DNA of 64,000 nt from Neomelitea salexigens DSM 19753 (GTDB taxonomy: Bacteria; Pseudomonadota; Gammaproteobacteria; Pseudomonadales; Spongiibacteraceae): NCBI RefSeq assembly GCF_000422345.1, contig NZ_AULP01000004.1, positions 124,001 to 188,000 of the forward strand, read 5' to 3'. The position numbers and the translations under genes are program-made. How positions within the stretch are numbered: position 1 is the stretch's first letter; every line of letters starts with the position of its first letter. This document shows positions 1-64,000 of the stretch, piece by piece. A model generated the notes under the pieces. The model ran no database searches. It was not told the origin of the DNA and saw nothing but the letters and a program-made list of their open reading frames with translations.

Positions 1-62
1 TTGGCGATTGCCGTACCGAAACTACCCCCACCCACTATGGCTACTTTATGCTTGTCCGTCAT
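1..62 (-). CDS. gpsA: Glycerol-3-phosphate dehydrogenase [NAD(P)+], 5' fragment
   Basis: Only the first 20 codons lie in the window; the gene runs off the left edge. The ATG is at 60-62 on the minus strand and the peptide begins MTDKHKVAIVGGGSFGTAIA. This is the N-terminal Rossmann nucleotide-binding motif (GxGxxG variant GGGSFG) typical of GpsA, which reduces dihydroxyacetone phosphate to sn-glycerol 3-phosphate for phospholipid synthesis. It lies downstream of htpG on the same strand, beyond a strong terminator, so it probably has its own promoter. The call rests on a short segment; another dehydrogenase with the same fold is possible but less likely. Confidence 0.75.
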   Translation of the reverse strand, partial: MTDKHKVAIVGGGSFGTAIA

Positions 63-127
63 TGCGGCTCCGCTTGTTGTTTTTCATGCAGTTTATCATT
101 GCGCTGCGGCGATGAAGAACGGCGTCG

Positions 128-154
128 AAAAAAAAGCGGCGCCGAAGCGCCGCT
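128..154 (-). terminator. Intrinsic terminator after htpG
   Basis: An 8-bp GC-rich stem AGCGGCGC/GCGCCGCT (135-142 with 147-154) closes a four-base loop. On the minus strand it is followed by eight U residues (A run at 128-135). It lies 27 bp downstream of the htpG stop codon and upstream of gpsA. Confidence 0.92.
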
Positions 155-181
155 CTATTCACTGTGGTTCTTGTGCTTACG

Positions 182-2083
182 CTAGGCGCTGAGCTCCAGC
201 AGCAGCTTATTCAGCTTGTTAACGTAGTCTGCAGGGTCTTCCAGCTGCGCGCCCTCGGCCAAATGCGCCTGATTAAAGAGAATGTCGACAAGGTCGGCAA
301 AACGGTCTTCATCGGGCTCTTTGTCCAGCTTTTGCACCAGCGGATGCTCTGGGTTCAGCTCGAAAATCGGCTTGGACTCGGGCAGCGCCTGGCCAGCGGC
401 TTCGAGGATACGCCGCATCTGCGCGCCCATATCGTGGTCACCCACTACCAGACACGCTGGCGAACTGGTCAATCGGCTCGTCGCGCGCACCTCTTCAACC
501 TTTTCACCCAGCGCCTTGGCAACGCGCTCAATCAGGTCTTTGTGCTCTTCAGCCAGTTCTTCCTGCGCTTTTTTCTCGTCTTCGTTTTCCAGCTCTCCGA
601 GGTCCAGCTGGCCGCGGCCAACATCCTGGAAGGCTTTGCCATCGAACTCAGCGAGGTGATTCATCAGCCAGTCGTCGACGCGGTCAGAAAGCAGCAAGAC
701 TTCAATACCTTTCTTGCGGAACACTTCCAGATGGGGACTGCTGGACGCGGTGCGATGGTTTTCAGCCACCACGTAGTAGATTTTCTCCTGCCCCTCTTTC
801 ATACGTGCTACGTAGTCTTCCAGCGAGTGCAGCTGTTCGGCCTTGTCATCGTGGGTGGTGGCAAAGCGCAGCAGCTTGGCAATCTTTTCGCGATTGCTGA
901 AGTCCTCAGCCGGGCCTTCTTTCAATACCTGACCAAAGGCCTTCCAGAACGTTTGGTATTTCTCAGTATCGTTCTTCGCCAGTTTGCCCAACATGTCCAG
1001 CACGCGCTTGGTAAGCGCCGTTTTCATTGCATCCACAGCGGGGTCTTGCTGAAGAATTTCGCGCGATACATTGAGCGACAGGTCGTTAGAGTCCACCACA
1101 CCTTTTACAAAGCGCAGGTATAGCGGCAGGAATTGCTCGGCGTCGTCCATAATAAAGGTGCGCTGCACATAGAGCTTAACGCCCCGCGCCGCGTCGCGAT
1201 TCCACATATCCATCGGTGGCTGCGATGGCAGGTATAGCAGGCTGGTGTATTCCAGCTTGCCTTCAACCTTGTTGTGACTCCAGGTGAGCGGCTCAGCAAA
1301 GTCGTGGCTCACGTGCTTATAGAAGGCTTGGTATTCGTCGTCCTTCACTTCGTTGCGTGGGCGCGTCCAGAGCGCTGTGGCGGAGTTGATGCTTTCAAAC
1401 TCTGGCTCGGGGGCTTCTTCACCCTCTTCCGCGGTAACCATTTTTAGCATTTCTACGGGAATGCTGATGTGATCAGAGTATTTCTTGATGATGGAACGCA
1501 GTCGCCAATCATCGGCAAACTCTTTGTCTTCTTCGCGCAGGTGCAGTACCACCTTGGTACCACGCTCGGCACGCTCGCAGCTTTCAATGGAAAAGTCGGC
1601 TTCGCCAGTCGACTCCCAGTGCACACCTTCCGAGGCATCGGCGCCAGCGCGACGGGTGAATACTTCCACGCGCTCAGCAACGATAAAGGCCGAGTAAAAA
1701 CCCACACCAAACTGACCGATGAGCTGCGAGTCTTTCTTGTTGTCGCCGCTGAGATTTTTCAAAAATTCTGCGGTGCCTGAACGGGCGATAGTGCCGAGGT
1801 TGGCCACCACTTCCTCACGGCTCATACCAATGCCGTTATCACTAATGCTAACCGTGCCGGCCTCTTTGTCGGCCTCTACACGCACACGAAGATTGGGGTC
1901 GTTTTCAAACAGGCTGTCATTGGAAAGCGCTTCAAAGCGCAGCTTGTCAGCCGCATCGGAAGCATTAGAAACCAGCTCGCGAAGGAAAATTTCCTTGTTG
2001 CTGTACATGGAGTGGATCATCAGCTGAAGCATCTGCTTCGCTTCGGTTTGAAATCCCAGAGTTTCTTTTTCTGCTGTGGACAT
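182..2083 (-). CDS. htpG: Molecular chaperone HtpG (bacterial Hsp90)
   Basis: ATP-dependent cytosolic chaperone of 633 residues (E. coli HtpG has 624). The N-terminal GHKL ATPase domain shows [10 protein letters not shown], the DNGIGM motif and [11 protein letters not shown]; the middle domain and C-terminal dimerisation domain follow at usual length. I take the ATG at 2081-2083 as the start because an AGG lies 8 bases upstream and the protein then begins [12 protein letters not shown] like its relatives. A GTG three codons earlier is in frame but has poorer spacing. Expression should be heat-inducible: a sigma-32 promoter lies at 2135-2163. The gene is monocistronic, closed by the terminator at 128-154. 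Confidence 0.97.
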
Positions 2084-2134
2084 GCCTATCACCTGTAAAG
2101 CTAATTTATCGTTCGCCCAGCGGGACGTGTAAGC

Positions 2135-2163
2135 TTTATGGGGACAGGCTGTCCGATTTCAAG
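2135..2163 (-). promoter_or_regulatory. Sigma-32 (RpoH) heat-shock promoter of htpG
   Basis: On the minus strand CTTGAAA (2157-2163) is followed after 13 bases by CCCCATAAA (2135-2143). Both match the E. coli RpoH consensus CTTGAAA / CCCCATnTA closely. The element lies about 50 bp upstream of the htpG start. A perfect palindrome GGACAG-G-CTGTCC (2142-2154) fills most of the spacer. Confidence 0.88.
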
Positions 2164-2167
2164 ACCT

Positions 2168-3853
2168 TTACAGACGTTCGGGTAAAATACGGCGAACAAT
2201 ATGTGCCACATCCACGCCTTTGGGTAGGCAACCATAAACGCCGTGGGGCTGCTGCAAACGCGAGGCGATAAAGGCCTCCGCCACCACAGGGTCGCCATTT
2301 TTCAGCAATAACGCTGCTTGCAGACACAGCGCCATTTGCTCAACCAAGCGGCGCGCGGCGTATTCAACACCATCGCGATCCGCCAGCGATTGCCGCAGCG
2401 CATCGATACTCTGGTCCAGCACTGCCGATTGACCGCGAACCTGTTCCAGTTCAGTAAACCAGCGCTGCTGAACCTCGGGCGATTTATTAAAGGCGCGCAG
2501 CACATCCAGCGCCTGAATATTCCCTGAGCCTTCCCATATCGCATTGATCGGCGCCTCGCGGTACAAACGCGGCATAATGCAATTTTCGATGACGCCATTG
2601 CCGCCGAGGCACTCCATAGCCTCGTAGGCATGGCCAGGTGTGCGTTTGCAGATCCAAAACTTCCCTACTGCGCAACCCAAGCGGAGCAGCAGCTTTTCCT
2701 CGTCGGTGTTAGCGTCCAGCGCGGCGGCCATGCGCAAGGTCATGGCCAACGACCCCTCTACCTCCAACTGCAGGTCTGCCAGCACATTTTGCATGAGCGG
2801 CTGTTCGATTAAGCGCTTGCCAAAGGCTTCACGCTGACTGGCGTGGTGCGCGGCCTGGGCAACGGCTTGGCGCTGGCCCGCGGTAGAGCCCACCATGCAA
2901 TCGAATCGGGTCAAGGCGACCATTTCTATTATGGCGGGAACGCCCCGCCCTTCCTCGCCGACCATCCAACCTTGAGCGGCGCGCATTTCGACCTCTGAGG
3001 AGGCATTCGAAACATTGCCCATCTTGTTTTTTAGGCGCTGCACAAACAACGAGTTCTTCTCGCCATCCGCTCGCCAGCGCGGCACCAGAAAACAGCTCAA
3101 GCCGCCCGCCGACTGTGCCAGCATTAAAAAGGCATCGCACATCGGCGCGGATAAAAACCACTTGTGGCCGGTAATTTCGTAGAGCTCACCCGGCCCTTGA
3201 GCGCCAACAGCGCGGGCGACCGAGGTGTTGGCACGCACATCGCTGCCACCCTGTTTCTCGGTCATGCCCATGCCAATGGTGACGGCCTGCTTTTCAAAAT
3301 AGGGCTTGATCTCGGGCTCATAGCCCCGCGCCAGCACTTTGGGCAACCATTGCTTGGCGATACTCGGCGTGAGATTCAGGGTAGGCACCGAGGCAAAGGT
3401 CATGGTCAGCGGGCAGCCGTGTCCGGCTTCAACCTGACTTTGCATATAGCTATAAGCAGCACGCTGTGTGTGGGCTTGGGCAATGTCGCCCTGCCAGGGC
3501 ATCGCGTGAATGCCCTGCTCCAAAGCCATTTTCATCAGCTTGTGATACGAGGGGTGAAAGCGCACTTCATCTACGCGATGACCAAAGCGGTCGTGGCTGT
3601 CGAACTGGGGCTTTTGCTCATTGGCGTCAAAGCCCCAAGCAATCACCTCGGCGCTGCCACAGCGTTGACCATAGTGGCGCAGCGCATCGACATCTGCGCT
3701 GGGCGCATAGCTGGTCAGCGCCTGCTGCAGGGCGATGTCGTCGTCGAAGAGGTTGGTGTTTTCCAGCGCTTGCGATTGGTTGAACACCGAGTGGGTATTC
3801 ACGGTGTTATTTGCGTCAACGCTACTGGGGTTTTGTGTCTTCAACGGCTCCAT
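2168..3853 (-). CDS. AidB-type acyl-CoA dehydrogenase
   Basis: Flavin-dependent acyl-CoA dehydrogenase family protein of 561 residues, longer than classical family members (about 380-400) and close to AidB (541 in E. coli). Visible signatures are MGMTEKQGGSDVRANTS and GHKWFLSAPMCDAF (FAD/substrate region) and, near the C-terminus, ECLGGNGVIENCIMPRLYRE and AIWEGSGNIQALDVLRA. I chose the ATG at 3851-3853 because AGGAGG lies just upstream; an in-frame extension to 3901 overlaps the regulator gene. It follows the tetR gene by 8 bp, so the two are probably co-transcribed. In E. coli AidB belongs to the alkylation response; with a TetR partner here a role in fatty-acid or branched-chain acyl-CoA metabolism is as plausible (inference). 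Confidence 0.88.
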   Translation of the reverse strand: MEPLKTQNPSSVDANNTVNTHSVFNQSQALENTNLFDDDIALQQALTSYAPSADVDALRHYGQRCGSAEVIAWGFDANEQKPQFDSHDRFGHRVDEVRFHPSYHKLMKMALEQGIHAMPWQGDIAQAHTQRAAYSYMQSQVEAGHGCPLTMTFASVPTLNLTPSIAKQWLPKVLARGYEPEIKPYFEKQAVTIGMGMTEKQGGSDVRANTSVARAVGAQGPGELYEITGHKWFLSAPMCDAFLMLAQSAGGLSCFLVPRWRADGEKNSLFVQRLKNKMGNVSNASSEVEMRAAQGWMVGEEGRGVPAIIEMVALTRFDCMVGSTAGQRQAVAQAAHHASQREAFGKRLIEQPLMQNVLADLQLEVEGSLAMTLRMAAALDANTDEEKLLLRLGCAVGKFWICKRTPGHAYEAMECLGGNGVIENCIMPRLYREAPINAIWEGSGNIQALDVLRAFNKSPEVQQRWFTELEQVRGQSAVLDQSIDALRQSLADRDGVEYAARRLVEQMALCLQAALLLKNGDPVVAEAFIASRLQQPHGVYGCLPKGVDVAHIVRRILPERL

Positions 3854-3861
3854 AAGCCCTC

Positions 3862-4461
3862 CTAATCTTTCGCCCCCACCGCTCGCAAGCAGAACAGGCA
3901 AAGTTCATCAATCATGTCGCTACTGCGCTCGGACTCTGCCAACGGCCCGAGCAAACTTTCTGCCAGTGCACCAACCAGTGCAGGTGCTACCAGCGCCGGT
4001 GGTTGTTGGCAAAACTCTCCGCCCTCTACGCCGCGTTTGACCACTTTCTCGAATAGCGCGGTGTAGTCGCGGCGAAAATTAATGCGCGCCTCATCCACGG
4101 CTGGGTCGACCGGCTCGGCGATCAACGCCCAGGCAAACTGGGGCGCCATAAATGCGCGCTCGGCAAAACAACGCGTGCCAGCGACGATTTGCCCCCTCGC
4201 ATCGCCAACCCCCTCCAGGGCATCGGCAACAGCGCGCACTTCGCGGCGGCTGGCATGGGAGAAAACCTCCGTTGCCAGTTGGTCCTTGTTTTTGAAATAC
4301 CGGTAGACCGACCCCACGCTCACCTGCGCATCGGCGGCGAGGGCTTGAATGGTCAACGCTTTAAAGCCCCCTTCCCTTACCAGTGATTCGGCGCTTTTCA
4401 GCAGCCGCTCACGCAACTCGGCCTTACGTTTGGCGATGGGTGGCGTTTCTCTGTAAGCCAT
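3862..4461 (-). CDS. TetR/AcrR family transcriptional regulator
   Basis: A 199-residue one-component regulator. The N-terminal helix-turn-helix is clear (about residues 18-62: AESLVREGGFKALTIQALA, then SVGSVYRYFKNKDQLATEVF). The C-terminal ligand-binding helices are of ordinary length. It is the first gene of a probable two-gene operon with the acyl-CoA dehydrogenase 8 bp downstream. A TetR-like operator overlaps its likely -10 box (4482-4499), so it is probably autoregulated and represses the dehydrogenase until an acyl-CoA or similar ligand binds (inference). The ligand cannot be read from the sequence. Confidence 0.9.
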   Translation of the reverse strand: MAYRETPPIAKRKAELRERLLKSAESLVREGGFKALTIQALAADAQVSVGSVYRYFKNKDQLATEVFSHASRREVRAVADALEGVGDARGQIVAGTRCFAERAFMAPQFAWALIAEPVDPAVDEARINFRRDYTALFEKVVKRGVEGGEFCQQPPALVAPALVGALAESLLGPLAESERSSDMIDELCLFCLRAVGAKD

Positions 4462-4481
4462 AGCACTGTCTCACCACAAGG

Positions 4482-4499
4482 AGTGAATCATAGTTCACT
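4482..4499. promoter_or_regulatory. Candidate TetR operator and -10 box
   Basis: The inverted repeat AGTGAA-N6-TTCACT (14 of 18 positions symmetric) lies 21 bp upstream of the tetR start. On the minus strand its centre contains TATGAT (4487-4492), a plausible -10 hexamer, so a bound regulator would block initiation. Confidence 0.65.
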
Positions 4500-4561
4500 T
4501 TTTAACACAAGCACGACTTGAAGGCGATTGGTCGGGTTCAAGCCGCAAAATAAGCAGACAC

Positions 4562-4583
4562 AAAAAAGGCGGCCGAAGCCGCC
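4562..4583 (-). terminator. Intrinsic terminator of the suc operon after sucD
   Basis: Stem GGCGGC/GCCGCC (4568-4573 with 4578-4583), loop CGAA on the plus strand, followed on the minus strand by six U residues. It lies 21 bp past the sucD stop and closes the long sdh-suc cluster. Confidence 0.9.
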
Positions 4584-4604
4584 CTCTTAGCGTTACGGCC
4601 GATC

Positions 4605-5477
4605 TTACCAGCCAGTAACTTCTTTCAGTGCATCACCGATTTGCGCCAGTGAGCGCACGGTTTTAACGCCTGCATCTTCAAGTGCCGCAAACTTCTCATC
4701 GGCAGTACCTTTACCGCCCGAGATGATGGCGCCAGCGTGGCCCATACGTTTGCCTGGAGGTGCAGTCACACCGGCAATGTAAGAAACCACTGGCTTGCTT
4801 ACGTTTGCTTTGATGTAGGCTGCCGCCTCTTCTTCTGCAGTACCGCCGATTTCACCGATCATAACGATCGCTTCAGTGCCGGGGTCTTTCTCGAACATTT
4901 CCAGAATGTCGATGAAGTTAGAGCCCGGGATCGGGTCACCGCCGATACCTACACAAGTAGATTGGCCGAAACCGTAATCGGTGGTTTGCTTAACAGCTTC
5001 ATAGGTCAGTGTACCGGAGCGCGATACGATGCCCACTTTACCTGGCAAGTGAATGTGGCCAGGCATGATGCCGATTTTGCACTCGCCCGGAGTGATAACA
5101 CCTGGGCAGTTAGGACCAACCAGGCGAACGCCCAGCTCGTCACACTTCACTTTACACTCAAGCATGTCCAGTACGGGGATGTGCTCGGTGATACATACGA
5201 TCAGCTTGATACCCGCGTTTGCCGCTTCCAGGATGGAGTCTTTGCAGAATGGCGCAGGTACGTAGATAACAGACGCTTCCGCGCCAGTCGCTTCTACGGC
5301 TTCTTTAACGGTATTGAACACGGGCAGGCCCAGGTGCTCAGTGCCGCCTTTGCCTGGCGTAACACCGCCAACCATTTTCGTGCCGTAGGCAATCGCTTGC
5401 TCAGAGTGGAAGGTACCCTGACCACCGGTGAAACCCTGGCAGATAACCTTGGTGTCTTTATTGATCAGAATAGCCAT
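4605..5477 (-). CDS. sucD: Succinyl-CoA ligase (ADP-forming) alpha subunit
   Basis: Catalyses, with SucC, the conversion of succinyl-CoA to succinate with substrate-level phosphorylation in the TCA cycle. 290 residues, the usual length. The CoA-binding Rossmann domain shows [10 protein letters not shown] (residues 16-24), and the phosphohistidine lies in [14 protein letters not shown] at His247 (His246 in E. coli). Its ATG shares one base with the sucC stop (TAATG), indicating translational coupling. It is the last gene of the cluster and is followed by a terminator. Confidence 0.98.
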
Positions 5478-6643
5478 TATTTACCCTCCGCTGCTTTAAC
5501 AGCCTGCTGAGCCGCGTCGGTCAGACTGGTTGCCGCGATGATGTCCAAGCCAGACTCTGACAACAACTTAGAGCCCAGGTCGGCATTGTTACCTTCGAGA
5601 CGTACAACTACTGGTACGCTCACACCCACTTCTTTCACTGCGCCGATAATACCTTCGGCGATCAGGTCACAGCGCACGATACCGCCAAAGATGTTAACCA
5701 ATACGGCTTTAACGTTGCTGTCTTCGAGGATGATTTTGAAGGCTTCGGTAACGCGCTCTTTGGTCGCGCCGCCACCTACGTCGAGGAAGTTAGCAGGGAA
5801 ACCGCCGTGCAGGGATACGATGTCCATAGTACCCATCGCCAGGCCGGCACCGTTTACCATGCAACCAATGTTACCGGTCAGGGCAACATAGTTCAGGTCC
5901 CACTCAGCTGCGCGCGCTTCACGCTCGTCTTCCTGAGAAGGATCGTGCATGGCTTGCAGGTCTTTGTGGCGGTATACCGCGTTGCCGTCGATAACCACTT
6001 TGGCGTCCAGGCAGTGCAGGTTGCCTTCAGTGGTGATAACCAACGGGTTAATTTCCAGCAGCGCCAGATCTTTTTCTTGGAACAGCTTAGCCAGACCCAA
6101 GAAGATGTTTACAAACTGCTTAACCTGAGTGGGGTTCAGACCCAGTTGGAAAGCCAGTTCACGGCCTTGGTAGGGCTGAGCGCCAGTCAGAGGATCGATG
6201 ATTGCTTTGAGAATCTTCTCTGGAGTCTCTTCGGCAACTTTCTCGATTTCAACACCGCCTTCTGTAGAGGCCATGAAGACGATACGGCGAGTACCGCGGT
6301 CAAGCACGGCGCCCAGGTAGAGTTCCTGGTCGATATCGGTGCAAGACTCAACCAGAATTTTAGAAACTGGCTGACCATTTTCGTCTGTTTGGTAGGTAAC
6401 CAGATTCTTGCCCAGCCACTGTTCTGCAAACGCCTTGATTTCATCGGTGCTGCTGACCAGCTTTACGCCACCAGCTTTACCACGGCCACCAGCGTGGACT
6501 TGAGCTTTTACAACCCACTTGTCTCCGCCGATTTTCTCAGCCGCAGCAGCGGCCTCTTCCGGGGTATCACAGGCGTAGCCTTTAGACACAGGCAGCCCGT
6601 ATTCAGCAAACAGTTGTTTGCCTTGGTACTCGTGAAGGTTCAT
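5477..6643 (-). CDS. sucC: Succinyl-CoA ligase (ADP-forming) beta subunit
   Basis: 388 residues beginning [20 protein letters not shown], identical in layout to E. coli SucC (388). The N-terminal ATP-grasp domain includes [15 protein letters not shown]; the C-terminal ligase domain carries [16 protein letters not shown], which contacts the alpha subunit. The start at 6641-6643 is set by homology; an upstream in-frame extension to 6730 runs into the lpd-sucC spacer hairpins and is not credible. It overlaps sucD by one base. Confidence 0.98.
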
Positions 6644-6722
6644 GTTGGATTTACCATCTCGGTCTGTGGAAGTGTTAAGCGGGCAATACGCTGTCAGTGA
6701 ATGGCCCGCTCCCTCTGCACAT

Positions 6723-8236
<1,514 letters not shown>

Positions 8237-8271
8237 CTAAACCATGGATTCCATTGACGCCCGCAGCGGTC

Positions 8272-9465
8272 TTATACCTCAAGCAGAATGCGCGCAGGAT
8301 CTTCGATAAGGTCCTTAATGGTGACCAGGAACTGTACGGCGTCTTTGCCGTCGATCAAGCGGTGATCGTAAGACAGCGCCAAGTACATCATGGGAAGCAC
8401 TTCAACCTGACCATTCACAGCCATGGGGCGCTCCTGGATTTTGTGCATACCCAAAATGGCAGTTTGCGGCGGGTTCAGAATAGGCGTCGACAACAGCGAA
8501 CCAAACACACCACCGTTGGTAATGGTGAAGGTTCCACCGGTCATATCTTCGATGCCCAGCTTGCCGTCGCGAGCGCGCAAGCCGAAGTCGCGTACTTTGT
8601 CTTCGATCTTGGCCAGACTCATGTGGTCGGCATCACGCAATACCGGCACGACCAGACCTTTATCGGTTGACACCGCCACACCAACGTCTTGATAACCGTG
8701 GTAAACGATATCGTCACCGTCGATTGACGCATTTACCGCTGGGAAGCGTTTCAGTGCTTCGCAAGCCGCCTTAACGAAGAAGCCCATGAAGCCCAAACGC
8801 GTACCATTGTGGCTCTTTTCAAACAGGTCTTTGTACTGTTTGCGCAGTTCCATCACCGGCTTCATGTTGACCTCGTTGAAGGTCGTGAGCATCGCGGTCG
8901 TCTGACTCGCTTCAAGCAGTCGCTCGGCAATGCGCTTACGCAGGCGGGTCATCGCCACACGTTTTTCAACGCGCTCACCGGCAGGCACATCCACCTCGGC
9001 TGCTGGCGCAGGTGCTGCAGCGGCCGGTTTAGCAGCTGGCGCCTGATAATTCATCACATCTTCTTTCGTGATCAGGCCACCTTTGCCGGTGCCTTTTACG
9101 GCGCTGGCGTCAATGCCCTTTTCTTCCAAGGCTTTGCGCGCCGCCGGGCTGATCTTCAGGTCTTCGCTGGCAGCTGGCGCTTGCGCTGCTTCGGGCGCGC
9201 TTTCCGCTTTGGGGGCTTCCCCTGCGGCGCCCTCTTCAAACACGGCCACGACTTCGTCGCTCAATACCGTGTCGCCTTCATTTTTGATAATTTCCTTCAA
9301 CACACCATCGGCTGGTGCAACAACCTCGAGCACGACTTTGTCGGTTTCGATGTCTACCAGCGGCTCGTCGCGGCTTACCGCCTCGCCGACTTGTTTATGC
9401 CATGTTGCGATAGAGCCATCAGCAACGGATTCTGGAAACGTTGGCGCTTTGATTTCAGTACTCAT
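8272..9465 (-). CDS. sucB: Dihydrolipoyllysine succinyltransferase (E2 of 2-oxoglutarate dehydrogenase)
   Basis: 397 residues in the classical order: a single lipoyl domain with the modified lysine in DIETDKV (Lys43), an Ala/Pro/Glu-rich linker, the peripheral subunit-binding domain (about residues 104-137, [16 protein letters not shown]), a second Ala-rich linker and the catalytic domain. The active-site motif is [16 protein letters not shown] near the C-terminus. It forms the core of the OGDH complex, moving succinyl groups from SucA to CoA. It follows sucA by 55 bp and precedes lpd. Confidence 0.97.
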
Positions 9466-9520
9466 TTTTCATCCTGTCGTTAGTTCGCTGCACGCGTCTA
9501 TGGTTATGCGCTGGTCCGGC

Positions 9521-12355
9521 CTAGAGTTTCAAAGCCTGACTGATGAATTTCTCTTGCTGCTCAATGTGCAGGGCCATGTAGCCCGCAGCAGGCGACGCTG
9601 ACGGTTCGCGACCGACGTAGCCCAACAGCAAATTCTTCTCGGGTTTAAAGCTGCGAATTACCCTCGCCATACGGTGGCGACTGTTGTACCACGCCCCTTG
9701 GTTGCGCGGCTCTTCCTGACACCAAACCACTTTCTTCAGGTTTGGATACTGCGCAATAACTTCACGCAGGTCGTCGTAGGGGAAGGGATACAGCTGCTCT
9801 AAACGAACAATAGCGATAGAGTCTTTGCCATGCTCACGGCGAGCGTCGCGCAGGTCGTAATAGACCTTGCCGCTACACAACACCATGCGCGTCACTTTTG
9901 ACTTATCGATATCGTCGGTTTCATCAATCACATTCTGGAACTGGCCATCCGTCAACTCTTCCAGAGTTGAGACCGCTTCCTTGTGGCGCAGCAGGCTCTT
10001 CGGTGACATAACCACCAGTGGGCGGCGCAGCGGACGGATAACCTGGCGGCGTAACATATGGAACACCTGCGCTGGCGTAGAGGGCACACACACTTGAATG
10101 TTGTGCTCGGCACACAATTGCAGGAAGCGTTCTAAGCGAGCAGATGAATGCTCAGGCCCCTGGCCTTCATAGCCATGGGGTAACAACATGGTGAGGCCGC
10201 ATAAACGACCCCATTTCAACTCACCACTGCTGATGAACTGGTCGATTACCACCTGCGCGCCGTTGGCGAAATCACCAAACTGCGCTTCCCAGATCACCAA
10301 GGCGTTGGGCTGAGTGGTCGCGTAACCGTACTCGAATGCCAGTACCGCCTCTTCGGACAGCAGCGAGTCGTAAATATCAAACGCCGGCTGATCGTCGGCC
10401 ACGTGTTGCAGTGGCACATAACGGCTGGCGTCTGTTTGGTTGTGCAATACCGCGTGGCGGTGCGAGAAAGTACCTCGCCCAACATCTTGCCCAGTCAGCC
10501 GAACCTGGTGGCCGGTTTTGAGCAAGGAGCCGTAGGCCAACGTTTCGGCAAAGCCCCAGTTGATTGGCATGGCGCCAACGGCCATTTTGCGGCGATCTTC
10601 ATAGATCTTCGCCACTTGGCGCTGCACACTAAAGGCCTCGGGCACGGCGTTAACCGCTTCCGCCACTTCTTTGAGCTCTTTGGCGTCAATGCGGGTGTCA
10701 CCCGAGACGTCCCACGCATGTCCAAGATAAGGCGTCCAATCGACAAACAGCTCGGTATTCGGCTCCTTCACCAAGCTCTTGGCAACGTGCTGACCGTCGT
10801 CCAGAGCCTGCCGGTATTCAGAGGCCATTTTGTCGGCGAGCGCTTTGTCGATAGTGCCTTCGTCAAGCAGCTTGTTGACGTAGAGCTCCCGCGTGCTCTT
10901 TTGCTTGCTGATTTGCTTGTACATCAGCGGCTGGGTGCCTGACGGCTCGTCCGCTTCGTTGTGACCGCGACGGCGGTAGCAGATCAAATCGACCACCACG
11001 TCTTTCTTGAATTCCTGGCGGAAGTCCGCGGCCAACTGCGACACGAACAACACCGCTTCGGGGTCGTCACCGTTAACGTGGAAAATCGGCGCCTGTACCA
11101 TTTTCGCAACGTCAGTACAGTATTCCGTGGAGCGCGCGTCTTCCTGCAAGCTGGTGGTGAAACCCACTTGGTTGTTGATGACGACGTGGATCGTGCCACC
11201 GGTTTTGTAAGCGCGGGTCTGGGACATCTGGAATGTCTCCATGACCACACCCTGACCAGCGAAGGCCGCATCGCCGTGGAGCACAATCGGCACGACCTTT
11301 TCACCGACGGGATCAAAACGACGATCCTGACGCGCGCGCACAGAGCCCTCGACCACTGGCGATACAATTTCCAAGTGAGACGGGTTGAAGGCCAGTGCCA
11401 AATGCACTTCCCCGCCCGAGGTCATCACGTTGGAAGAAAAACCCTGGTGGTATTTAACGTCGGCCGAGCCCTGGTATTGAACCTTGCCCTCAAACTCGTC
11501 GAAAAGTTCCGCGGGGTTCTTGCCCAGAATATTAACCAGCACATTGAGTCGGCCGCGGTGGGCCATACCAATGACAATTTCTTTGGCGCCGTATTCACCG
11601 CCGCGTTGGATCATGGCGTCGATCATTGGAATCAGGCTTTCGCCGCCTTCCAGACCAAAGCGCTTGGTACCCGGGTATTTTGAACCCAGCGATTTCTCCA
11701 GCCCTTCTGCAGCGGTCAAGCGCTCCAGTAGGTGACTGCGCGCCTCAAAACCGTATTCCGGCTTTGAACGTACACTCTCCATACGCTGCTGAATCCATGC
11801 ACGTTCGCGGGTATCCACAATGTGCATGAACTCGGCGCCGACTGACCGACAATAGGTTTCACGCAGCGAGTCGTAGATTTCGCGAAGGGTCGCTTGGTCT
11901 TTACCAATGTACAGACTACCCGTCTGGAACACGGTATCGAAGTCAGCTTCGCTTAACTGGTGATATTGCAGCTCTAAATCGGGTACGCCCGGGCGTTGCC
12001 ACAAGTTCAGCGGATCGAGCTGCGCTTCCTGGTGGCCCCTTTGACGATAAGCGCTGACAAGCTGGATCACGCGTACCTGCTTGCGCTCATGCTCACTGAC
12101 CTCGCTACTGGCCGAGGCAGCGGCGCGAACCGGCTGTTTGGCTAACTGAGCGAAGTGATCTCGGATCGGAGAATGAGGGATATCGCGGATAGCGGATTCG
12201 CTGACGCGGGGGAGCTGTTGAAAATAGTTTCGCCATTCCTCGGGAACAGCATTGGGATCAGTGAGGTAGGTTTCGTACAGGTCTTCGACGTAACCCGCAT
12301 TTCCACCAGATATGTGGGAGCTCTTCCAAAGAAGCTCCATTGACGCTTTCTGCAT
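9521..12355 (-). CDS. sucA: 2-oxoglutarate dehydrogenase E1 component
   Basis: Thiamine-diphosphate decarboxylase of the OGDH complex, 944 residues (E. coli 933). Recognisable segments are the N-terminal E2-binding stretch, GMAHRGRLNVLVNILGKNP, HGDAAFAGQG with the active-site His, VINNQVGFTT, and LPHGYEGQGPEHSSARLERF in the transketolase-like C-terminal part. I place the start at the ATG at 12353-12355, which has AGGTGG six bases upstream; an in-frame start at 12400 lacks this support. It begins the suc part of the cluster, about 290 bp from the end of sdhB. Confidence 0.97.
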   Translation of the reverse strand: MQKASMELLWKSSHISGGNAGYVEDLYETYLTDPNAVPEEWRNYFQQLPRVSESAIRDIPHSPIRDHFAQLAKQPVRAAASASSEVSEHERKQVRVIQLVSAYRQRGHQEAQLDPLNLWQRPGVPDLELQYHQLSEADFDTVFQTGSLYIGKDQATLREIYDSLRETYCRSVGAEFMHIVDTRERAWIQQRMESVRSKPEYGFEARSHLLERLTAAEGLEKSLGSKYPGTKRFGLEGGESLIPMIDAMIQRGGEYGAKEIVIGMAHRGRLNVLVNILGKNPAELFDEFEGKVQYQGSADVKYHQGFSSNVMTSGGEVHLALAFNPSHLEIVSPVVEGSVRARQDRRFDPVGEKVVPIVLHGDAAFAGQGVVMETFQMSQTRAYKTGGTIHVVINNQVGFTTSLQEDARSTEYCTDVAKMVQAPIFHVNGDDPEAVLFVSQLAADFRQEFKKDVVVDLICYRRRGHNEADEPSGTQPLMYKQISKQKSTRELYVNKLLDEGTIDKALADKMASEYRQALDDGQHVAKSLVKEPNTELFVDWTPYLGHAWDVSGDTRIDAKELKEVAEAVNAVPEAFSVQRQVAKIYEDRRKMAVGAMPINWGFAETLAYGSLLKTGHQVRLTGQDVGRGTFSHRHAVLHNQTDASRYVPLQHVADDQPAFDIYDSLLSEEAVLAFEYGYATTQPNALVIWEAQFGDFANGAQVVIDQFISSGELKWGRLCGLTMLLPHGYEGQGPEHSSARLERFLQLCAEHNIQVCVPSTPAQVFHMLRRQVIRPLRRPLVVMSPKSLLRHKEAVSTLEELTDGQFQNVIDETDDIDKSKVTRMVLCSGKVYYDLRDARREHGKDSIAIVRLEQLYPFPYDDLREVIAQYPNLKKVVWCQEEPRNQGAWYNSRHRMARVIRSFKPEKNLLLGYVGREPSASPAAGYMALHIEQQEKFISQALKL

Positions 12356-12547
12356 TCCTGTCCACCTAATAACGAGAGGCGTGGCTGCCGGATGCTCCAT
12401 CGCCCGATAAGGCGTTTTGCATCGTCTTACGCCCGCAGCGCTCAGTGTACGCCGCGAGGCCGGCTTAAACCACAGGCCTTAGCCAATGCCTCTCAATACG
12501 TTTTTTATCTCGCTAGTGCCGGTAAGCACCGAGTTGTATTTTGTTCC

Positions 12548-12566
12548 GGTGTCACGTTGTGACACC
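12548..12566. promoter_or_regulatory. Perfect palindrome upstream of sucA
   Basis: GGTGTCAC-GTT-GTGACACC (8-bp arms, 3-bp spacer) lies about 190 bp upstream of sucA in the sdhB-sucA spacer. The flanks TTGT at 12541-12544 and ACAA at 12574-12577 extend the symmetry loosely. It looks like an operator for a dimeric regulator. No convincing sigma-70 promoter with correct spacing is visible beside it. Confidence 0.55.
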
Positions 12567-12619
12567 AAAGGACACAATACGCGCAGATTTTAGCCCTATC
12601 TTCGCAGGGTCTAATAACT

Positions 12620-12637
12620 GGGGCTCTCTCGAGCCCC
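12620..12637 (-). terminator. Hairpin after sdhB (weak or partial terminator)
   Basis: A 7-bp stem GGGGCTC/GAGCCCC (12620-12626 with 12631-12637) lies 8 bp past the sdhB stop. On the minus strand it is followed by AGTTATTAG, not a proper U-run, so read-through into sucA is plausible. Confidence 0.55.
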
Positions 12638-12644
12638 TCAGCGA

Positions 12645-13361
12645 TTAGCTCGCCCGATTCAGCAACATGTTGCGAATATGGCCGATAGCCCGGGTTGGGT
12701 TCAAGCCTTTAGGGCAAACATTGACACAGTTTTGAATGCCGTGGCAACGGAAGACACTAAAAGGATCGTCCAGTTCGCTCAAACGCTGCTCAGTTGCCGT
12801 GTCGCGGCTATCCGCAAGGAAGCGGTAGGCCTGCAACAGGCCGCTGGGGCCGATAAAGCGGTCCGGGTTCCACCAGAAAGATGGGCAAGCCGTTGAACAA
12901 CATGCACAGAGAATACACTCGTACAGGCCGTCGAGCTTGGCGCGCTCTTCAGGTGATTGCAGACGCTCGATCGCGGGCGCTGGCGTGTTGTTAATCAGGT
13001 AAGGCTTGATCTTCTCATATTGCTTGTAGAACAAGCTCATATCAATGATCAAGTCACGGATAACGGGCAAGCCGGGCAGCGGGCGCAGCACCAAGGTGTT
13101 ACCACCCTTGCCGTTTTTCAGGGCTTCCGAAATTGGCGTAATACACGCCAAACCGTTTTTACCGTTGATGTTCATACCGTCGGAACCGCAGACACCTTCG
13201 CGGCAAGAGCGACGGTAAGTCAGCGAAGGATCCTTCGCTTTCAGCAGTTCCAATACGTCGAGTACCATCAGGTCTTTGCCGCCGGTGTCGAGTTCGACAT
13301 CCTGCATGTACGGCTCCTGATCGACTTCAGGATTGTAGCGATAGAGACTGACTTTCAACAT
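12645..13361 (-). CDS. sdhB: Succinate dehydrogenase iron-sulfur subunit
   Basis: 238 residues, the same as E. coli SdhB. It carries the [2Fe-2S] motif RRSCREGVCGSDGMNINGKNGLAC, seen in pieces around residues 50-75, and the [4Fe-4S]/[3Fe-4S] ligands CILCACCSTACPSFWWNP and CVNVCPKGLNP. It passes electrons from SdhA flavin to ubiquinone in the inner membrane (complex II). It is the last gene of sdhCDAB, 17 bp after sdhA. Confidence 0.98.
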   Translation of the reverse strand: MLKVSLYRYNPEVDQEPYMQDVELDTGGKDLMVLDVLELLKAKDPSLTYRRSCREGVCGSDGMNINGKNGLACITPISEALKNGKGGNTLVLRPLPGLPVIRDLIIDMSLFYKQYEKIKPYLINNTPAPAIERLQSPEERAKLDGLYECILCACCSTACPSFWWNPDRFIGPSGLLQAYRFLADSRDTATEQRLSELDDPFSVFRCHGIQNCVNVCPKGLNPTRAIGHIRNMLLNRAS

Positions 13362-13378
13362 TTTCTCTTCTCCCCTGA

Positions 13379-15151
13379 TCAGTAGGTGCGTACTTTAGGC
13401 GCGAAAGCTTCGCGGGTTTTCGGCGCGAAGTTAACCGCACGCTTACCAACACGCTTCTCGCCAGGGAAGTACATGGAATGACACAGCCAATTCTCATCGT
13501 CGCGGTCTTGGAAATCTTCGCGAGCATGAGCACCGCGGCTTTCCTTGCGCTCCTCAGCGGCGATAGCCGTTGCTTCGGCCACCTCAAAGAGGTTTTGCAG
13601 TTCAAGCGCTTCGATACGCGCTGTGTTATACGCGTTGCTCTTGTCTTCCAGATGCGCATTTTCAATGCGACCGCGAAGATCTGCCAATTTCTTCACGCCC
13701 TCTTGCATGAAGTCACCGCGGCGGAATACGCCAAAGTGGTTTTGCATGACGTTTTGCAGCTCGGTGCGCAGGTCGGCAACTTTCTCGCCGCCTTTGCTGT
13801 TGTTAACGCGGTTCAGACGCTCATTCGCCTGCTCGAGATCGCTCTCTGAGGCATCGCGCATATCGATGCCTTCGCGCAGCGCTTTCTCAATGAACAGACC
13901 AGAAGCGCGACCAAATACCACCAGGTCAAGCAGCGAGTTACCGCCCAAACGGTTAGCGCCGTGTACCGATACACAGGCGACTTCACCACAGGCGTACAAG
14001 CCGGGAATCACTTGGTCGTTGCCGCTGGCGTCAACCGTGAGTGCCTGGCCGTGAATATTAGTTGGAATACCGCCCATCATGTAGTGACAGGTTGGTACCA
14101 CGGGCACGGGCTCTTTGACTGGGTCAGCGTGGGCGAAGGTGCGGCTCAGCTCACAGATACCTGGCAGGCGGCTTTCCAGCACTTCCTCACCAAGGTGGTC
14201 GAGCTTGAGGAACACGTGGTCGCCATTGGGGCCACAGCCACGGCCTTCGAGAATTTCCAGTGTCATTGAACGAGCAACAACGTCGCGACCTGCCAAGTCT
14301 TTGGCATTCGGCGCATAACGCTCCATAAAGCGCTCGCCATCTTTATTGATCAGATAGCCACCTTCACCACGGCAGCCTTCTGTCACCAGAACCCCTGCGC
14401 CAGCAATGCCGGTGGGGTGGAACTGCCACATTTCAATATCTTGTACAGGGAAGCCAGCACGCAGAGCCATGCCCACGCCGTCGCCCGTATTGATGTGAGC
14501 GTTGGTAGTAGATGCGTAGATACGCCCTGCACCACCGGTCGCGAATACGGTTGCTTTCGCCTTCACGTAGACAACTTCACCGGTTTCGATGCAGATCGCC
14601 ATTACACCGACAACCGCGCCGTCCTGGTTCTTTACTATGTCAGTGGCGAACCACTCATTAAAGAACACGGTGTTGTTCTTCAGGTTGCCCTGATAAAGAG
14701 TGTGCAGCAGGGCGTGACCGGTACGGTCAGCGGCCGCGCACGTCCGCGCCGCCTGGCCGCCTTCACCGAAGTTTTTCGATTGGCCGCCGAAGGGACGCTG
14801 ATAAATACGACCTTCTTCTGTACGCGAGAACGGCAAACCCATGTGATCCAGCTCGAAAACCGCTTCTGGGCCAACGCTGGTCATGTATTCGATAGCGTCT
14901 TGGTCACCGATGTAGTCGGACCCTTTAACGGTATCGTACATGTGCCACTGCCACTGATCCTGAGGGTCGGCACTGGCGATCGCGCAAGTGATACCACCCT
15001 GGGCTGATACTGTGTGAGAGCGCGTAGGGAATACTTTAGAAATTACCGCAGTTTTATAGCCTGACTGGGCCAACTGCAGTGCAGCGCGCATACCTGCGCC
15101 ACCACCGCCGACGATAACGCCGTCAAAGGTAATAGTACGAACATTAGCCAT
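13379..15151 (-). CDS. sdhA: Succinate dehydrogenase flavoprotein subunit
   Basis: 590 residues (E. coli 588). The dinucleotide-binding [11 protein letters not shown] is at the N-terminus and the FAD-linked histidine is His46 in [10 protein letters not shown]. Substrate-binding segments [21 protein letters not shown] and the C-terminal HAREDF are present. It oxidises succinate to fumarate on the cytoplasmic face of complex II. Only 3 bp separate it from sdhD, consistent with a tight sdhCDAB operon. Confidence 0.98.
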
Positions 15152-15154
15152 TAC

Positions 15155-15532
15155 TTAACTCCACAGAATCTGGATGCCCCAAACGAGGTAGGTGAACAGA
15201 ACAACTGCTGATGCAGCCTGAAACGCCAGGCGCAAGACAAGACCCTTGCCACCCATCATACGCTCGGTCAGGTAGTCAGTAGAGACCGCCCACAAACCTA
15301 TCCACGCGTGAGCAATTACCGACAGCACCGCTGCAGTGCTAAAAACACGCATGAATGTCGAGGCAAAAAATGCGCTCCACTGGGCGTAATCCATCGTACT
15401 GCCTTCGCAAACCAAATAGCCACCGACGACTAAGAAGTAAGCCAGCAGAACAACACCGGACACTCGCTGAACCAGCCAGTCTGAAAGACCGCTGCGACCA
15501 AAACTTGTTACTGATTTAACTACCATACCCAT
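15155..15532 (-). CDS. sdhD: Succinate dehydrogenase membrane anchor subunit D
   Basis: 125 residues with three hydrophobic helices. The N-terminal SFGRSGLSDWLVQRVSGVVLL and the helix with AHAWIGLWAVSTDYL match SdhD; the His of HAWIGLW is the expected haem b ligand. The start overlaps the end of sdhC by 13 bp. Two ATGs (15530-15532 and 15524-15526) are possible and I keep the upstream one. With SdhC it anchors complex II and forms the quinone site. Confidence 0.93.
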   Translation of the reverse strand: MGMVVKSVTSFGRSGLSDWLVQRVSGVVLLAYFLVVGGYLVCEGSTMDYAQWSAFFASTFMRVFSTAAVLSVIAHAWIGLWAVSTDYLTERMMGGKGLVLRLAFQAASAVVLFTYLVWGIQILWS

Positions 15533-15906
15533 AACCCCGTCAGTACAACCAGAACCGCCGTAGTCAGCAGCACCAGCTTGGACCCTCTCTCGCCACCTTC
15601 CATGGATTCACCGATACCGGCATCCATGACCAAATGCTTCACTCCCGCAGCAGCGTGGTAACTAATGCCCACCAAAACTGCCCAGACGATCAGCTTGCCC
15701 CAGAACGATGACAAACACTCTTTGGCTTGAGCGAAACCTTCCGGACCACTGAGGCTAGTGCCCAGCAACCAGAATAAGACGGCCATACCGGCCACTAGAA
15801 AAACACCACTGACGCGGTGCAGGATTGAGGTATATGCGGTAATCGGCAGTGCGATTGTCCCGATATCCAGGTTCACAGGTCGTTTATCGTTCACGGTATT
15901 CCACAC
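15520..15906 (-). CDS. sdhC: Succinate dehydrogenase cytochrome b556 subunit C
   Basis: 128 residues, three transmembrane helices. RPVNLDI near the N-terminus and SILHRVSGVFLVAG (quinone site Ser/Arg region) are diagnostic, and HAAAGVKHLVMDAG holds the haem ligand histidine. The start codon appears to be GTG at 15904-15906 (product begins MWNTVNDKRPVNL); a second GTG four codons later is an alternative. It is the first gene of sdhCDAB, about 120 bp downstream of a strong sigma-70 promoter. Confidence 0.93.
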   Translation of the reverse strand: MWNTVNDKRPVNLDIGTIALPITAYTSILHRVSGVFLVAGMAVLFWLLGTSLSGPEGFAQAKECLSSFWGKLIVWAVLVGISYHAAAGVKHLVMDAGIGESMEGGERGSKLVLLTTAVLVVLTGLWVW

Positions 15907-16031
15907 TTTATTTCAGGCCCTTTTACTACGGGCGGTTCAACGGAAGTGGATCTATCAAGTTTGCCGGGCTCTCCTTCCCGGGCTTCTTCCTAAGAGGTGC
16001 AAGCACTGGGGCTCGAGAAGAAACGCCGCGC

Positions 16032-16060
16032 ATTATAGGGCTATACATACTCAATTACAA
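16032..16060 (-). promoter_or_regulatory. Sigma-70 promoter of sdhCDAB
   Basis: On the minus strand TTGTAA (16055-16060) is followed after 17 bases by a perfect TATAAT (16032-16037). Initiation near 16025 would give a leader of about 120 bases before sdhC. Confidence 0.82.
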
Positions 16061-16124
16061 ACACGCCTTTAGTCGAAATTGCCCTCCAAAAAAGCGCTAT
16101 ATCAAGGGTTTGCGGGACTATTTC

Positions 16125-16144
16125 GCGCCATTATGGCGCCATAA
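16125..16144. promoter_or_regulatory. Alternating palindromes between sdhC and gltA
   Basis: GCGCCAT-T-ATGGCGC (16125-16139) overlaps TTATGGC/GCCATAA (16131-16144), giving three GCGCCAT half-sites in alternating orientation. They lie 65 bp beyond the sdh -35 and about 110 bp from the gltA -35, a position that suits an operator serving both genes. Confidence 0.5.
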
Positions 16145-16251
16145 AATTTGCAGCGCACCAAAACCGCGCACGCATCGACGGGGGCAGCATAAAGTGCAGA
16201 AAACATCAAACATTCCCACGACCGCAATCACAAGGTAAAATGTGGTCAGCG

Positions 16252-16279
16252 TTGACAAAACGTTTTAGCTCTCTATATT
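16252..16279 (+). promoter_or_regulatory. Sigma-70 promoter of gltA
   Basis: A perfect -35 TTGACA (16252-16257) and TATATT (16274-16279) are separated by 16 bp. The transcript would start near 16286 and carry a leader of about 115 bases that begins with a short hairpin. Confidence 0.8.
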
Positions 16280-16401
16280 TGTGACTCCCTAATTTTGCAG
16301 GGAGCCTTTCTGCCTGTTGCGCTCAGCATCACCACGCCGATTGTCAGACAGCAGAAACCACCGCCACAAGCTATGAAAAGAAAGTAACAGGAGCCCGTCA
16401 A

Positions 16402-17685
16402 ATGAGCGAAAAGAAAGCCACTCTGAGTATCGATGGCAAAACGCTGGAGTTGAATGTCCATTCCGGCACCATTGGCCCGGACGTGATTGAAGTTAGCCCC
16501 CTGACGGGTAACGGATACTTCACCTACGACCCCGGTTTTGTTTCCACCGCAGCCTGCGAATCAAAAATCACCTATATCGATGGTAATGCAGGTGTTCTGC
16601 TGCACGGCGGTTACCCCATCGAACAACTGGCAGAACAGTCAGATTACCTGGAAACCTGTTACCTCCTGCTCTACGGCAAGCTCCCCAACCAAACTGAAAA
16701 AGAAACCTTCGTCAACAAAGTGCGCATGCACACCATGGTCAACGACCAGATGAGCACGTTCTTCAAAGGCTTCCGCCGCGACGCTCACCCCATGGCCATT
16801 ATGTGCGGCGTTGTTGGCGCCCTGTCGGCGTTCTACCACGACTCTCTGGACATTGCTGACGAACACCATCGCGAAATTTCTGCAATTCGACTGATTGCAA
16901 AAATGCCAACACTGGCTGCCATGACCTACAAGTACACTATTGGCCAGCCCTTCATGTACCCGCAGAACCACCTGAGCTACTCAGAAAACTTCCTGCACAT
17001 GATGTTCGGCAATCCCTGCGAGCCCAGCAATGTTAATCCTGTACTGGCTAAGGCCATGGACAAGATTTTCCTGCTGCACGCTGACCACGAGCAGAATGCC
17101 TCTACCTCTACTGTGCGTTTGGCTGGCTCGACTGGCGCCAACCCCTTCGCCTGTATTTCTGCTGGCATCGCTGCCCTGTGGGGTCCGTCTCACGGTGGCG
17201 CGAACGAAGCCGTTCTGGATATGCTGGAAGAAATTGGCGATGCCTCACGCATCGACGAGTTTGTTGCCCGCGCGAAAGACAAGAATGACCCATTCCGCCT
17301 GATGGGCTTTGGTCACCGTGTTTACAAAAACTTTGACCCACGCGCCAAGGTAATGAAGCAAGCAGCCGATGAAGTACTGGCCGAGCTTGGTTTGGAAAAT
17401 GATCCTCTACTGAAGATTGCCAAGCGCCTTGAGCAAATCGCCCTTGAAGATGAATACTTCGTTGAGAAGAAGCTCTACCCCAACGTAGACTTCTATTCAG
17501 GCATCATCCTCAAAGCGATCGGTATCCCAACCAGCATGTTCACCGTTATCTTTGCACTGGGTCGTACCCCAGGCTGGATCGCGCACTGGAACGAGATGAT
17601 CAGCGGCGCCTACCGTATCGGTCGCCCACGTCAGTTGTATACTGGCCCGGAAAAACGCGACTTCGTCCCACTGGACAAGCGCTAA
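16402..17685 (+). CDS. gltA: Citrate synthase (hexameric type II)
   Basis: 427 residues, the same as E. coli GltA. It condenses oxaloacetate and acetyl-CoA, the entry step of the TCA cycle. Key active-site segments are [34 protein letters not shown] and [14 protein letters not shown], carrying the two catalytic His residues and the Asp. The start has AGGAG nine bases upstream. It is divergent from sdhCDAB, a common arrangement in gammaproteobacteria, and is followed by a terminator. Confidence 0.98.
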
Positions 17686-17690
17686 AAACA

Positions 17691-17718
17691 AAAAACCCTG
17701 CCTCGGCAGGGTTTTTTT
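17691..17718. terminator. Terminator after gltA (bidirectional)
   Basis: CCCTGCC/GGCAGGG (17696-17702 with 17705-17711; the innermost pair probably open) is flanked by an A-run on the left and seven T residues on the right. It ends gltA and on the other strand could end the gene at 17748-18182. Confidence 0.9.
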
Positions 17719-17747
17719 GCTTAACGTTTCTGACTTTGCCAGCGTGC

Positions 17748-18182
17748 CTACGGCGTTTTGTACTCAAAGCCCATTTCCACACCATCGACTTTTTCATCAT
17801 AGGCGTTGAAACTTTTATCCAGCGTTGCATCTTCTTTAAGGTAGATTTTACTTTTCAGTTTTAATTTTGATTCCGGCTTATCGCCCTCTTCAAACCAACG
17901 CTCAACGCCATAGCGGCTCGTTTGAGGCTCAAATGGTGTCGCGTCCTCTGTGTAGTCAGCCGGTAAACGCAAATCCAGTGGCGGCGCTGTTGACACACCG
18001 TCTGCTGTTTTTGTTACCTCTTCCTGAAATGACGGATCAGCAGTCATCCCCGGCGAGGATTTGCCCTCAGTCATGGGCAGCGGTTCAATGGGCGCAACGC
18101 AGCACGCTTGTTGTTGGTAATAAAACCACATTAGACCTGCCACCAGTAGCAGCAACAGCACGATGCCAACTGTACTTTTCAT
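17748..18182 (-). CDS. Hypothetical single-pass membrane protein
   Basis: 144 residues that I do not recognise. An N-terminal hydrophobic helix (about residues 4-20) is followed by YYQQQACCVAPIEPLP with a Cys-Cys pair, then a low-complexity acidic/Pro region and a C-terminal part rich in charged residues (KPESKLKLKSKIYLKEDATLDKSFNAYDEKVDGV, read in pieces). The Cys pair does not fit a lipobox well. It is probably anchored in the inner membrane with a periplasmic tail. It lies between gltA and an SDR gene, with no operon partner. Confidence 0.65.
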   Translation of the reverse strand: MKSTVGIVLLLLLVAGLMWFYYQQQACCVAPIEPLPMTEGKSSPGMTADPSFQEEVTKTADGVSTAPPLDLRLPADYTEDATPFEPQTSRYGVERWFEEGDKPESKLKLKSKIYLKEDATLDKSFNAYDEKVDGVEMGFEYKTP

Positions 18183-18311
18183 CTACCCTCCCTTAACGGC
18201 GGCGCGCCAATATTGAATACCACCCGCGCCCTACTCCTATTGGACAATTGACCGCGCAGTTTGTCACCGATTAAATGCGCAGAGAATTTAATAACATAAC
18301 AGGGGAAATCG

Positions 18312-19085
18312 ATGGCAAGGCTCGCGGGAAAAGTCGCAATTATCACCGGTGCTGCGCGCGGAATGGGCGCCCTCACCGCCAAACGTTTTGTAGAAGAAGG
18401 CGCCAAAGTGGTAATCGCCGACCTACTGGATGAGCCCGGGCAGGCACTCGCCCAACAGCTAGGCGAGAATGCTCGCTACGTGCATGCCGATGTATCGTGC
18501 GAACAGGATTGGCAAACACTGATTGCCGAAGCCGAGGCGCTTGGACCGCTCAATATATTGATAAATAATGCGGCGATACTCCACGCGGCCGCCATTGCCG
18601 ATTCAGACGGCGATGACTACATGCGCGTCATCAAGGTGAATCAGCTTGGCCCCTACCTCGGCATACGCGCTGCCATCGAGCCAATGAAGCGCAGCGGCGG
18701 CGGCTCGATTATCAATATCTCTTCTATTGACGGCCTGCAAGCAAAAAACGGCTTGAGCGCCTATGTATCGTCGAAGTGGGCAGTTCGCGGCCTAAGCAAG
18801 TCGGCCGCCATTGAATTAGGCCCCTACAATATTCGCGTGAACACCGTTCACCCAGGGGGCATTTACACCGACATGCATGGCGCTGGAGAAGGTGCCCAGC
18901 CCAGCGACGAGGACAATGCCTTCTACGTCAATCACCCTCTACCGCGGGTAGGCCTTCCCGCTGAAGTGGCCAATATGTCGCTGTTTCTGGCCTCCGACGA
19001 AAGCAGCTACTCAACGGGCTCAGAGTTTATTGTCGACGGCGGGTGGAATGCGGGGCTAAGACTGGATTTACTGCCGACCTCCTAA
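18312..19085 (+). CDS. Short-chain dehydrogenase/reductase (hydroxysteroid-dehydrogenase-like)
   Basis: 257-residue classical SDR. The cofactor motif is TGAARGMG (residues 12-19), the structural NNA(A) follows at about 85-88, and the catalytic tetrad is Asn110, Ser138, Tyr151 and Lys155 (YVSSK). GPYNIRVNTVHPGGIYTDM and the C-terminal GSEFIVDGGWNAG complete the family signature. Asp37 after the second strand favours NAD(H) over NADP(H). It resembles 3-alpha/20-beta-hydroxysteroid dehydrogenases, but the substrate cannot be assigned. GGGG lies about 7 bases before the ATG. Confidence 0.9.
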   Translation: MARLAGKVAIITGAARGMGALTAKRFVEEGAKVVIADLLDEPGQALAQQLGENARYVHADVSCEQDWQTLIAEAEALGPLNILINNAAILHAAAIADSDGDDYMRVIKVNQLGPYLGIRAAIEPMKRSGGGSIINISSIDGLQAKNGLSAYVSSKWAVRGLSKSAAIELGPYNIRVNTVHPGGIYTDMHGAGEGAQPSDEDNAFYVNHPLPRVGLPAEVANMSLFLASDESSYSTGSEFIVDGGWNAGLRLDLLPTS

Positions 19086-19130
19086 TCGTTTAGGCTGGCA
19101 GCTGACTCACCATGAATAACGGAGGGTAAT

Positions 19131-19364
19131 ATGGAAGCAGAATTTCACAGCATGTCAGCACTGTTTCAGCAACTCGGCCTGCCAGCAACGCCCGGCGACA
19201 TTGAAACATTCATTGGGCGCCACCGGCCGCTCCCCAAAGACCTGGCCCTGCACCAGGCTCACTTCTGGTCGCCGAGCCAGGCCGCCTTTTTGAAACAGGC
19301 CCTAGACGACGATGCCGAGTGGGCTGAGCTCGTAGACGAGTTAGACGCGCAATTGCGCCACTGA
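19131..19364 (+). CDS. DUF2789 family protein
   Basis: 77 residues matching my recollection of DUF2789: MSALFQQLGLPATPGDIETF, then HRPLPKDLALHQAHFWSPSQ and AAFLKQALDDDAEWAELVDEL. The family is small, cytosolic, alpha-helical and of unknown function, found in gamma- and betaproteobacteria. A GGAGG lies close upstream of the ATG. It follows the SDR gene by 45 bp and may share its transcript. Confidence 0.85.
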   Translation: MEAEFHSMSALFQQLGLPATPGDIETFIGRHRPLPKDLALHQAHFWSPSQAAFLKQALDDDAEWAELVDELDAQLRH

Positions 19365-19376
19365 TACGTTCGCAAC

Positions 19377-19742
19377 TTAGAGCGCCCCAGGGCCGTAGCG
19401 GCTCTGCGGCGACTCGGGCGGCGCTTCCTTTTTCGGCTTTTTACTTTCTTCGATCTGCTGTTGCGCGCGTTGCAATTCGCGCTCAACAGCATCGACCATC
19501 ACTGACCAACCATCAACCAACGCTTTGTTGGCTTCTTCGAGAAGATTACCCAGAGAACTGGCTGCGTCCTCTTTCTTGGCGCTGTTTAGCTGCTGGCTCA
19601 AGGCGTCCACGCTTTGCTGCAGGGCCTCTAGCTGCTGCTCCAAACGCTGCGTTTCAGCTTGAGTATGGCGATACTGCCAATATTCAAAGCCAATCAACGC
19701 AACAATCGCAACGGCAAATATCGCGTTTAAAGATGATTTCAT
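19377..19742 (-). CDS. Hypothetical membrane-anchored coiled-coil protein
   Basis: 121 residues, not recognised. One N-terminal transmembrane helix (about residues 7-20, AIFAVAIVALIGFEYW), then heptad-like coiled coil (TQRLEQQLEALQQSVDALSQ), an alpha-helical middle and a Lys/Glu/Pro-rich tail ending SRYGPGAL. Convergent with the DUF2789 gene, with 12 bp between the two stops. No function can be assigned. Confidence 0.65.
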   Translation of the reverse strand: MKSSLNAIFAVAIVALIGFEYWQYRHTQAETQRLEQQLEALQQSVDALSQQLNSAKKEDAASSLGNLLEEANKALVDGWSVMVDAVERELQRAQQQIEESKKPKKEAPPESPQSRYGPGAL

Positions 19743-19830
19743 ACTATGCTCTCTCCGAGCTCTTTCGACTCAGGCATTGTATGCCCGTTTTGGGTGATAA
19801 TCGCCAGTAAACTTAAAAAACCGGAACGCT

Positions 19831-21108
19831 ATGAAGCTGAATTTACTGTTAACCGGCAACGAACTTATGGCCGGCGATATTATTGATTCAAACTCCGCGA
19901 TGGTTGCCCAGCAACTGGCGCCACACGGTTGGAGAATACATAAAAAGGTCACGGTAGGCGATGACACCGCACTGCTGCAAAAGGAAATTGATCAGCTGTG
20001 TGACGAGGGCGATGTACTGATTATTAATGGCGGTCTCGGCCCCACCGTTGATGACTTAACCGCCGCCGTGCTGGCCCAGCTCTGCGACCGGCCACTTACC
20101 GAGCACCCTGAGGCCTTGGCGCACTTGTCGCACTGGTGCGAGAAGCGCGGTTTCAGTATGAACGCCTCTAACCGTAAGCAAGCCATTCTCCCCCAGGGCT
20201 GCGATATTATCGCTAATGCCCGCGGCAGCGCTGTTGGAATTCGGCTTATGTATCGCAACTGCTTGGTATTGGCGACGCCGGGGGTACCCAGCGAATTGCG
20301 TCAGATGCTGACCGACGAAATTCTTCCCCTGCTCCAGCAACGTTTTGAGTCGGACCATATTCACACCCTTCGTCTCGGCGTTTTTGGTTTAGGTGAGTCC
20401 GGCATTCAGGAACTTTTTGACCGCGAGCTACCCAATTGGCCCGACAATATCGAACTGGGTTTTCGCGCTTCAATGCCAGTGCTGGAAGTAAAGCTTACCG
20501 CGCGCGGTAAGCACGCAAATACGACGCTGGCCGAATGGCGCGCGCCCGTTGAAACACTTCTCGGCGAGCATTTACTCGGCGAGCTGCCGCTCAGCTTACC
20601 CTCGGTATTAGTCGACGAGCTCAACAAACTAAACCAAACCCTGTGCACGGCAGAGTCCTGTACGGGCGGGCTAATCGCCTCCCAAATCACCAGCATCGCT
20701 GGCGCATCGAAAGTCTTTCCCGGTGGCATAGTCAGCTATTCAAACGCGATGAAAAGCAGCCAATTGGGCGTGAGTGAGGCGCTGCTGCAACAGCACGGCG
20801 CAGTAAGCAAGGACGTTGCCTTGGCCATGGCGCAGGGCGCCCTACGCGTTGGCCACGCCGATGTGGCCCTGGCCGTCACAGGCATTGCCGGGCCCGATGG
20901 GGGCTCTGAGGATAAGCCGGTCGGCACAGTGTGGATAGCGTGGGGCAGCGCAGACCGCCTAAAAGCGGAATGTTTGGTGCTGCCTTTTGACCGCCAGGCC
21001 TTTCAAATCTGGGTGTCGGCGCTGGGTATGGAGCTGGTGCGCCGCCACTTACTGGGCATTGCCACGATGCCCAGCTTGATTCAGCGCTACTGCAAAAAAG
21101 CGCATTAA
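19831..21108 (+). CDS. cinA: CinA family protein (NMN deamidase / competence-damage inducible)
   Basis: 425 residues with two domains. The N-terminal COG1058 MoCF-like domain begins LLLTGNELMAGDIIDSNS and includes INGGLGPTVDDLT. The C-terminal PncC-type amidohydrolase domain has ESCTGGLIASQITSIAGAS, GGIVSYSNAMK and VTGIAGPDGGSEDKPVGTVWIAW. In characterised homologues PncC deamidates nicotinamide mononucleotide in NAD salvage and the N-terminal domain can act on ADP-ribose. The last four bases overlap the stop of the convergent SRPBCC gene. Confidence 0.92.
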   Translation: MKLNLLLTGNELMAGDIIDSNSAMVAQQLAPHGWRIHKKVTVGDDTALLQKEIDQLCDEGDVLIINGGLGPTVDDLTAAVLAQLCDRPLTEHPEALAHLSHWCEKRGFSMNASNRKQAILPQGCDIIANARGSAVGIRLMYRNCLVLATPGVPSELRQMLTDEILPLLQQRFESDHIHTLRLGVFGLGESGIQELFDRELPNWPDNIELGFRASMPVLEVKLTARGKHANTTLAEWRAPVETLLGEHLLGELPLSLPSVLVDELNKLNQTLCTAESCTGGLIASQITSIAGASKVFPGGIVSYSNAMKSSQLGVSEALLQQHGAVSKDVALAMAQGALRVGHADVALAVTGIAGPDGGSEDKPVGTVWIAWGSADRLKAECLVLPFDRQAFQIWVSALGMELVRRHLLGIATMPSLIQRYCKKAH

Positions 21109-21530
21109 GCGCGCGACTTCAGGTGCTCGTCCACCCATTGCAAGAGCATCTCATAGGCACCGCGAATCATCGCGGCCGCCTCTTCGTCTGATGCGCCCTG
21201 TGGCGTTGCACGGCCATACCAGTCTACATGACAGCGGCCGTCATCAATGGCCGTCACCTTGGCATTGGCCGAATAATCGGTCACAGGCATGGGAATACCG
21301 CGAGGGATCGTATAGCCAAAACTCATATTATTGGCGTCCATACTTTCGAGCTGCTCATCAATCGGCTCCATGCCCGCCAAGTGCAAACGGCGAATCATGC
21401 CAATCCCCTCACCGATTACCTCAATTTTGTCGATACCTGGCGCCCAGTTAATGTCGCCAAAATCTTCCAACAAGGCCCAAACTGTTGCCGCGGGAAAATC
21501 TAAATCGCGCTCTACATGTACTTCAACCAT
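21105..21530 (-). CDS. SRPBCC (START-like) family protein
   Basis: 141 residues with the SRPBCC/polyketide-cyclase-like pattern: the N-terminal strand VEVHVERDLDFPAATVWALLEDFGDINWAPGI (in pieces) and a long C-terminal helix (IRGAYEMLLQWVDEHLK). The fold binds hydrophobic ligands in a deep cavity; the ligand is unknown. Its stop shares TTAA (21105-21108) with the cinA stop on the other strand. No operon partner. Confidence 0.82.
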   Translation of the reverse strand: MVEVHVERDLDFPAATVWALLEDFGDINWAPGIDKIEVIGEGIGMIRRLHLAGMEPIDEQLESMDANNMSFGYTIPRGIPMPVTDYSANAKVTAIDDGRCHVDWYGRATPQGASDEEAAAMIRGAYEMLLQWVDEHLKSRA

Positions 21531-21689
21531 CTGACTCTCCGAAGTTTTTTTATTCAGCGGCGATCTTGCCGCATAATAGGTGGATCAACCTCACCCGAAC
21601 GGCTTAGTTAACCCTCGGCTTACTCATGAGCAAATGGCGGCGCAAGATGCGACAATAGCGCCATAATCACAACAAGGCATTCCACCCAC

Positions 21690-23618
21690 ATGAGCTCAGC
21701 GCACTCCCCTCGACCCGTTTGTTTATTCAGCATGGACTCGGACGGCTTTTGGGCTGTTCCCACCACAACGGGCGGCTTGAAAGCGTATTACCAGCACTAC
21801 GGCAATAACCCAGCTGGCAACGACATACGCCTGATACATTTTCGCGACAGCGACGCGGCTGACGCCTGGAAAGCCACATGGCCCGAGCTTAGAGAGGAAT
21901 TCATCGCCTGCATCGCACGTGGCGGTGTACCGGTGGTGGGCTTCAGTATGTACACCTGGAATGCAGCGGAATTTCTCGAGCTGATCGCGCTAGTTAAGTC
22001 TGACTGCCCGCAAGTCCTTTGCATTGCCGGCGGGCCTCACGTACAACAAGCCGAAGACTATCTGTACGACGACCCCATTGATGTTATTGCTCTGGGCGAG
22101 GCAGAAACCACCTTCGCCCAGTGGCTGGATTGCGAGAGCCGAGAGCAGTGGCAAGACGTGGATGGCCTCGCGTATTTGCGCGATGGTGAACTGGTAAAAA
22201 CTGCTGAGCGCAAGCGCCGCCAGGATCTCGACGCCCTGCCCTCGGCCCTCGATGTAGTGCCGCTGTGTGACGATGCGGGTAAGCCACTCTACGACTCGGT
22301 TTCCTACGAAAGCAGCCGTGGCTGCCCCTTTAAATGCGCGTTTTGCGAATGGGGCACCGGTGCTATCGGCTCGAAAATGTACCAGTTTTCCATGGAGAGG
22401 ATTGAGCGAGACTGGCGCAAAATTGTGGCCGCTGGCATCAAGGATATCTGGCTTGCCGATTCCAATTTTGGCGCATTGAGAGAAGATTTGGACAAGGCCA
22501 AACTCATTTGCGAACTGAAAAATACCACCGGTCTACCCAGCAGCTTCGCCACCTCGTGGTCAAAGAAACATAGCCCGCGGGTGCAAGAAATTGTCTTGCT
22601 GCTTAACCAGCACGGGCTACTGCCGCACTATCAACTCGCCCTGCAAACCCTAACACCAAAGGCCCTCGAGCTTAGCAATCGCAAAAACATGGCCGCCAAT
22701 AAATACGAGCCCATTGCCAAAGATATGGCCAGCAAAGGGGTGCCTATTGCCGCCGAACTCATTTGGGGGCTACCCGGTGACAATCTCCCAGATTTTGAGC
22801 GCAATCTCGATGAACTGCTGCAGGTTTTCCCCAATCTCAATATTTTTGCCTACACCCTGCTGCCGGGTACCGAGTTTTACGAAAAACGCCAGGAATATCA
22901 GATTGAAACCATTCCTGTGGCCGGCTACGGCAAGGCGAAAGGCGAATACGTGGTCGCCTGCCACAGCTTCAGCCGTGAACAGGGACTGCAGGGCTACCTA
23001 TTAATTACCGCACACATGTTATTTGCTCACGGCCATATTCTACCCTACAGCATTCGCTACATTGCCCAGCAAGAGGGTATTACAACCGCAACACTGATGC
23101 GCGAGCTTCTACTGGCTGTGTGCCGGGAATTTCAGGACGCTTTGCCTAGCGTTGATGTTGACGATGCCCTTACGGTCTATGAGTCGCGCAATGCTATCTT
23201 CACTGAGTGTCTGCGCGACCCGCAGCGCCTGTATCAGTGCGTGCAAAGGGTAATGAACCACTATGTGAGTGATTACGCCGGTGCCAGCACCACACTGCCG
23301 ATCAAGGCGCGTTTGCACAGGCTGCTCGAGCTTGACCAGGCACTTTCACCTCGCTGGGGAGAAGCCAGCGAACGCGAAGTTACCTTTAGCTTCGACGCGC
23401 TGGGCTGCAAACGAGCGCTGGACGAGATGTCATCGCCTAACGAAAGCTGCTTTCAGTCTGGCCCCAGCTCGGCGCGAATACGCACCCCGGGCGGCGTCGG
23501 TAGCATTCTTCACGAACCCGACGGCGGCGCCTGGCTACGCGGCGAAATTCAGCACGACACTGAAGAGCAAGTGGTACGCGTTATTCACCCCGGACAGGAA
23601 GCGCTCGCGCACTCTTAA
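21690..23618 (+). CDS. B12-binding-domain radical SAM protein, function unknown
   Basis: 642 residues. The N-terminal 170 or so look like a cobalamin-binding Rossmann fold (VVGFSMYTWN, CIAGGPHVQQ, ALGEAETTFAQW) without the DxHxxG motif. The radical SAM core carries the cluster ligands Cys212, Cys216 and Cys219 in RGCPFKCAFCEWGTGAIG, a CxxxCxFCxWG variant, followed by DIWLADSNFG and LALQTLTPKAL. A C-terminal domain of about 200 residues follows (DUF4080-like region possible). Cobalamin radical SAM enzymes commonly methylate unactivated carbons, but the substrate here is unknown and the neighbours give no clue. The gene is monocistronic and its stop overlaps that of the convergent HIT gene by 4 bp. 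Confidence 0.87.
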   Translation: MSSAHSPRPVCLFSMDSDGFWAVPTTTGGLKAYYQHYGNNPAGNDIRLIHFRDSDAADAWKATWPELREEFIACIARGGVPVVGFSMYTWNAAEFLELIALVKSDCPQVLCIAGGPHVQQAEDYLYDDPIDVIALGEAETTFAQWLDCESREQWQDVDGLAYLRDGELVKTAERKRRQDLDALPSALDVVPLCDDAGKPLYDSVSYESSRGCPFKCAFCEWGTGAIGSKMYQFSMERIERDWRKIVAAGIKDIWLADSNFGALREDLDKAKLICELKNTTGLPSSFATSWSKKHSPRVQEIVLLLNQHGLLPHYQLALQTLTPKALELSNRKNMAANKYEPIAKDMASKGVPIAAELIWGLPGDNLPDFERNLDELLQVFPNLNIFAYTLLPGTEFYEKRQEYQIETIPVAGYGKAKGEYVVACHSFSREQGLQGYLLITAHMLFAHGHILPYSIRYIAQQEGITTATLMRELLLAVCREFQDALPSVDVDDALTVYESRNAIFTECLRDPQRLYQCVQRVMNHYVSDYAGASTTLPIKARLHRLLELDQALSPRWGEASEREVTFSFDALGCKRALDEMSSPNESCFQSGPSSARIRTPGGVGSILHEPDGGAWLRGEIQHDTEEQVVRVIHPGQEALAHS

Positions 23619-24013
23619 TCTGCCGCAAGTGCCTCACGTATTTTTTCTGCCTCAGCCGCCAGCGACGCAGCGTCGGCCATTTCAGCCCCGGCAAAGTCGA
23701 TGTCGCGCATCTCGTCAATTGGCACGAGATGCAGATGGGTATGTGGCACCTCCAGACCGACGATCTGCAAGCTCACGCGACGACATTGATACACCCGCTT
23801 CTGGGCCTTCGCCAGTTTTTTGGACACCGTCAGCAAGTGAGCACTGAGCGCCTCGGGCAAATCGTCCCAGTGATCTATTTCCTCTTTAGGAATGACCAAA
23901 ATATGGCCCGGCTTAATCGGCTGAATGGTCATAATCGCCACACAGTCATCGTCCTGCCAAACAAAATGTCCGGGCAACTCACCTGCAATAATTTTGCTGA
24001 AAATACTCGCCAT
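23615..24013 (-). CDS. HIT family hydrolase
   Basis: 132 residues. The histidine triad is His91, His93 and His95 in VPHTHLHLVP, with IFSKIIAGELPGHFVWQDDD at the N-terminus as in HIT nucleotide hydrolases. The usual NxGxxAGQ stretch before the triad is reduced to LQIVGLEV, so it is a divergent member. Such enzymes hydrolyse nucleoside phosphoramidates or dinucleotides. It is separated from tmcA by 2 bp and probably co-transcribed with it. Confidence 0.9.
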   Translation of the reverse strand: MASIFSKIIAGELPGHFVWQDDDCVAIMTIQPIKPGHILVIPKEEIDHWDDLPEALSAHLLTVSKKLAKAQKRVYQCRRVSLQIVGLEVPHTHLHLVPIDEMRDIDFAGAEMADAASLAAEAEKIREALAAD

Positions 24014-24015
24014 GA

Positions 24016-26112
24016 TTACTCCTGTTGATCATCGCCAGTGTCAACACCGGCAAAATACTGTTTTATTTGTCGCTCGCAATCCGCTCGCCCTGTTAGGCGG
24101 TACGCGGCTGCCAAAGCAAGCCAATCGCGGCTTTGGTACAAGCGTTCTACAACCAGCGCGGACGGCGATGGCGTAGCGCCAACGCAAACGCGCTTTAAAT
24201 GCACCGCCGCCTGTTCAAAGGGCAGCTCCCCCGCCACATAGCGCTTTTGTTGCTGTCTGTCGTATTCGGTGCCCTGCACCGGCAGCGCTGTCAGTAAAGC
24301 GGCCAGCGCTGGTGCAGGCATGTCTCGGCGCAGCAGCTCTGTGCAGCTCAGCAACTCATTGCAAAGCACCTCACGCTGGGCATCAAGGTGTGGCCAGTTA
24401 TCGCTGAGGGGGCGAACCACCATCAGTGAATAGCTGCCGCTACTGGTGTCTCGCCGACTGGCCAGGTGGACAACAGAAAAACCCTGCCGCCGCCAAAATG
24501 CCAGTAATTCCGGCTCGCAAGAGAAGCTGCTACTCAGGAACGCGCAGCCGCTCCCGCGAGCATTGCGCAGAAGCGCCGCTAGCAATGCGCTAGCAATCCC
24601 CGTTCGTCGCTCCCCTTCGCTCACCGCGATACGATTGATACGCAGGCTCGGCGCCACCAACCACTGTGTCTGCCCGCTCCGCTGTGCCAAGGCCTGGGCC
24701 AGCAAATGGCCTTTTAGCCGCCGCTGGCCGCGGCTAACCCGCTCACATTGCTCATCAGCCAGCGCCCCCTCCGGAAGCACCTGGCAAACCCCCACGATCG
24801 CTGTACCGATGCGCGCGATCATCAGCTGAGAATGAAGGTCGAGCAAGTATTGAAGATCCTGCGGCGTCGTTTGGTAATGCGCCTCCATCAATAACTGAAA
24901 CACCTGCGCCAACGCCAATTCATCGTTCACCAGCGCAGCAGCGCTGACGCTGTCGACACGCAGCCTGCCGTTGCCGGCGTTGGGTGCCGCTTCGGCAGTG
25001 CCCAGCAAAAAAATGGTGTTTAACGTGGTCTCAAGAGGGTCGTCGTCAGCCCAGCGCAGCGGCGTCGATAAGAATTGTCGGCGCCACTGCGGCCTCAACC
25101 TGTCCAGGCAGCGCCGGAAACGAATATCGAATCCTCTTCCTGTGCCTTCGTATCCTGACACGGTTGTGGAGAATACCAGCCTCGGTAAGCGCCCTAGCAG
25201 CGTTTCCAGTAATGGCAGCGGCAAGTGAGCCGCCTCGTCAACCATCACCAGCTCGGCTCGAAAGTCTTCGCAGGCACTGGCAGACAGCAAGTCAGCCGGC
25301 GTGAGATATTCCAGCTCCGCGCCCTGCCACACCAGCTTTTCACCTTCGCGCACCGCGCCCGGCAAAACCTCCATGGCGCGGCGAAAGGCGATCTCAACCA
25401 TGTCGGTTCTGGCCGCGGATATCACCACTTTTTGGCTTCCGCTGCGCAGCAGCTCTGCAGCGGCTATGCCGAGCGCTGATGTTTTCCCCCGACCGCGGTC
25501 GGCGCGAATAACAAGGGGGCGCCCCGACCGACCTCGCGCCGCGCGTACAATGGCAGTAACGGTGGATAATTGATCTGTACTGGGCACCTCGGCTCGCCAG
25601 GCATGTGCCTTGTCGCCGTTTATTGGCGCTGTGTCGCTCACCTGGGCAGACTCGCTGCCTTGCTGGATCAAACAGACTGCAGGCTGCAGGGGAAGCAACG
25701 TCGTGAGCCTGGAAATAAAGACAGAGTGCTCAACCGCGAAACCCGCCTCCTGCATTGCCGAGGCGTAGGCCTGTGGCCAATCCGCTAAAGGCGGCGTTAG
25801 TAACACCAGGGAGCCGCCGCCTCGCAATGTGCCGGCTGCTGCCAACCAGTGGTTAACCGAGCTATAGCGATGGCCATCGATAATGACCCAATCACTTTCG
25901 ATGCCTAAGCTGGCGGCTTTACCGCTCGGCTGAAACCCCGCCAGCGCATTGTGTGCAACAAGTAAGACGCCATCCTCGCTGTTGATCGCTGCGGATAATA
26001 ACGCCTCTGCCCAACGCTGTTCACCACTTAATACAATAAGCTGGCGGTGACCGCGGCGGACATTGCTCGCTCGCCGCGACGCGCACCACTGAGTAAAGGC
26101 TTCGGCCTGCAC
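24016..26112 (-). CDS. tmcA: tRNA(Met) cytidine acetyltransferase TmcA
   Basis: 698 residues (E. coli 671). Order: an N-terminal domain of unknown fold (1-180), an RNA-helicase-like ATPase with Walker A RADRGRGKTSALG (about 203-215) and the DEAAHLPLPLLETLL Walker B, then a GNAT domain with the acetyl-CoA loop RRTGIASALLAAL, and a C-terminal tRNA-binding tail. TmcA makes N4-acetylcytidine at the wobble position of elongator tRNA-Met, using ATP and acetyl-CoA. The start is GTG at 26110-26112; its first G is the last base of the upstream TAG (TAGTG), so translation is coupled. Confidence 0.95.
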   Translation of the reverse strand: MQAEAFTQWCASRRASNVRRGHRQLIVLSGEQRWAEALLSAAINSEDGVLLVAHNALAGFQPSGKAASLGIESDWVIIDGHRYSSVNHWLAAAGTLRGGGSLVLLTPPLADWPQAYASAMQEAGFAVEHSVFISRLTTLLPLQPAVCLIQQGSESAQVSDTAPINGDKAHAWRAEVPSTDQLSTVTAIVRAARGRSGRPLVIRADRGRGKTSALGIAAAELLRSGSQKVVISAARTDMVEIAFRRAMEVLPGAVREGEKLVWQGAELEYLTPADLLSASACEDFRAELVMVDEAAHLPLPLLETLLGRLPRLVFSTTVSGYEGTGRGFDIRFRRCLDRLRPQWRRQFLSTPLRWADDDPLETTLNTIFLLGTAEAAPNAGNGRLRVDSVSAAALVNDELALAQVFQLLMEAHYQTTPQDLQYLLDLHSQLMIARIGTAIVGVCQVLPEGALADEQCERVSRGQRRLKGHLLAQALAQRSGQTQWLVAPSLRINRIAVSEGERRTGIASALLAALLRNARGSGCAFLSSSFSCEPELLAFWRRQGFSVVHLASRRDTSSGSYSLMVVRPLSDNWPHLDAQREVLCNELLSCTELLRRDMPAPALAALLTALPVQGTEYDRQQQKRYVAGELPFEQAAVHLKRVCVGATPSPSALVVERLYQSRDWLALAAAYRLTGRADCERQIKQYFAGVDTGDDQQE

Positions 26113-26405
26113 TATTGGTTACCGCCACTGGGATAAACCGGGGCCTCGTGCATGTGTAGATGCAACAGCAGTTGCCGGTCGTTTCGGTAAATGTCTTGCA
26201 AATTTTCGTCTAAGAATTCTTCAGCGAGACGAAGCAAATAGCCACGCAGCTCCGCCTCAGACACTAGCCCCAATTGAACCGCTGAGGCCATCGCACCTTC
26301 CAAGCGGTACAGGGTCGCAGGTGGCACATCCCAGCCCTGTGCCTGCTCGGTAAAGAACGCACGCAAACGCTTGTGCAAGTCGTCGATAAATGCCTGTGAG
26401 TCCAC
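26112..26405 (-). CDS. Hypothetical protein upstream of tmcA
   Basis: 97 residues, unrecognised. Predicted mainly alpha-helical with no signal peptide or membrane segment: MDSQAFIDDLHKRLRAFFTEQ, then GWDVPPATLYRLEGAM, then LLHLHMHEAPVYPSGGNQ with a His-rich end. It overlaps tmcA by one base, so expression of the two is coupled. The HLHMHEAPVY stretch could bind metal but this is only suggestive. It lies 12 bp downstream of the DUF2288 gene. Confidence 0.7.
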   Translation of the reverse strand: MDSQAFIDDLHKRLRAFFTEQAQGWDVPPATLYRLEGAMASAVQLGLVSEAELRGYLLRLAEEFLDENLQDIYRNDRQLLLHLHMHEAPVYPSGGNQ

Positions 26406-26417
26406 CGGGCTATCGCC

Positions 26418-26732
26418 TTAATCTAGATCGCGACGGGTCTGCACCAGCACCCAGGGTGCGACCACCACGGCCCATAATGATGCCTGCTCTTGCGTCCACT
26501 TCTGCGCCGACTCGGTGTCGACACGGCCAAGCTGACCCGACGCTAGTAACGGGCTAATGGTCTGAGTATCGTCGTTTGCCATGCCTGCCGCCACGGCAAC
26601 AAGGTCGAGCTTGGGTGAAACCTCCAGTACGGCGCCCTGGGCGTAGAAACGTTGCAATTCCTCCCAGGGTATCTTGGCGGTTTCGCGATTCAGCTTAGTT
26701 AGCAGCTCGTCACTTTCTTGCGGGTCAGTCAT
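26418..26732 (-). CDS. DUF2288 family protein
   Basis: 104 residues matching DUF2288: LTKLNRETAKIPWEELQRFYAQGAVLEV, read in pieces, then DLVAVAAGMANDDTQTISPL and the C-terminal WAVVVAPWVLVQ. The family is small, cytosolic and of unknown function in proteobacteria and cyanobacteria. It lies between a pseudouridine synthase and the gene before tmcA, all on the minus strand, so it is probably part of an RNA-modification operon. Confidence 0.85.
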   Translation of the reverse strand: MTDPQESDELLTKLNRETAKIPWEELQRFYAQGAVLEVSPKLDLVAVAAGMANDDTQTISPLLASGQLGRVDTESAQKWTQEQASLWAVVVAPWVLVQTRRDLD

Positions 26733-26759
26733 GAACAGGTAGGTCTCAAAGTCGGTGTA

Positions 26760-27431
26760 TTAAGCTCCCCAGGGGAGCTGCCAAGGTGGCGACCATTCTA
26801 CCAGCGCCGCCTCAACAGCTCTATCGCCAAAGGCCTCACCACTACTTGGCTCACATATGAATGACATCGGCACGCCTCGGTAGTCAAAACGCAGCCCCCA
26901 GGCATGCAGGTAACAGCGATCCGCGGGCGATTTGCCATACCGCTCATCACCGAGAATCGGCACCCCTAAACCGGCCATCACCACGCGCAATTGATGCGTT
27001 TTGCCAGTGGCGGGCTTCAGTAGATAGCAGCGCTTGCCCGGCGCAATACTGGTGCTGATAAAGCGGGTCCGTGAGGGATTATTGCAACTGCGACTAAGCC
27101 GGTAACTTCCCCCGCGTGCTTTAATGATGTCACCCACCACTGCGCCCTGTTTCTTACGAGGCTTGCCAGGAGCAATGGCAATGTAAAACTTGTCGACACG
27201 ACGCTCACTAAAGCTGCGCCCCAGCTCGGCTGCCGCCTCAGCATTACGGGCGATAAGCAGTAAACCCGAGGTCGCATCGTCAAGGCGGTGGACAAGGTGC
27301 AAGCCGGCTCCACCTCGCTCAGCGCAGAGGCGGTCTAACAGGCTTTCGCGGTGATGGTTGCGGTGCAAATTAGCACCGGCAGTTTTATTGAGCACAAAAA
27401 AATCACTGTGCTCATACACGAGTTCATACAC
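26760..27431 (-). CDS. RluA-family pseudouridine synthase
   Basis: 223 residues without an S4 domain. The catalytic aspartate is in LVHRLDDATSGLLLIA, and KPATGKTHQLRVVMAGLG plus PILGDERYGKS are the other RluA motifs. It resembles the TIGR01621-type subfamily of single-domain RluA-like enzymes. The modified RNA position is unknown. It is 11 bp downstream of fimV and 27 bp before the DUF2288 gene, so it may be transcribed with the tmcA group. Confidence 0.9.
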   Translation of the reverse strand: MYELVYEHSDFFVLNKTAGANLHRNHHRESLLDRLCAERGGAGLHLVHRLDDATSGLLLIARNAEAAAELGRSFSERRVDKFYIAIAPGKPRKKQGAVVGDIIKARGGSYRLSRSCNNPSRTRFISTSIAPGKRCYLLKPATGKTHQLRVVMAGLGVPILGDERYGKSPADRCYLHAWGLRFDYRGVPMSFICEPSSGEAFGDRAVEAALVEWSPPWQLPWGA

Positions 27432-27442
27432 GGATGGATCTG

Positions 27443-29209
27443 CTACTGGCCTTGCTGCTGAGTGCCGTGTTGATGCGCGTCATTGAGTTCACGCCGCAGG
27501 ATATCGATCTCTCTAATAGATTCCTCCGCTAAACCGGCGAACTCCATTTGCAAGGCCAGTGCTTCAAAGTCTGTGGCCTGCCCCTGACGCGCGTACAGGT
27601 CAAGCAGTAGCATTTGTAGCTCGAGAGATTCGTCGTCGCGCAGGGCCTGCTCAAGGATCTGCTGAGCGCCGCGGTAGTCCCCCAATTCAATGCACGCCGC
27701 CGCAACCGCCTGCGGCGAGTTATCTTCCTCAGCCACACGGCCAGTCACCGCAGCAATAGCTGCGCCGCCAGACTGTTCTTTTGGGGTATCCCCCAGTTCC
27801 GCGAAAACGTCTTCAAAATGTGTTGCCGACGCCTTGGGGACAGCCGTGGCCACGCCAGCATAGTGAAACGCTTGCAAGCGGCGTTTTGCGGCAGCTTTAC
27901 GGCGTCGATAAAACAATAGCCCGCCCACCGCTGCAACACCCAGTGACAGCAACGCCCAGGGGCTGCCGCGCCACTCAGCATTTTCAGGCAACGGCGCAGC
28001 TGAGGCCCCACCAATGGACGTCGCGTCAGTCTCTGTAACGCCAGATTGAACCGCCTCAGAGGCCGAGGCCACATCAGCACCACGCACAAATTCGCTTGAT
28101 ACCGTTTGATCCCCGGCCTGAGGCGCCTCGGCCAGGGGCTGCGCATCACTCACCGCCGGCACCACTACGCTATTTTCGGCCTGGATCGCGGCAGTTTGGC
28201 CCTTCAGGGCAGTATATTCATCCTGCAAGCTGAGCAGGCGCGTCTGTAGCGCCTGCAAGCGGCTATTCATTGCCTCGATATTCGCGCGTACGGCTGACAC
28301 TTCGTCGGTCACCGCTGCCAACGAAGCCGTCAAGCGCTGCTCTTCGGTCATCGACTGGGCGGCGTTGGAGCCTACAACAGTGCTTTCTGTCGAAGCTTCT
28401 GGCACCGTTTCTGCTTCATTACTTACCGTGCTTTTCGGCGCAAGCGATGTTTGTTTGTCGGAACCACCTGGGCCGCCACCGGGTAGCAACACATCGGCAA
28501 GTGCTGCCGCCTCAACATTTAGCGAGACGGACTCCTTTAACATATCTTTTTCGCCGCGTACAAAGGCGTGGGGGTTTAGGCGATAGACCGCCTCCATCAG
28601 GGGCAGCTGCTCACCACCTCGGGCACGCCGAATGCGCGAAGCCACTCGCCAAAGGCTATCTCCGCGCACCGTTGTATACGTCGATACATCAGCGTTAATA
28701 GGCCGCCGCGGCGACGATTTCGCTGGGCGATTACCCTGTGCTGGTTTTACCGATGCTAACCGGGTACTCGCTGCGCCCGCTTGAACCACACTTGCCTGCT
28801 CCGGTGCCTGCGCAGGCAAGTCGAGTAGCAATGTGTATTCACGCTCTATCGTACCTGTCGGCCAGCGCACCGATAAAACGAAATTAAGGAAGGGTTCAAC
28901 GATCGGCGTGGTGCTGCGTAAATAAATCACGCCGCTGCCAGAAAGGCTTAATTCACTGCGTACCGACAGGGTTCGGGTATCAAGCCCGCCCATTGCACTA
29001 TCGCTCTGTGCATCCCACACCGGTTTCACATCAATCAGAATTTGTTCGGGATCCAAGCCCTCTGCACCGCTGATAACCACGCGTGCGGCCAATGGCTTAC
29101 CTAACACCGAATCCAGCTCCGCACGACCTAAACCCATCGCTTTCGCATCGGGGCTAACGGCGACCGCTAGTAGCAGTGGAATAAAAGCAGGGGCTCGCAG
29201 TTTCTTCAT
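27443..29209 (-). CDS. fimV: FimV/HubP-like polar landmark protein
   Basis: 588 residues, shorter than Pseudomonas FimV (about 920). A signal peptide (about 1-24, ending PDAKA) precedes the FimV N-terminal domain MGLGRAELDSVLGKPLAARV. A LysM-type peptidoglycan-binding domain follows (YTTVRGDSLWRVASRIR, about 170-230), then a coiled coil (270-345), one transmembrane helix (SPWALLSLGVAAVGGLLFY) and a cytoplasmic C-terminus with TPR-like repeats that organises type IV pili or flagella at the pole in relatives. The short acidic central region makes this a compact version. Confidence 0.9.
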   Translation of the reverse strand: MKKLRAPAFIPLLLAVAVSPDAKAMGLGRAELDSVLGKPLAARVVISGAEGLDPEQILIDVKPVWDAQSDSAMGGLDTRTLSVRSELSLSGSGVIYLRSTTPIVEPFLNFVLSVRWPTGTIEREYTLLLDLPAQAPEQASVVQAGAASTRLASVKPAQGNRPAKSSPRRPINADVSTYTTVRGDSLWRVASRIRRARGGEQLPLMEAVYRLNPHAFVRGEKDMLKESVSLNVEAAALADVLLPGGGPGGSDKQTSLAPKSTVSNEAETVPEASTESTVVGSNAAQSMTEEQRLTASLAAVTDEVSAVRANIEAMNSRLQALQTRLLSLQDEYTALKGQTAAIQAENSVVVPAVSDAQPLAEAPQAGDQTVSSEFVRGADVASASEAVQSGVTETDATSIGGASAAPLPENAEWRGSPWALLSLGVAAVGGLLFYRRRKAAAKRRLQAFHYAGVATAVPKASATHFEDVFAELGDTPKEQSGGAAIAAVTGRVAEEDNSPQAVAAACIELGDYRGAQQILEQALRDDESLELQMLLLDLYARQGQATDFEALALQMEFAGLAEESIREIDILRRELNDAHQHGTQQQGQ

Positions 29210-29547
29210 TGCCGTATTCTCATTTCTTGTTGTGAGTCACTTCACATTTATCATTACCCTACAGCTTACAACATTTTGAGTAAAAGTCGCGCGGCAAACG
29301 CTGGTTAGTGGCCTGAGGCCTGAGCTACGCTTAATAACAGACTAGCTCGAGACTAAAATGAAAAGCTGGCGACATGCCATGAAAGAAAAGCGTCAGCGTC
29401 ACAGCATTGTCACGTTACTGCGTTAGGATCACCGCTTATCCACAACAAGTTTTCCCCAGATACAGTGAATAAGCTTGTGGATAAGGCTGTTCAATTCTCC
29501 GCTGAGCAACGTCTCATCAACGCTGCCGCCACGCGCGTAGTTTTTGA
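29210..29547. other. Intergenic region with DnaA-box array
   Basis: 338 bp between the convergent-free ends of fimV (start) and the MFS gene (stop), both on the minus strand. It holds the DnaA-box cluster at 29436-29484 and GATC sites at 29427-29430 and 29546-29549. A 22-codon basic frame (29358-29426) is also present. No strong fimV promoter is obvious. Confidence 0.7.
29436..29484. promoter_or_regulatory. DnaA-box cluster
   Basis: Two perfect boxes face each other: TTATCCACA (29436-29444, plus) and TGTGGATAA (29476-29484, minus), within an 11-bp inverted repeat CTTATCCACAA/TTGTGGATAAG. Between them are two weaker boxes, TTTTCCCCA (29450-29458, plus, 7 of 9) and AGTGAATAA (29464-29472, minus, 8 of 9 against TTATNCACA). 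Their starts are spaced 14, 14 and 12 bp. No dnaA, dnaN or rpmH is near. Confidence 0.7.
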
Positions 29548-30807
29548 TCAACCTTTGGCGATCTGGCGGCGACGTGACACCATTACCACAATGATCAACG
29601 CCATGACGGCGGCTGCACAAAAGTACGGGTAGCTTGGCGCGATACGGTATAAGAAGCCCCCCGCAAGCGGCCCAGCAACAAACCCAAGCCCCGCCACCGA
29701 GCCGAGCAGACCAGCCAAACCGCCTTGCTCATGGGGCTCGACAACCAAGCTGGCACTGGCACCGTAGGCCGGGCCAGTCAAGCCCATACCAAAGCCGAAC
29801 AAGCCCATCGCCGATAACAACATCGGCAACGTGTCTGACAATGCTAACAGCAAATACCCGGCGCAACTGAACGGCAGCCCCATAAACAGCAGGTTCATTG
29901 GCGACCCGGTGTAGCGCTGCACCACCACAAATTGCGCAAACAGCATGGCACCTGATGACACGATCATCGCGGCGGAAAACCACTGTGCCGCCGCGACGCC
30001 GTCGAGTGACAGTAAATCCTGAAAATAAAACCCCAGCGTCTGCTGAACCATGCCCAGCAAGCTGTAAAGCGCAAAACCGATGAGGATAAACAGACGGTAC
30101 CTGGGGTCGAAATACGCCATCCGCTTCGGCCGCTTACCGCCGCTGCTATGCGCTGGAATGGCGGGCAAATAACGCCAGACCAAAATCGCAACCAATGCGG
30201 CCAGCGCCGCTTGTAAATATAGCGGCGTTAAATAACTGAAGGCGACAAACCACGCCAGCGCGGGCCCCAGCATTACCCCCAGTTGATTGAAGGCCTGCAA
30301 TTTCGCCATCCCCTGCGCTCGCCGGGAGATATCTGTGACATCGACCATATAGGCAGCCGATGCCGGGTGGGTCGCCGACATCAACGCGGCGTGAATGCCG
30401 CGACTGAACATCAGCAGCACATACAGGAGGCCGCCACCGAGTATGCTAACAAGCCCCATCCACGCGACCGCGTTGAACAGCATGGTACCAATGGTGTAGC
30501 CGAATAGGCCGATAATAATGATCGGCTTTCGCCCCCATACATCGCTCTTTCTTCCCCAATAGGGAGAGGTCATGAAAAAAACGAGCGCGGTCAGTGCCGA
30601 CAGCGAGGTGATTGCCATTTCCTTGGGCGCAATCGTCAGTTCGGTGAAGGGAAGTTGCCAGAGCATTTCATGCAGGGCCAGTTCACGCCCCAACATTGGC
30701 AGCACCGCAAACACCACGCTTTGGCCCATCCCCACCGCCATCATGGCGGCGTATAGCGAAATCATCGCCCGCCAGTCAGACCTCGGTGCACTGCCTGTTT
30801 CCGTCAC
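29548..30807 (-). CDS. MFS transporter (drug/TetA-like)
   Basis: 419 residues with about 12 hydrophobic helices. The loop 2-3 signature is SPYWGRKSDVWGRKPII, a form of the GxLaDrxGrkxxl motif; SAMGLFGFGMGLTGPAYGAS resembles the antiporter-type helix. It is an inner-membrane proton-coupled exporter or importer of a small molecule. Drug-efflux families such as TetA/Bcr share this look but the substrate is not assignable. It is divergent from the abgT-family gene with about 145 bp between starts. Confidence 0.88.
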   Translation of the reverse strand: MTETGSAPRSDWRAMISLYAAMMAVGMGQSVVFAVLPMLGRELALHEMLWQLPFTELTIAPKEMAITSLSALTALVFFMTSPYWGRKSDVWGRKPIIIIGLFGYTIGTMLFNAVAWMGLVSILGGGLLYVLLMFSRGIHAALMSATHPASAAYMVDVTDISRRAQGMAKLQAFNQLGVMLGPALAWFVAFSYLTPLYLQAALAALVAILVWRYLPAIPAHSSGGKRPKRMAYFDPRYRLFILIGFALYSLLGMVQQTLGFYFQDLLSLDGVAAAQWFSAAMIVSSGAMLFAQFVVVQRYTGSPMNLLFMGLPFSCAGYLLLALSDTLPMLLSAMGLFGFGMGLTGPAYGASASLVVEPHEQGGLAGLLGSVAGLGFVAGPLAGGFLYRIAPSYPYFCAAAVMALIIVVMVSRRRQIAKG

Positions 30808-30952
30808 TCAGCTATCCTCTTGCCATCGGTTTTTATCTGCCACGCCATCTGGCACACTTTGATACAGCGTGATCAAGGCTGGCTATCGTCCGTTCGCGGA
30901 GCATGCATTTTACACAGCCACTCCTTGTGCCAACACAAACCAAGTGGGAAAC

Positions 30953-32461
30953 ATGTCAAAGGTTCAGCAAGACGTACCATTGAGCCAGCGTTGGCTGGAC
31001 CGAATAGAACGCACGGGCAATCGCCTGCCACACCCGGTGGTGCTGTTCGTTTATTTCTGTGCGATCGTCATTTTGCTGTCGGTATGGCTCACGGCAACTG
31101 GCGCTAACGTACAGAATCCCAGCAATGGCGAATGGCTTTACACGCGCTCTCTGCTGTCTCGCGACGGCCTGCTGTGGATGCTACACAATGCGGTTGGCAA
31201 CTTTGTGAACTTCGCGCCTGTCGGCTCGGTGATCGTCGCCATAATGGGTATTGCCGTGGCGGAACACTCCGGCTTGCTCGGCCATGTGTTGACACAATTC
31301 GCGCGACGGGCGCCACCAAAGGCGTTGAGTGCGGTGATTGTATTCACCGGCGTATTATCCAGTATTGGTTTTGACTCGGGCTATGTTGTTTTAATCCCTT
31401 TGGCGGCGATCGTCTTTCGCGCCGCCGGACGCTCTCCGCTAGCGGGGATTGCCGCCGCATTCGCCGGGGTATCTGGCGGGTTTAGCGCAAATATTCTCCT
31501 CGGCCCAGTCGACGCAATTTTGGCGGGTATATCCACCGAGTCGCTACAGCTGATTGCCCCACAGGCTTCGGTGAGTGTCAGCGCAAACTATTACTTCATC
31601 GCCTTTTCTACCCTGCTCATTACCCTCGTTGGCGCATGGGTGACGGAAACATTGGTAGAGCCTCGACTGCAGCGCCCCGCGCAGACAGGGAGCACAAGCA
31701 CGCCCCCGGATGCCTCTGCTAACGAGACAAAAGCGCTGCGCCGCGTGCTGCTTTTTAGCGTACTTTATATCGCGACGCTCATCGCGGCAGTAGTCCATCC
31801 ACAGGGGCCATTGCGCAATCCTGACCCCAGCGGTATGGCAGCCCTGCCCCTGTTGCAGGGAATTGTGGTGTTTATTGCTGCATATGGCGCACTCGCCGGG
31901 ATTATTTTCGGCTACAGCAGCGGCCGCTTTACACGCAGTAAAGACTGGGTAGATGCCATGGAATCAGGCATGAGCACCTTGGCCGGCTATCTGGTACTGA
32001 TGTTCTTTGCCGCCCAGTTTGTTAATTATTTTTCCTGGACGGGCATTGGCGCGTTAACGGCAATTAAAGGCGCACAATGGCTTGCCGGGCTCGAGCTTTC
32101 CACTACCAGTCTGTTGATTAGCTTTGTGCTGTGCAGCGCGGCCATCAACCTATTAATCGGCAGCGCGTCGGCAAAATGGGCCTTGATGGCGCCGATATTC
32201 GTCCCCATGTTGGCGATGCTCGATGTGGCACCTGAGGCCGTACAAATGGCTTACCGAATTGGTGACTCCAGCACCAACATCATCACGCCGTTAATGCCAT
32301 ATTTTGGCGTTGTGGTGGCCTTTATGCAGCGCCACGATAGCAAAGCCGGTATGGGCACGCTGTTGGCATTGATGCTGCCCTACTCCCTGTGTTTTATCGT
32401 GAGCTGGTCCGTATTACTGGCGGCCTGGGTCGGATTGGGTATTCCCTTAGGACCGAAATAA
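30953..32461 (+). CDS. AbgT family transporter
   Basis: 502 residues (E. coli AbgT 508). The N-terminal RIERTGNRLPHPVVLFVYFC and GSVIVAIMGIAVAEHSGLLG, GFSANILLGPVDAILAGIS, INLLIGSASAKWALMAPIFV and IGDSSTNIITPLMPYFG are family landmarks. AbgT proteins import p-aminobenzoyl-glutamate or, in other members, export sulfonamides. I use the ATG at 30953-30955, preceded by GTGGGA and followed by MSKVQQDVPLSQRW; an in-frame start at 30869 is less likely. Confidence 0.92.
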   Translation: MSKVQQDVPLSQRWLDRIERTGNRLPHPVVLFVYFCAIVILLSVWLTATGANVQNPSNGEWLYTRSLLSRDGLLWMLHNAVGNFVNFAPVGSVIVAIMGIAVAEHSGLLGHVLTQFARRAPPKALSAVIVFTGVLSSIGFDSGYVVLIPLAAIVFRAAGRSPLAGIAAAFAGVSGGFSANILLGPVDAILAGISTESLQLIAPQASVSVSANYYFIAFSTLLITLVGAWVTETLVEPRLQRPAQTGSTSTPPDASANETKALRRVLLFSVLYIATLIAAVVHPQGPLRNPDPSGMAALPLLQGIVVFIAAYGALAGIIFGYSSGRFTRSKDWVDAMESGMSTLAGYLVLMFFAAQFVNYFSWTGIGALTAIKGAQWLAGLELSTTSLLISFVLCSAAINLLIGSASAKWALMAPIFVPMLAMLDVAPEAVQMAYRIGDSSTNIITPLMPYFGVVVAFMQRHDSKAGMGTLLALMLPYSLCFIVSWSVLLAAWVGLGIPLGPK

Positions 32462-32471
32462 AAAGGGCCGA

Positions 32472-32510
32472 AATAAAAAAAGCCGCCCTCAGCCAAGCTG
32501 GGACGGCTTT
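32472..32510 (-). terminator. Terminator of the pho-pst cluster after phoU
   Basis: AAAGCCG/CGGCTTT arms (32479-32485 with 32504-32510) plus an inner CCC/GGG and AGC/GCT form a hairpin. On the minus strand it is followed by a run of U residues, so it ends the phoU transcript; the plus strand has a shorter T-run and may also end abgT. Confidence 0.85.
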
Positions 32511-32529
32511 CAACTACTGGCGCCAAGCC

Positions 32530-33252
32530 TTATTTTTTCTCTTGGACAGCCGCACTCATCTCATCAATATTCACGTGGCGAACGTCCGCGCCCTTGGCCA
32601 AATAAATAACATGCTCGGCAATGTTGCGCGCGTGGTCGCCAATACGCTCTAGGGAACGCAGTGCCCACAGTACCTGCAAGACTGAGGAAATGGTGCGCGG
32701 ATCTTCCATCATATAGGTCACCAAGCTGCGCATAGCGGTGCCGTATTCCATATCGACGGAATGATCTTCTTCTGCCACATCCAGCGCCATATCACTGTCT
32801 ACACGGGCAAACGCGTCCAACGCGTTGCGCACCATGCTCAATACATGGTCACCAATGTGGCGAATCTCCAACACGCTGCGCGGCAGGCCACCCAGTTCAC
32901 CCAGCTTAATTGCGGCTTCCGCAACTTTTGTGGCCTCATCACCCATACGCTCCAAATCGCTGATAATTCGGCTGATTGACAACACCAGACGAAGGTCGGT
33001 CGCTGCAGGCTGGCGGCGCGCCAAGATAATGGTGCACTCCTCGTCGATGGACACCTCCAGCGCGTTGACGATACGGTCGCCACGCTTCACTTCATCAGCC
33101 AGGCCACTGTCCTGACTCATGAATGCGGTGGTCGCATCGGCAACCTGTTTCTCAACGACCCCACCCATTTCCAGCATACGGGTTTTAATATCGTCCAGCT
33201 CAGAGTTGAACTGCTGAGAGATATGGTGAGCGTGTAAGTCTTTATCTTTCAT
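32530..33252 (-). CDS. phoU: Phosphate signalling protein PhoU
   Basis: 240 residues, the usual length. Two three-helix PhoU repeats are visible, with ARRQPAATDLRLVLSISRIISDLERMGDEA (in pieces) and RSLERIGDHARNIAEHVIYLA carrying the metal-binding E/DxxxD motifs. PhoU links the Pst transporter to PhoR and keeps the Pho regulon off in high phosphate; it also protects against excess uptake. It is 37 bp after pstB and is the last gene of the cluster. Confidence 0.97.
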   Translation of the reverse strand: MKDKDLHAHHISQQFNSELDDIKTRMLEMGGVVEKQVADATTAFMSQDSGLADEVKRGDRIVNALEVSIDEECTIILARRQPAATDLRLVLSISRIISDLERMGDEATKVAEAAIKLGELGGLPRSVLEIRHIGDHVLSMVRNALDAFARVDSDMALDVAEEDHSVDMEYGTAMRSLVTYMMEDPRTISSVLQVLWALRSLERIGDHARNIAEHVIYLAKGADVRHVNIDEMSAAVQEKK

Positions 33253-33289
33253 TCCCGCATCCTATTGGCGCCGGGCTAATGGCCTAGCC

Positions 33290-34147
33290 TTAGCCGTAAC
33301 GACCTGTTATGTAATCTTCAGTTTGTTTATTGGTCGGATTGGTAAACAAGGTATCGGTATTATCAAACTCGATCAGTTTGCCCATATACATAAATGCAGT
33401 GTAGTCAGAGACTCGCGCGGCCTGCTGCATATTATGCGTAACGATGACAATCGTGTACTTGTCTTTCAGCTCATTGATCAGTTCTTCAATCTTAAGCGTC
33501 GAGATGGGATCCAGCGCCGATGCCGGCTCATCCAGCAGCAGCACTTCCGGCTCAACCGCAATGGTGCGCGCAATGACCAAACGCTGCTGCTGACCACCAG
33601 ACATGCCTAGCGCATTATCGTGCAGCCGGTCTTTCACTTCATCCCACAGGGCCGCGCCACGCAACGAGCGCTCGACCACTTCATCCAGCACCCGCTTTTT
33701 GTTCACACCTTGAATACGCAGCCCGTAAGCGACATTCTCATATATCGACTTGGGAAAGGGGTTTGGCTTTTGAAATACCATTCCCACACGGCGACGCAGG
33801 GTTGCCACATCGACACTGCGGTCGTAGATATCACTGCCGTCCAGGCGGATGGCACCTTCAACCCGGCAAGTATCGACCAGGTCATTCATGCGATTAAAGC
33901 AGCGCAGAAGGGTCGACTTACCGCAACCGCTGGGGCCGATAAACGCCGTGACCTTTTGACGAGGAATCTCCATATTAACGTCAAACAATGCTTGTTTGTC
34001 GCCGTAGTAAAGATCCAAACCGTCGACATTCAGAGTAATGTCCTCGTCGGCTATAGAGACTTCATTGCGCACCCGGCCGAGCGACTCCATATCGATTGCG
34101 TGACCAGCTGTAGCAGTTTTGTTGGTATCCATAAATTTTACCGTCAT
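33290..34147 (-). CDS. pstB: Phosphate ABC transporter ATP-binding protein PstB
   Basis: 285 residues. The Walker A is [21 protein letters not shown], read in two pieces, followed by the Q-loop [20 protein letters not shown], the signature [11 protein letters not shown], Walker [14 protein letters not shown] and the His-switch [13 protein letters not shown] choose the ATG at 34145-34147, 11 bp after the pstA stop; an ATG at 34130-34132 is possible too. Longer in-frame extensions overlap pstA and are not real. Confidence 0.96.
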
Positions 34148-34158
34148 GGCTGTGCCAA

Positions 34159-35859
34159 TTACATTTCCAAAGATTTGTATTTTTCGCGCAGATGATTCCG
34201 CAGTGCCACGGCACTGAGGTTCAGCAGCGCAATGATAATCACCAACAGCAATGCCGTAGCGTACACCAGTGGCCGCGCTGCTTCGACATTCGGGCTCTGA
34301 AAACCAACATCGTAGATGTGGAAGCCCAAGTGCATAAACTTTTGATCGAGGTGGAAGTATGGGAAGTTGCCATCCACCGGTAGCGACGGCGCCAATTTGA
34401 CGACCCCGACCAGCATCAGTGGTGCAACCTCCCCGGCCGCACGCGCAACGGCCAGAATCAGGCCAGTCATCATCGCCGGGCTGGTCATGGGCAACACCAC
34501 CCGCCACAAGGTCTCGGCCTTGGTGGCGCCCAGAGCCAGACTGCCCTCACGCAGATTGCGGGGAATACGCGCCAAGCCCTCTTCAGTTGCCACAATAACC
34601 ACGGGCAGTGTCAGCAGCGCCAGCGTCACCGACGCCCATAGAAGCCCCGGCGTGCCAAACGTTGGCGACGGCAGTGCCTCGGGGAATAAGGCCTGGTCGA
34701 TTTCTGCACCAACAAAATAGATGAAGAAGCCGAGCCCGAACACCCCGTATACAATCGAGGGTACGCCCGCCAGGTTGTTCACCGCGATGCGCACTATCCG
34801 TGTCATCAGCCCCTGCTTAGCATATTCGCGCAGATACACCGCCGCGATCACACCAAAGGGCGTTACCAGTACTGACATAATCAGCACCATGATCACCGTC
34901 CCGAAAATAGCGGGAAAGATACCGCCCTCGGTATTCGCTTCGCGGGGTTCATCGGTGAGAAACTCCGCAAACTTGCCGAAGTAAAAGCCGACCTTGTTGG
35001 CGAAGTTCATGGTATTGGGCTTGTAGGCGTGGACCACCGTCGACACGCGTTGCTCGCGCTGCTGGCCCTGCGCGGTCTCAACAATAAAGCTATCTCTGTT
35101 CCACTCGGCGTACAGTGCGTTCAGCTCTTTTTGTAATACTGCATAGGCGGCGTCTAGCTCAGCACGTTCGCTGTCGATCGCCAGCTGTTTTTGGGCGCGC
35201 TCAGCTTCCGGCAGCGCTTCATTGAGCTCCAAGCCGCGCTGGCGCAGACGCAGTTTTTCCAAGCGGTAGTTGATCGCGCCGATCTCTTTCTTTTCAACGC
35301 GCTCAATATCATGATGAATGGTTTCAGCACGTTCGATACTTTGCTGAAACGCCTGCCACAAGACCTCGTCATCGGCGGCGTCGATCGCCTGGCCATCGCG
35401 CTTCAAACCGCGCAAAAAGCCGTAGAAATTGCCCCACTCACGACGCTCGAGAACAATCGCCTGCTCTGGGTAATAGGTGTTCTGCAGGTAGCGACTTAAC
35501 ACCCATTTAAAGTCCGCACCACTGACATCGCGGTTACCCACTTTCACCAGCTCTCGCTGGATAAACGGCTCGTCCGTATCCAGCGTAAAACCAGCGCTGA
35601 GCAGCTGCTCGATAGCGACATCCTCGCTTTCAACCCGCTCGGCCATCACCACCGCCGGGGTTTCATCCGGCAACTGATACTCTGCGACAAATACATCGGC
35701 GGGCCAAAAGTGACTGAAACCACGCACTGCCAACAGTATTAACAAACCGATCACGGCCAGTGTGCTGACGGTCACCGCAGCGGCGTTCATCCAAATCAAG
35801 GGTTCGCCGCCCTTGAACCAGGCCGTCAGCCCCTGCTTTTCTTTATCCTGTAAATACAT
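34159..35859 (-). CDS. pstA: Phosphate ABC transporter permease PstA, with large periplasmic extension
   Basis: 566 residues, almost twice E. coli PstA (296). One transmembrane helix (about residues 27-50) is followed by a 250-residue periplasmic segment (DUF3333-like) containing a Glu/Arg-rich coiled coil ([21 protein letters not shown] and neighbours). The C-terminal permease domain has the EAA-type loop [20 protein letters not shown]. Such long PstA forms are known in marine gammaproteobacteria and Pseudomonas relatives. It sits between pstC and pstB. Confidence 0.93.
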
Positions 35860-35876
35860 GATGTATCCCGAATCAA

Positions 35877-38099
35877 TCAGAGGTTGCCGTAGCGCTGACG
35901 CAGACGCTGCCTGACCGTCTCCGCAACAGTGTTAACAACAAACGTAAACATAAATAGTACAAAGGCCGCCAAGAACAACACCCTGTAGTGACTGCTATCG
36001 ACTTCCGTTTCACCAATTTCTACCGCGATATTTGCCGCCAGCGTCCGCATACCTTCGAAGATATTGGCGTCCATAATCGGGGTATTACCAGTGGCCATCA
36101 GAACGATCATTGTCTCGCCTACCGCGCGACCCATGCCGATCATCAGGGCTGAGAAGATACCCGGGCTGGCGGTGGGCATGACGACACCAACCAGGCTTTG
36201 CCAAGGCGTTGCACCGAGTGCGAGTGAGCCGTAGCTAAGGTGCTTGGGTACCGAGAAAATGGCATCTTCGGCGATGGAAAAGATCGTGGGGATAACGGCA
36301 AAACCCATTGCCACACCAACCACCAGGGCATTGCGCTGGTCGAAGGATATGCCCAGATCATTGGTCAACCAGGCACGCATATCACCCGAAAAGAATGCCC
36401 TCTCCATCGGCGCACTCAACTCAACACATGCGACGACCAGACCAATCACAACGGGTACCAACAACAAGGGATGCCAGCCTTCGGGAACACGACGACTCAC
36501 ACTCACCGGTAGGCGCGACCACAGCCAAGCGAAAATGAGAATACCCACCGGCAGCGCAATAAAGATACTGAACACCGCGGGCAAATTTCGCTCAATGAAA
36601 GGTGCCAGCCACAGACCTGCCAAAAAGCCGAGAATAACGGTGGGCAGCGCCTCCATTAGCTCGATTAGCGGTTTAACCTTGCGGCGCAGCGACGGCGCCA
36701 TAAAGTAAGCGGTGTAAATCGCGCCGCAAATCGCCAATGGTGCCGCAATTAACATGGCGTAAAAGGCGGCTTTCAGGGTACCGAAGGCCAGCGGTGCAAA
36801 GCTGTACTTCGGTTCGAAATCATTGTCTGCCGCCGAAGACTGCCAAACATAATCGGGTTCAGGGTAGCTTTCGTACCACACCTTGCTCCACAGCACGGAC
36901 CAAGAGACCTCCGGGTGCTCGTTTTCCACGGCGAAGCTGTGGATCTGCCCTCCCTGCGACTCGACAAGAAGGCGATCCGCCCGCGGCGAAATCGCCATAC
37001 TAAGCACATTATTTAATTCCAGTTCTTCACTTAGCAAACGGCGCTGCGACGTGCTGTAGAAGATATCGAGGTGGCCGTCATCGGTAATGCTGACAAAGCC
37101 TTTGCGGCGGTGTTCGCTCAACAGCATTGCTGAGGGTCCGCCTGCGGTAAACTGACGAACAAACTGCAAGCCGTATTGTCCGCCCTGCTGCGCATTGCGA
37201 ACCACGAACCACTGGGACACGCTGCCGTCCTCAGCGGCGGTAAGCAAAGAAATACCGCCTAACAAAAAGCGCACATCACTCAGTGCCGCGCCATCGGTCA
37301 CTTCGCCGCGATCAACGATCTCCAGGCTGCGCAGGCTAATCAACCGGTAGCCACCTTGCTGGCTCAACACGTACAGCCACTGCTGGCGAGGCCCGATCAA
37401 TAGATAGTCGGCGGAGATATCCAGCGTTGGCAATGCCAGGTTTTCTTCGACCAGGGTGATTTCTTCACTGAGGAAGTCTTCTTCTTTGGTCCAGCGGCGT
37501 CCGACCAAATGGCCGTCACTCACGGCGACCACCACCAGGGCTTCCTCACTGTCGCGCACGGCCAGTCGGCTCAGGGCCGCGTCGCTAATTTCCATGCCGG
37601 CTTTGCCATAGGGAAAGCGCAGAGACGGCGTAATCAGGCGTTGATCCTCGGGGTAGCTCACGCGATAGTCATGTTTGGCCAGCAGAGCTCGACCGTCTTC
37701 CATACCCACCGCGAATACGCGGGTTTCTTCTGACTCCAGTGCGAAGCTGCTAATCGCTGCAGTCGTTGGCAGCGAGCGCTTGAGAACCTGTTGACCATTC
37801 TCGGTATTAAAAAATACGGCATCCCCGTTTTCGGCAAGGCGAAAACCCACCTCGGCCTGTTCTTCCATGGCCAGATACAATGGCGCGGCGGCCACTGGCA
37901 GTTGGTACTGTTCCTCTGACTCGATGCCAGCCGAATTAAACAGCGGCAGAATTTCATACAGCAGATAGAAAAAGATCAGCAGAATGGACAGCAATACCCC
38001 AACACCACCGCCGGTGATAGTTGCTGTGGTCATGCCATCTTTGACTTGGCGCCATCTGCGTTGGGCCGATGCAGTTGCGCGCACCTCTGATTGCTTCAT
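35877..38099 (-). CDS. pstC: Phosphate ABC transporter permease PstC, with large periplasmic beta domain
   Basis: 740 residues, more than twice E. coli PstC (319). The first transmembrane helix (about 28-52) is followed by roughly 360 residues of repeated beta-strand and short-loop segments resembling a WD40/propeller-type domain (ADYLLIGPRQQWLYVLSQQ, GISLLTAAEDGSVSQWFVV). Then the six-helix permease core has LIELMEALPTVILGFLAG and [18 protein letters not shown]. The start is the ATG at 38097-38099; a longer frame to 38201 runs into the upstream hairpin. The added domain may dock PstS or sense phosphate (inference). Confidence 0.93.
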   Translation of the reverse strand: MKQSEVRATASAQRRWRQVKDGMTTATITGGGVGVLLSILLIFFYLLYEILPLFNSAGIESEEQYQLPVAAAPLYLAMEEQAEVGFRLAENGDAVFFNTENGQQVLKRSLPTTAAISSFALESEETRVFAVGMEDGRALLAKHDYRVSYPEDQRLITPSLRFPYGKAGMEISDAALSRLAVRDSEEALVVVAVSDGHLVGRRWTKEEDFLSEEITLVEENLALPTLDISADYLLIGPRQQWLYVLSQQGGYRLISLRSLEIVDRGEVTDGAALSDVRFLLGGISLLTAAEDGSVSQWFVVRNAQQGGQYGLQFVRQFTAGGPSAMLLSEHRRKGFVSITDDGHLDIFYSTSQRRLLSEELELNNVLSMAISPRADRLLVESQGGQIHSFAVENEHPEVSWSVLWSKVWYESYPEPDYVWQSSAADNDFEPKYSFAPLAFGTLKAAFYAMLIAAPLAICGAIYTAYFMAPSLRRKVKPLIELMEALPTVILGFLAGLWLAPFIERNLPAVFSIFIALPVGILIFAWLWSRLPVSVSRRVPEGWHPLLLVPVVIGLVVACVELSAPMERAFFSGDMRAWLTNDLGISFDQRNALVVGVAMGFAVIPTIFSIAEDAIFSVPKHLSYGSLALGATPWQSLVGVVMPTASPGIFSALMIGMGRAVGETMIVLMATGNTPIMDANIFEGMRTLAANIAVEIGETEVDSSHYRVLFLAAFVLFMFTFVVNTVAETVRQRLRQRYGNL

Positions 38100-38162
38100 A
38101 AGTCTCGGGCTCTTTGAGGAACTGGCGGGGATTTTATGACGATAATGTTTCAGTTTTGTTAC

Positions 38163-38221
38163 AGATAAAAAATGTGCCACAAACTCACGTTTGCAGCACA
38201 TTTTACAGCGACATCATGTCG
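38163..38221 (-). terminator. Attenuator-like hairpin between pstS and pstC
   Basis: Arms AAAATGTGC (38169-38177) and GCACATTTT (38196-38204) enclose an inner CAAAC/GTTTG stem (38180-38184 with 38189-38193). On the minus strand a U-run follows at once. A second small hairpin CGACA/TGTCG lies at 38209-38221, just after the pstS stop. Partial termination here would raise pstS over the rest of the operon. Confidence 0.75.
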
Positions 38222-38227
38222 GCATTT

Positions 38228-39196
38228 TTACAGCTCTAGCTTTTTGCGAATTTTCTCTACAACGCTTGCTGGTAGCGGGATGTAGCCATCTTTGGCAACG
38301 ATTTCCTGACCCTGCTTTGACAGCACCAGCTTAACGAATTCGCGCTCTAGCGGCGTAAACGGCTTATTGGGTGCTTTATTCATGTAAACGTAGAGGAAGC
38401 GTGACAGCGGGTAGCTACCATTGATCGCATTTTCCGGCGTGGCGTCAACAAAACTGCCCTTCTCATTCTTGGACAGCGGAATAGCGCGAACGCTTGAGGT
38501 CTGGTAGCCGATGCCAGAATAACCGATGCCGTTAATAGAGGTAGACACAGACTGAACCACTGATGCCGAGCCTGGCTGCTCATTTACACCATTTTTAAAG
38601 TCGCCTTTACACAGTGCCTTGCCTTTAAAGTAGCCGTAGGTGCCCGATACCGAGTTGCGACCGAACATTTGAATATCGCGCGCCGACCACGATCCATCCA
38701 TGCCGAGCTGACCCCAGCGCTGGATATTTTCCGGGTGGCCACACTTGCGAGTGCTTGAGAAAACCGCATCGACTTCGGCGATGGTCATCCCTTCAATGGG
38801 GTTGTCCTTGTGGACAAACACCGCCAGGGCGTCAATAGCCACCGGAACTGCAACGGGTTTGTAGCCATATTTCGCTTCGAAGGCTTCGATCTCTTTGTCC
38901 TTCATCTTGCGGCTCATCGGCCCCATGTTTGAAGTGCCTTCTGTCAACGCCGGGGGCGCAGTAGAGGAACCGGCTGCTTGAATCTGGACGTTAACGTTTG
39001 GGTAAGCGCGTTTGAAGTCTTCGCTCCAAAGCGTCATCAGGTTTGCCAGGGTATCTGAGCCAACGCTGGAAAAAGTGCCCGATACACCCGCCGCTTTTTC
39101 GTACACAGGCAGCGCCGGATCAACTTCAGTGGCTGCCGCCACCCACATAGAGGAAAGGCCAAATGCGGCCGCCATCAGACATTGCTTCAGTTTCAC
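38228..39196 (-). CDS. pstS: Phosphate-binding periplasmic protein PstS
   Basis: 322 residues with a signal peptide (about 1-22, [20 protein letters not shown]). The mature protein shows the phosphate-binding loops [24 protein letters not shown] and [13 protein letters not shown], and binds phosphate in the periplasm for delivery to PstCAB. It is 40 bp from the Pho-regulated -10 and is separated from pstC by a hairpin. The sequence is of the Pseudomonas-like PstS branch. Confidence 0.95.
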
Positions 39197-39235
39197 AGGT
39201 ATCTCCCGATCAATAAAATTGGTAACACGGCTGTC

Positions 39236-39269
39236 ATTTTAGCGGCGCTAGATGACGGATTTATTACAA
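39236..39269 (-). promoter_or_regulatory. PhoB-dependent promoter of pstS (Pho box plus -10)
   Basis: The minus strand has TTGTAAT-AAAT-CCGTCAT (39252-39269), two 7-bp direct repeats 4 bp apart, matching the Pho box CTGTCAT-AAAT-CTGTCAC at 11 of 14 repeat positions. TAAAAT (39236-39241) follows after 10 bp, the expected distance for a PhoB-activated -10. No -35 is needed. Confidence 0.85.
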
Positions 39270-39276
39270 TGAGAAA

Positions 39277-40572
39277 TCAGTTTACCCGAGTGATTAATGA
39301 ACGTGGAAATAAACAACTGAACGTACTGCCATGCCCCGGCTGGCTGGAGATTTTCATCTCGGCCCGGTGGCGCAACAAAACATGTTTCACGATCGCCAAA
39401 CCCAAGCCTGTACCGCCGGTATCGAGGGAGCGACTTTGATCAACCCGGTAGAAACGCTCGGTTAGACGGGGAATGTATTGCGGCTCGATACCAATCCCGC
39501 TGTCCTGCACTTCCAACACACCGTGGCTGTCATCCTGGTACCAACGCAGCACAATTCGGTCATCCTCGGCGGTGTAGCGCGCAGCATTTACCGCCAAGTT
39601 AGACAGCGCGCTGCGTATTTCCGTCGCCTGCCCTTTCAGGGCAATGGCATCGTCACATTCGATGTCGATCTGGCGATTGCCCTTGGCGGCCGCGAGGGCT
39701 TCTTCGCGCACCATTTCCATCAGCGGGCGGATACGTATCACTTCATGCTCGCTGGCTTGAGGGACGGATTCCAGCCGCGACAACAGCATTAAATCTTGAA
39801 TGAGGTGGTGCATGCGGCGAGACTGCCGCAGCATTTGATCGATAGCGCGATCCCAGCGCGGGTTGTCGCCACCGTGCTCAGAAAACGTCTCCAGGTAACC
39901 ATTGATCACCGTCAGTGGCGTGCGCAATTCGTGTGACACATTCGCGACAAAATCTTTGCGCATTTTTTCGAGACGGTGGGTTCGTGTGACATCGCGGGCA
40001 AACAGTAAACGATTACCCTCCGCGAAAAAGCTGATGCTTAAACTAAGCTGTATCTCGCTGTTTACCGGCGACGCCATTTCAAAGGGCATGGCGTATTTTT
40101 CAGCTTCGTAGTAGGCAACAAAATTCGGGTTGCGCACTAAATTCAGCAGCTGCAAGCCGACATCTTCATCCCTGCGCAGCCCAAGTAGATCCATCGCCGC
40201 ATCGTTGCACCATTCGATGTTGCCGTGACGATCCAGCATCACCACGGCATCTGACATCGATGCAAACGATGAATGTAAGTAATCAATAATTGCTTGTAAC
40301 TGATCACGATCTCCCGACGCATGCTTCTGCATATCGTAAATCGTGTCGAAAATTTGACCCCACATGCCAATTGCCTCTGGCGGCTCGGTACCCAAGCCTC
40401 TATATAACCAGTCGCTCAGTCGTTGAAGTTGCCATAGCAGCCAGGTGCATATCACCGCTGCAACGATAAAAACGGGCCACACTCCAAGGTCGAACGCTGT
40501 TGCAAACACTGCCGCCGCTGCCAATGGCAGCACTACGCGAACAAGCTCCGTCTTCCAGCCGTAATACCGCAT
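39277..40572 (-). CDS. phoR: Phosphate regulon sensor kinase PhoR
   Basis: 431 residues. Two N-terminal transmembrane helices (about 13-46), a PAS domain (about 95-195), the dimerisation and phosphoacceptor domain with His214 in FVANVSHELRTPL, and the HATPase domain with NLAVNAARYT, DSGIGIEPQYIPRL and GGTGLGLAIVKH. It phosphorylates PhoB when phosphate is scarce, and is inhibited via PstSCAB-PhoU. It follows phoB by 9 bp. Confidence 0.96.
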   Translation of the reverse strand: MRYYGWKTELVRVVLPLAAAAVFATAFDLGVWPVFIVAAVICTWLLWQLQRLSDWLYRGLGTEPPEAIGMWGQIFDTIYDMQKHASGDRDQLQAIIDYLHSSFASMSDAVVMLDRHGNIEWCNDAAMDLLGLRRDEDVGLQLLNLVRNPNFVAYYEAEKYAMPFEMASPVNSEIQLSLSISFFAEGNRLLFARDVTRTHRLEKMRKDFVANVSHELRTPLTVINGYLETFSEHGGDNPRWDRAIDQMLRQSRRMHHLIQDLMLLSRLESVPQASEHEVIRIRPLMEMVREEALAAAKGNRQIDIECDDAIALKGQATEIRSALSNLAVNAARYTAEDDRIVLRWYQDDSHGVLEVQDSGIGIEPQYIPRLTERFYRVDQSRSLDTGGTGLGLAIVKHVLLRHRAEMKISSQPGHGSTFSCLFPRSLITRVN

Positions 40573-40581
40573 AGAGCAGCG

Positions 40582-41289
40582 CTAGGCGCTTACCCCCGTT
40601 GCGGAAAAACGGTAGCCAGTACCGCGAACGGTTTGAATCAGCTGCCCGAAGTCTCGCTCGTCGGTTAGCAGCGCTTTGCGAAGCCGGCGAATATGAACAT
40701 CTACCGTGCGCTCTTCAACATAGACATTGGTGCCCCATACCTGGTCAAGCAGTTGACCACGACTGTAGGCACGCTCTTGGTGGGTCATGAAAAATTTCAG
40801 TAATTTAAACTCAGTGGGCCCCATATCCAAAGGCTCACCATTGGCAAACACGCGGTGACTGGCGGGGTCGAGTTTGAGGCCATCCACCTCAATGGTCTCT
40901 TCCTGCTCAGGCGAGCTGCCGCGGCGCAACACCGCCTTGATGCGCGCCATTAGCTCTCGGGAAGAAAACGGCTTGGTAATGTAGTCGTCGGCTCCGACAT
41001 CCAGGCCCTGAACACGGTTGTCTTCATCGTCTTTAGCGGTAAGCATGATGACCAGCATATCCCGGGTTAAATCTTCCCGGCGCAAGCGGCGCAGCAGTTC
41101 AATACCGCTGGTGACTGGCATCATCCAGTCCAGCAGTACCAGATCCGGGCGCTGATCAACAATAATTCCGTGCGCTTCCTGCGCATTGCTCGCTTCGATG
41201 CAGTCGTAACCGGCAAGCTCTAGCCCTACGCGGATCATCTCGCGAATGGCGGCTTCGTCATCGACGATGAGGATGGTCTTTGTGCTCAT
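40582..41289 (-). CDS. phoB: Phosphate response regulator PhoB
   Basis: 235 residues. The receiver domain has Asp10/Asp11, phosphoacceptor Asp54 (VLLDWMMP), Thr84 and Lys107 ([10 protein letters not shown]). The C-terminal OmpR/PhoB winged helix includes [21 protein letters not shown], read in pieces, and [12 protein letters not shown]. It activates genes carrying Pho boxes, including its own promoter at 41326-41359. Confidence 0.97.
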
Positions 41290-41325
41290 GCTCTTCCCTT
41301 GTAGCCTGTGGATGCTTGAGCCTGC

Positions 41326-41359
41326 ATTAAAACGGCCTTTAATGACAATTATATGACAA
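41326..41359 (-). promoter_or_regulatory. PhoB-dependent promoter of phoBR (Pho box plus -10)
   Basis: TTGTCAT-ATAA-TTGTCAT (41342-41359, minus strand) is a near-perfect pair of Pho half-sites. TTTAAT (41326-41331) follows after 10 bp. It lies 37-70 bp upstream of phoB and implies positive autoregulation. Confidence 0.9.
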
Positions 41360-41394
41360 CGACTCGATCAAGGCGCCAGCCGTTGCCCCCAAGC

Positions 41395-42249
41395 TTAGCC
41401 GAAAACGACAGTTTTATTACCGTGCACTAACACCCTGTCCTCAAGGTGATTGCGAAGCGCGCGCGCCAAAACACTCTTTTCAACATCCTTACCCAAGCGC
41501 ACCAGGTCATCCTTACTATGACGGTGCGACACCCGAATGACATCCTGCTCGATAATCGGGCCCTCATCCAGCTGCTCAGTCACGTAGTGGCTGGTGGCAC
41601 CGATCAATTTAACGCCGCGATCGTAGGCCTTCTGGTAGGGGTTCGCACCTATGAAAGAAGGTAAAAAACTGTGGTGAATATTGATCATTCTGCCGCTGTA
41701 AGCACGGCAAAATTCCGGGGGAATAATCTGCATATAGCGGGCGAGCACCACACAATCAGCGCCATAGTTTTCGGTCAGCTGCTGCACACGGGCGTGGGCC
41801 GGCGCCTTGTTTTGAGGGTCGACCGGTACATATTCAAACGGAATTCCGTGCCACTCGACCATGCTGCGCAAATTCTCGTGATTTGAGATCACACAGGGAA
41901 TATCGCAGTACAGCTCGCCGCTATGCCAGCGGTGCAATAAATCTGCAATACAATGTGAGGCATGGCTTGCCAGAATCACCACCTTGCGCCGCCGCGCTGA
42001 GTCGACCAACTCCCACTCCATGTCATAGGCCTGCGCCAAGGGCCGAAACGCCTCACGCACTGCCTCAGCACCGATACTCAGTGAATCGGCTTTAATCTCG
42101 TTGCGCATGAAAAACCAGTTACTGTCGGCATCAGCGTGATGATTGGCCTCGGTTAGCCAGCCCCCTTGGTCGGCGACAAACTGGCTCACTTTGGCAACGA
42201 TGCCGACGCGGTCCGGGCAGCTGGTAATCAAGCGGTAGGTATGTTCCAT
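41395..42249 (-). CDS. purU: Formyltetrahydrofolate deformylase
   Basis: 284 residues (E. coli 280). An N-terminal ACT domain (RLITSCPDRVGIVAKVSQFVADQGG, read in pieces) precedes the formyltransferase-like catalytic domain. That domain shows NHENLRSMVEWHGIPFEY, IHHSFLPSFIGANPYQKAYD and GATSHYVTEQLDEGPIIEQD. It hydrolyses 10-formyl-THF to formate and THF, supplying formate to PurT and balancing one-carbon units. It lies between phoB and qmcA on the same strand. Confidence 0.96.
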   Translation of the reverse strand: MEHTYRLITSCPDRVGIVAKVSQFVADQGGWLTEANHHADADSNWFFMRNEIKADSLSIGAEAVREAFRPLAQAYDMEWELVDSARRRKVVILASHASHCIADLLHRWHSGELYCDIPCVISNHENLRSMVEWHGIPFEYVPVDPQNKAPAHARVQQLTENYGADCVVLARYMQIIPPEFCRAYSGRMINIHHSFLPSFIGANPYQKAYDRGVKLIGATSHYVTEQLDEGPIIEQDVIRVSHRHSKDDLVRLGKDVEKSVLARALRNHLEDRVLVHGNKTVVFG

Positions 42250-42280
42250 CTTTACAACAACATCCTTGCAAAAAAAATTC

Positions 42281-43129
42281 TTAACCCTTGTTTAGTATTG
42301 CCCGCACCGCCTGAGGCAGGTCTGCGGGTAGCACAACGGTCTTGGCATTGTCGGACGCCGACAGCTCACGCAGCGAGTCAGCGTATTTTTCACCCAGCAG
42401 ATACAACACGGGTAGCTCATCACCTTTAACGGCCTCAGATACTAACTCAATCGCTGCACCGCTGGCCTTAGCCAACACCACTTCCGCCTGAGCGTCGCGA
42501 CGCGATGCTTCCAAACGTCCCTCGGCTTCGAGGATCGCGGCCTGCTTTTCACCTTCGGCCTTGGTCACCGCCGCGCGACGTTGACGCTCTGCAGCCGCCT
42601 GTTCTTCCATCGCACTTTGCATGGTGGGAGATGGATTAATGTCCTGTATTTCCACCGTTTTAAGTGTGATCCCCCAGTCGGAAATATCGTCTGATATCCC
42701 CGCTTTGAGCTTGGCCTTGATTTGCTCCCGCGACGAGAGGGCCGAATCCAACGACATCTCGCCTACGATTGAACGCAGTGCTGTCTGCACCAGGTTTTGG
42801 ATGGCAATGGTGTAATTCTCAACACCGTAGACAGCCTTCTCCGGAGAGACGATATTGATGTAGGCCACGGCGTTGGCGATAATCACCGCATTGTCTTCAG
42901 TGATAACCTCTTGGGAGGGGATATCCAACACAATGTCCTTGGTTGTCAGGCGATAAGCCACTTGATCCACATAGGGAATAATAAAGTTCAAACCGGGGTT
43001 CAAGGTACCGTGGTACTTACCCAGACGTTGCACAATGTGTTTGTAACCCTGGGGAACGGTCTTCACCCCCATCGACAACGTAACGACGACCAATACAAAC
43101 AACGCCCCTGTAATCGCTAAACCATCCAT
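42281..43129 (-). CDS. qmcA: SPFH/stomatin-like membrane protein QmcA
   Basis: 282 residues. One N-terminal transmembrane helix (about 4-22) is followed by the band 7/SPFH domain (VPQGYKHIVQRLGKYHGTLN, read in pieces) and a coiled coil rich in Ala/Glu (RAAVTKAEGEKQAAILEAEG). It forms oligomers in detergent-resistant membrane patches and is often paired with NfeD. Here nfeD is directly upstream (45 bp), the same pairing as E. coli qmcA-ybbJ. Confidence 0.92.
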   Translation of the reverse strand: MDGLAITGALFVLVVVTLSMGVKTVPQGYKHIVQRLGKYHGTLNPGLNFIIPYVDQVAYRLTTKDIVLDIPSQEVITEDNAVIIANAVAYINIVSPEKAVYGVENYTIAIQNLVQTALRSIVGEMSLDSALSSREQIKAKLKAGISDDISDWGITLKTVEIQDINPSPTMQSAMEEQAAAERQRRAAVTKAEGEKQAAILEAEGRLEASRRDAQAEVVLAKASGAAIELVSEAVKGDELPVLYLLGEKYADSLRELSASDNAKTVVLPADLPQAVRAILNKG

Positions 43130-43174
43130 ATTCTTCCCCTAGATCCTCGTGAAATGAGCCTGCCAGCAACGGTA

Positions 43175-43651
43175 TTATTCGGCAGCTTTGGCGCCGCGTT
43201 GGCGGCGTACTATCAATGAATTGCCTGAGATATCTTCAACAATAACCCGGTCTCCAACGATCAGGGGTTCGCGGCAAATGTAACTCCATTCGTCATTACC
43301 CAGCACCGGTATACTGAAGCGCACCTGCCCCTCGCGGTGGTCACCAACGCGCGTAACCATGCCCTCCTGACCCACAACCTGCTCTCGCGACATGCCCGAT
43401 AAACTTTTATCTTTCATACGCGGATGCACAAATTTAAACCAGAGGAACAAGTCGACCGCCGACAGCCCTGCCCAGATCAACACTTGGACACTAAAGGGCA
43501 AATCTACGACAGCGGTGATCAGCCCTACCGCAATGGCACTAGCGCCGAACCAAAGCATGACAAAGCTGGGAACAAAGACCTCGCTGGCAACCAGTAAAAG
43601 CCCCAAAACCATCCAGTGCCAGTACTCTATCGAGCTATTAAGCCAATCCAT
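43175..43651 (-). CDS. NfeD family membrane protein
   Basis: 158 residues. Two or three hydrophobic helices (about 13-80) precede the C-terminal OB-fold domain ([20 protein letters not shown], then [17 protein letters not shown]). The start is the ATG at 43649-43651 ([15 protein letters not shown]), preceded by AGGAG; a longer frame to 43708 has no such support. It partners QmcA/SPFH proteins in membrane quality control (family knowledge). Confidence 0.9.
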
Positions 43652-43675
43652 TTGTGCGCTCCTGCTGCCACGCGA

Positions 43676-43711
43676 TAAGTGAGAGGCATTATTTAGCCAC
43701 GATCTCACTTA
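43676..43711. promoter_or_regulatory. Inverted repeat in the divergent nfeD-ygiQ spacer
   Basis: Perfect 9-bp arms TAAGTGAGA (43676-43684) and TCTCACTTA (43703-43711) are separated by 18 bp. It lies 25 bp upstream of nfeD and about 108 bp upstream of ygiQ, and could be an operator. Its purpose is not known. Confidence 0.45.
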
Positions 43712-43818
43712 ATAGCAAGCGCCAAAGCTGCAAATTCACACTTGATTGGGGCTGCCCCCACTCAGCAAACAGCTGTGATTTCCGGTACAATAGCCGATCA
43801 TTCGAGAGTAGCTACGCC

Positions 43819-45951
43819 ATGCCTTTACCACCGGCCATTTTTAGCCATCACCCCTACTGGGCAGAGTGCTTCGGCACCGCACCATACTTGCCAACCAGCC
43901 GCGAAGAAATGGACGCGTTGGGTTGGGACAGCTGCGACATCATTATTGTCACCGGCGATGCCTATGTGGACCACCCAAGCTTCGGCATGGCCGTTATTGG
44001 GCGCGTATTGGAAGCCCAGGGCTTCCGCGTTGGCATTATTTCTCAGCCGGACTGGCAGTCAGCAGAGCCTTTCACCGCACTGGGCAAACCTAACCTGTTC
44101 TTCGGTGTGGCCGCCGGAAACATGGACTCGATGATTAATCGCTATACCGCAGACCGCCGACTGCGTCACGACGATGCCTACTCACCGGATAACGTCGGCG
44201 GCAAGCGCCCCGATCGCGCCGTTATCGTCTATGCCCAGCGCTGCCGCGAAGCCTATAAAGACTGCCCCATTGTTATCGGCTCGATCGAAGCAAGCCTGCG
44301 ACGCATCGCGCATTACGATTATTGGAGCGACAAAGTCCGCCGCTCAATTCTCATGGACTCGCGAGCGGATATTCTGCTGTATGGCAATGCCGAACGCGCC
44401 ATTGTCGACCTCGCTCACCGACTGTCTCGCGGCGAGCCGGTAGAGCAAATTCGCGACCTTCGCGGCACCGCATTTATTCGCGATGCAGTGCCAAACGGCT
44501 GGACGGTTGTGGACTCCAGCGATATTGACCGGCCCGGCAAGGTGGATCCGATTACCAGCCCCTATGTCGACACCAGCGCTGACCCCAGTTGCAAAACTGA
44601 ACAGGCAAAGGCAGCGAGCGAGTCAGACGCTGCGCAGACCATCACCATTATCGACCCGAGGCAGGCCCGCAAAAGCGACGCACCGGCAGAGCGAACGGTT
44701 ATTCGCCTACCCGCTTATGAAACGGTAAAAAAAGACCCCGTCAGTTACGCCCACGCAGCGCGAGTGCTTCACCTGGAAACCAATCCGGGTAACGCTCGCG
44801 CACTGGTTCAGCGCCATGGCGACAAGGAAATTTGGCTCAACCCGCCCCCCATTCCACTCACGACAGAAGAGCTCGACTGGGTCTTTGAATTGCCCTACCA
44901 GCGCCGCCCTCACCCCAAGTACGGCGAGGCGCGGATTCCCGCGTATGAAATGATTCGCAACTCGGTGAATATCATGCGCGGCTGTTTTGGCGGCTGCAGC
45001 TTCTGTTCTATCACCGAACACGAAGGGCGGATTATTCAAAGCCGCTCAAAAGACTCTATTGTCAGAGAAGTGGAAAAAATTCGCGACAAAACGCCGGGCT
45101 TCACCGGTGTTGTGTCGGACCTCGGCGGTCCCACCGCCAATATGTGGCAACTGACCTGCAAAAGCGAAGCGATAGAAAAAAGTTGTCGTCGCCTTTCCTG
45201 CGTCTACCCCGGTATTTGCAAAAACTTAAACACCGACCAAACACCGCTTATCGAGCTGTACCGGGAAGTCCGCAACCTGAACGGTGTTAAAAAAGTCCTT
45301 ATCGCCTCCGGCCTGCGCTATGACTTGGCCGTGGAAACGCCCGAGTACGTCAAAGAACTGGTCACCCACCACGTTGGCGGCTATTTAAAAATTGCACCCG
45401 AGCACTCAGAAGACTCGCCGCTGAGCAAAATGATGAAACCGGGCATGGGCAGCTACGACCGTTTCAAAGCCATGTTCGACAAATACTCCAAACAAGCGGG
45501 TAAAGAACAGTACCTCATCCCCTATTTTATTGCCGCGCATCCCGGCACCCGCGATGAAGACATGATGAACCTGGCACTGTGGCTGAAAAGCAACGGCTTT
45601 CGCGCCGACCAAGTGCAGGCCTTCTACCCCTCTCCAATGGCTAATGCGACGGCAATGTATTACTCGGGGAAAAACCCGTTACGCAAGGTAAGCCGTCGCA
45701 GTGAAAATGTATTCAGTGCCAAGGGATTGAAACAGCGACGTTTGCACAAGGCCTACCTACGTTACCACGACCCTGAGGGCTGGCCTGCGCTGCGCGAATC
45801 GCTGCTAAAGATGGGCCGCAAGGATTTGATTGGCTATGGCAAAAAGCATCTCGTGCCGCCGCGCCAACCGGCAAACTGGAAAAGTAAAAAACCGAAGCGC
45901 GGCCGCATGCTCACGCAGCACACCGGACTTCCCCCTAGAAAAACGACATAA
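43819..45951 (+). CDS. ygiQ: YgiQ family radical SAM protein
   Basis: 710 residues (E. coli YgiQ 739). A UPF0313 N-terminal domain ([21 protein letters not shown], read in pieces; [20 protein letters not shown]) precedes the radical SAM core with Cys389, Cys393 and Cys396 in [35 protein letters not shown] and [19 protein letters not shown] follow. The function is unknown. I set the start at the ATG 43819-43821 from the usual N-terminus [14 protein letters not shown]; the frame continues upstream to 43654 across nfeD's start. Confidence 0.93.
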
Positions 45952-46004
45952 AAAATTCATTTTATGGCTGGCAAAAGGCTTTCTATACCTATTCAGACTG
46001 TGTA

Positions 46005-46010
46005 TATAAT
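46005..46010 (+). promoter_or_regulatory. -10 box of the cold-shock gene
   Basis: A perfect TATAAT at 46005-46010 in TGTGTATATAATGAG. No clear -35 at 17 bp. Initiation near 46017 would give a leader of about 140 bases, like cspA mRNAs whose long leaders sense temperature. Confidence 0.6.
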
Positions 46011-46154
46011 GAGCTTGCTGGCTATAGATGCAGCTTGGTTTTATGTAAAAGCACCACGAAGTCGTTTTTAGTACCTCGTTCTGTTTCATAACTACCCTGC
46101 CTATCTCAGCTCAAGCCATACAAGGCAAACTTATAGACAACGAGGTTTTAAGAC

Positions 46155-46361
46155 ATGTCCAGAAGCACTGGTAAAGTAAAATGGTTCAACGAGACTAAAG
46201 GCTTTGGTTTCATTGAGCAGGATTCCGGCCCAGACGTTTTTGTTCACTTCAGCGCCATTTCTGGCTCTGGCTTCAAAACGCTGGCAGAAGGTCAAGCTGT
46301 TGAGTTTGACGTGCAGAGCGGCCAAAAAGGTCCTCAAGCAGCGAACGTAACCGTTATCTAA
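46155..46361 (+). CDS. Cold-shock domain protein (CspA family)
   Basis: 68 residues, all cold-shock domain. RNA-binding motifs RNP1 (KGFGFIE) and RNP2 (VFVHFSAI) are intact. It acts as an RNA chaperone that melts secondary structure. The N-terminus [20 protein letters not shown] is typical. A GAGG lies nine bases before the ATG. Followed by a strong terminator and preceded by a long leader, so it is a single-gene unit. Which paralogue (CspA, C, D, E) cannot be told. Confidence 0.95.
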
Positions 46362-46382
46362 GTAAAGAATGCGGTGACAAGA

Positions 46383-46405
46383 AGGCGGCGAAAGCCGCCT
46401 TTTTT
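46383..46405 (+). terminator. Terminator of the cold-shock gene
   Basis: AGGCGGC/GCCGCCT (46383-46389 with 46394-46400), loop GAAA, then six T residues (46400-46405). Confidence 0.95.
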
Positions 46406-46517
46406 GTGTCTGCGTTTTGACCGAGACACATAGCACTATGAAAAACATTGCCGGATTATTTTTCACTTCGACAGGGAAATACGCTTTAATCAGCGCTAAC
46501 AACAAAAAGGATTCCGC

Positions 46518-47048
46518 ATGAAAGCCGCAATAAAAGCTACAGCACTGACTCTTGGCCTAATATTTAGCCCCTTCGTCCAAGCTGGTGAACACGAATGGCG
46601 TTTTGGTGTACTGGCCCACAACAAAGGCCCCATTGCCAGCGAAACGGAAGACGGCCCCGACGTCACGCTGGCGTACTACCACCATTTAAAACAATACAAT
46701 TGGGGCGGCTTGTTTGCTCACGGCGGCGCCGTTATTAACACAGCCGATGGCACCAGCTATCTCTACAGCGGACTCAACCCCAAATGGAACTTCGGTGAAT
46801 CGCCAGTATATTTTGAGCTGGGCTTTGGGCTTGCTGTTCACGATGGTGACCTTGAGAAAAAGTCAGCCGAGCGCCGTGAAATGGGCTCTCGAGTGCTGTT
46901 TCACACCGAATTTAACCTCGGCTACCAAATTAACCCGCTATACAGTGTTGGCCTTTACTTAGACCACATTTCCAACGGTGGCATCCTCAACGACGACAAC
47001 AACCGCGGGCTAGACACCTACGGCATTCGTCTCGGTCGTCGGTTTTAA
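46518..47048 (+). CDS. PagL-like outer-membrane acyloxyacyl hydrolase
   Basis: 176 residues with a signal peptide (1-22, ending FVQA). The rest alternates beta strands and loops as in an eight-stranded barrel. The C-terminal LDHISNGGILNDDNNRGLD holds His150 and Ser152, matching PagL His126 and Ser128; a C-terminal aromatic Phe is present. The third catalytic residue, Glu140 in PagL, seems replaced by Asp166. If active it would remove the 3-O-acyl chain from lipid A in the outer membrane. It lies between the cold-shock gene and rlmKL, convergent with the latter (6 bp gap). Confidence 0.75.
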   Translation: MKAAIKATALTLGLIFSPFVQAGEHEWRFGVLAHNKGPIASETEDGPDVTLAYYHHLKQYNWGGLFAHGGAVINTADGTSYLYSGLNPKWNFGESPVYFELGFGLAVHDGDLEKKSAERREMGSRVLFHTEFNLGYQINPLYSVGLYLDHISNGGILNDDNNRGLDTYGIRLGRRF

Positions 47049-47054
47049 GTAAGG

Positions 47055-49235
47055 TCAGGCAGACGCGCCCCGGCGGTGAGTAATGTACCAGCAATAATGT
47101 ATGGGTTTACTGCGCCGCTTAAAATCCTCGTCTAGCGACCAAGTGCAGCGGTCCGCAATCTCCAAACGCTCAGCCAGCGCCTCATCCAGTATGAAGTCGC
47201 GCTTATTGGTAGAAAAGATCAATAAGCCGTCTTTGGCCAAACAGCGCATCGCCTGAGCAATCAGTTCGGCGTGATCACGCTGGGTATCCAGTACATCGTC
47301 CATTCTTTTCGAATTAGAGAAGGTCGGTGGATCGAGAAGAATCAGGTCAAACTCCTCCTCACAATCTGCCAACCACTGTCTGGCATCCCCCTGCTCGGTG
47401 CGGTGGCGCGCCTCGCTCAAGCCATTGAGTGACAGGTTTTGTCGCGCCCATTTCAGGTACGTGTGCGACATATCAACCGACGTCGTATGGCGCGCGCCCC
47501 CCAGCCCCGCGTGCACCGAGGCAACGGCGGTATAACAGAAAAGGTTCAGAAACCGCTTGCCGCGCGCTCGCTCGGCAATGTCTAAACGCACGGGCCGGTG
47601 ATCGAGAAACAACCCGGTATCGAGGTAGTCGTATAGATTCACCAGTACCGTGGCCTGGCCTTCGCGCACTTCTAGCACCTTGCCTTGCGGGGCTTGGCGT
47701 TCGTACTGAGACTTACCGCGCTGACGCCGCCGTTCCTTTAACGCAATATCTGTTACGGGCAGCGAAAACACGTCAGCACAGGCCTGCATCACCTCGCCCA
47801 GACGGCGACGGGCATCGTCGTCATTGACCGATGACGGCGCGGCATATTCGCTGACATGCACGGCGTCACCATAGCAATCCACGGCAACGGCATATTCAGG
47901 CATATCCGCATCGTAAACACGAAAGCAGCTTATCTCGTTGCGGCGACGCCACTTATCCAGGCGCTTTAGGTTTTTTCGCAAGCGGTTGGCAAACATTTGC
48001 GCTCCGGCACTTAGTGCGGGCGCAATCGCTGCCTGTTGCTGCTCAGGTTGACGCTCGGTTACGAAATAACGTTGTTCAACCTCAAACAACAGCAGCTTGC
48101 TCGGTATGGTGCCGTTGAAAAGTTGATATTGCTTGCAAGCGCGAATGCCCATTCGCTTCCCGAGATCCGGGTTACCGGTAAACACCCCCGCCTGCCAACC
48201 TTGAAAATCCTCGCGAAGACTCTGACCCAAGCGCCTGTACAAGTGCAGTAACTCGGCTTCTTCGCCAAGGCGCTCGCCATACGGGGGGTTACAAATTAGC
48301 AGTCCGGGTAAGTCCTCGTTACCGGGTGGCGACAGCTCAGACAACTCGCCGCGCGCCACCTTCACGAATTGAGCAAGGCCCGCACGCCGGATATTGTCCT
48401 GCGCTTGCGCAATGACTTTACCGTTCGCATCATAGCCCCAAATTTGCGGCCAGTTTCGGCGGTGTGCCTGCCGCTGCAAGTCCATTGCTTCATCGTGAAG
48501 CTGCCGCCACAAGGCCTGCTGATGACCAGACCAGGCTGCAAACCCCCAGTGCTTGCGCTGCAGTCCCGGTGCAATATTCATTGCCATCATCGCTGCTTCG
48601 ATCAACAGGGTACCGCTGCCACACATGGGATCAATCAACCCTCCACCGCGACTGGCAACCCCCGGCCAATCGGCCCGCAGCAACAGCGCAGCCGCCAAAT
48701 TTTCTTTCAATGGCGCCAGCGCACCACTTTGCCGGTAGCCACGCCGGTGCAAACTATCACCCGACAAGTCGATAGCAACCAGTATCTTGCCCTTACGCAA
48801 CCGCACATGAACACGAATATCAGGTTGCGATTTGGCGATATTTGGCCGCTCTTGCCCGGCCTCGACAAAGCGGTCAACGATGGCATCCTTGCAACGCAGA
48901 GCGCCGAAGTGGCTGTTGCGTATCTCGCGGCTGCGCCCGGCAAAGTCTACGAGAAGGCTGCTGCCCTCTCGCATATGCGCAGGCCAGTCGATGGCATGCA
49001 GGCCATCGTATAATTGCTGCGCACTGTCGCCAGGGAACTCCGCTAGTGGCAGCAGTACCCGATTCGCCAGCCGAGACCAAAGACACAGGCGATATAGCGT
49101 TTCAGGCGCAGCGTCAACCGTCACCGCGCCAACGGTTTCGCCGCGTTTCACGGCGCCCAAACGCTCCGCCTCGTCTCCCAACAACCCTTCGAGCCCCTTC
49201 GGACAACTGAGGATTAGCGACTGCATTTGACTCAT
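47055..49235 (-). CDS. rlmL: Bifunctional 23S rRNA methyltransferase RlmKL
   Basis: 726 residues (E. coli RlmKL 702). N-terminal THUMP-containing domain (about 45-160), the RlmL methyltransferase with LIDPMCGSGTLLIEAAMMAMN, read in pieces, and NPPYGERLGEEAEL, then the RlmK half with FLNLFCYTAVASVHAGLGG and LILLDPPTFSNSKRM. It methylates G2445 (N2) and G2069 (N7) in 23S rRNA. Monocistronic; convergent with the PagL-like gene. Confidence 0.95.
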   Translation of the reverse strand: MSQMQSLILSCPKGLEGLLGDEAERLGAVKRGETVGAVTVDAAPETLYRLCLWSRLANRVLLPLAEFPGDSAQQLYDGLHAIDWPAHMREGSSLLVDFAGRSREIRNSHFGALRCKDAIVDRFVEAGQERPNIAKSQPDIRVHVRLRKGKILVAIDLSGDSLHRRGYRQSGALAPLKENLAAALLLRADWPGVASRGGGLIDPMCGSGTLLIEAAMMAMNIAPGLQRKHWGFAAWSGHQQALWRQLHDEAMDLQRQAHRRNWPQIWGYDANGKVIAQAQDNIRRAGLAQFVKVARGELSELSPPGNEDLPGLLICNPPYGERLGEEAELLHLYRRLGQSLREDFQGWQAGVFTGNPDLGKRMGIRACKQYQLFNGTIPSKLLLFEVEQRYFVTERQPEQQQAAIAPALSAGAQMFANRLRKNLKRLDKWRRRNEISCFRVYDADMPEYAVAVDCYGDAVHVSEYAAPSSVNDDDARRRLGEVMQACADVFSLPVTDIALKERRRQRGKSQYERQAPQGKVLEVREGQATVLVNLYDYLDTGLFLDHRPVRLDIAERARGKRFLNLFCYTAVASVHAGLGGARHTTSVDMSHTYLKWARQNLSLNGLSEARHRTEQGDARQWLADCEEEFDLILLDPPTFSNSKRMDDVLDTQRDHAELIAQAMRCLAKDGLLIFSTNKRDFILDEALAERLEIADRCTWSLDEDFKRRSKPIHYCWYITHRRGASA

Positions 49236-49414
49236 AAATACCCACCCGGGACATTGTGATTCAGGTAATTCATATTGCTTCTCAATAGCTTAGCGACTTT
49301 ATACGCGAACTCTATAAAACGCTTCTGCCTTATGCGAAATCGATCTTCGCGAGATTTATGAAAGTTTGCTTACATGGTAATTCGGTTGACGCACATCGCG
49401 CCAATCTGGGTTTG

Positions 49415-49436
49415 CCACGCTTTGCTCTTGGCGTGG
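49415..49436 (+). promoter_or_regulatory. Leader hairpin of rmf
   Basis: CCACGC (49415-49420) and GCGTGG (49431-49436), with a 10-base loop, lie 35 bp upstream of the rmf start. A TTGACG at 49384-49389 has no matching -10, so the promoter remains unplaced. Confidence 0.4.
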
Positions 49437-49470
49437 TGAGTGCACGTTGAACAATGGAGGCTTATGCCCT

Positions 49471-49674
49471 ATGAGAAGACAGAAACGCGACATGACTGAG
49501 CGCGCCTACCAACGTGGTTATCAGGCAGGAATCGCCGGGAAAAACAAAGAAAATTGCCCTCATACTCAGCAACAACTCAAGCAGGAATGGATCTCTGGAT
49601 GGCGCGAAGGCCGCGTCGACCACTGGGACGGTATCGACACCGCCACCGCACTCCAAAAACAAGCGTTTCACTAA
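49471..49674 (+). CDS. rmf: Ribosome modulation factor
   Basis: 67 residues: MRRQKRDMTERAYQRGYQAG, then IAGKNKENCP, then WISGWREGRVDHW, closely matching E. coli RMF (55 residues) with a slightly longer C-terminus. RMF dimerises 70S ribosomes into inactive 100S particles in stationary phase. GGAGG (49456-49460) lies ten bases before the ATG. Followed by two hairpins. A TTG 24 bp upstream is in frame but would be inside the Shine-Dalgarno region. Confidence 0.93.
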   Translation: MRRQKRDMTERAYQRGYQAGIAGKNKENCPHTQQQLKQEWISGWREGRVDHWDGIDTATALQKQAFH

Positions 49675-49696
49675 TCCCGCGTCTCTATCGACATAG

Positions 49697-49719
49697 CAAC
49701 AGCCAATCACTGGCTGTTG
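49697..49719 (+). terminator. First hairpin of the rmf 3' region
   Basis: CAACAGCCA/TGGCTGTTG (49697-49705 with 49711-49719), loop ATCAC, with no U-run. It precedes the true terminator by 12 bases and may protect the 3' end of the very stable rmf mRNA. Confidence 0.6.
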
Positions 49720-49730
49720 TGCAAAAGACC

Positions 49731-49758
49731 AAAAAGCCCGCCGTTTCGCGGGCTTTTT
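49731..49758. terminator. Bidirectional terminator between rmf and rluB
   Basis: An 11-bp stem AAAAAGCCCGC/GCGGGCTTTTT (49731-49741 with 49748-49758) with A- and T-runs on both sides, ending both convergent genes. Confidence 0.95.
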
Positions 49759-49762
49759 CTAC

Positions 49763-50557
49763 TTAACGGCGGCTGCGGCGGCCCGGCTTGGCTTCTGGCT
49801 TGCTTTGCTCCGGTGGCGTCAAACCCGCCATTTCATAGACTTCATCTACCTCGCGATCCGGTAGCTCCGTCCACATTCCAACCTTAACTTTTGAGGGGAT
49901 GAAAACATTGCCATAGCGCACACGCTTGAGGCGGTTGACCTGCAAGCCCTGCGATTCCCATAAGCGGCGCACCTCACGATTACGCCCTTCCATGATAACC
50001 ACGTAGTACCAGTGATTAATGCCCTCACCACCACCATCTACAATATCGGTAAAGCGGGCGACGCCGTCATCCAACTGCACACCATCGACTAAGGCCTGCA
50101 AGTTATGCTCACTGGCGTTCCCCATTACACGGCACAGGTACTCACGCTCGATGGTTGTCGAGGGGTGCATCAACTTGTTGGCAAGGTCACCGTCGGTGGT
50201 AAACAACAATAGCCCGGTGGTGTTGTAATCAAGGCGTCCTACACAGATCCAACGCTCACCGGACAAACGCGGCAAACGGTCGAATACCGAGCGCCGCCCC
50301 TCCGGGTCTTTACGGCTGCAAATTTCCCCTTCGGGCTTGTTGTAGAGCAGCACGCGCGGCCGCTTGCTGCCGGTGTCCGCCTTAAGCGGGCGCCCATCAA
50401 ATACAATACGTGCTTCTTTGTCTACACGATCGCCCAGTGTCGCGAGCTCGCCATTCACTTGCACCCGACCATCGCTGATCGCGCGCTCCATTTCGCGGCG
50501 TGAACCCAAGCCTGCACGAGCAAGCACCTTTTGTAACTTTTCGTCTTCGGCACTCAT
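49763..50557 (-). CDS. rluB: 23S rRNA pseudouridine(2605) synthase RluB
   Basis: 264 residues. An N-terminal S4 domain ([20 protein letters not shown]) precedes the RsuA/RluB catalytic domain with the active-site Asp in [19 protein letters not shown]. The C-terminal tail is Lys/Arg-rich and ends PGRRSRR. It is coupled to scpB by a one-base TGATG overlap. RluB rather than RsuA is inferred from the scpAB context. Confidence 0.93.
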
Positions 50558-51255
50558 CAGTGCTTTATCTCTGTCATTGTGTCGTCCTCATCGACGAGTT
50601 TGGCTTCGGCTTCGGCTTCGGCTTCGGCTTCGGCTTCGGCTTCGGCTTCGGCTTCGGTAGTATTTGACTCGGCGCTGGCCTCGGCAAGATTTTCTTTGTC
50701 GAACTGCAGCTCTGAGTTCAAAGAATCTAAATCGGCAATCTCAGCCAGACTGGGCAGTTCGTCGAGATTACTGAGATTAAAATAGTCCAAAAACTGGCGC
50801 GTGGTCGCGTACATGGCCGGTCGACCCGGCACATCTTTGTGGCCAACAACGCGCACCCACTCTCGCTCCAGCAGCGTTTTAACAATGTGAGAGCTGACCG
50901 CGACGCCCCGTATTTCTTCTATGTCACCGCGAGTAATCGGCTGGCGGTAAGCAATCAACGCCAAAGTCTCTAGCAGCGCGCGTGAATAGCGCTGGGGCTT
51001 TTCGTCCCACAAACGCCCTACCCAGGGCGCGAGCTCTTCTCGCACTTGAAAGCGATAACCACTGGCCACCACTTTGAGTTCGTAACCACGGCCCTCACAA
51101 TCCCGCTCAATTTGCGCCAGAGCATCGCGAATTGCATTGGTCGCAGGCCGCTGTTGTTCGTCGAAGAGTTCAGCCAACTGAGCGAGTGTTAGCGGCTTTC
51201 CCGCTGCCATCAGCGCTCCTTCGAGTATTCTTTGTAAGTGCTGCGCGTCAATCAT
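50557..51255 (-). CDS. scpB: Chromosome segregation and condensation protein ScpB
   Basis: 232 residues. Two winged-helix domains ([20 protein letters not shown], read in pieces; [27 protein letters not shown]) are typical. With ScpA and SMC it compacts and separates the chromosome; it is known to bind the kleisin ScpA. The C-terminus has nine Glu-Ala units encoded by a perfect hexanucleotide repeat (50602-50655). Overlaps scpA and rluB by one base each. Confidence 0.95.
50602..50655. repeat. (GGCTTC)9 microsatellite within scpB
   Basis: Nine perfect copies of GGCTTC (54 bp), read as alternating Glu-Ala in the scpB frame. Slippage would add or remove two residues per unit without a frameshift. 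Confidence 0.97.
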
Positions 51256-52163
51256 CAGGTGTTCTTAGCTTTAACGTGAATGGGGGCAAAAGGCGCTGAC
51301 TGAACAATTTCAACCAGAGACTCCTTAATGAGCTCCATAATAGCCAAAAAGGTCACAACAACCCCGAGACGCCCTTCCTCGGGTTTGAACAGTGAGACAA
51401 AAGGCACAAAGGTATCGCCGCCCAGCCTCGCTAATACTTCCGACATTCTCTCACGAGTGGACAGCTTTTCCCGCTCGACCTGGTGGCTAATGTACAAATC
51501 TGCGCGCTGCAAGACTTCACTGAGCACTAGCATCAATTCTTTCAGATCGACATCGGGTTCTTGCTTCACCTTTTTCATTGGCGGCGGAGCCACGTCGCTA
51601 AGGTAAGTCTCGCGTCCAACCCGCGGCAGCTGATCGATATTCTCCGCGGCCTGCTTGAAGCGCTCGTATTCCTGCAGTCGTCTTATTAACTGCGCGCGGG
51701 GATCTTCGTCGTCTTCCAGTTCTTCACTGGAGCGCGGCAGTAGCATCCGGGATTTAATTTCCGCCAACATTGCCGCCATCAACAGATACTCGGACGCCAA
51801 CTCGAACTGCATGGCGTTCATCATATTGACGTACTGCATGTATTGCTCAGTGATCTGAGCAACGTTTATCTCCAAAATATCGATGTTCTGTCGCTTGATC
51901 AGATAAAGCAGCAGGTCAAGCGGCCCTTCGAAGGCCTCGAGGAAGACCTCCAAGGCTTCAGGGGGGATATACAAATCCTTTGGCAACTCGGTAAGCGGCT
52001 TACCCTGGACAATCGCAAACGGCATTTCACCCTGCTGGGGCCGACTGCGCAGCGCCTTGAGGCTAACGATGTCCATCGCGTGCTGCATGGGGGCACGGCG
52101 GGGCGCACCGGGCAGATTTTCTGCTACCGGCTGTTCGTTATCCTGACCGTTGCCCTGCTGCAC
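51255..52163 (-). CDS. scpA: Segregation and condensation protein ScpA (kleisin)
   Basis: 302 residues. The conserved kleisin core begins FEGPLDLLLYLIKRQNIDIL and includes EYLLMAAMLAEIKSRMLLPR; the C-terminal winged helix is also visible. The start codon is GTG at 52161-52163, with AGGGGG upstream; alternatives are ATGs at residues 26 and 30. It bridges the SMC heads. It overlaps scpB by one base. Confidence 0.93.
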   Translation of the reverse strand: MQQGNGQDNEQPVAENLPGAPRRAPMQHAMDIVSLKALRSRPQQGEMPFAIVQGKPLTELPKDLYIPPEALEVFLEAFEGPLDLLLYLIKRQNIDILEINVAQITEQYMQYVNMMNAMQFELASEYLLMAAMLAEIKSRMLLPRSSEELEDDEDPRAQLIRRLQEYERFKQAAENIDQLPRVGRETYLSDVAPPPMKKVKQEPDVDLKELMLVLSEVLQRADLYISHQVEREKLSTRERMSEVLARLGGDTFVPFVSLFKPEEGRLGVVVTFLAIMELIKESLVEIVQSAPFAPIHVKAKNT

Positions 52164-52216
52164 GAGCGCCCCCTGTTTTAACTTAGCCGGCGATTATACG
52201 GCTATCTGCTCGAGCG

Positions 52217-52846
52217 TCACAGCGCTTGTTCAAATTGACTGACATCGCCAAGGCCACGGCGCAGCACTACTGGCACGTCATCCACGAGGTCGACCACAGA
52301 CGTTGCTTCCATGCCACAGTAACCACCATCAATCACCAAATCGACGTGGTTCGCCAGCGTATCGCGAATGTCATAGGGGTCCGTCATCGGCAATTCTTCG
52401 CCTGGTAGAATCAGACTCACACTCATTAGCGGCTCATTCAGCTCCGCTAGCAGGTCCAGGCAAATTTGGTTGTCGGGTACGCGTAGCCCCACACTCTTGC
52501 GCTTGGGATGGTGAAGGCGCTTAGGCACCTCGGGCGTAGCACGCAAGATGAAGGTATAGGGCCCGGGAATAAGATTTTTGAGCAATCGAAAACTGCTGTT
52601 ATCAACCCGGGCATAGTTACCCAACTCAGAGAGATCGCGGCACATCAGCGTAAAATTATGCTTGTCGTCCAAACGACGAATCGCACGGATACGCTCCAGC
52701 GCACTCTTATCTCCGAGGTGGCAGCCCAGCGCATAGGCCGAGTCGGTGGGGTAAGCGATCACGCCGCCGCCACGGACGATATCGGCCGCCTGTTTGATTA
52801 ACCGTGCCTGCGGGTTTTCGGGGTGGATCTGAAAAAATTGACTCAT
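52217..52846 (-). CDS. yciO: L-threonylcarbamoyladenylate synthase-type protein (YciO)
   Basis: 209 residues, a YrdC/Sua5 fold: YPTDSAYALGCHLGDKSALERI and RLHHPKRKSVGLRVPDN, with a Ser/Thr- and Lys-rich substrate cleft. YciO proteins are paralogues of the enzyme that makes threonylcarbamoyl-AMP for tRNA t6A37; some do so, others do not appear essential. The yciO-yciV-scpA neighbourhood agrees with the assignment. 54 bp before scpA. Confidence 0.9.
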   Translation of the reverse strand: MSQFFQIHPENPQARLIKQAADIVRGGGVIAYPTDSAYALGCHLGDKSALERIRAIRRLDDKHNFTLMCRDLSELGNYARVDNSSFRLLKNLIPGPYTFILRATPEVPKRLHHPKRKSVGLRVPDNQICLDLLAELNEPLMSVSLILPGEELPMTDPYDIRDTLANHVDLVIDGGYCGMEATSVVDLVDDVPVVLRRGLGDVSQFEQAL

Positions 52847-52864
52847 AATTATCCTTAAATGTGG

Positions 52865-53692
52865 TCAGCTGGCCCTTAGCCAACGCTGCCATACCGGCTG
52901 ACAATTTCCCACTACCTCGGCATCACAGCCAAGGTCACACCACTGACTTAAGTGGTGAAAATCACTGCCAGCCGACGCTTCAAACTCAAAGTGTCTGCAC
53001 AGATCACGCAGATAGCGCAACTCTTGATCCGCAGGTCGGCCATTACACACCTCCAGCGCTTCGCCGCCCAGGTCTTTAAACTCTGCGAGCAAGCGACGCA
53101 GCTTTGCATTGGTCATTTTGTAGTGCATAGGGTGAGCAATCGCAGCCACACCACCGCCAGCATGTATCCATGACAGCACAGATGCCAACGATGGCCACAT
53201 CGCTTTTACATCGCCAATTTTGCCAGCGCCCAAAAAGCGGTCAAAGGCCTCATTCATCGACCCCACATAGCCCTTTTCAACCATATAACGGGCGAAGTCT
53301 GGGCGACCGAGCGGCCGGTCAGCCACACTGCTGCGCAATGCCTCAACATCAATATCGATGCCCTTCTTGCTCAAACGGGCGGCAATTGTCTCGCTGCGCT
53401 GCTCCCGCGCCACCTTCTGCCCCGCGATGGCATCGCACAGCAGCGGCTCAGATACGTCTAGCCCTAAACCCAATACGTGAATGTTGACGCCATTCCAGTT
53501 GCATGAAAACTCCGCGCCACACACCAGCTGCAGATCGCTGGGAACGTTTTCTAGCGTCTGATAAGCATCGATCGTATCGTGATCAGTAATTGCCAACAGA
53601 TCAACGCCGCGATCGACCGCGCGGGCGACCAACTCCTGGGGCGCCAAACCGCCGTCGGAGGCGGTGCTATGGGTGTGTAAATCGATTATCAA
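52865..53692 (-). CDS. rnm: PHP-domain 5'-3' exoribonuclease (RNase AM/YciV)
   Basis: 275 residues. The PHP phosphoesterase motifs are DLHTHSTASDG, TDHDTIDAY, GAEFSCNWNG and ASAGSDFHH, giving a three-metal site. In E. coli the homologue (YciV/TrpH) trims 5' ends of 5S and other rRNAs and hydrolyses 3',5'-nucleoside bisphosphates. It is 18 bp upstream of yciO on the same strand. Confidence 0.9.
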   Translation of the reverse strand: MIIDLHTHSTASDGGLAPQELVARAVDRGVDLLAITDHDTIDAYQTLENVPSDLQLVCGAEFSCNWNGVNIHVLGLGLDVSEPLLCDAIAGQKVAREQRSETIAARLSKKGIDIDVEALRSSVADRPLGRPDFARYMVEKGYVGSMNEAFDRFLGAGKIGDVKAMWPSLASVLSWIHAGGGVAAIAHPMHYKMTNAKLRRLLAEFKDLGGEALEVCNGRPADQELRYLRDLCRHFEFEASAGSDFHHLSQWCDLGCDAEVVGNCQPVWQRWLRAS

Positions 53693-53806
53693 GCTTTAAT
53701 ACTCCAGCACCTCTGTGGCGCTCACTCCCTGCGCTAGTGATAACGCGGGAAAATGGTTATAGTGAGCCGCGCATTCGCGCAGACAATCCCGACCACAGGA
53801 CGAACC

Positions 53807-54520
53807 ATGCCCCCAAACAATCAGGGCAAGCCACGGCACAGTGCCGTGACCAACCTTTTATTCAATATTGTGATACCGACGTTGATACTCACCAAGTTCA
53901 GCGGTGAAGAAGACCTGGGGCCTAGCCTGAGCATCGTTATCGCACTGGCTTTTCCCGTAAGCTTCGGTGCATGGGACTACATAAAAACCCGCCGCACCAA
54001 CATTTTTTCCATACTCGGTTTTGTCAGCATCTTACTGACCGGCGGGATCAGCCTGTTGGAGCTGGACCCTCAATATATCGCCATTAAAGAGGCGGCGATC
54101 CCCGGCCTGATAGGCCTTGCTACGTTGCTGTCACTATACACGCCCTATCCGCTGATCAAAACGCTGTTGTTCAACGACGAGGTTGTCGACACCGCACGTA
54201 TCGAGAAGGCGCTTAGTGAGCACAATGCCCACAACGCCTTCAACATAGCCCTTCGCCGAGCAACCTACTTACTGGCTTTCTCTTTTTTCCTATCCTCGAC
54301 CCTGAATTACCTGCTCGCCAAGTTTATTTTGGTCAGCCCTCCCGGCACCCCCGAGTACAGCGCCGAGCTGGGAAAAATGACCGGACTCAGCTTCCCAGTC
54401 ATCGCACTGCCCTGCACCATCGTGATGATGGGCGCCCTGTTCTACCTAATGAATAGAGTTAAGAGCCTCACTGCACTGGAGCTCGAACAGATTTTTAGAT
54501 TACACCAGGATCAAAACTAA
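53807..54520 (+). CDS. VC0807/IspZ-like inner-membrane protein
   Basis: 237 residues with six or so hydrophobic helices. [40 protein letters not shown] and [20 protein letters not shown] resemble VC0807-type proteins related to the septation protein YciB/IspZ. The start is the ATG at 53807-53809, with AGGA upstream; a longer frame to 53753 is not supported. It is divergent from rnm and 2 bp before yciI. Function not established. Confidence 0.8.
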
Positions 54521-54522
54521 TC

Positions 54523-54822
54523 ATGTTTTACGCCATTATCAGTGAAGACGTCAGCAACAGCTTAGAAAAGCGCCTGACCGCGCGCCCCGCCCACCTTGCG
54601 CGCTTAGAGGAACTAAAAGCCGATGGCAGACTCTTAGTTGCCGGCCCTCACCCCGCTATTGACAGCAACGACCCAGGTGAAGCGGGTTTTACCGGGAGCC
54701 TGGTGATCGCCGAATTCCCCAGTCTGGAAGATGCTCAGCGCTGGGCCGATGCAGACCCATACATTGCGGCCGGCGTGTACAGCAAAGTTAGTGTGAAACC
54801 GTTTAAAAAAGTACTGCCCTAG
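54523..54822 (+). CDS. yciI: YciI family protein
   Basis: 99 residues, a ferredoxin-like alpha/beta fold. [29 protein letters not shown] with His24, [14 protein letters not shown] and the strand [15 protein letters not shown] match YciI. The His-Asp pair suggests a small hydrolase or muconolactone-isomerase-like role; the function is unproven. It starts 2 bp after the VC0807-like gene. Confidence 0.92.
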
Positions 54823-54909
54823 AAAAAGGCGCCAAATTGCAGTCTGCAACCATGTACATTACTCTTATTCATTAATACCTTACCGCAATTTTTTAAAGTG
54901 GAATTAACA

Positions 54910-55581
54910 GTGAAGAAACTCACCCTTCTCGGCCTTGTGACCGTCCTGCTCACCCTCTCTGGCCAACTGTTCGCCGAAACCCGCTACATCAGCGACAAGG
55001 TTTATGTACCACTTCGTGTTGGCGACGGCAGCAAATACCGAATCGTTCATCGCGGCCTACCCAGTGGCACTAAGCTCGAACTCATTACCACCAATGAGAG
55101 CACGGGCTACTCTAAAGTCAAAACAACAAGCGGTACCGAAGGCTGGTTGCCCAGCCACTATCTTGTCGAGGCGCCCGTCGCTCGCACACGCTTAAAAGAA
55201 GCGGAGGCTAAACTCAGCAAGCTCAATGAGGCAAACAAAGCCCTCCGCGAGCAACTCAAAAACACCACGCAAAGCAGTGAGCAGACCGCCTCCATTGTGG
55301 AACAATTAGAACGCGAGAACACCGCCCTCAGCGAGGAGCTGGATGCTATCAAACGCATCTCCGCCAACGCCATTAAACTCGACAGCGACAACCGCCGCCT
55401 GCTTGAGAGCAATCAGATGCTGAGCAGCGAGGTCGATGTGCTTAAAACCGATAACGCCCGCCTGCGTGAAAACAAAGAAAACGAATTTTTCCTAAACGGC
55501 GCTTTCGCTGTGCTTATCGGCGTAATGATCGCTCTTATCGTCCCGCGCATGATGCCTAAGCGTCGCTCCGAATGGGGCTAA
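54910..55581 (+). CDS. SH3-domain, coiled-coil membrane protein (TIGR04211/YgiM-like)
   Basis: 223 residues. Signal peptide (about 1-22, LTLSGQLFA), a bacterial SH3 domain (about 25-85, YVPLRVGDGSKYRIVHRGLP and GTEGWLPSHYL), a long coiled coil (95-195) and one C-terminal transmembrane helix (NGAFAVLIGVMIALIVPRMM). I prefer the GTG at 54910 as the start, with GTGGA upstream, giving a standard signal peptide. It is a periplasmic protein anchored in the inner membrane, probably binding cell wall or envelope partners. Confidence 0.85.
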   Translation: MKKLTLLGLVTVLLTLSGQLFAETRYISDKVYVPLRVGDGSKYRIVHRGLPSGTKLELITTNESTGYSKVKTTSGTEGWLPSHYLVEAPVARTRLKEAEAKLSKLNEANKALREQLKNTTQSSEQTASIVEQLERENTALSEELDAIKRISANAIKLDSDNRRLLESNQMLSSEVDVLKTDNARLRENKENEFFLNGAFAVLIGVMIALIVPRMMPKRRSEWG

Positions 55582-55585
55582 GACG

Positions 55586-56164
55586 ATGCGTATAACTGCT
55601 TTATTATGCCTTTTACTCTCACTGAGCACTGCTCCAGCTCAGGCCGACGACAAGCCCATTGTCACCCTGCACACCAGCAAGGGGGATATCCGCATTGAGT
55701 TGTTGCCAGACCGCGCGCCCATTACCGTGGAAAATTTCCTCAATTACGCGAAAAGCGGTTTTTACGACGGAACCATTTTTCATCGCGTCATTCGCCGCTT
55801 TGTCGTTCAAGGCGGCGGCTTTACAGCGGATATGGTTGAAAAACCCAACGGCGAACCGATTGTTAACGAGTCCAAGGCGAGCCGGCTGAGCAATCAGCGC
55901 TGGACGGTTGCCATGGCGAGAACCGACGACCCGAATAGTGCCCGCTCGCAGTTTTTTATTAACCTGCGAATGAATCTCTCTCTCGACGCACGCATGGGCC
56001 GCGACGGCTACGCGGTGTTCGGCCATGTCATTGATGGTCAGCATGTCGTAAGAGACATTAGCAATGTGCGCACCCAGCGCGTCGGCGACTTTGAGGACGT
56101 GCCCATGGAGCCGATTATTCTGGAGCGAATCAGCATCAGCAAGGCTAGCCCCGCCACTAAATAG
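55586..56164 (+). CDS. Periplasmic cyclophilin-type peptidyl-prolyl isomerase
   Basis: 192 residues with a signal peptide (about 1-20, APAQA). The cyclophilin motifs [21 protein letters not shown], read in pieces, and SQFFIN, with the active-site Arg, are clear. It catalyses cis-trans proline isomerisation of envelope proteins. It resembles E. coli PpiA. It starts 4 bp after the SH3-domain gene, so the pair is probably an operon. A cytoplasmic relative is at 62750-63244. Confidence 0.92.
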   Translation: MRITALLCLLLSLSTAPAQADDKPIVTLHTSKGDIRIELLPDRAPITVENFLNYAKSGFYDGTIFHRVIRRFVVQGGGFTADMVEKPNGEPIVNESKASRLSNQRWTVAMARTDDPNSARSQFFINLRMNLSLDARMGRDGYAVFGHVIDGQHVVRDISNVRTQRVGDFEDVPMEPIILERISISKASPATK

Positions 56165-56176
56165 CCAGAGGCCGCG

Positions 56177-56935
56177 ATGACCGCACTCAGCATCAACCTG
56201 AACAAAATTGCCTTAATCAGAAACTCGCGCGACACCGAGTACCCAAGTGTCATCGAACACGCGAAGCGCTGTATTGCCGCAGGCGCACACGGTATCACCG
56301 TCCACCCTCGCCCCGACCAGCGCCACATACGGGCAGACGACTGCTACGCCTTAGCAGACGTGCTGGACGTGGAGTTTAATATTGAAGGCAACCCGCTGGC
56401 CGCTCCCATGAAAAGCGATCGGACTGGCGTCAGCGACTACCCCGGTTTCATGGAGATCATTCGCCGGACTCGCCCCGCTCAGTGCACCCTGGTGCCGGAC
56501 AACAACAGCCAGCTAACCTCCGACCACGGTTTCGACCTCAAGCGCGACGGAGAAAAAATTGCGCCTATTATCGAAGAGCTTCGTGCAATGGGTGTTCGTG
56601 TCAGCCTGTTTATGGACCCCGATGCCGAACAAATACGCCTAGCCAAAACCTTCGGCGCCGACCGCATCGAGCTGTATACCGGCCCCTATGCCCAAGCCTA
56701 TGGGAGCCCCCAGCAGGAGAACCGCCTCGCCCGTTTCGTCGACGCCAGCCGCGTTGCCGCCGAAAGCGGCTTGGGCCTGAATGCAGGCCACGACCTTAAC
56801 CTGCACAACTTAGCGCTCTTCAAACGCAGCGTGGATCAACTGCTGGAAGTGTCGATCGGTCACGCCTTCACCGTGGACGCTATTGAGCTCGGCCTGGATC
56901 GAGCGATTGCCGCCTACCTGGACTGCCTTCGCTAG
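56177..56935 (+). CDS. pdxJ: Pyridoxine 5'-phosphate synthase PdxJ
   Basis: 252 residues. Conserved active-site segments are INLNKIALIRNSR, TVHPRPDQRHI (His43, Arg45, Arg49, His50), EFNIEGNP and LNAGHDLNLHN. It condenses deoxyxylulose 5-phosphate and 3-amino-2-oxopropyl phosphate in vitamin B6 synthesis. The NLNKIALIRNSR start differs from the usual gamma form (NIDHxATLRNARG) and is like the alphaproteobacterial and Bacteroidetes variety. There is no adjacent acpS or recO. Confidence 0.9.
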   Translation: MTALSINLNKIALIRNSRDTEYPSVIEHAKRCIAAGAHGITVHPRPDQRHIRADDCYALADVLDVEFNIEGNPLAAPMKSDRTGVSDYPGFMEIIRRTRPAQCTLVPDNNSQLTSDHGFDLKRDGEKIAPIIEELRAMGVRVSLFMDPDAEQIRLAKTFGADRIELYTGPYAQAYGSPQQENRLARFVDASRVAAESGLGLNAGHDLNLHNLALFKRSVDQLLEVSIGHAFTVDAIELGLDRAIAAYLDCLR

Positions 56936-57109
56936 AACTGCTCCGCGAGGCGGCGTTATTAGCAGCGCGCAAACACAGGCCGCTGGAACGCCGCCGGGAT
57001 GCCCACCCAAACGCAATAAACAAAGCATCAAAACATAACGCACGAAGACACGACGACCGTCGCGATGCTGTACGGCAAATAATTCGAGGAGAAAATTAAG
57101 ACAATAAGA

Positions 57110-57186
57110 TGGGGTGGCCGACGGGGCTCGAACCCGCGACAACAGGAATCACAATCCTGGACTCTACCAACTGAGCTACGGCCACC
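57110..57186 (-). tRNA. tRNA-His (GTG)
   Basis: Full cloverleaf in 77 bases including encoded CCA. The anticodon arm CAGGA-TTGTGAT-TCCTG gives anticodon GTG; the extra 5' G (G-1) opposite C73 fits tRNA-His; the T-arm GTTCGAGCC is normal. Last gene of the three-tRNA unit. Confidence 0.97.
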
Positions 57187-57209
57187 ATAACGTATGACTT
57201 GACCTGTAA

Positions 57210-57286
<77 letters not shown>

Positions 57287-57310
57287 AAAAAGCGTCAAGA
57301 GTTGACGAAA

Positions 57311-57387
57311 TGGTCGGGGTAGAGAGATTCGAACTCCCGACATCCTGCTCCCAAAGCAGGCGCGCTACCAGACTGCGCTATACCCCG
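57311..57387 (-). tRNA. tRNA-Pro (TGG)
   Basis: Cloverleaf of 77 bases with encoded CCA. The anticodon arm CCTGC-TTTGGGA-GCAGG gives anticodon TGG. First gene of the Pro-Arg-His unit, about 38 bp downstream of its promoter. Confidence 0.97.
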
Positions 57388-57425
57388 AAACATGTGTAAC
57401 TCATGCCCCCTTACAGGAGCTGCGC

Positions 57426-57454
57426 ATGATACGCAGACACCTCTGAGGCGTCAA
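57426..57454 (-). promoter_or_regulatory. Promoter of the tRNA-Pro-Arg-His operon
   Basis: TTGACG (57449-57454) and TATCAT (57426-57431) are 17 bp apart on the minus strand. The discriminator GCGCAGC is GC-rich, typical of stringently controlled stable-RNA promoters. Confidence 0.88.
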
Positions 57455-57553
57455 CAATTTTAGAAAAAAAACTTACGACTTTATTGGCCAGTGCATTTTC
57501 GGCGTGCGACAATAACAGCTTATTTTCAATCATCTTTTTCGGAGACAACCGGG

Positions 57554-58399
57554 ATGGCGGCACAAATTCTGGACGGCAAGGCACTGGCGGCAAGCTGGGA
57601 ACAACAGCTTTCAACTCGAGTGGCAGCACTCAAAGAAAAGTCCGGTGGCAAAACCCCCATTCTGGCGACGATTTTGGTTGGCGACGACCCCGCCTCTGCG
57701 ACGTACGTAAAGATGAAAGGCAACGCCTGCAGACGCGTCGGCATGGACTCCATGGCCGTTGAGCTACCCTCCTCCACGACCACCGAGCAGTTGCTGGCAA
57801 AGATCGACGAACTGAATAACGACAGCAATGTGCACGGCATCCTCCTTCAACACCCCGTGCCCGCCCAAATTGATGAGCGCGCCTGTTTTGACGCTATCGC
57901 CTTGCATAAAGATGTCGACGGCGTCACCTGCCTGGGCTTCGGCCGCATGGCAATGGGCGAAGACGCCTACGGCTGCGCCACTCCCAAAGGCATCATGCGC
58001 CTGTTGGAGCACTACAAGATTGATATCGAAGGCAAGCACGCTGTTGTCGTTGGCCGCAGCGCGATTCTTGGCAAGCCCATGGCAATGATGTTGCTGGAAG
58101 CCAATGCCACAGTCACCATTTGCCACTCCCGAACGCAAAATTTACCCGCGCTGATCAAGCAGGCCGATATTCTCGTCGGCGCCGTGGGCAAACCGGAGTT
58201 TATTAAAGCTGAGTGGGTGAAAGATGGCGCTGTTGTCGTCGATGCCGGTTACCACCCAGGCGGCGTTGGCGATATTGAGCTCGCCCCGCTGCACGAGCGC
58301 GCAAGTGCCATTACTCCGGTACCGGGCGGTGTTGGCCCCATGACCATTAACACCCTCATATTCCAAAGCGTCGATTCAGGCGAGAAAGCACTGGCCTAA
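57554..58399 (+). CDS. folD: Methylenetetrahydrofolate dehydrogenase/cyclohydrolase
   Basis: 281 residues. The active-site YVKMK (Tyr51, Lys55), the NADP-binding [17 protein letters not shown] and the C-terminal [13 protein letters not shown] are diagnostic. It interconverts methylene-THF, methenyl-THF and 10-formyl-THF. The start is the ATG at 57554-57556 with GGAG upstream; the frame extends to 57491 but has no support. It is divergent from the tRNA operon, as in Pseudomonas. Confidence 0.97.
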
Positions 58400-58408
58400 G
58401 GCGACTCC

Positions 58409-59065
58409 GTGGCAAAACGACAACGCAAGCCCAAGGTTATTGGCCCGGGGCAGAAAGCAGCACGCGGTATTTTAATCGGTTTTATGCACGGGTTATTTTT
58501 GTTGACGCGCAGCGTGCGCTTTCGCAATAAACCCAGCATTGAAACGCCGTGCGTAATCGCGGTGTTTCACGACGAGCTACTGCCGCTGTGCAAGTACTTT
58601 GCACACAGCAATGCCAGCACGATCGCCTCGCAGAATCACTTTGGCTATGCCATCGGTAAAGCCCTGGAGCGCTACGGTTACCAAGTGGCACTCGGCTCAC
58701 CGAGCCGCGGCGGCCGAGATGCGTTTTTCCAGCTGTTGCGACGAAGTAAAACGGCATCGGTAACGGTATTCACGGTAGACGGCTCTCGCGGCCCACGCCA
58801 CGAAATGAAAGCCGGTGCGGTAGCACTCGCGAGAAAGACCGGGCTCCCACTCTACTTAATGCGCGTGGATTACAAAGGCTGGCGCATTCAATCAACATGG
58901 GACAAATTCAAGGTTCCCCTGCCCTTTACTTCGGTGACATTCCATAACGAGCGCTTCCCGCTTGAAGATTATTCGGCGGACACCGATGTGGACGCGATCA
59001 CTAAAGTCGCCGAGCGCCGGTTGCAAGGGCTGCTGGCCGACGACTACCAGCAAGAGAAGGTATAG
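58409..59065 (+). CDS. DUF374-type lysophospholipid acyltransferase
   Basis: 218 residues. AVFHDELLPLCKYF, LGSPSRGGRDAFFQLL and VFTVDGSRGPRHEMKAGAVA match the DUF374 acyltransferase family related to lipid A and glycerolipid acyltransferases. The HxxxxD site is replaced by HDE, as usual for DUF374. Start GTG at 58409. Probably at the inner face of the inner membrane; the acyl acceptor is unknown. It lies 9 bp after folD and 2 bp before the VanZ gene. Confidence 0.85.
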   Translation: MAKRQRKPKVIGPGQKAARGILIGFMHGLFLLTRSVRFRNKPSIETPCVIAVFHDELLPLCKYFAHSNASTIASQNHFGYAIGKALERYGYQVALGSPSRGGRDAFFQLLRRSKTASVTVFTVDGSRGPRHEMKAGAVALARKTGLPLYLMRVDYKGWRIQSTWDKFKVPLPFTSVTFHNERFPLEDYSADTDVDAITKVAERRLQGLLADDYQQEKV

Positions 59066-59067
59066 CC

Positions 59068-59433
59068 ATGTGGCTTAAGCGCTGGCAGCAATGGCTGCTG
59101 CTATCCGTGTACGCCGCTGTCATCACCGCCCTATCGCTAACACCCGCAAGCACCATGCCGGACATCACGCTCTGGGACAAAGCCCAACACTTCATTGCCT
59201 ACGCGGTGTTTATGGGCTTCGCCTATCCGGTCGCCAACACCCTGCAAGGACGCCTGCTATTCGCCATCGCGATTATTCTCTATAGCGCCGCCATGGAATA
59301 CGGCCAATCCTGGATGCCCGGCCGCGCGCCATCAGGCGGCGACCTGCTTGCCAACAGCCTCGGCGTGATTATTGCCTTTGCAGCAATGAGCGCGGTTGGC
59401 GCAATGATTAAACGCCGACGTCGGCGAGCTTAG
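59068..59433 (+). CDS. VanZ family membrane protein
   Basis: 121 residues with three or four hydrophobic helices. The VanZ pattern is seen in [34 protein letters not shown], then [20 protein letters not shown]. VanZ-like proteins are widespread and of unclear function (teicoplanin resistance in Enterococcus). The C-terminus is RRRRRA. Its TAG overlaps the cysS stop by 4 bp (59430-59433). Confidence 0.88.
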
Positions 59434-60827
59434 GCCCGCCGCCAGGTCGTCCCCTCGCGACTGTCTTCCAGCACCACACCACCTTCAAGCAGTTGAGCAC
59501 GAATACCGTCGGCGCGAGCAAAATCCCGGTCCTTCTTGGCCTGCACTCGCTCGGCGATCAGAGATTCAATCTCCTCGGCACTCAATTCACCGGCACTGCC
59601 TGCCTGCAGGAAGGCCTCTGCCTCGCAACCCAGGATGCCCAGTATCGCGCCGAGCGAACGCAGCAGCGCCGCCTGTTCCGTCACTGCTGCGTCCTCGCCA
59701 GCTGCGCGGGCGTTGTTGAGCTCGCGCACCAGGTCAAATAGCACGGCCAGCGCTTCCGGTGCTGCAAAGTCATCACTCATGGCCGCATCAAAGCGCTGCA
59801 CATAGCGGTTGTCCGCTGGCAATTCGTTGTATGGCGTTACCGGCTCGAGGGGCAGCCCTTTCAAGGCGTGGTAGAAGCGCTCGAGATTTTGCCTGGCGAT
59901 TTGCAGGTTATCCTCGGAGTAGTTGATGGCACTGCGGTAGTGACTGGAGATCAGAAAATAGCGCACCACCTCCGGGTGATATTTGTCGAGAATTTCCCGA
60001 ATGGTGAAGAAGTTACCCAGTGACTTGGACATTTTTTCGTTGTCCACACGCACGGCCCCTGCATGCATCCAGGTGTTCGCATAGGGCTTGCCAGTAGCCG
60101 CCTCAGACTGCGCGATTTCGTTCTCATGGTGGGGGAAAACCAAATCCGGGCCACCGCCGTGAATATCAAAATTATCGCCAAGGCAGCAGGTAGACATCGC
60201 CGAGCACTCGATGTGCCAACCGGGGCGCCCCTCTCCCCAGGGTGACGGCCAGCTGACTTCGCCGCGTTTTGCGGCCTTCCACAGCGCAAAATCGCGGGGG
60301 TCTTCCTTGGCCTCGTCAACCGCTATTCGCGCCCCCGACAACAATTCATCCGGCTTCTTACCGGATAGCTTGCCGTAGCCCTCGAAGCGACTCACACGAT
60401 AGTAAACATCGCCGTTGTCTGCCGCGTAGGCAAAACCGCGCTCGATCAACTGCGTGATCATTGCCAGAATATCTTCTATATGCCCAGTCGCTCGCGGCTC
60501 GGCATCGGGAGGCGCAATACCCAGCCGCTCCGCATCTTCGTGCATGGCCGCTATAAAACGCTCGGTCAATGCGGTGTAAGCTTCACCGTTTTCGTCTGCG
60601 CGGCGAAGGATCTTGTCGTCGATGTCGGTGATGTTGCGCACATAAGTCAGCTCATAACCCTTGGCGCGCAAATAGCGGCTGATCACATCAAAGGCCACCA
60701 ACACCCGCGCGTGCCCCAAATGGCAATAGTCGTAGACGGTCATGCCGCAAACGTACATCTTCACTTTGCCAGCGTCGATCGGTGTGAACGCTTCTTTCTT
60801 GCGACTCAGGGTGTTGTATATCTGCAT
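59430..60827 (-). CDS. cysS: Cysteinyl-tRNA synthetase
   Basis: 465 residues (E. coli 461). Class I synthetase with the Zn-binding Cys of [17 protein letters not shown], its HIGH-like HLGH, the KMSKSLGN signature, and the C-terminal anticodon domain. It charges tRNA-Cys. Monocistronic; the spacer to glnS is 95 bp. Convergent with the VanZ gene, with stops overlapping by four bases. Confidence 0.97.
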
Positions 60828-60922
60828 ACTGATGCTTTCGCTTATTCCGTCGGCGCCTTGACGGGCGCCGAGTATCTATTTAAGGGTAGTGACTATTAAA
60901 GCGTAGTGCCTATGTGGTGGCC

Positions 60923-62599
60923 TCAGGCCTCCGCCTTACCCCAACTATCGCGCAGCGCAATGGTGCGGTTGAATACGGGCTGCTCCGCCGAGTGCTCGTG
61001 ACGGTCGGCAACGAAATAGCCGGTGCGCTCAAATTGGAAGCGGCTTTCCGGCGCGCAATTGGCCAAGCCCGGCTCTATCCAGCAGCCTTCCACAACACTG
61101 AATGAGTCGGGGTTAACATGCTCCAAGAAGTCTTCACCGCCGCGATCCGGTGAGGCGTGGTTAAAGAGCCGGTCATAAATGCGAACCGTCGCCCGACGGC
61201 CTTCACTGGCAGAAACCCAGTGAATCACCCCCTTGGGTTTTACGCCATCACTGGGGTCTGCACCGAGAGTGTCTGGGTCATAGCTGCAGTGAACTTCAAC
61301 AATATTGCCCTGCTCGTCTTTGACCACCTGCTCAGCGAGCAGCACATAGGCATTGCGCAAGCGGACTTTTTTACCGAGCACCAGCCGCTTGAACTTCTTG
61401 TTCGCCTCTTCGCGGAAGTCATCACGCTCGATGTAAACCTCCCGCGTAAACGGTAACTGGCGCTCACCCAGGTCATCGCGATTAGGGTGGCCCGGTGCAC
61501 CAAGCTGTTCCACCTGGCTCTGCGGGTAATTATGAATAACCAGCTTTAGCGGATCCATCACACACATTGCGCGCGGCGCATTTTTATCGAGGTCATCGCG
61601 GATCGCGTGCTCAAGCATCGCCATGTCGACAATTCCCTCACTGCGGGCCACACCCACCATTTCGCAAAAATGGCGCAGCGCTGCGGGCGTAAAGCCACGA
61701 CGACGCATCCCGGCAATAGTTGGCATGCGCGGGTCATCCCAGCCAGCAACAACATTCTCGTCAACCAGTGCTTTCAACTTGCGCTTGCTGGTAACGGTGT
61801 AATTGATGTTCAGACGCGCAAATTCATACTGCTTGGGCTCGGCTGGCACCGGCAGATTTTCTATAAACCATTCGTACAGCGGGCGGTGATCTTCAAACTC
61901 CAAGGTGCAGATAGAGTGCGTAATCCCCTCAATGGCATCGGACTGACCGTGGGTGAAATCGTAGGTGGGATAAATGCACCACTTATCGCCTGTTTGGTGG
62001 TGGGTCTGCTTGCGAATGCGGTAAATGATCGGGTCGCGCAAATTGATATTCGGCGCTGACATATCGATTTTGGCGCGCAGCACTTTCGCGCCCTCTTCGT
62101 ACTCACCGTTGCGCATCGCCTCGAACTCAGCGAGGTTCTCTTCAGGGCTGCGCTCGCGAAAGGGGCTGTTTCGGCCCGGCTCAGTTAACGTGCCGCGATA
62201 CTCTCGCGCCTGCTCTGCGCTAAGTTCGCACACGTATGCCTTACCGGCGTTGATCAATGCCACCGCGTACTCGTAGAGCGTGTCAAAATAATCAGAGGCA
62301 TAGCGTACTGGCCCCGCCCACTGATAGCCCAGCCACTGAATATCTTCCTGAATAGCATCGATGTAGGCCTGCTCTTCCTTGGCAGGGTTGGTGTCGTCGA
62401 AACGTAAATGACACTGGCCGCCAAAGTACTCGGCCAGACCAAAGTTCAAGCAAATCGACTTGGCGTGACCAATATGTAAAAAGCCATTGGGCTCCGGAGG
62501 GAATCGGGTGACCAGTGAACCACTCAGGCGGCCTTCCTCGATATCCTTGCGGATGATGCCGCGCAAAAAGTTATTACCAGTGACGTCTTGTTCACTCAT
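60923..62599 (-). CDS. glnS: Glutaminyl-tRNA synthetase
   Basis: 558 residues (E. coli 554). [20 protein letters not shown], read in pieces, holds the HIGH motif; [16 protein letters not shown] holds the KMSKS-like loop. It charges tRNA-Gln with glutamine, so no amidotransferase route is needed for Gln. The start is the ATG at 62597-62599; the frame runs on to 62692 without support. Divergent from ppiB. Confidence 0.97.
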
Positions 62600-62749
62600 T
62601 GAATCGCATATCTCTTGGTTTATTGCGCCAGTGACAGGCGCACGATGCATAAAGGTTGTCGACGGCAAACGTAGGCCCGGTTTCGCCGCCAATACAAAAA
62701 CCGTATTATAGCGGCTTTAATTTCGGCTTATAAGCGAGAATCAACGCAA

Positions 62750-63244
62750 ATGGTTATCTTTAAAACAAATTTTGGTGACATCAAGATCGAACTCGACTTC
62801 GAAAACGCGCCCAAGACCGCAGAAAATTTTAAGCAGTACGTTGAGGAAGGCTTTTACGACGGCACCATCTTCCACCGCGTTATCGACGGTTTTATGATTC
62901 AAGGCGGCGGTTTCGAGCCCGGCATGAAGCAAAAAGCAACCCGCGAGCCCATTGAAAACGAGGCAGACAACGGCCTCAAAAACACCGTCGGCACCCTGGC
63001 AATGGCACGCACCATGGATCCACACTCTGCCAGCGCTCAATTCTTTATCAATGTGAAAGACAACGACTTCCTGAACCACAGCGGCAAAAACATGCAGGGC
63101 TGGGGCTACGCGGTATTTGGCAAAGTCAGCGAAGGTATGGACGTGGTTGAAAAAATTAAAGCGGTACGCACTACCAGCGCCGCGGGTCATCAAGACGTTC
63201 CCGCTGAAGACGTGATCATCGAAAAAGCGGAGTGGCAAGGCTAG
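62750..63244 (+). CDS. ppiB: Peptidyl-prolyl cis-trans isomerase B (cytoplasmic cyclophilin)
   Basis: 164 residues, all cyclophilin domain, no signal peptide. [21 protein letters not shown] (read in pieces), [10 protein letters not shown] and [16 protein letters not shown] carry the active-site Arg and Phe residues. It speeds proline isomerisation in the cytosol. It is 3 bp upstream of lpxH, the same pair as in Pseudomonas. Confidence 0.96.
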
Positions 63245-63247
63245 GCT

Positions 63248-63970
63248 ATGCGCAGTCTGTTTATTTCAGACTTGCACCTAGACGAGCAGCGCCCGGATAT
63301 CACCCGGGCGTTCTGCCAGTTTTTGCAAGACGACGCCTCCCAGGCGAACGCGCTCTACATTCTTGGCGACTTCTTTGAGAGCTGGCTGGGCGACGATGAC
63401 AGTAGCCCCCTCATTGAACAGGTCAAAACCGCCCTCCTCGAACTCAGCAATACCGGCTGCCAAGTGTATTTTATGCACGGCAATCGCGACTTCTTAGTCG
63501 GTGATGCATTTTGCCAAGCGGTCTCGGCAACACGCCTCGACGACCCCTGCGTGATCGACTTACTCGGCGAACCCACGCTGTTGATGCATGGCGATAGCCT
63601 TTGCACTGGCGACACCGAATATATGCAGTTTCGGGCAATGGCTCGCTCGCCAGAGTGGCAGGCACAGGTGTTAAGCAAAAGCCTAAGCGAGCGCCGCGCC
63701 CTCGCCAAACAGCTGCGCGCCGCCAGCAGTGAAGCCAATAGCAACAAGGCCGAAGATATCATGGACGTCACGCCCTCAGAGGTAGAACGCATCATGACCC
63801 AGCATCATTGCCAGCGACTGATTCACGGCCACACTCATCGTCCCGCGCGACATGCATTTACCCTGAACAATAAGCCAGCCGAACGCATCGTACTCGGCGA
63901 CTGGCACCGCCAGGGCTGGGTGCTCGATTGCCGGGATAACGAGATCGCGCTTCGCGCCTTCGACATTTAA
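63248..63970 (+). CDS. lpxH: UDP-2,3-diacylglucosamine diphosphatase
   Basis: 240 residues. Calcineurin-like motifs SDLHLDE, GDFFESWLGDD, HGNRDF, MHGDSLCTGD and HGHTHRPA form the two-Mn site. It cleaves UDP-2,3-diacylglucosamine to lipid X in lipid A synthesis at the inner membrane. Three bp downstream of ppiB; its stop is 30 bp from the window end. Confidence 0.97.
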   Translation: MRSLFISDLHLDEQRPDITRAFCQFLQDDASQANALYILGDFFESWLGDDDSSPLIEQVKTALLELSNTGCQVYFMHGNRDFLVGDAFCQAVSATRLDDPCVIDLLGEPTLLMHGDSLCTGDTEYMQFRAMARSPEWQAQVLSKSLSERRALAKQLRAASSEANSNKAEDIMDVTPSEVERIMTQHHCQRLIHGHTHRPARHAFTLNNKPAERIVLGDWHRQGWVLDCRDNEIALRAFDI

Positions 63971-64000
63971 ATTACGCACCAATTTTGGGCGCTCGCAAGA

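Follow-up and report, generated by a model that had tools for sequence, protein, structure and literature searches.

A putative DARS1-like DnaA-box array, terminus-proximal in complete relatives, as one of two DARS-type sites kept across a marine-bacterial family

The question raised by this locus is what role a tight, evenly spaced array of DnaA boxes plays in an intergenic spacer that lies away from dnaA. The window, i.e., the whole 64-kb stretch of DNA analysed here, corresponds to positions 124001-188000 of contig C4 of the source genome (G000; 3.44 Mb in 21 contigs), and the array is located in a spacer of 338 bp (29210-29547) that separates two minus-strand genes, a fimV-like one and an MFS gene. 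An earlier, sequence-only reading had described two perfect and two weaker boxes at intervals of 14, 14 and 12 bp, and the coordinates and sequences confirm this description, the intervals being start-to-start distances. An outer box (29436-29444, plus strand, TTATCCACA, perfect) starts 14 bp before box I (29450-29458, plus strand, TTTTCCCCA, one mismatch), which is followed by box II (29464-29472, minus strand, TTATTCACT, one mismatch) and box III (29476-29484, minus strand, TTATCCACA, perfect). Boxes I to III and their spacers of 5 and 3 bp make up a 35-bp core (29450-29484, plus strand), the top strand of which reads TTTTCCCCA-gatac-AGTGAATAA-gct-TGTGGATAA and in which box I is opposed to boxes II and III. 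A weak fourth box is tentatively placed 3 bp past box III (29488-29496, minus strand); this position has three mismatches in the window and one or two in several relatives (e.g., G009, G017 and G020). An 11-bp inverted repeat, whose arms (29435-29445, CTTATCCACAA, and 29475-29485, TTGTGGATAAG) take in the outer box and box III, and a GATC just outside it (29427-29430) are both present as had been reported.

It was also claimed that the boxes are clustered more densely than chance would allow, and this was borne out, although single boxes with at most one mismatch are not enriched over shuffled sequence (81 in the window versus 85 expected), an observation which in itself would suit a chance cluster. 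Of 300 simulated windows of 64 kb, just one contained four boxes inside 49 bp. With its spacing held exact, the three-box pattern matches the array with no mismatches and has no other match in the window even where three mismatches are allowed, while base composition predicts approximately 0.0002 exact and 0.012 one-mismatch triads per genome; a first-order simulation of 8 Mb returned no triad at one mismatch or fewer, in agreement with the analytic value of 0.012. As the triad is rare in simulation and is conserved across two genera between scrambled flanks (see below), a chance grouping of boxes is scarcely credible. A search of the spacer against Rfam returned no match, and a promoter and terminator scan of the same spacer returned no terminator and one promoter-like site on the plus strand, which is about the number expected by chance.

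The arrangement of the core is that of the DnaA-reactivating sequences (DARS) of E. coli. A DARS core has previously been defined as three boxes, the first opposed to the other two, with equal spacing in DARS1 and DARS2 (PMC5742627). The E. coli cores, located in the MG1655 sequence by triad geometry inside the published intervals rather than by printed coordinates, read TTATCCACT-attcc-TGTGGATAA-cca-TGTGTATTA for DARS1 and TTATTCACC-ttttc-TGTGGATAG-agt-TGTGAAGAA for DARS2, and direct alignment with the window array, hereafter locus A, revealed identical box orientation and identical 5-bp and 3-bp spacing in all three. Locus A furthermore shares with DARS an intergenic location that is conserved in position among relatives. 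DARS1, located in the bioD-uvrB spacer, resembles locus A in having no IHF site of its own; it requires a stimulatory region flanking its last box (PMC4585315), and the same box III-side flank is modestly conserved at locus A. The two differ in that locus A has other gene neighbours and extra outer boxes, lies nearer the terminus, and combines a weak box II with a perfect box III, which is the reverse of the situation in DARS1. DARS2, located beside mutH, has the same core geometry; it too has boxes that depart from consensus, as do boxes I (TTTTCCCCA) and II at locus A, where this counts to some extent against a DARS assignment. However, DARS2 needs IHF and Fis, whereas locus A has neither a conserved IHF site nor a distal box. 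No positionally conserved IHF match was found at locus A, and thus the fixed-distance IHF arrangement of the DARS2 type is missing there. Locus A is accordingly described here as DARS1-like on the strength of its sequence features, a designation that rests in part on this lack of a recognisable conserved IHF site.

The sequence-only reading had proposed that absence of the array from close relatives would speak against a function, and a search of related genomes instead revealed strong conservation. The source genome is that of a Spongiibacter; among named organisms its closest relative is S. marinus, whose MFS protein (L025) is 98% identical, followed by Zhongshania. When the spacer was compared with 58 relatives, a short block (query positions ~248-286) was found to be kept throughout the genus and family, whereas the remainder of the spacer can be recognised only in S. 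marinus and a small number of near relatives. In each of the 19 aligned family loci, which span two genera, the 35-bp core adjoins this MFS gene, and the locus A triad was found in 21 of 21 family genomes. In the core-aligned profile of the 19 loci (10-bp bins), conservation amounts to 1.3-1.8 bits in the core versus ~0.2 bit upstream, and towards fimV it does not extend past the core. Beyond box III, by contrast, positions +40 to +69 of the core retain 0.63-0.64 bit against a background of ~0.2 bit, which marks a moderately conserved flank (29485-29519). Outside the window, the GATC, the 11-bp inverted repeat and the outer box (29436) recur in S. marinus but in no other member of the family, for which reason the GATC and the repeat were not retained as functional parts. 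A further conserved block at +92 to +100 was not counted as part of the element since it is where the MFS gene ends in the window, and probably in the relatives too.

A search of the whole source genome with the triad pattern, allowing up to two mismatches, returned exactly two places: locus A, with no mismatch, and a second triad with one mismatch (C1:476620-476654; L031, L090), hereafter locus B. Locus B is present in 20 of the 21 family genomes, the exception being a genome that is 70% complete, and it adjoins queD in all 20 genomes that carry it, so that a family genome, like that of E. coli, generally has a pair of triads; a queD-adjacent triad was also observed in three genomes belonging to other families of the order (L039, L042 and L126). 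Two genomes (G016 and G017) contain one further triad match each, and a reversed-pattern control returned no match in the family. The geometry itself is specific: when both spacers of the pattern were lengthened by 2 bp, the number of genomes with a match fell from 47 of 58 to one of 58. Many of the queD-adjacent genomes have an IHF-like site with no or one mismatch near +120 of locus B, within a conserved AT-rich stretch (+76 to ~+140), and a DnaA box is located at +203. E. coli DARS2 carries IHF matches at +93 and at +109, together with a perfect box at +211 whose orientation is opposite to that of the +203 box. The conserved IHF-like site and the distal box thus point to locus B as a DARS2-like site.

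Taken with the box geometry, the most probable reading of locus A, at roughly 0.8, is that of a DARS1-like DnaA-reactivating sequence which is paired with the DARS2-like locus B, and which would represent one of two DARS-type sites kept across a marine-bacterial family. Such sites are of a kind already known; what is unusual is the terminus-proximal position seen in the complete relatives, and the extra boxes are lineage-specific. The sequence-only reading had named datA and DARS together, and the DARS part of that proposal is upheld by box order, orientation, spacing and conservation of the unit, while the datA part fits poorly, there being no conserved IHF site and the locus lying near dif in the complete relatives. 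Under a titration or datA-like reading, the boxes would hold initiation back, either by sequestering DnaA or by promoting ATP hydrolysis together with IHF. In its favour are the density of the cluster, its two perfect boxes and its non-coding location outside oriC; E. coli datA is likewise a non-coding group of DnaA boxes outside oriC and acts on the nucleotide state of DnaA. However, datA has another box layout, and it fits poorly because it is located near oriC and depends on IHF (PMC5742627, PMC4585315), whereas no IHF site is conserved at locus A, which in the complete relatives is found near the terminus. Simple titration, moreover, would not need exact spacing, yet the spacing is fixed, as the comparison with lengthened spacers indicates. 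A role of this type is therefore considered unlikely.

Control of the neighbouring gene is a further proposal, by which the array would serve as a DnaA-controlled promoter region for fimV. In the window, as in most relatives, the array does lie upstream of the fimV-like gene, ~240-275 bp from its start, and the assignment of the array to a fimV-MFS spacer holds as to location; however, the gene concerned (27443-29209) is a short FimV_N paralogue, a larger fimV (open frame of 1074 aa) being located ~64 kb away on the same contig (G000:C4:217174). The FimV_N paralogue is absent from the neighbourhood of the array in some relatives. Five genomes have rlu rather than fimV beside the array, their main fimV being located elsewhere; G016 and G017 belong to the same genus, G018-G020 to a sister genus. 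The promoter role is disfavoured because these five genomes retain the array without fimV alongside. In addition, the spacer scan found no promoter-like site for fimV, and conservation halts at the fimV-side edge of the core. The array is thus not chiefly a fimV promoter, and a regulatory role of this sort is judged very unlikely. The suggestion of an origin-like element or an origin remnant, for which the DnaA boxes and the nearby GATC might speak, is more improbable again: in the source genome dnaA and its box cluster are located on a different contig, in line with the claim that the array lies away from dnaA, the GATC is not conserved, and in complete relatives the array is found near dif, opposite dnaA. 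For these reasons of position the array is not regarded as oriC. At G000:C2:535408-535465, ~10 kb from dnaA and distinct from the cluster just upstream of that gene, two perfect DnaA boxes in inverted orientation were observed 49 bp from each other.

The chromosomal position of both loci was assessed in three complete relatives (G004, G011 and G014), in which origin and terminus were placed from dnaA and dif. Locus A lies at ~91%, 87% and 91%, respectively, of the arm from origin to terminus, and locus B at ~79%, 81% and 69%; in the source genome, a dif-like site shares a contig with locus B, at a distance of 476 kb. A mid-arm position of DARS is conserved among relatives of E. coli, although such a position does not enter into the biochemical definition. 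In E. coli itself, both DARS1 and DARS2 are closer to the middle of the arm, while locus A is terminus-proximal in all three complete relatives, and this position represents a real difference from E. coli, one that weighs against the DARS reading, and the most interesting point of the present analysis. Moving E. coli DARS2 to the terminus has been shown to weaken it and to impair timing (PMC5742627).

If locus A operates as its E. coli counterparts do, boxes I, II and III would be bound by DnaA, the opposed boxes I and II holding a pair of ADP-DnaA molecules in a head-to-head arrangement, and further DnaA molecules would be recruited by box III and the weaker extra boxes. Contact between DnaA molecules would then cause ADP to dissociate, and the empty DnaA would depart and bind ATP; the resulting rise in ATP-DnaA would help the next initiation at oriC. 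That DnaA binds locus A, that ADP is released there and that initiation is affected is inferred by this analogy. The DnaA protein of the host is 65% identical to that of E. coli and retains R227, D269, R285 and L290, of which R227, D269 and L290 have been shown to be important to DARS activity in E. coli (PMC4245941, PMC5742627). The host also encodes Fis (61% identical), IHF alpha (81%) and an Hda-like protein.

Triads of the same geometry extend well beyond the family. In a sample of the class, 262 of 377 genomes contain at least one triad at one mismatch or fewer, mostly one or two each, compared to ~14 of 377 for the reversed pattern (our own count from the table); these class-wide matches represent shared geometry, conservation in place being established for a minority of them. 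Forty order- and class-level loci were compared with a small set of marker genes, and no dnaA or dnaN was found within ~3 kb; it is therefore unlikely that these wider triads are parts of dnaA-linked origins. Among the forty, one adjoins queD (L126) and one adjoins uvrB (L118), the others being unassigned with respect to these markers. The uvrB-adjacent triad (G175:C1:388382-388416), from a genome of another order, shares this neighbour with E. coli DARS1 and is possibly its direct positional counterpart. Another genome carries three identical DARS-type triads ~670 bp apart (G036:C61:41358-42740), with a fourth, different triad 6 kb away, in what is apparently an amplified site.

Conservation of DARS has previously been described in relatives of E. 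coli, including Vibrio cholerae and Shewanella denitrificans (PMC8682772), and the DARS2 core has been considered restricted to E. coli-related gamma-proteobacteria (PMC4245941). Among the titles and abstracts retrieved for DARS together with Pseudomonas, none reported sites in that genus; wider conservation may have been mentioned earlier, e.g., in the original DARS paper of 2009. The class-wide spread of triads is broader than that in the DARS literature consulted (PMC4245941, PMC8682772). It is a speculative proposal, and on balance a doubtful one, that a terminus-proximal DARS couples DnaA recharging to the end of replication and that the two-site set is ancestral to much of the Gammaproteobacteria. 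If this were true, locus A would be copied just before the forks meet, giving more reactivation capacity as the round ends, an arrangement coupled to the terminus that has not been described for E. coli, and the DARS pair would not be confined to E. coli relatives. In Spongiibacter and Zhongshania the core geometry is exact and occurs twice per genome; together with its occurrence in at least one place in 262 of the 377 genomes, this suggests that recharging of DnaA at DNA sites is far more general, with many natural variants available in which box strength, extra boxes, the IHF site and chromosomal position could be tested.
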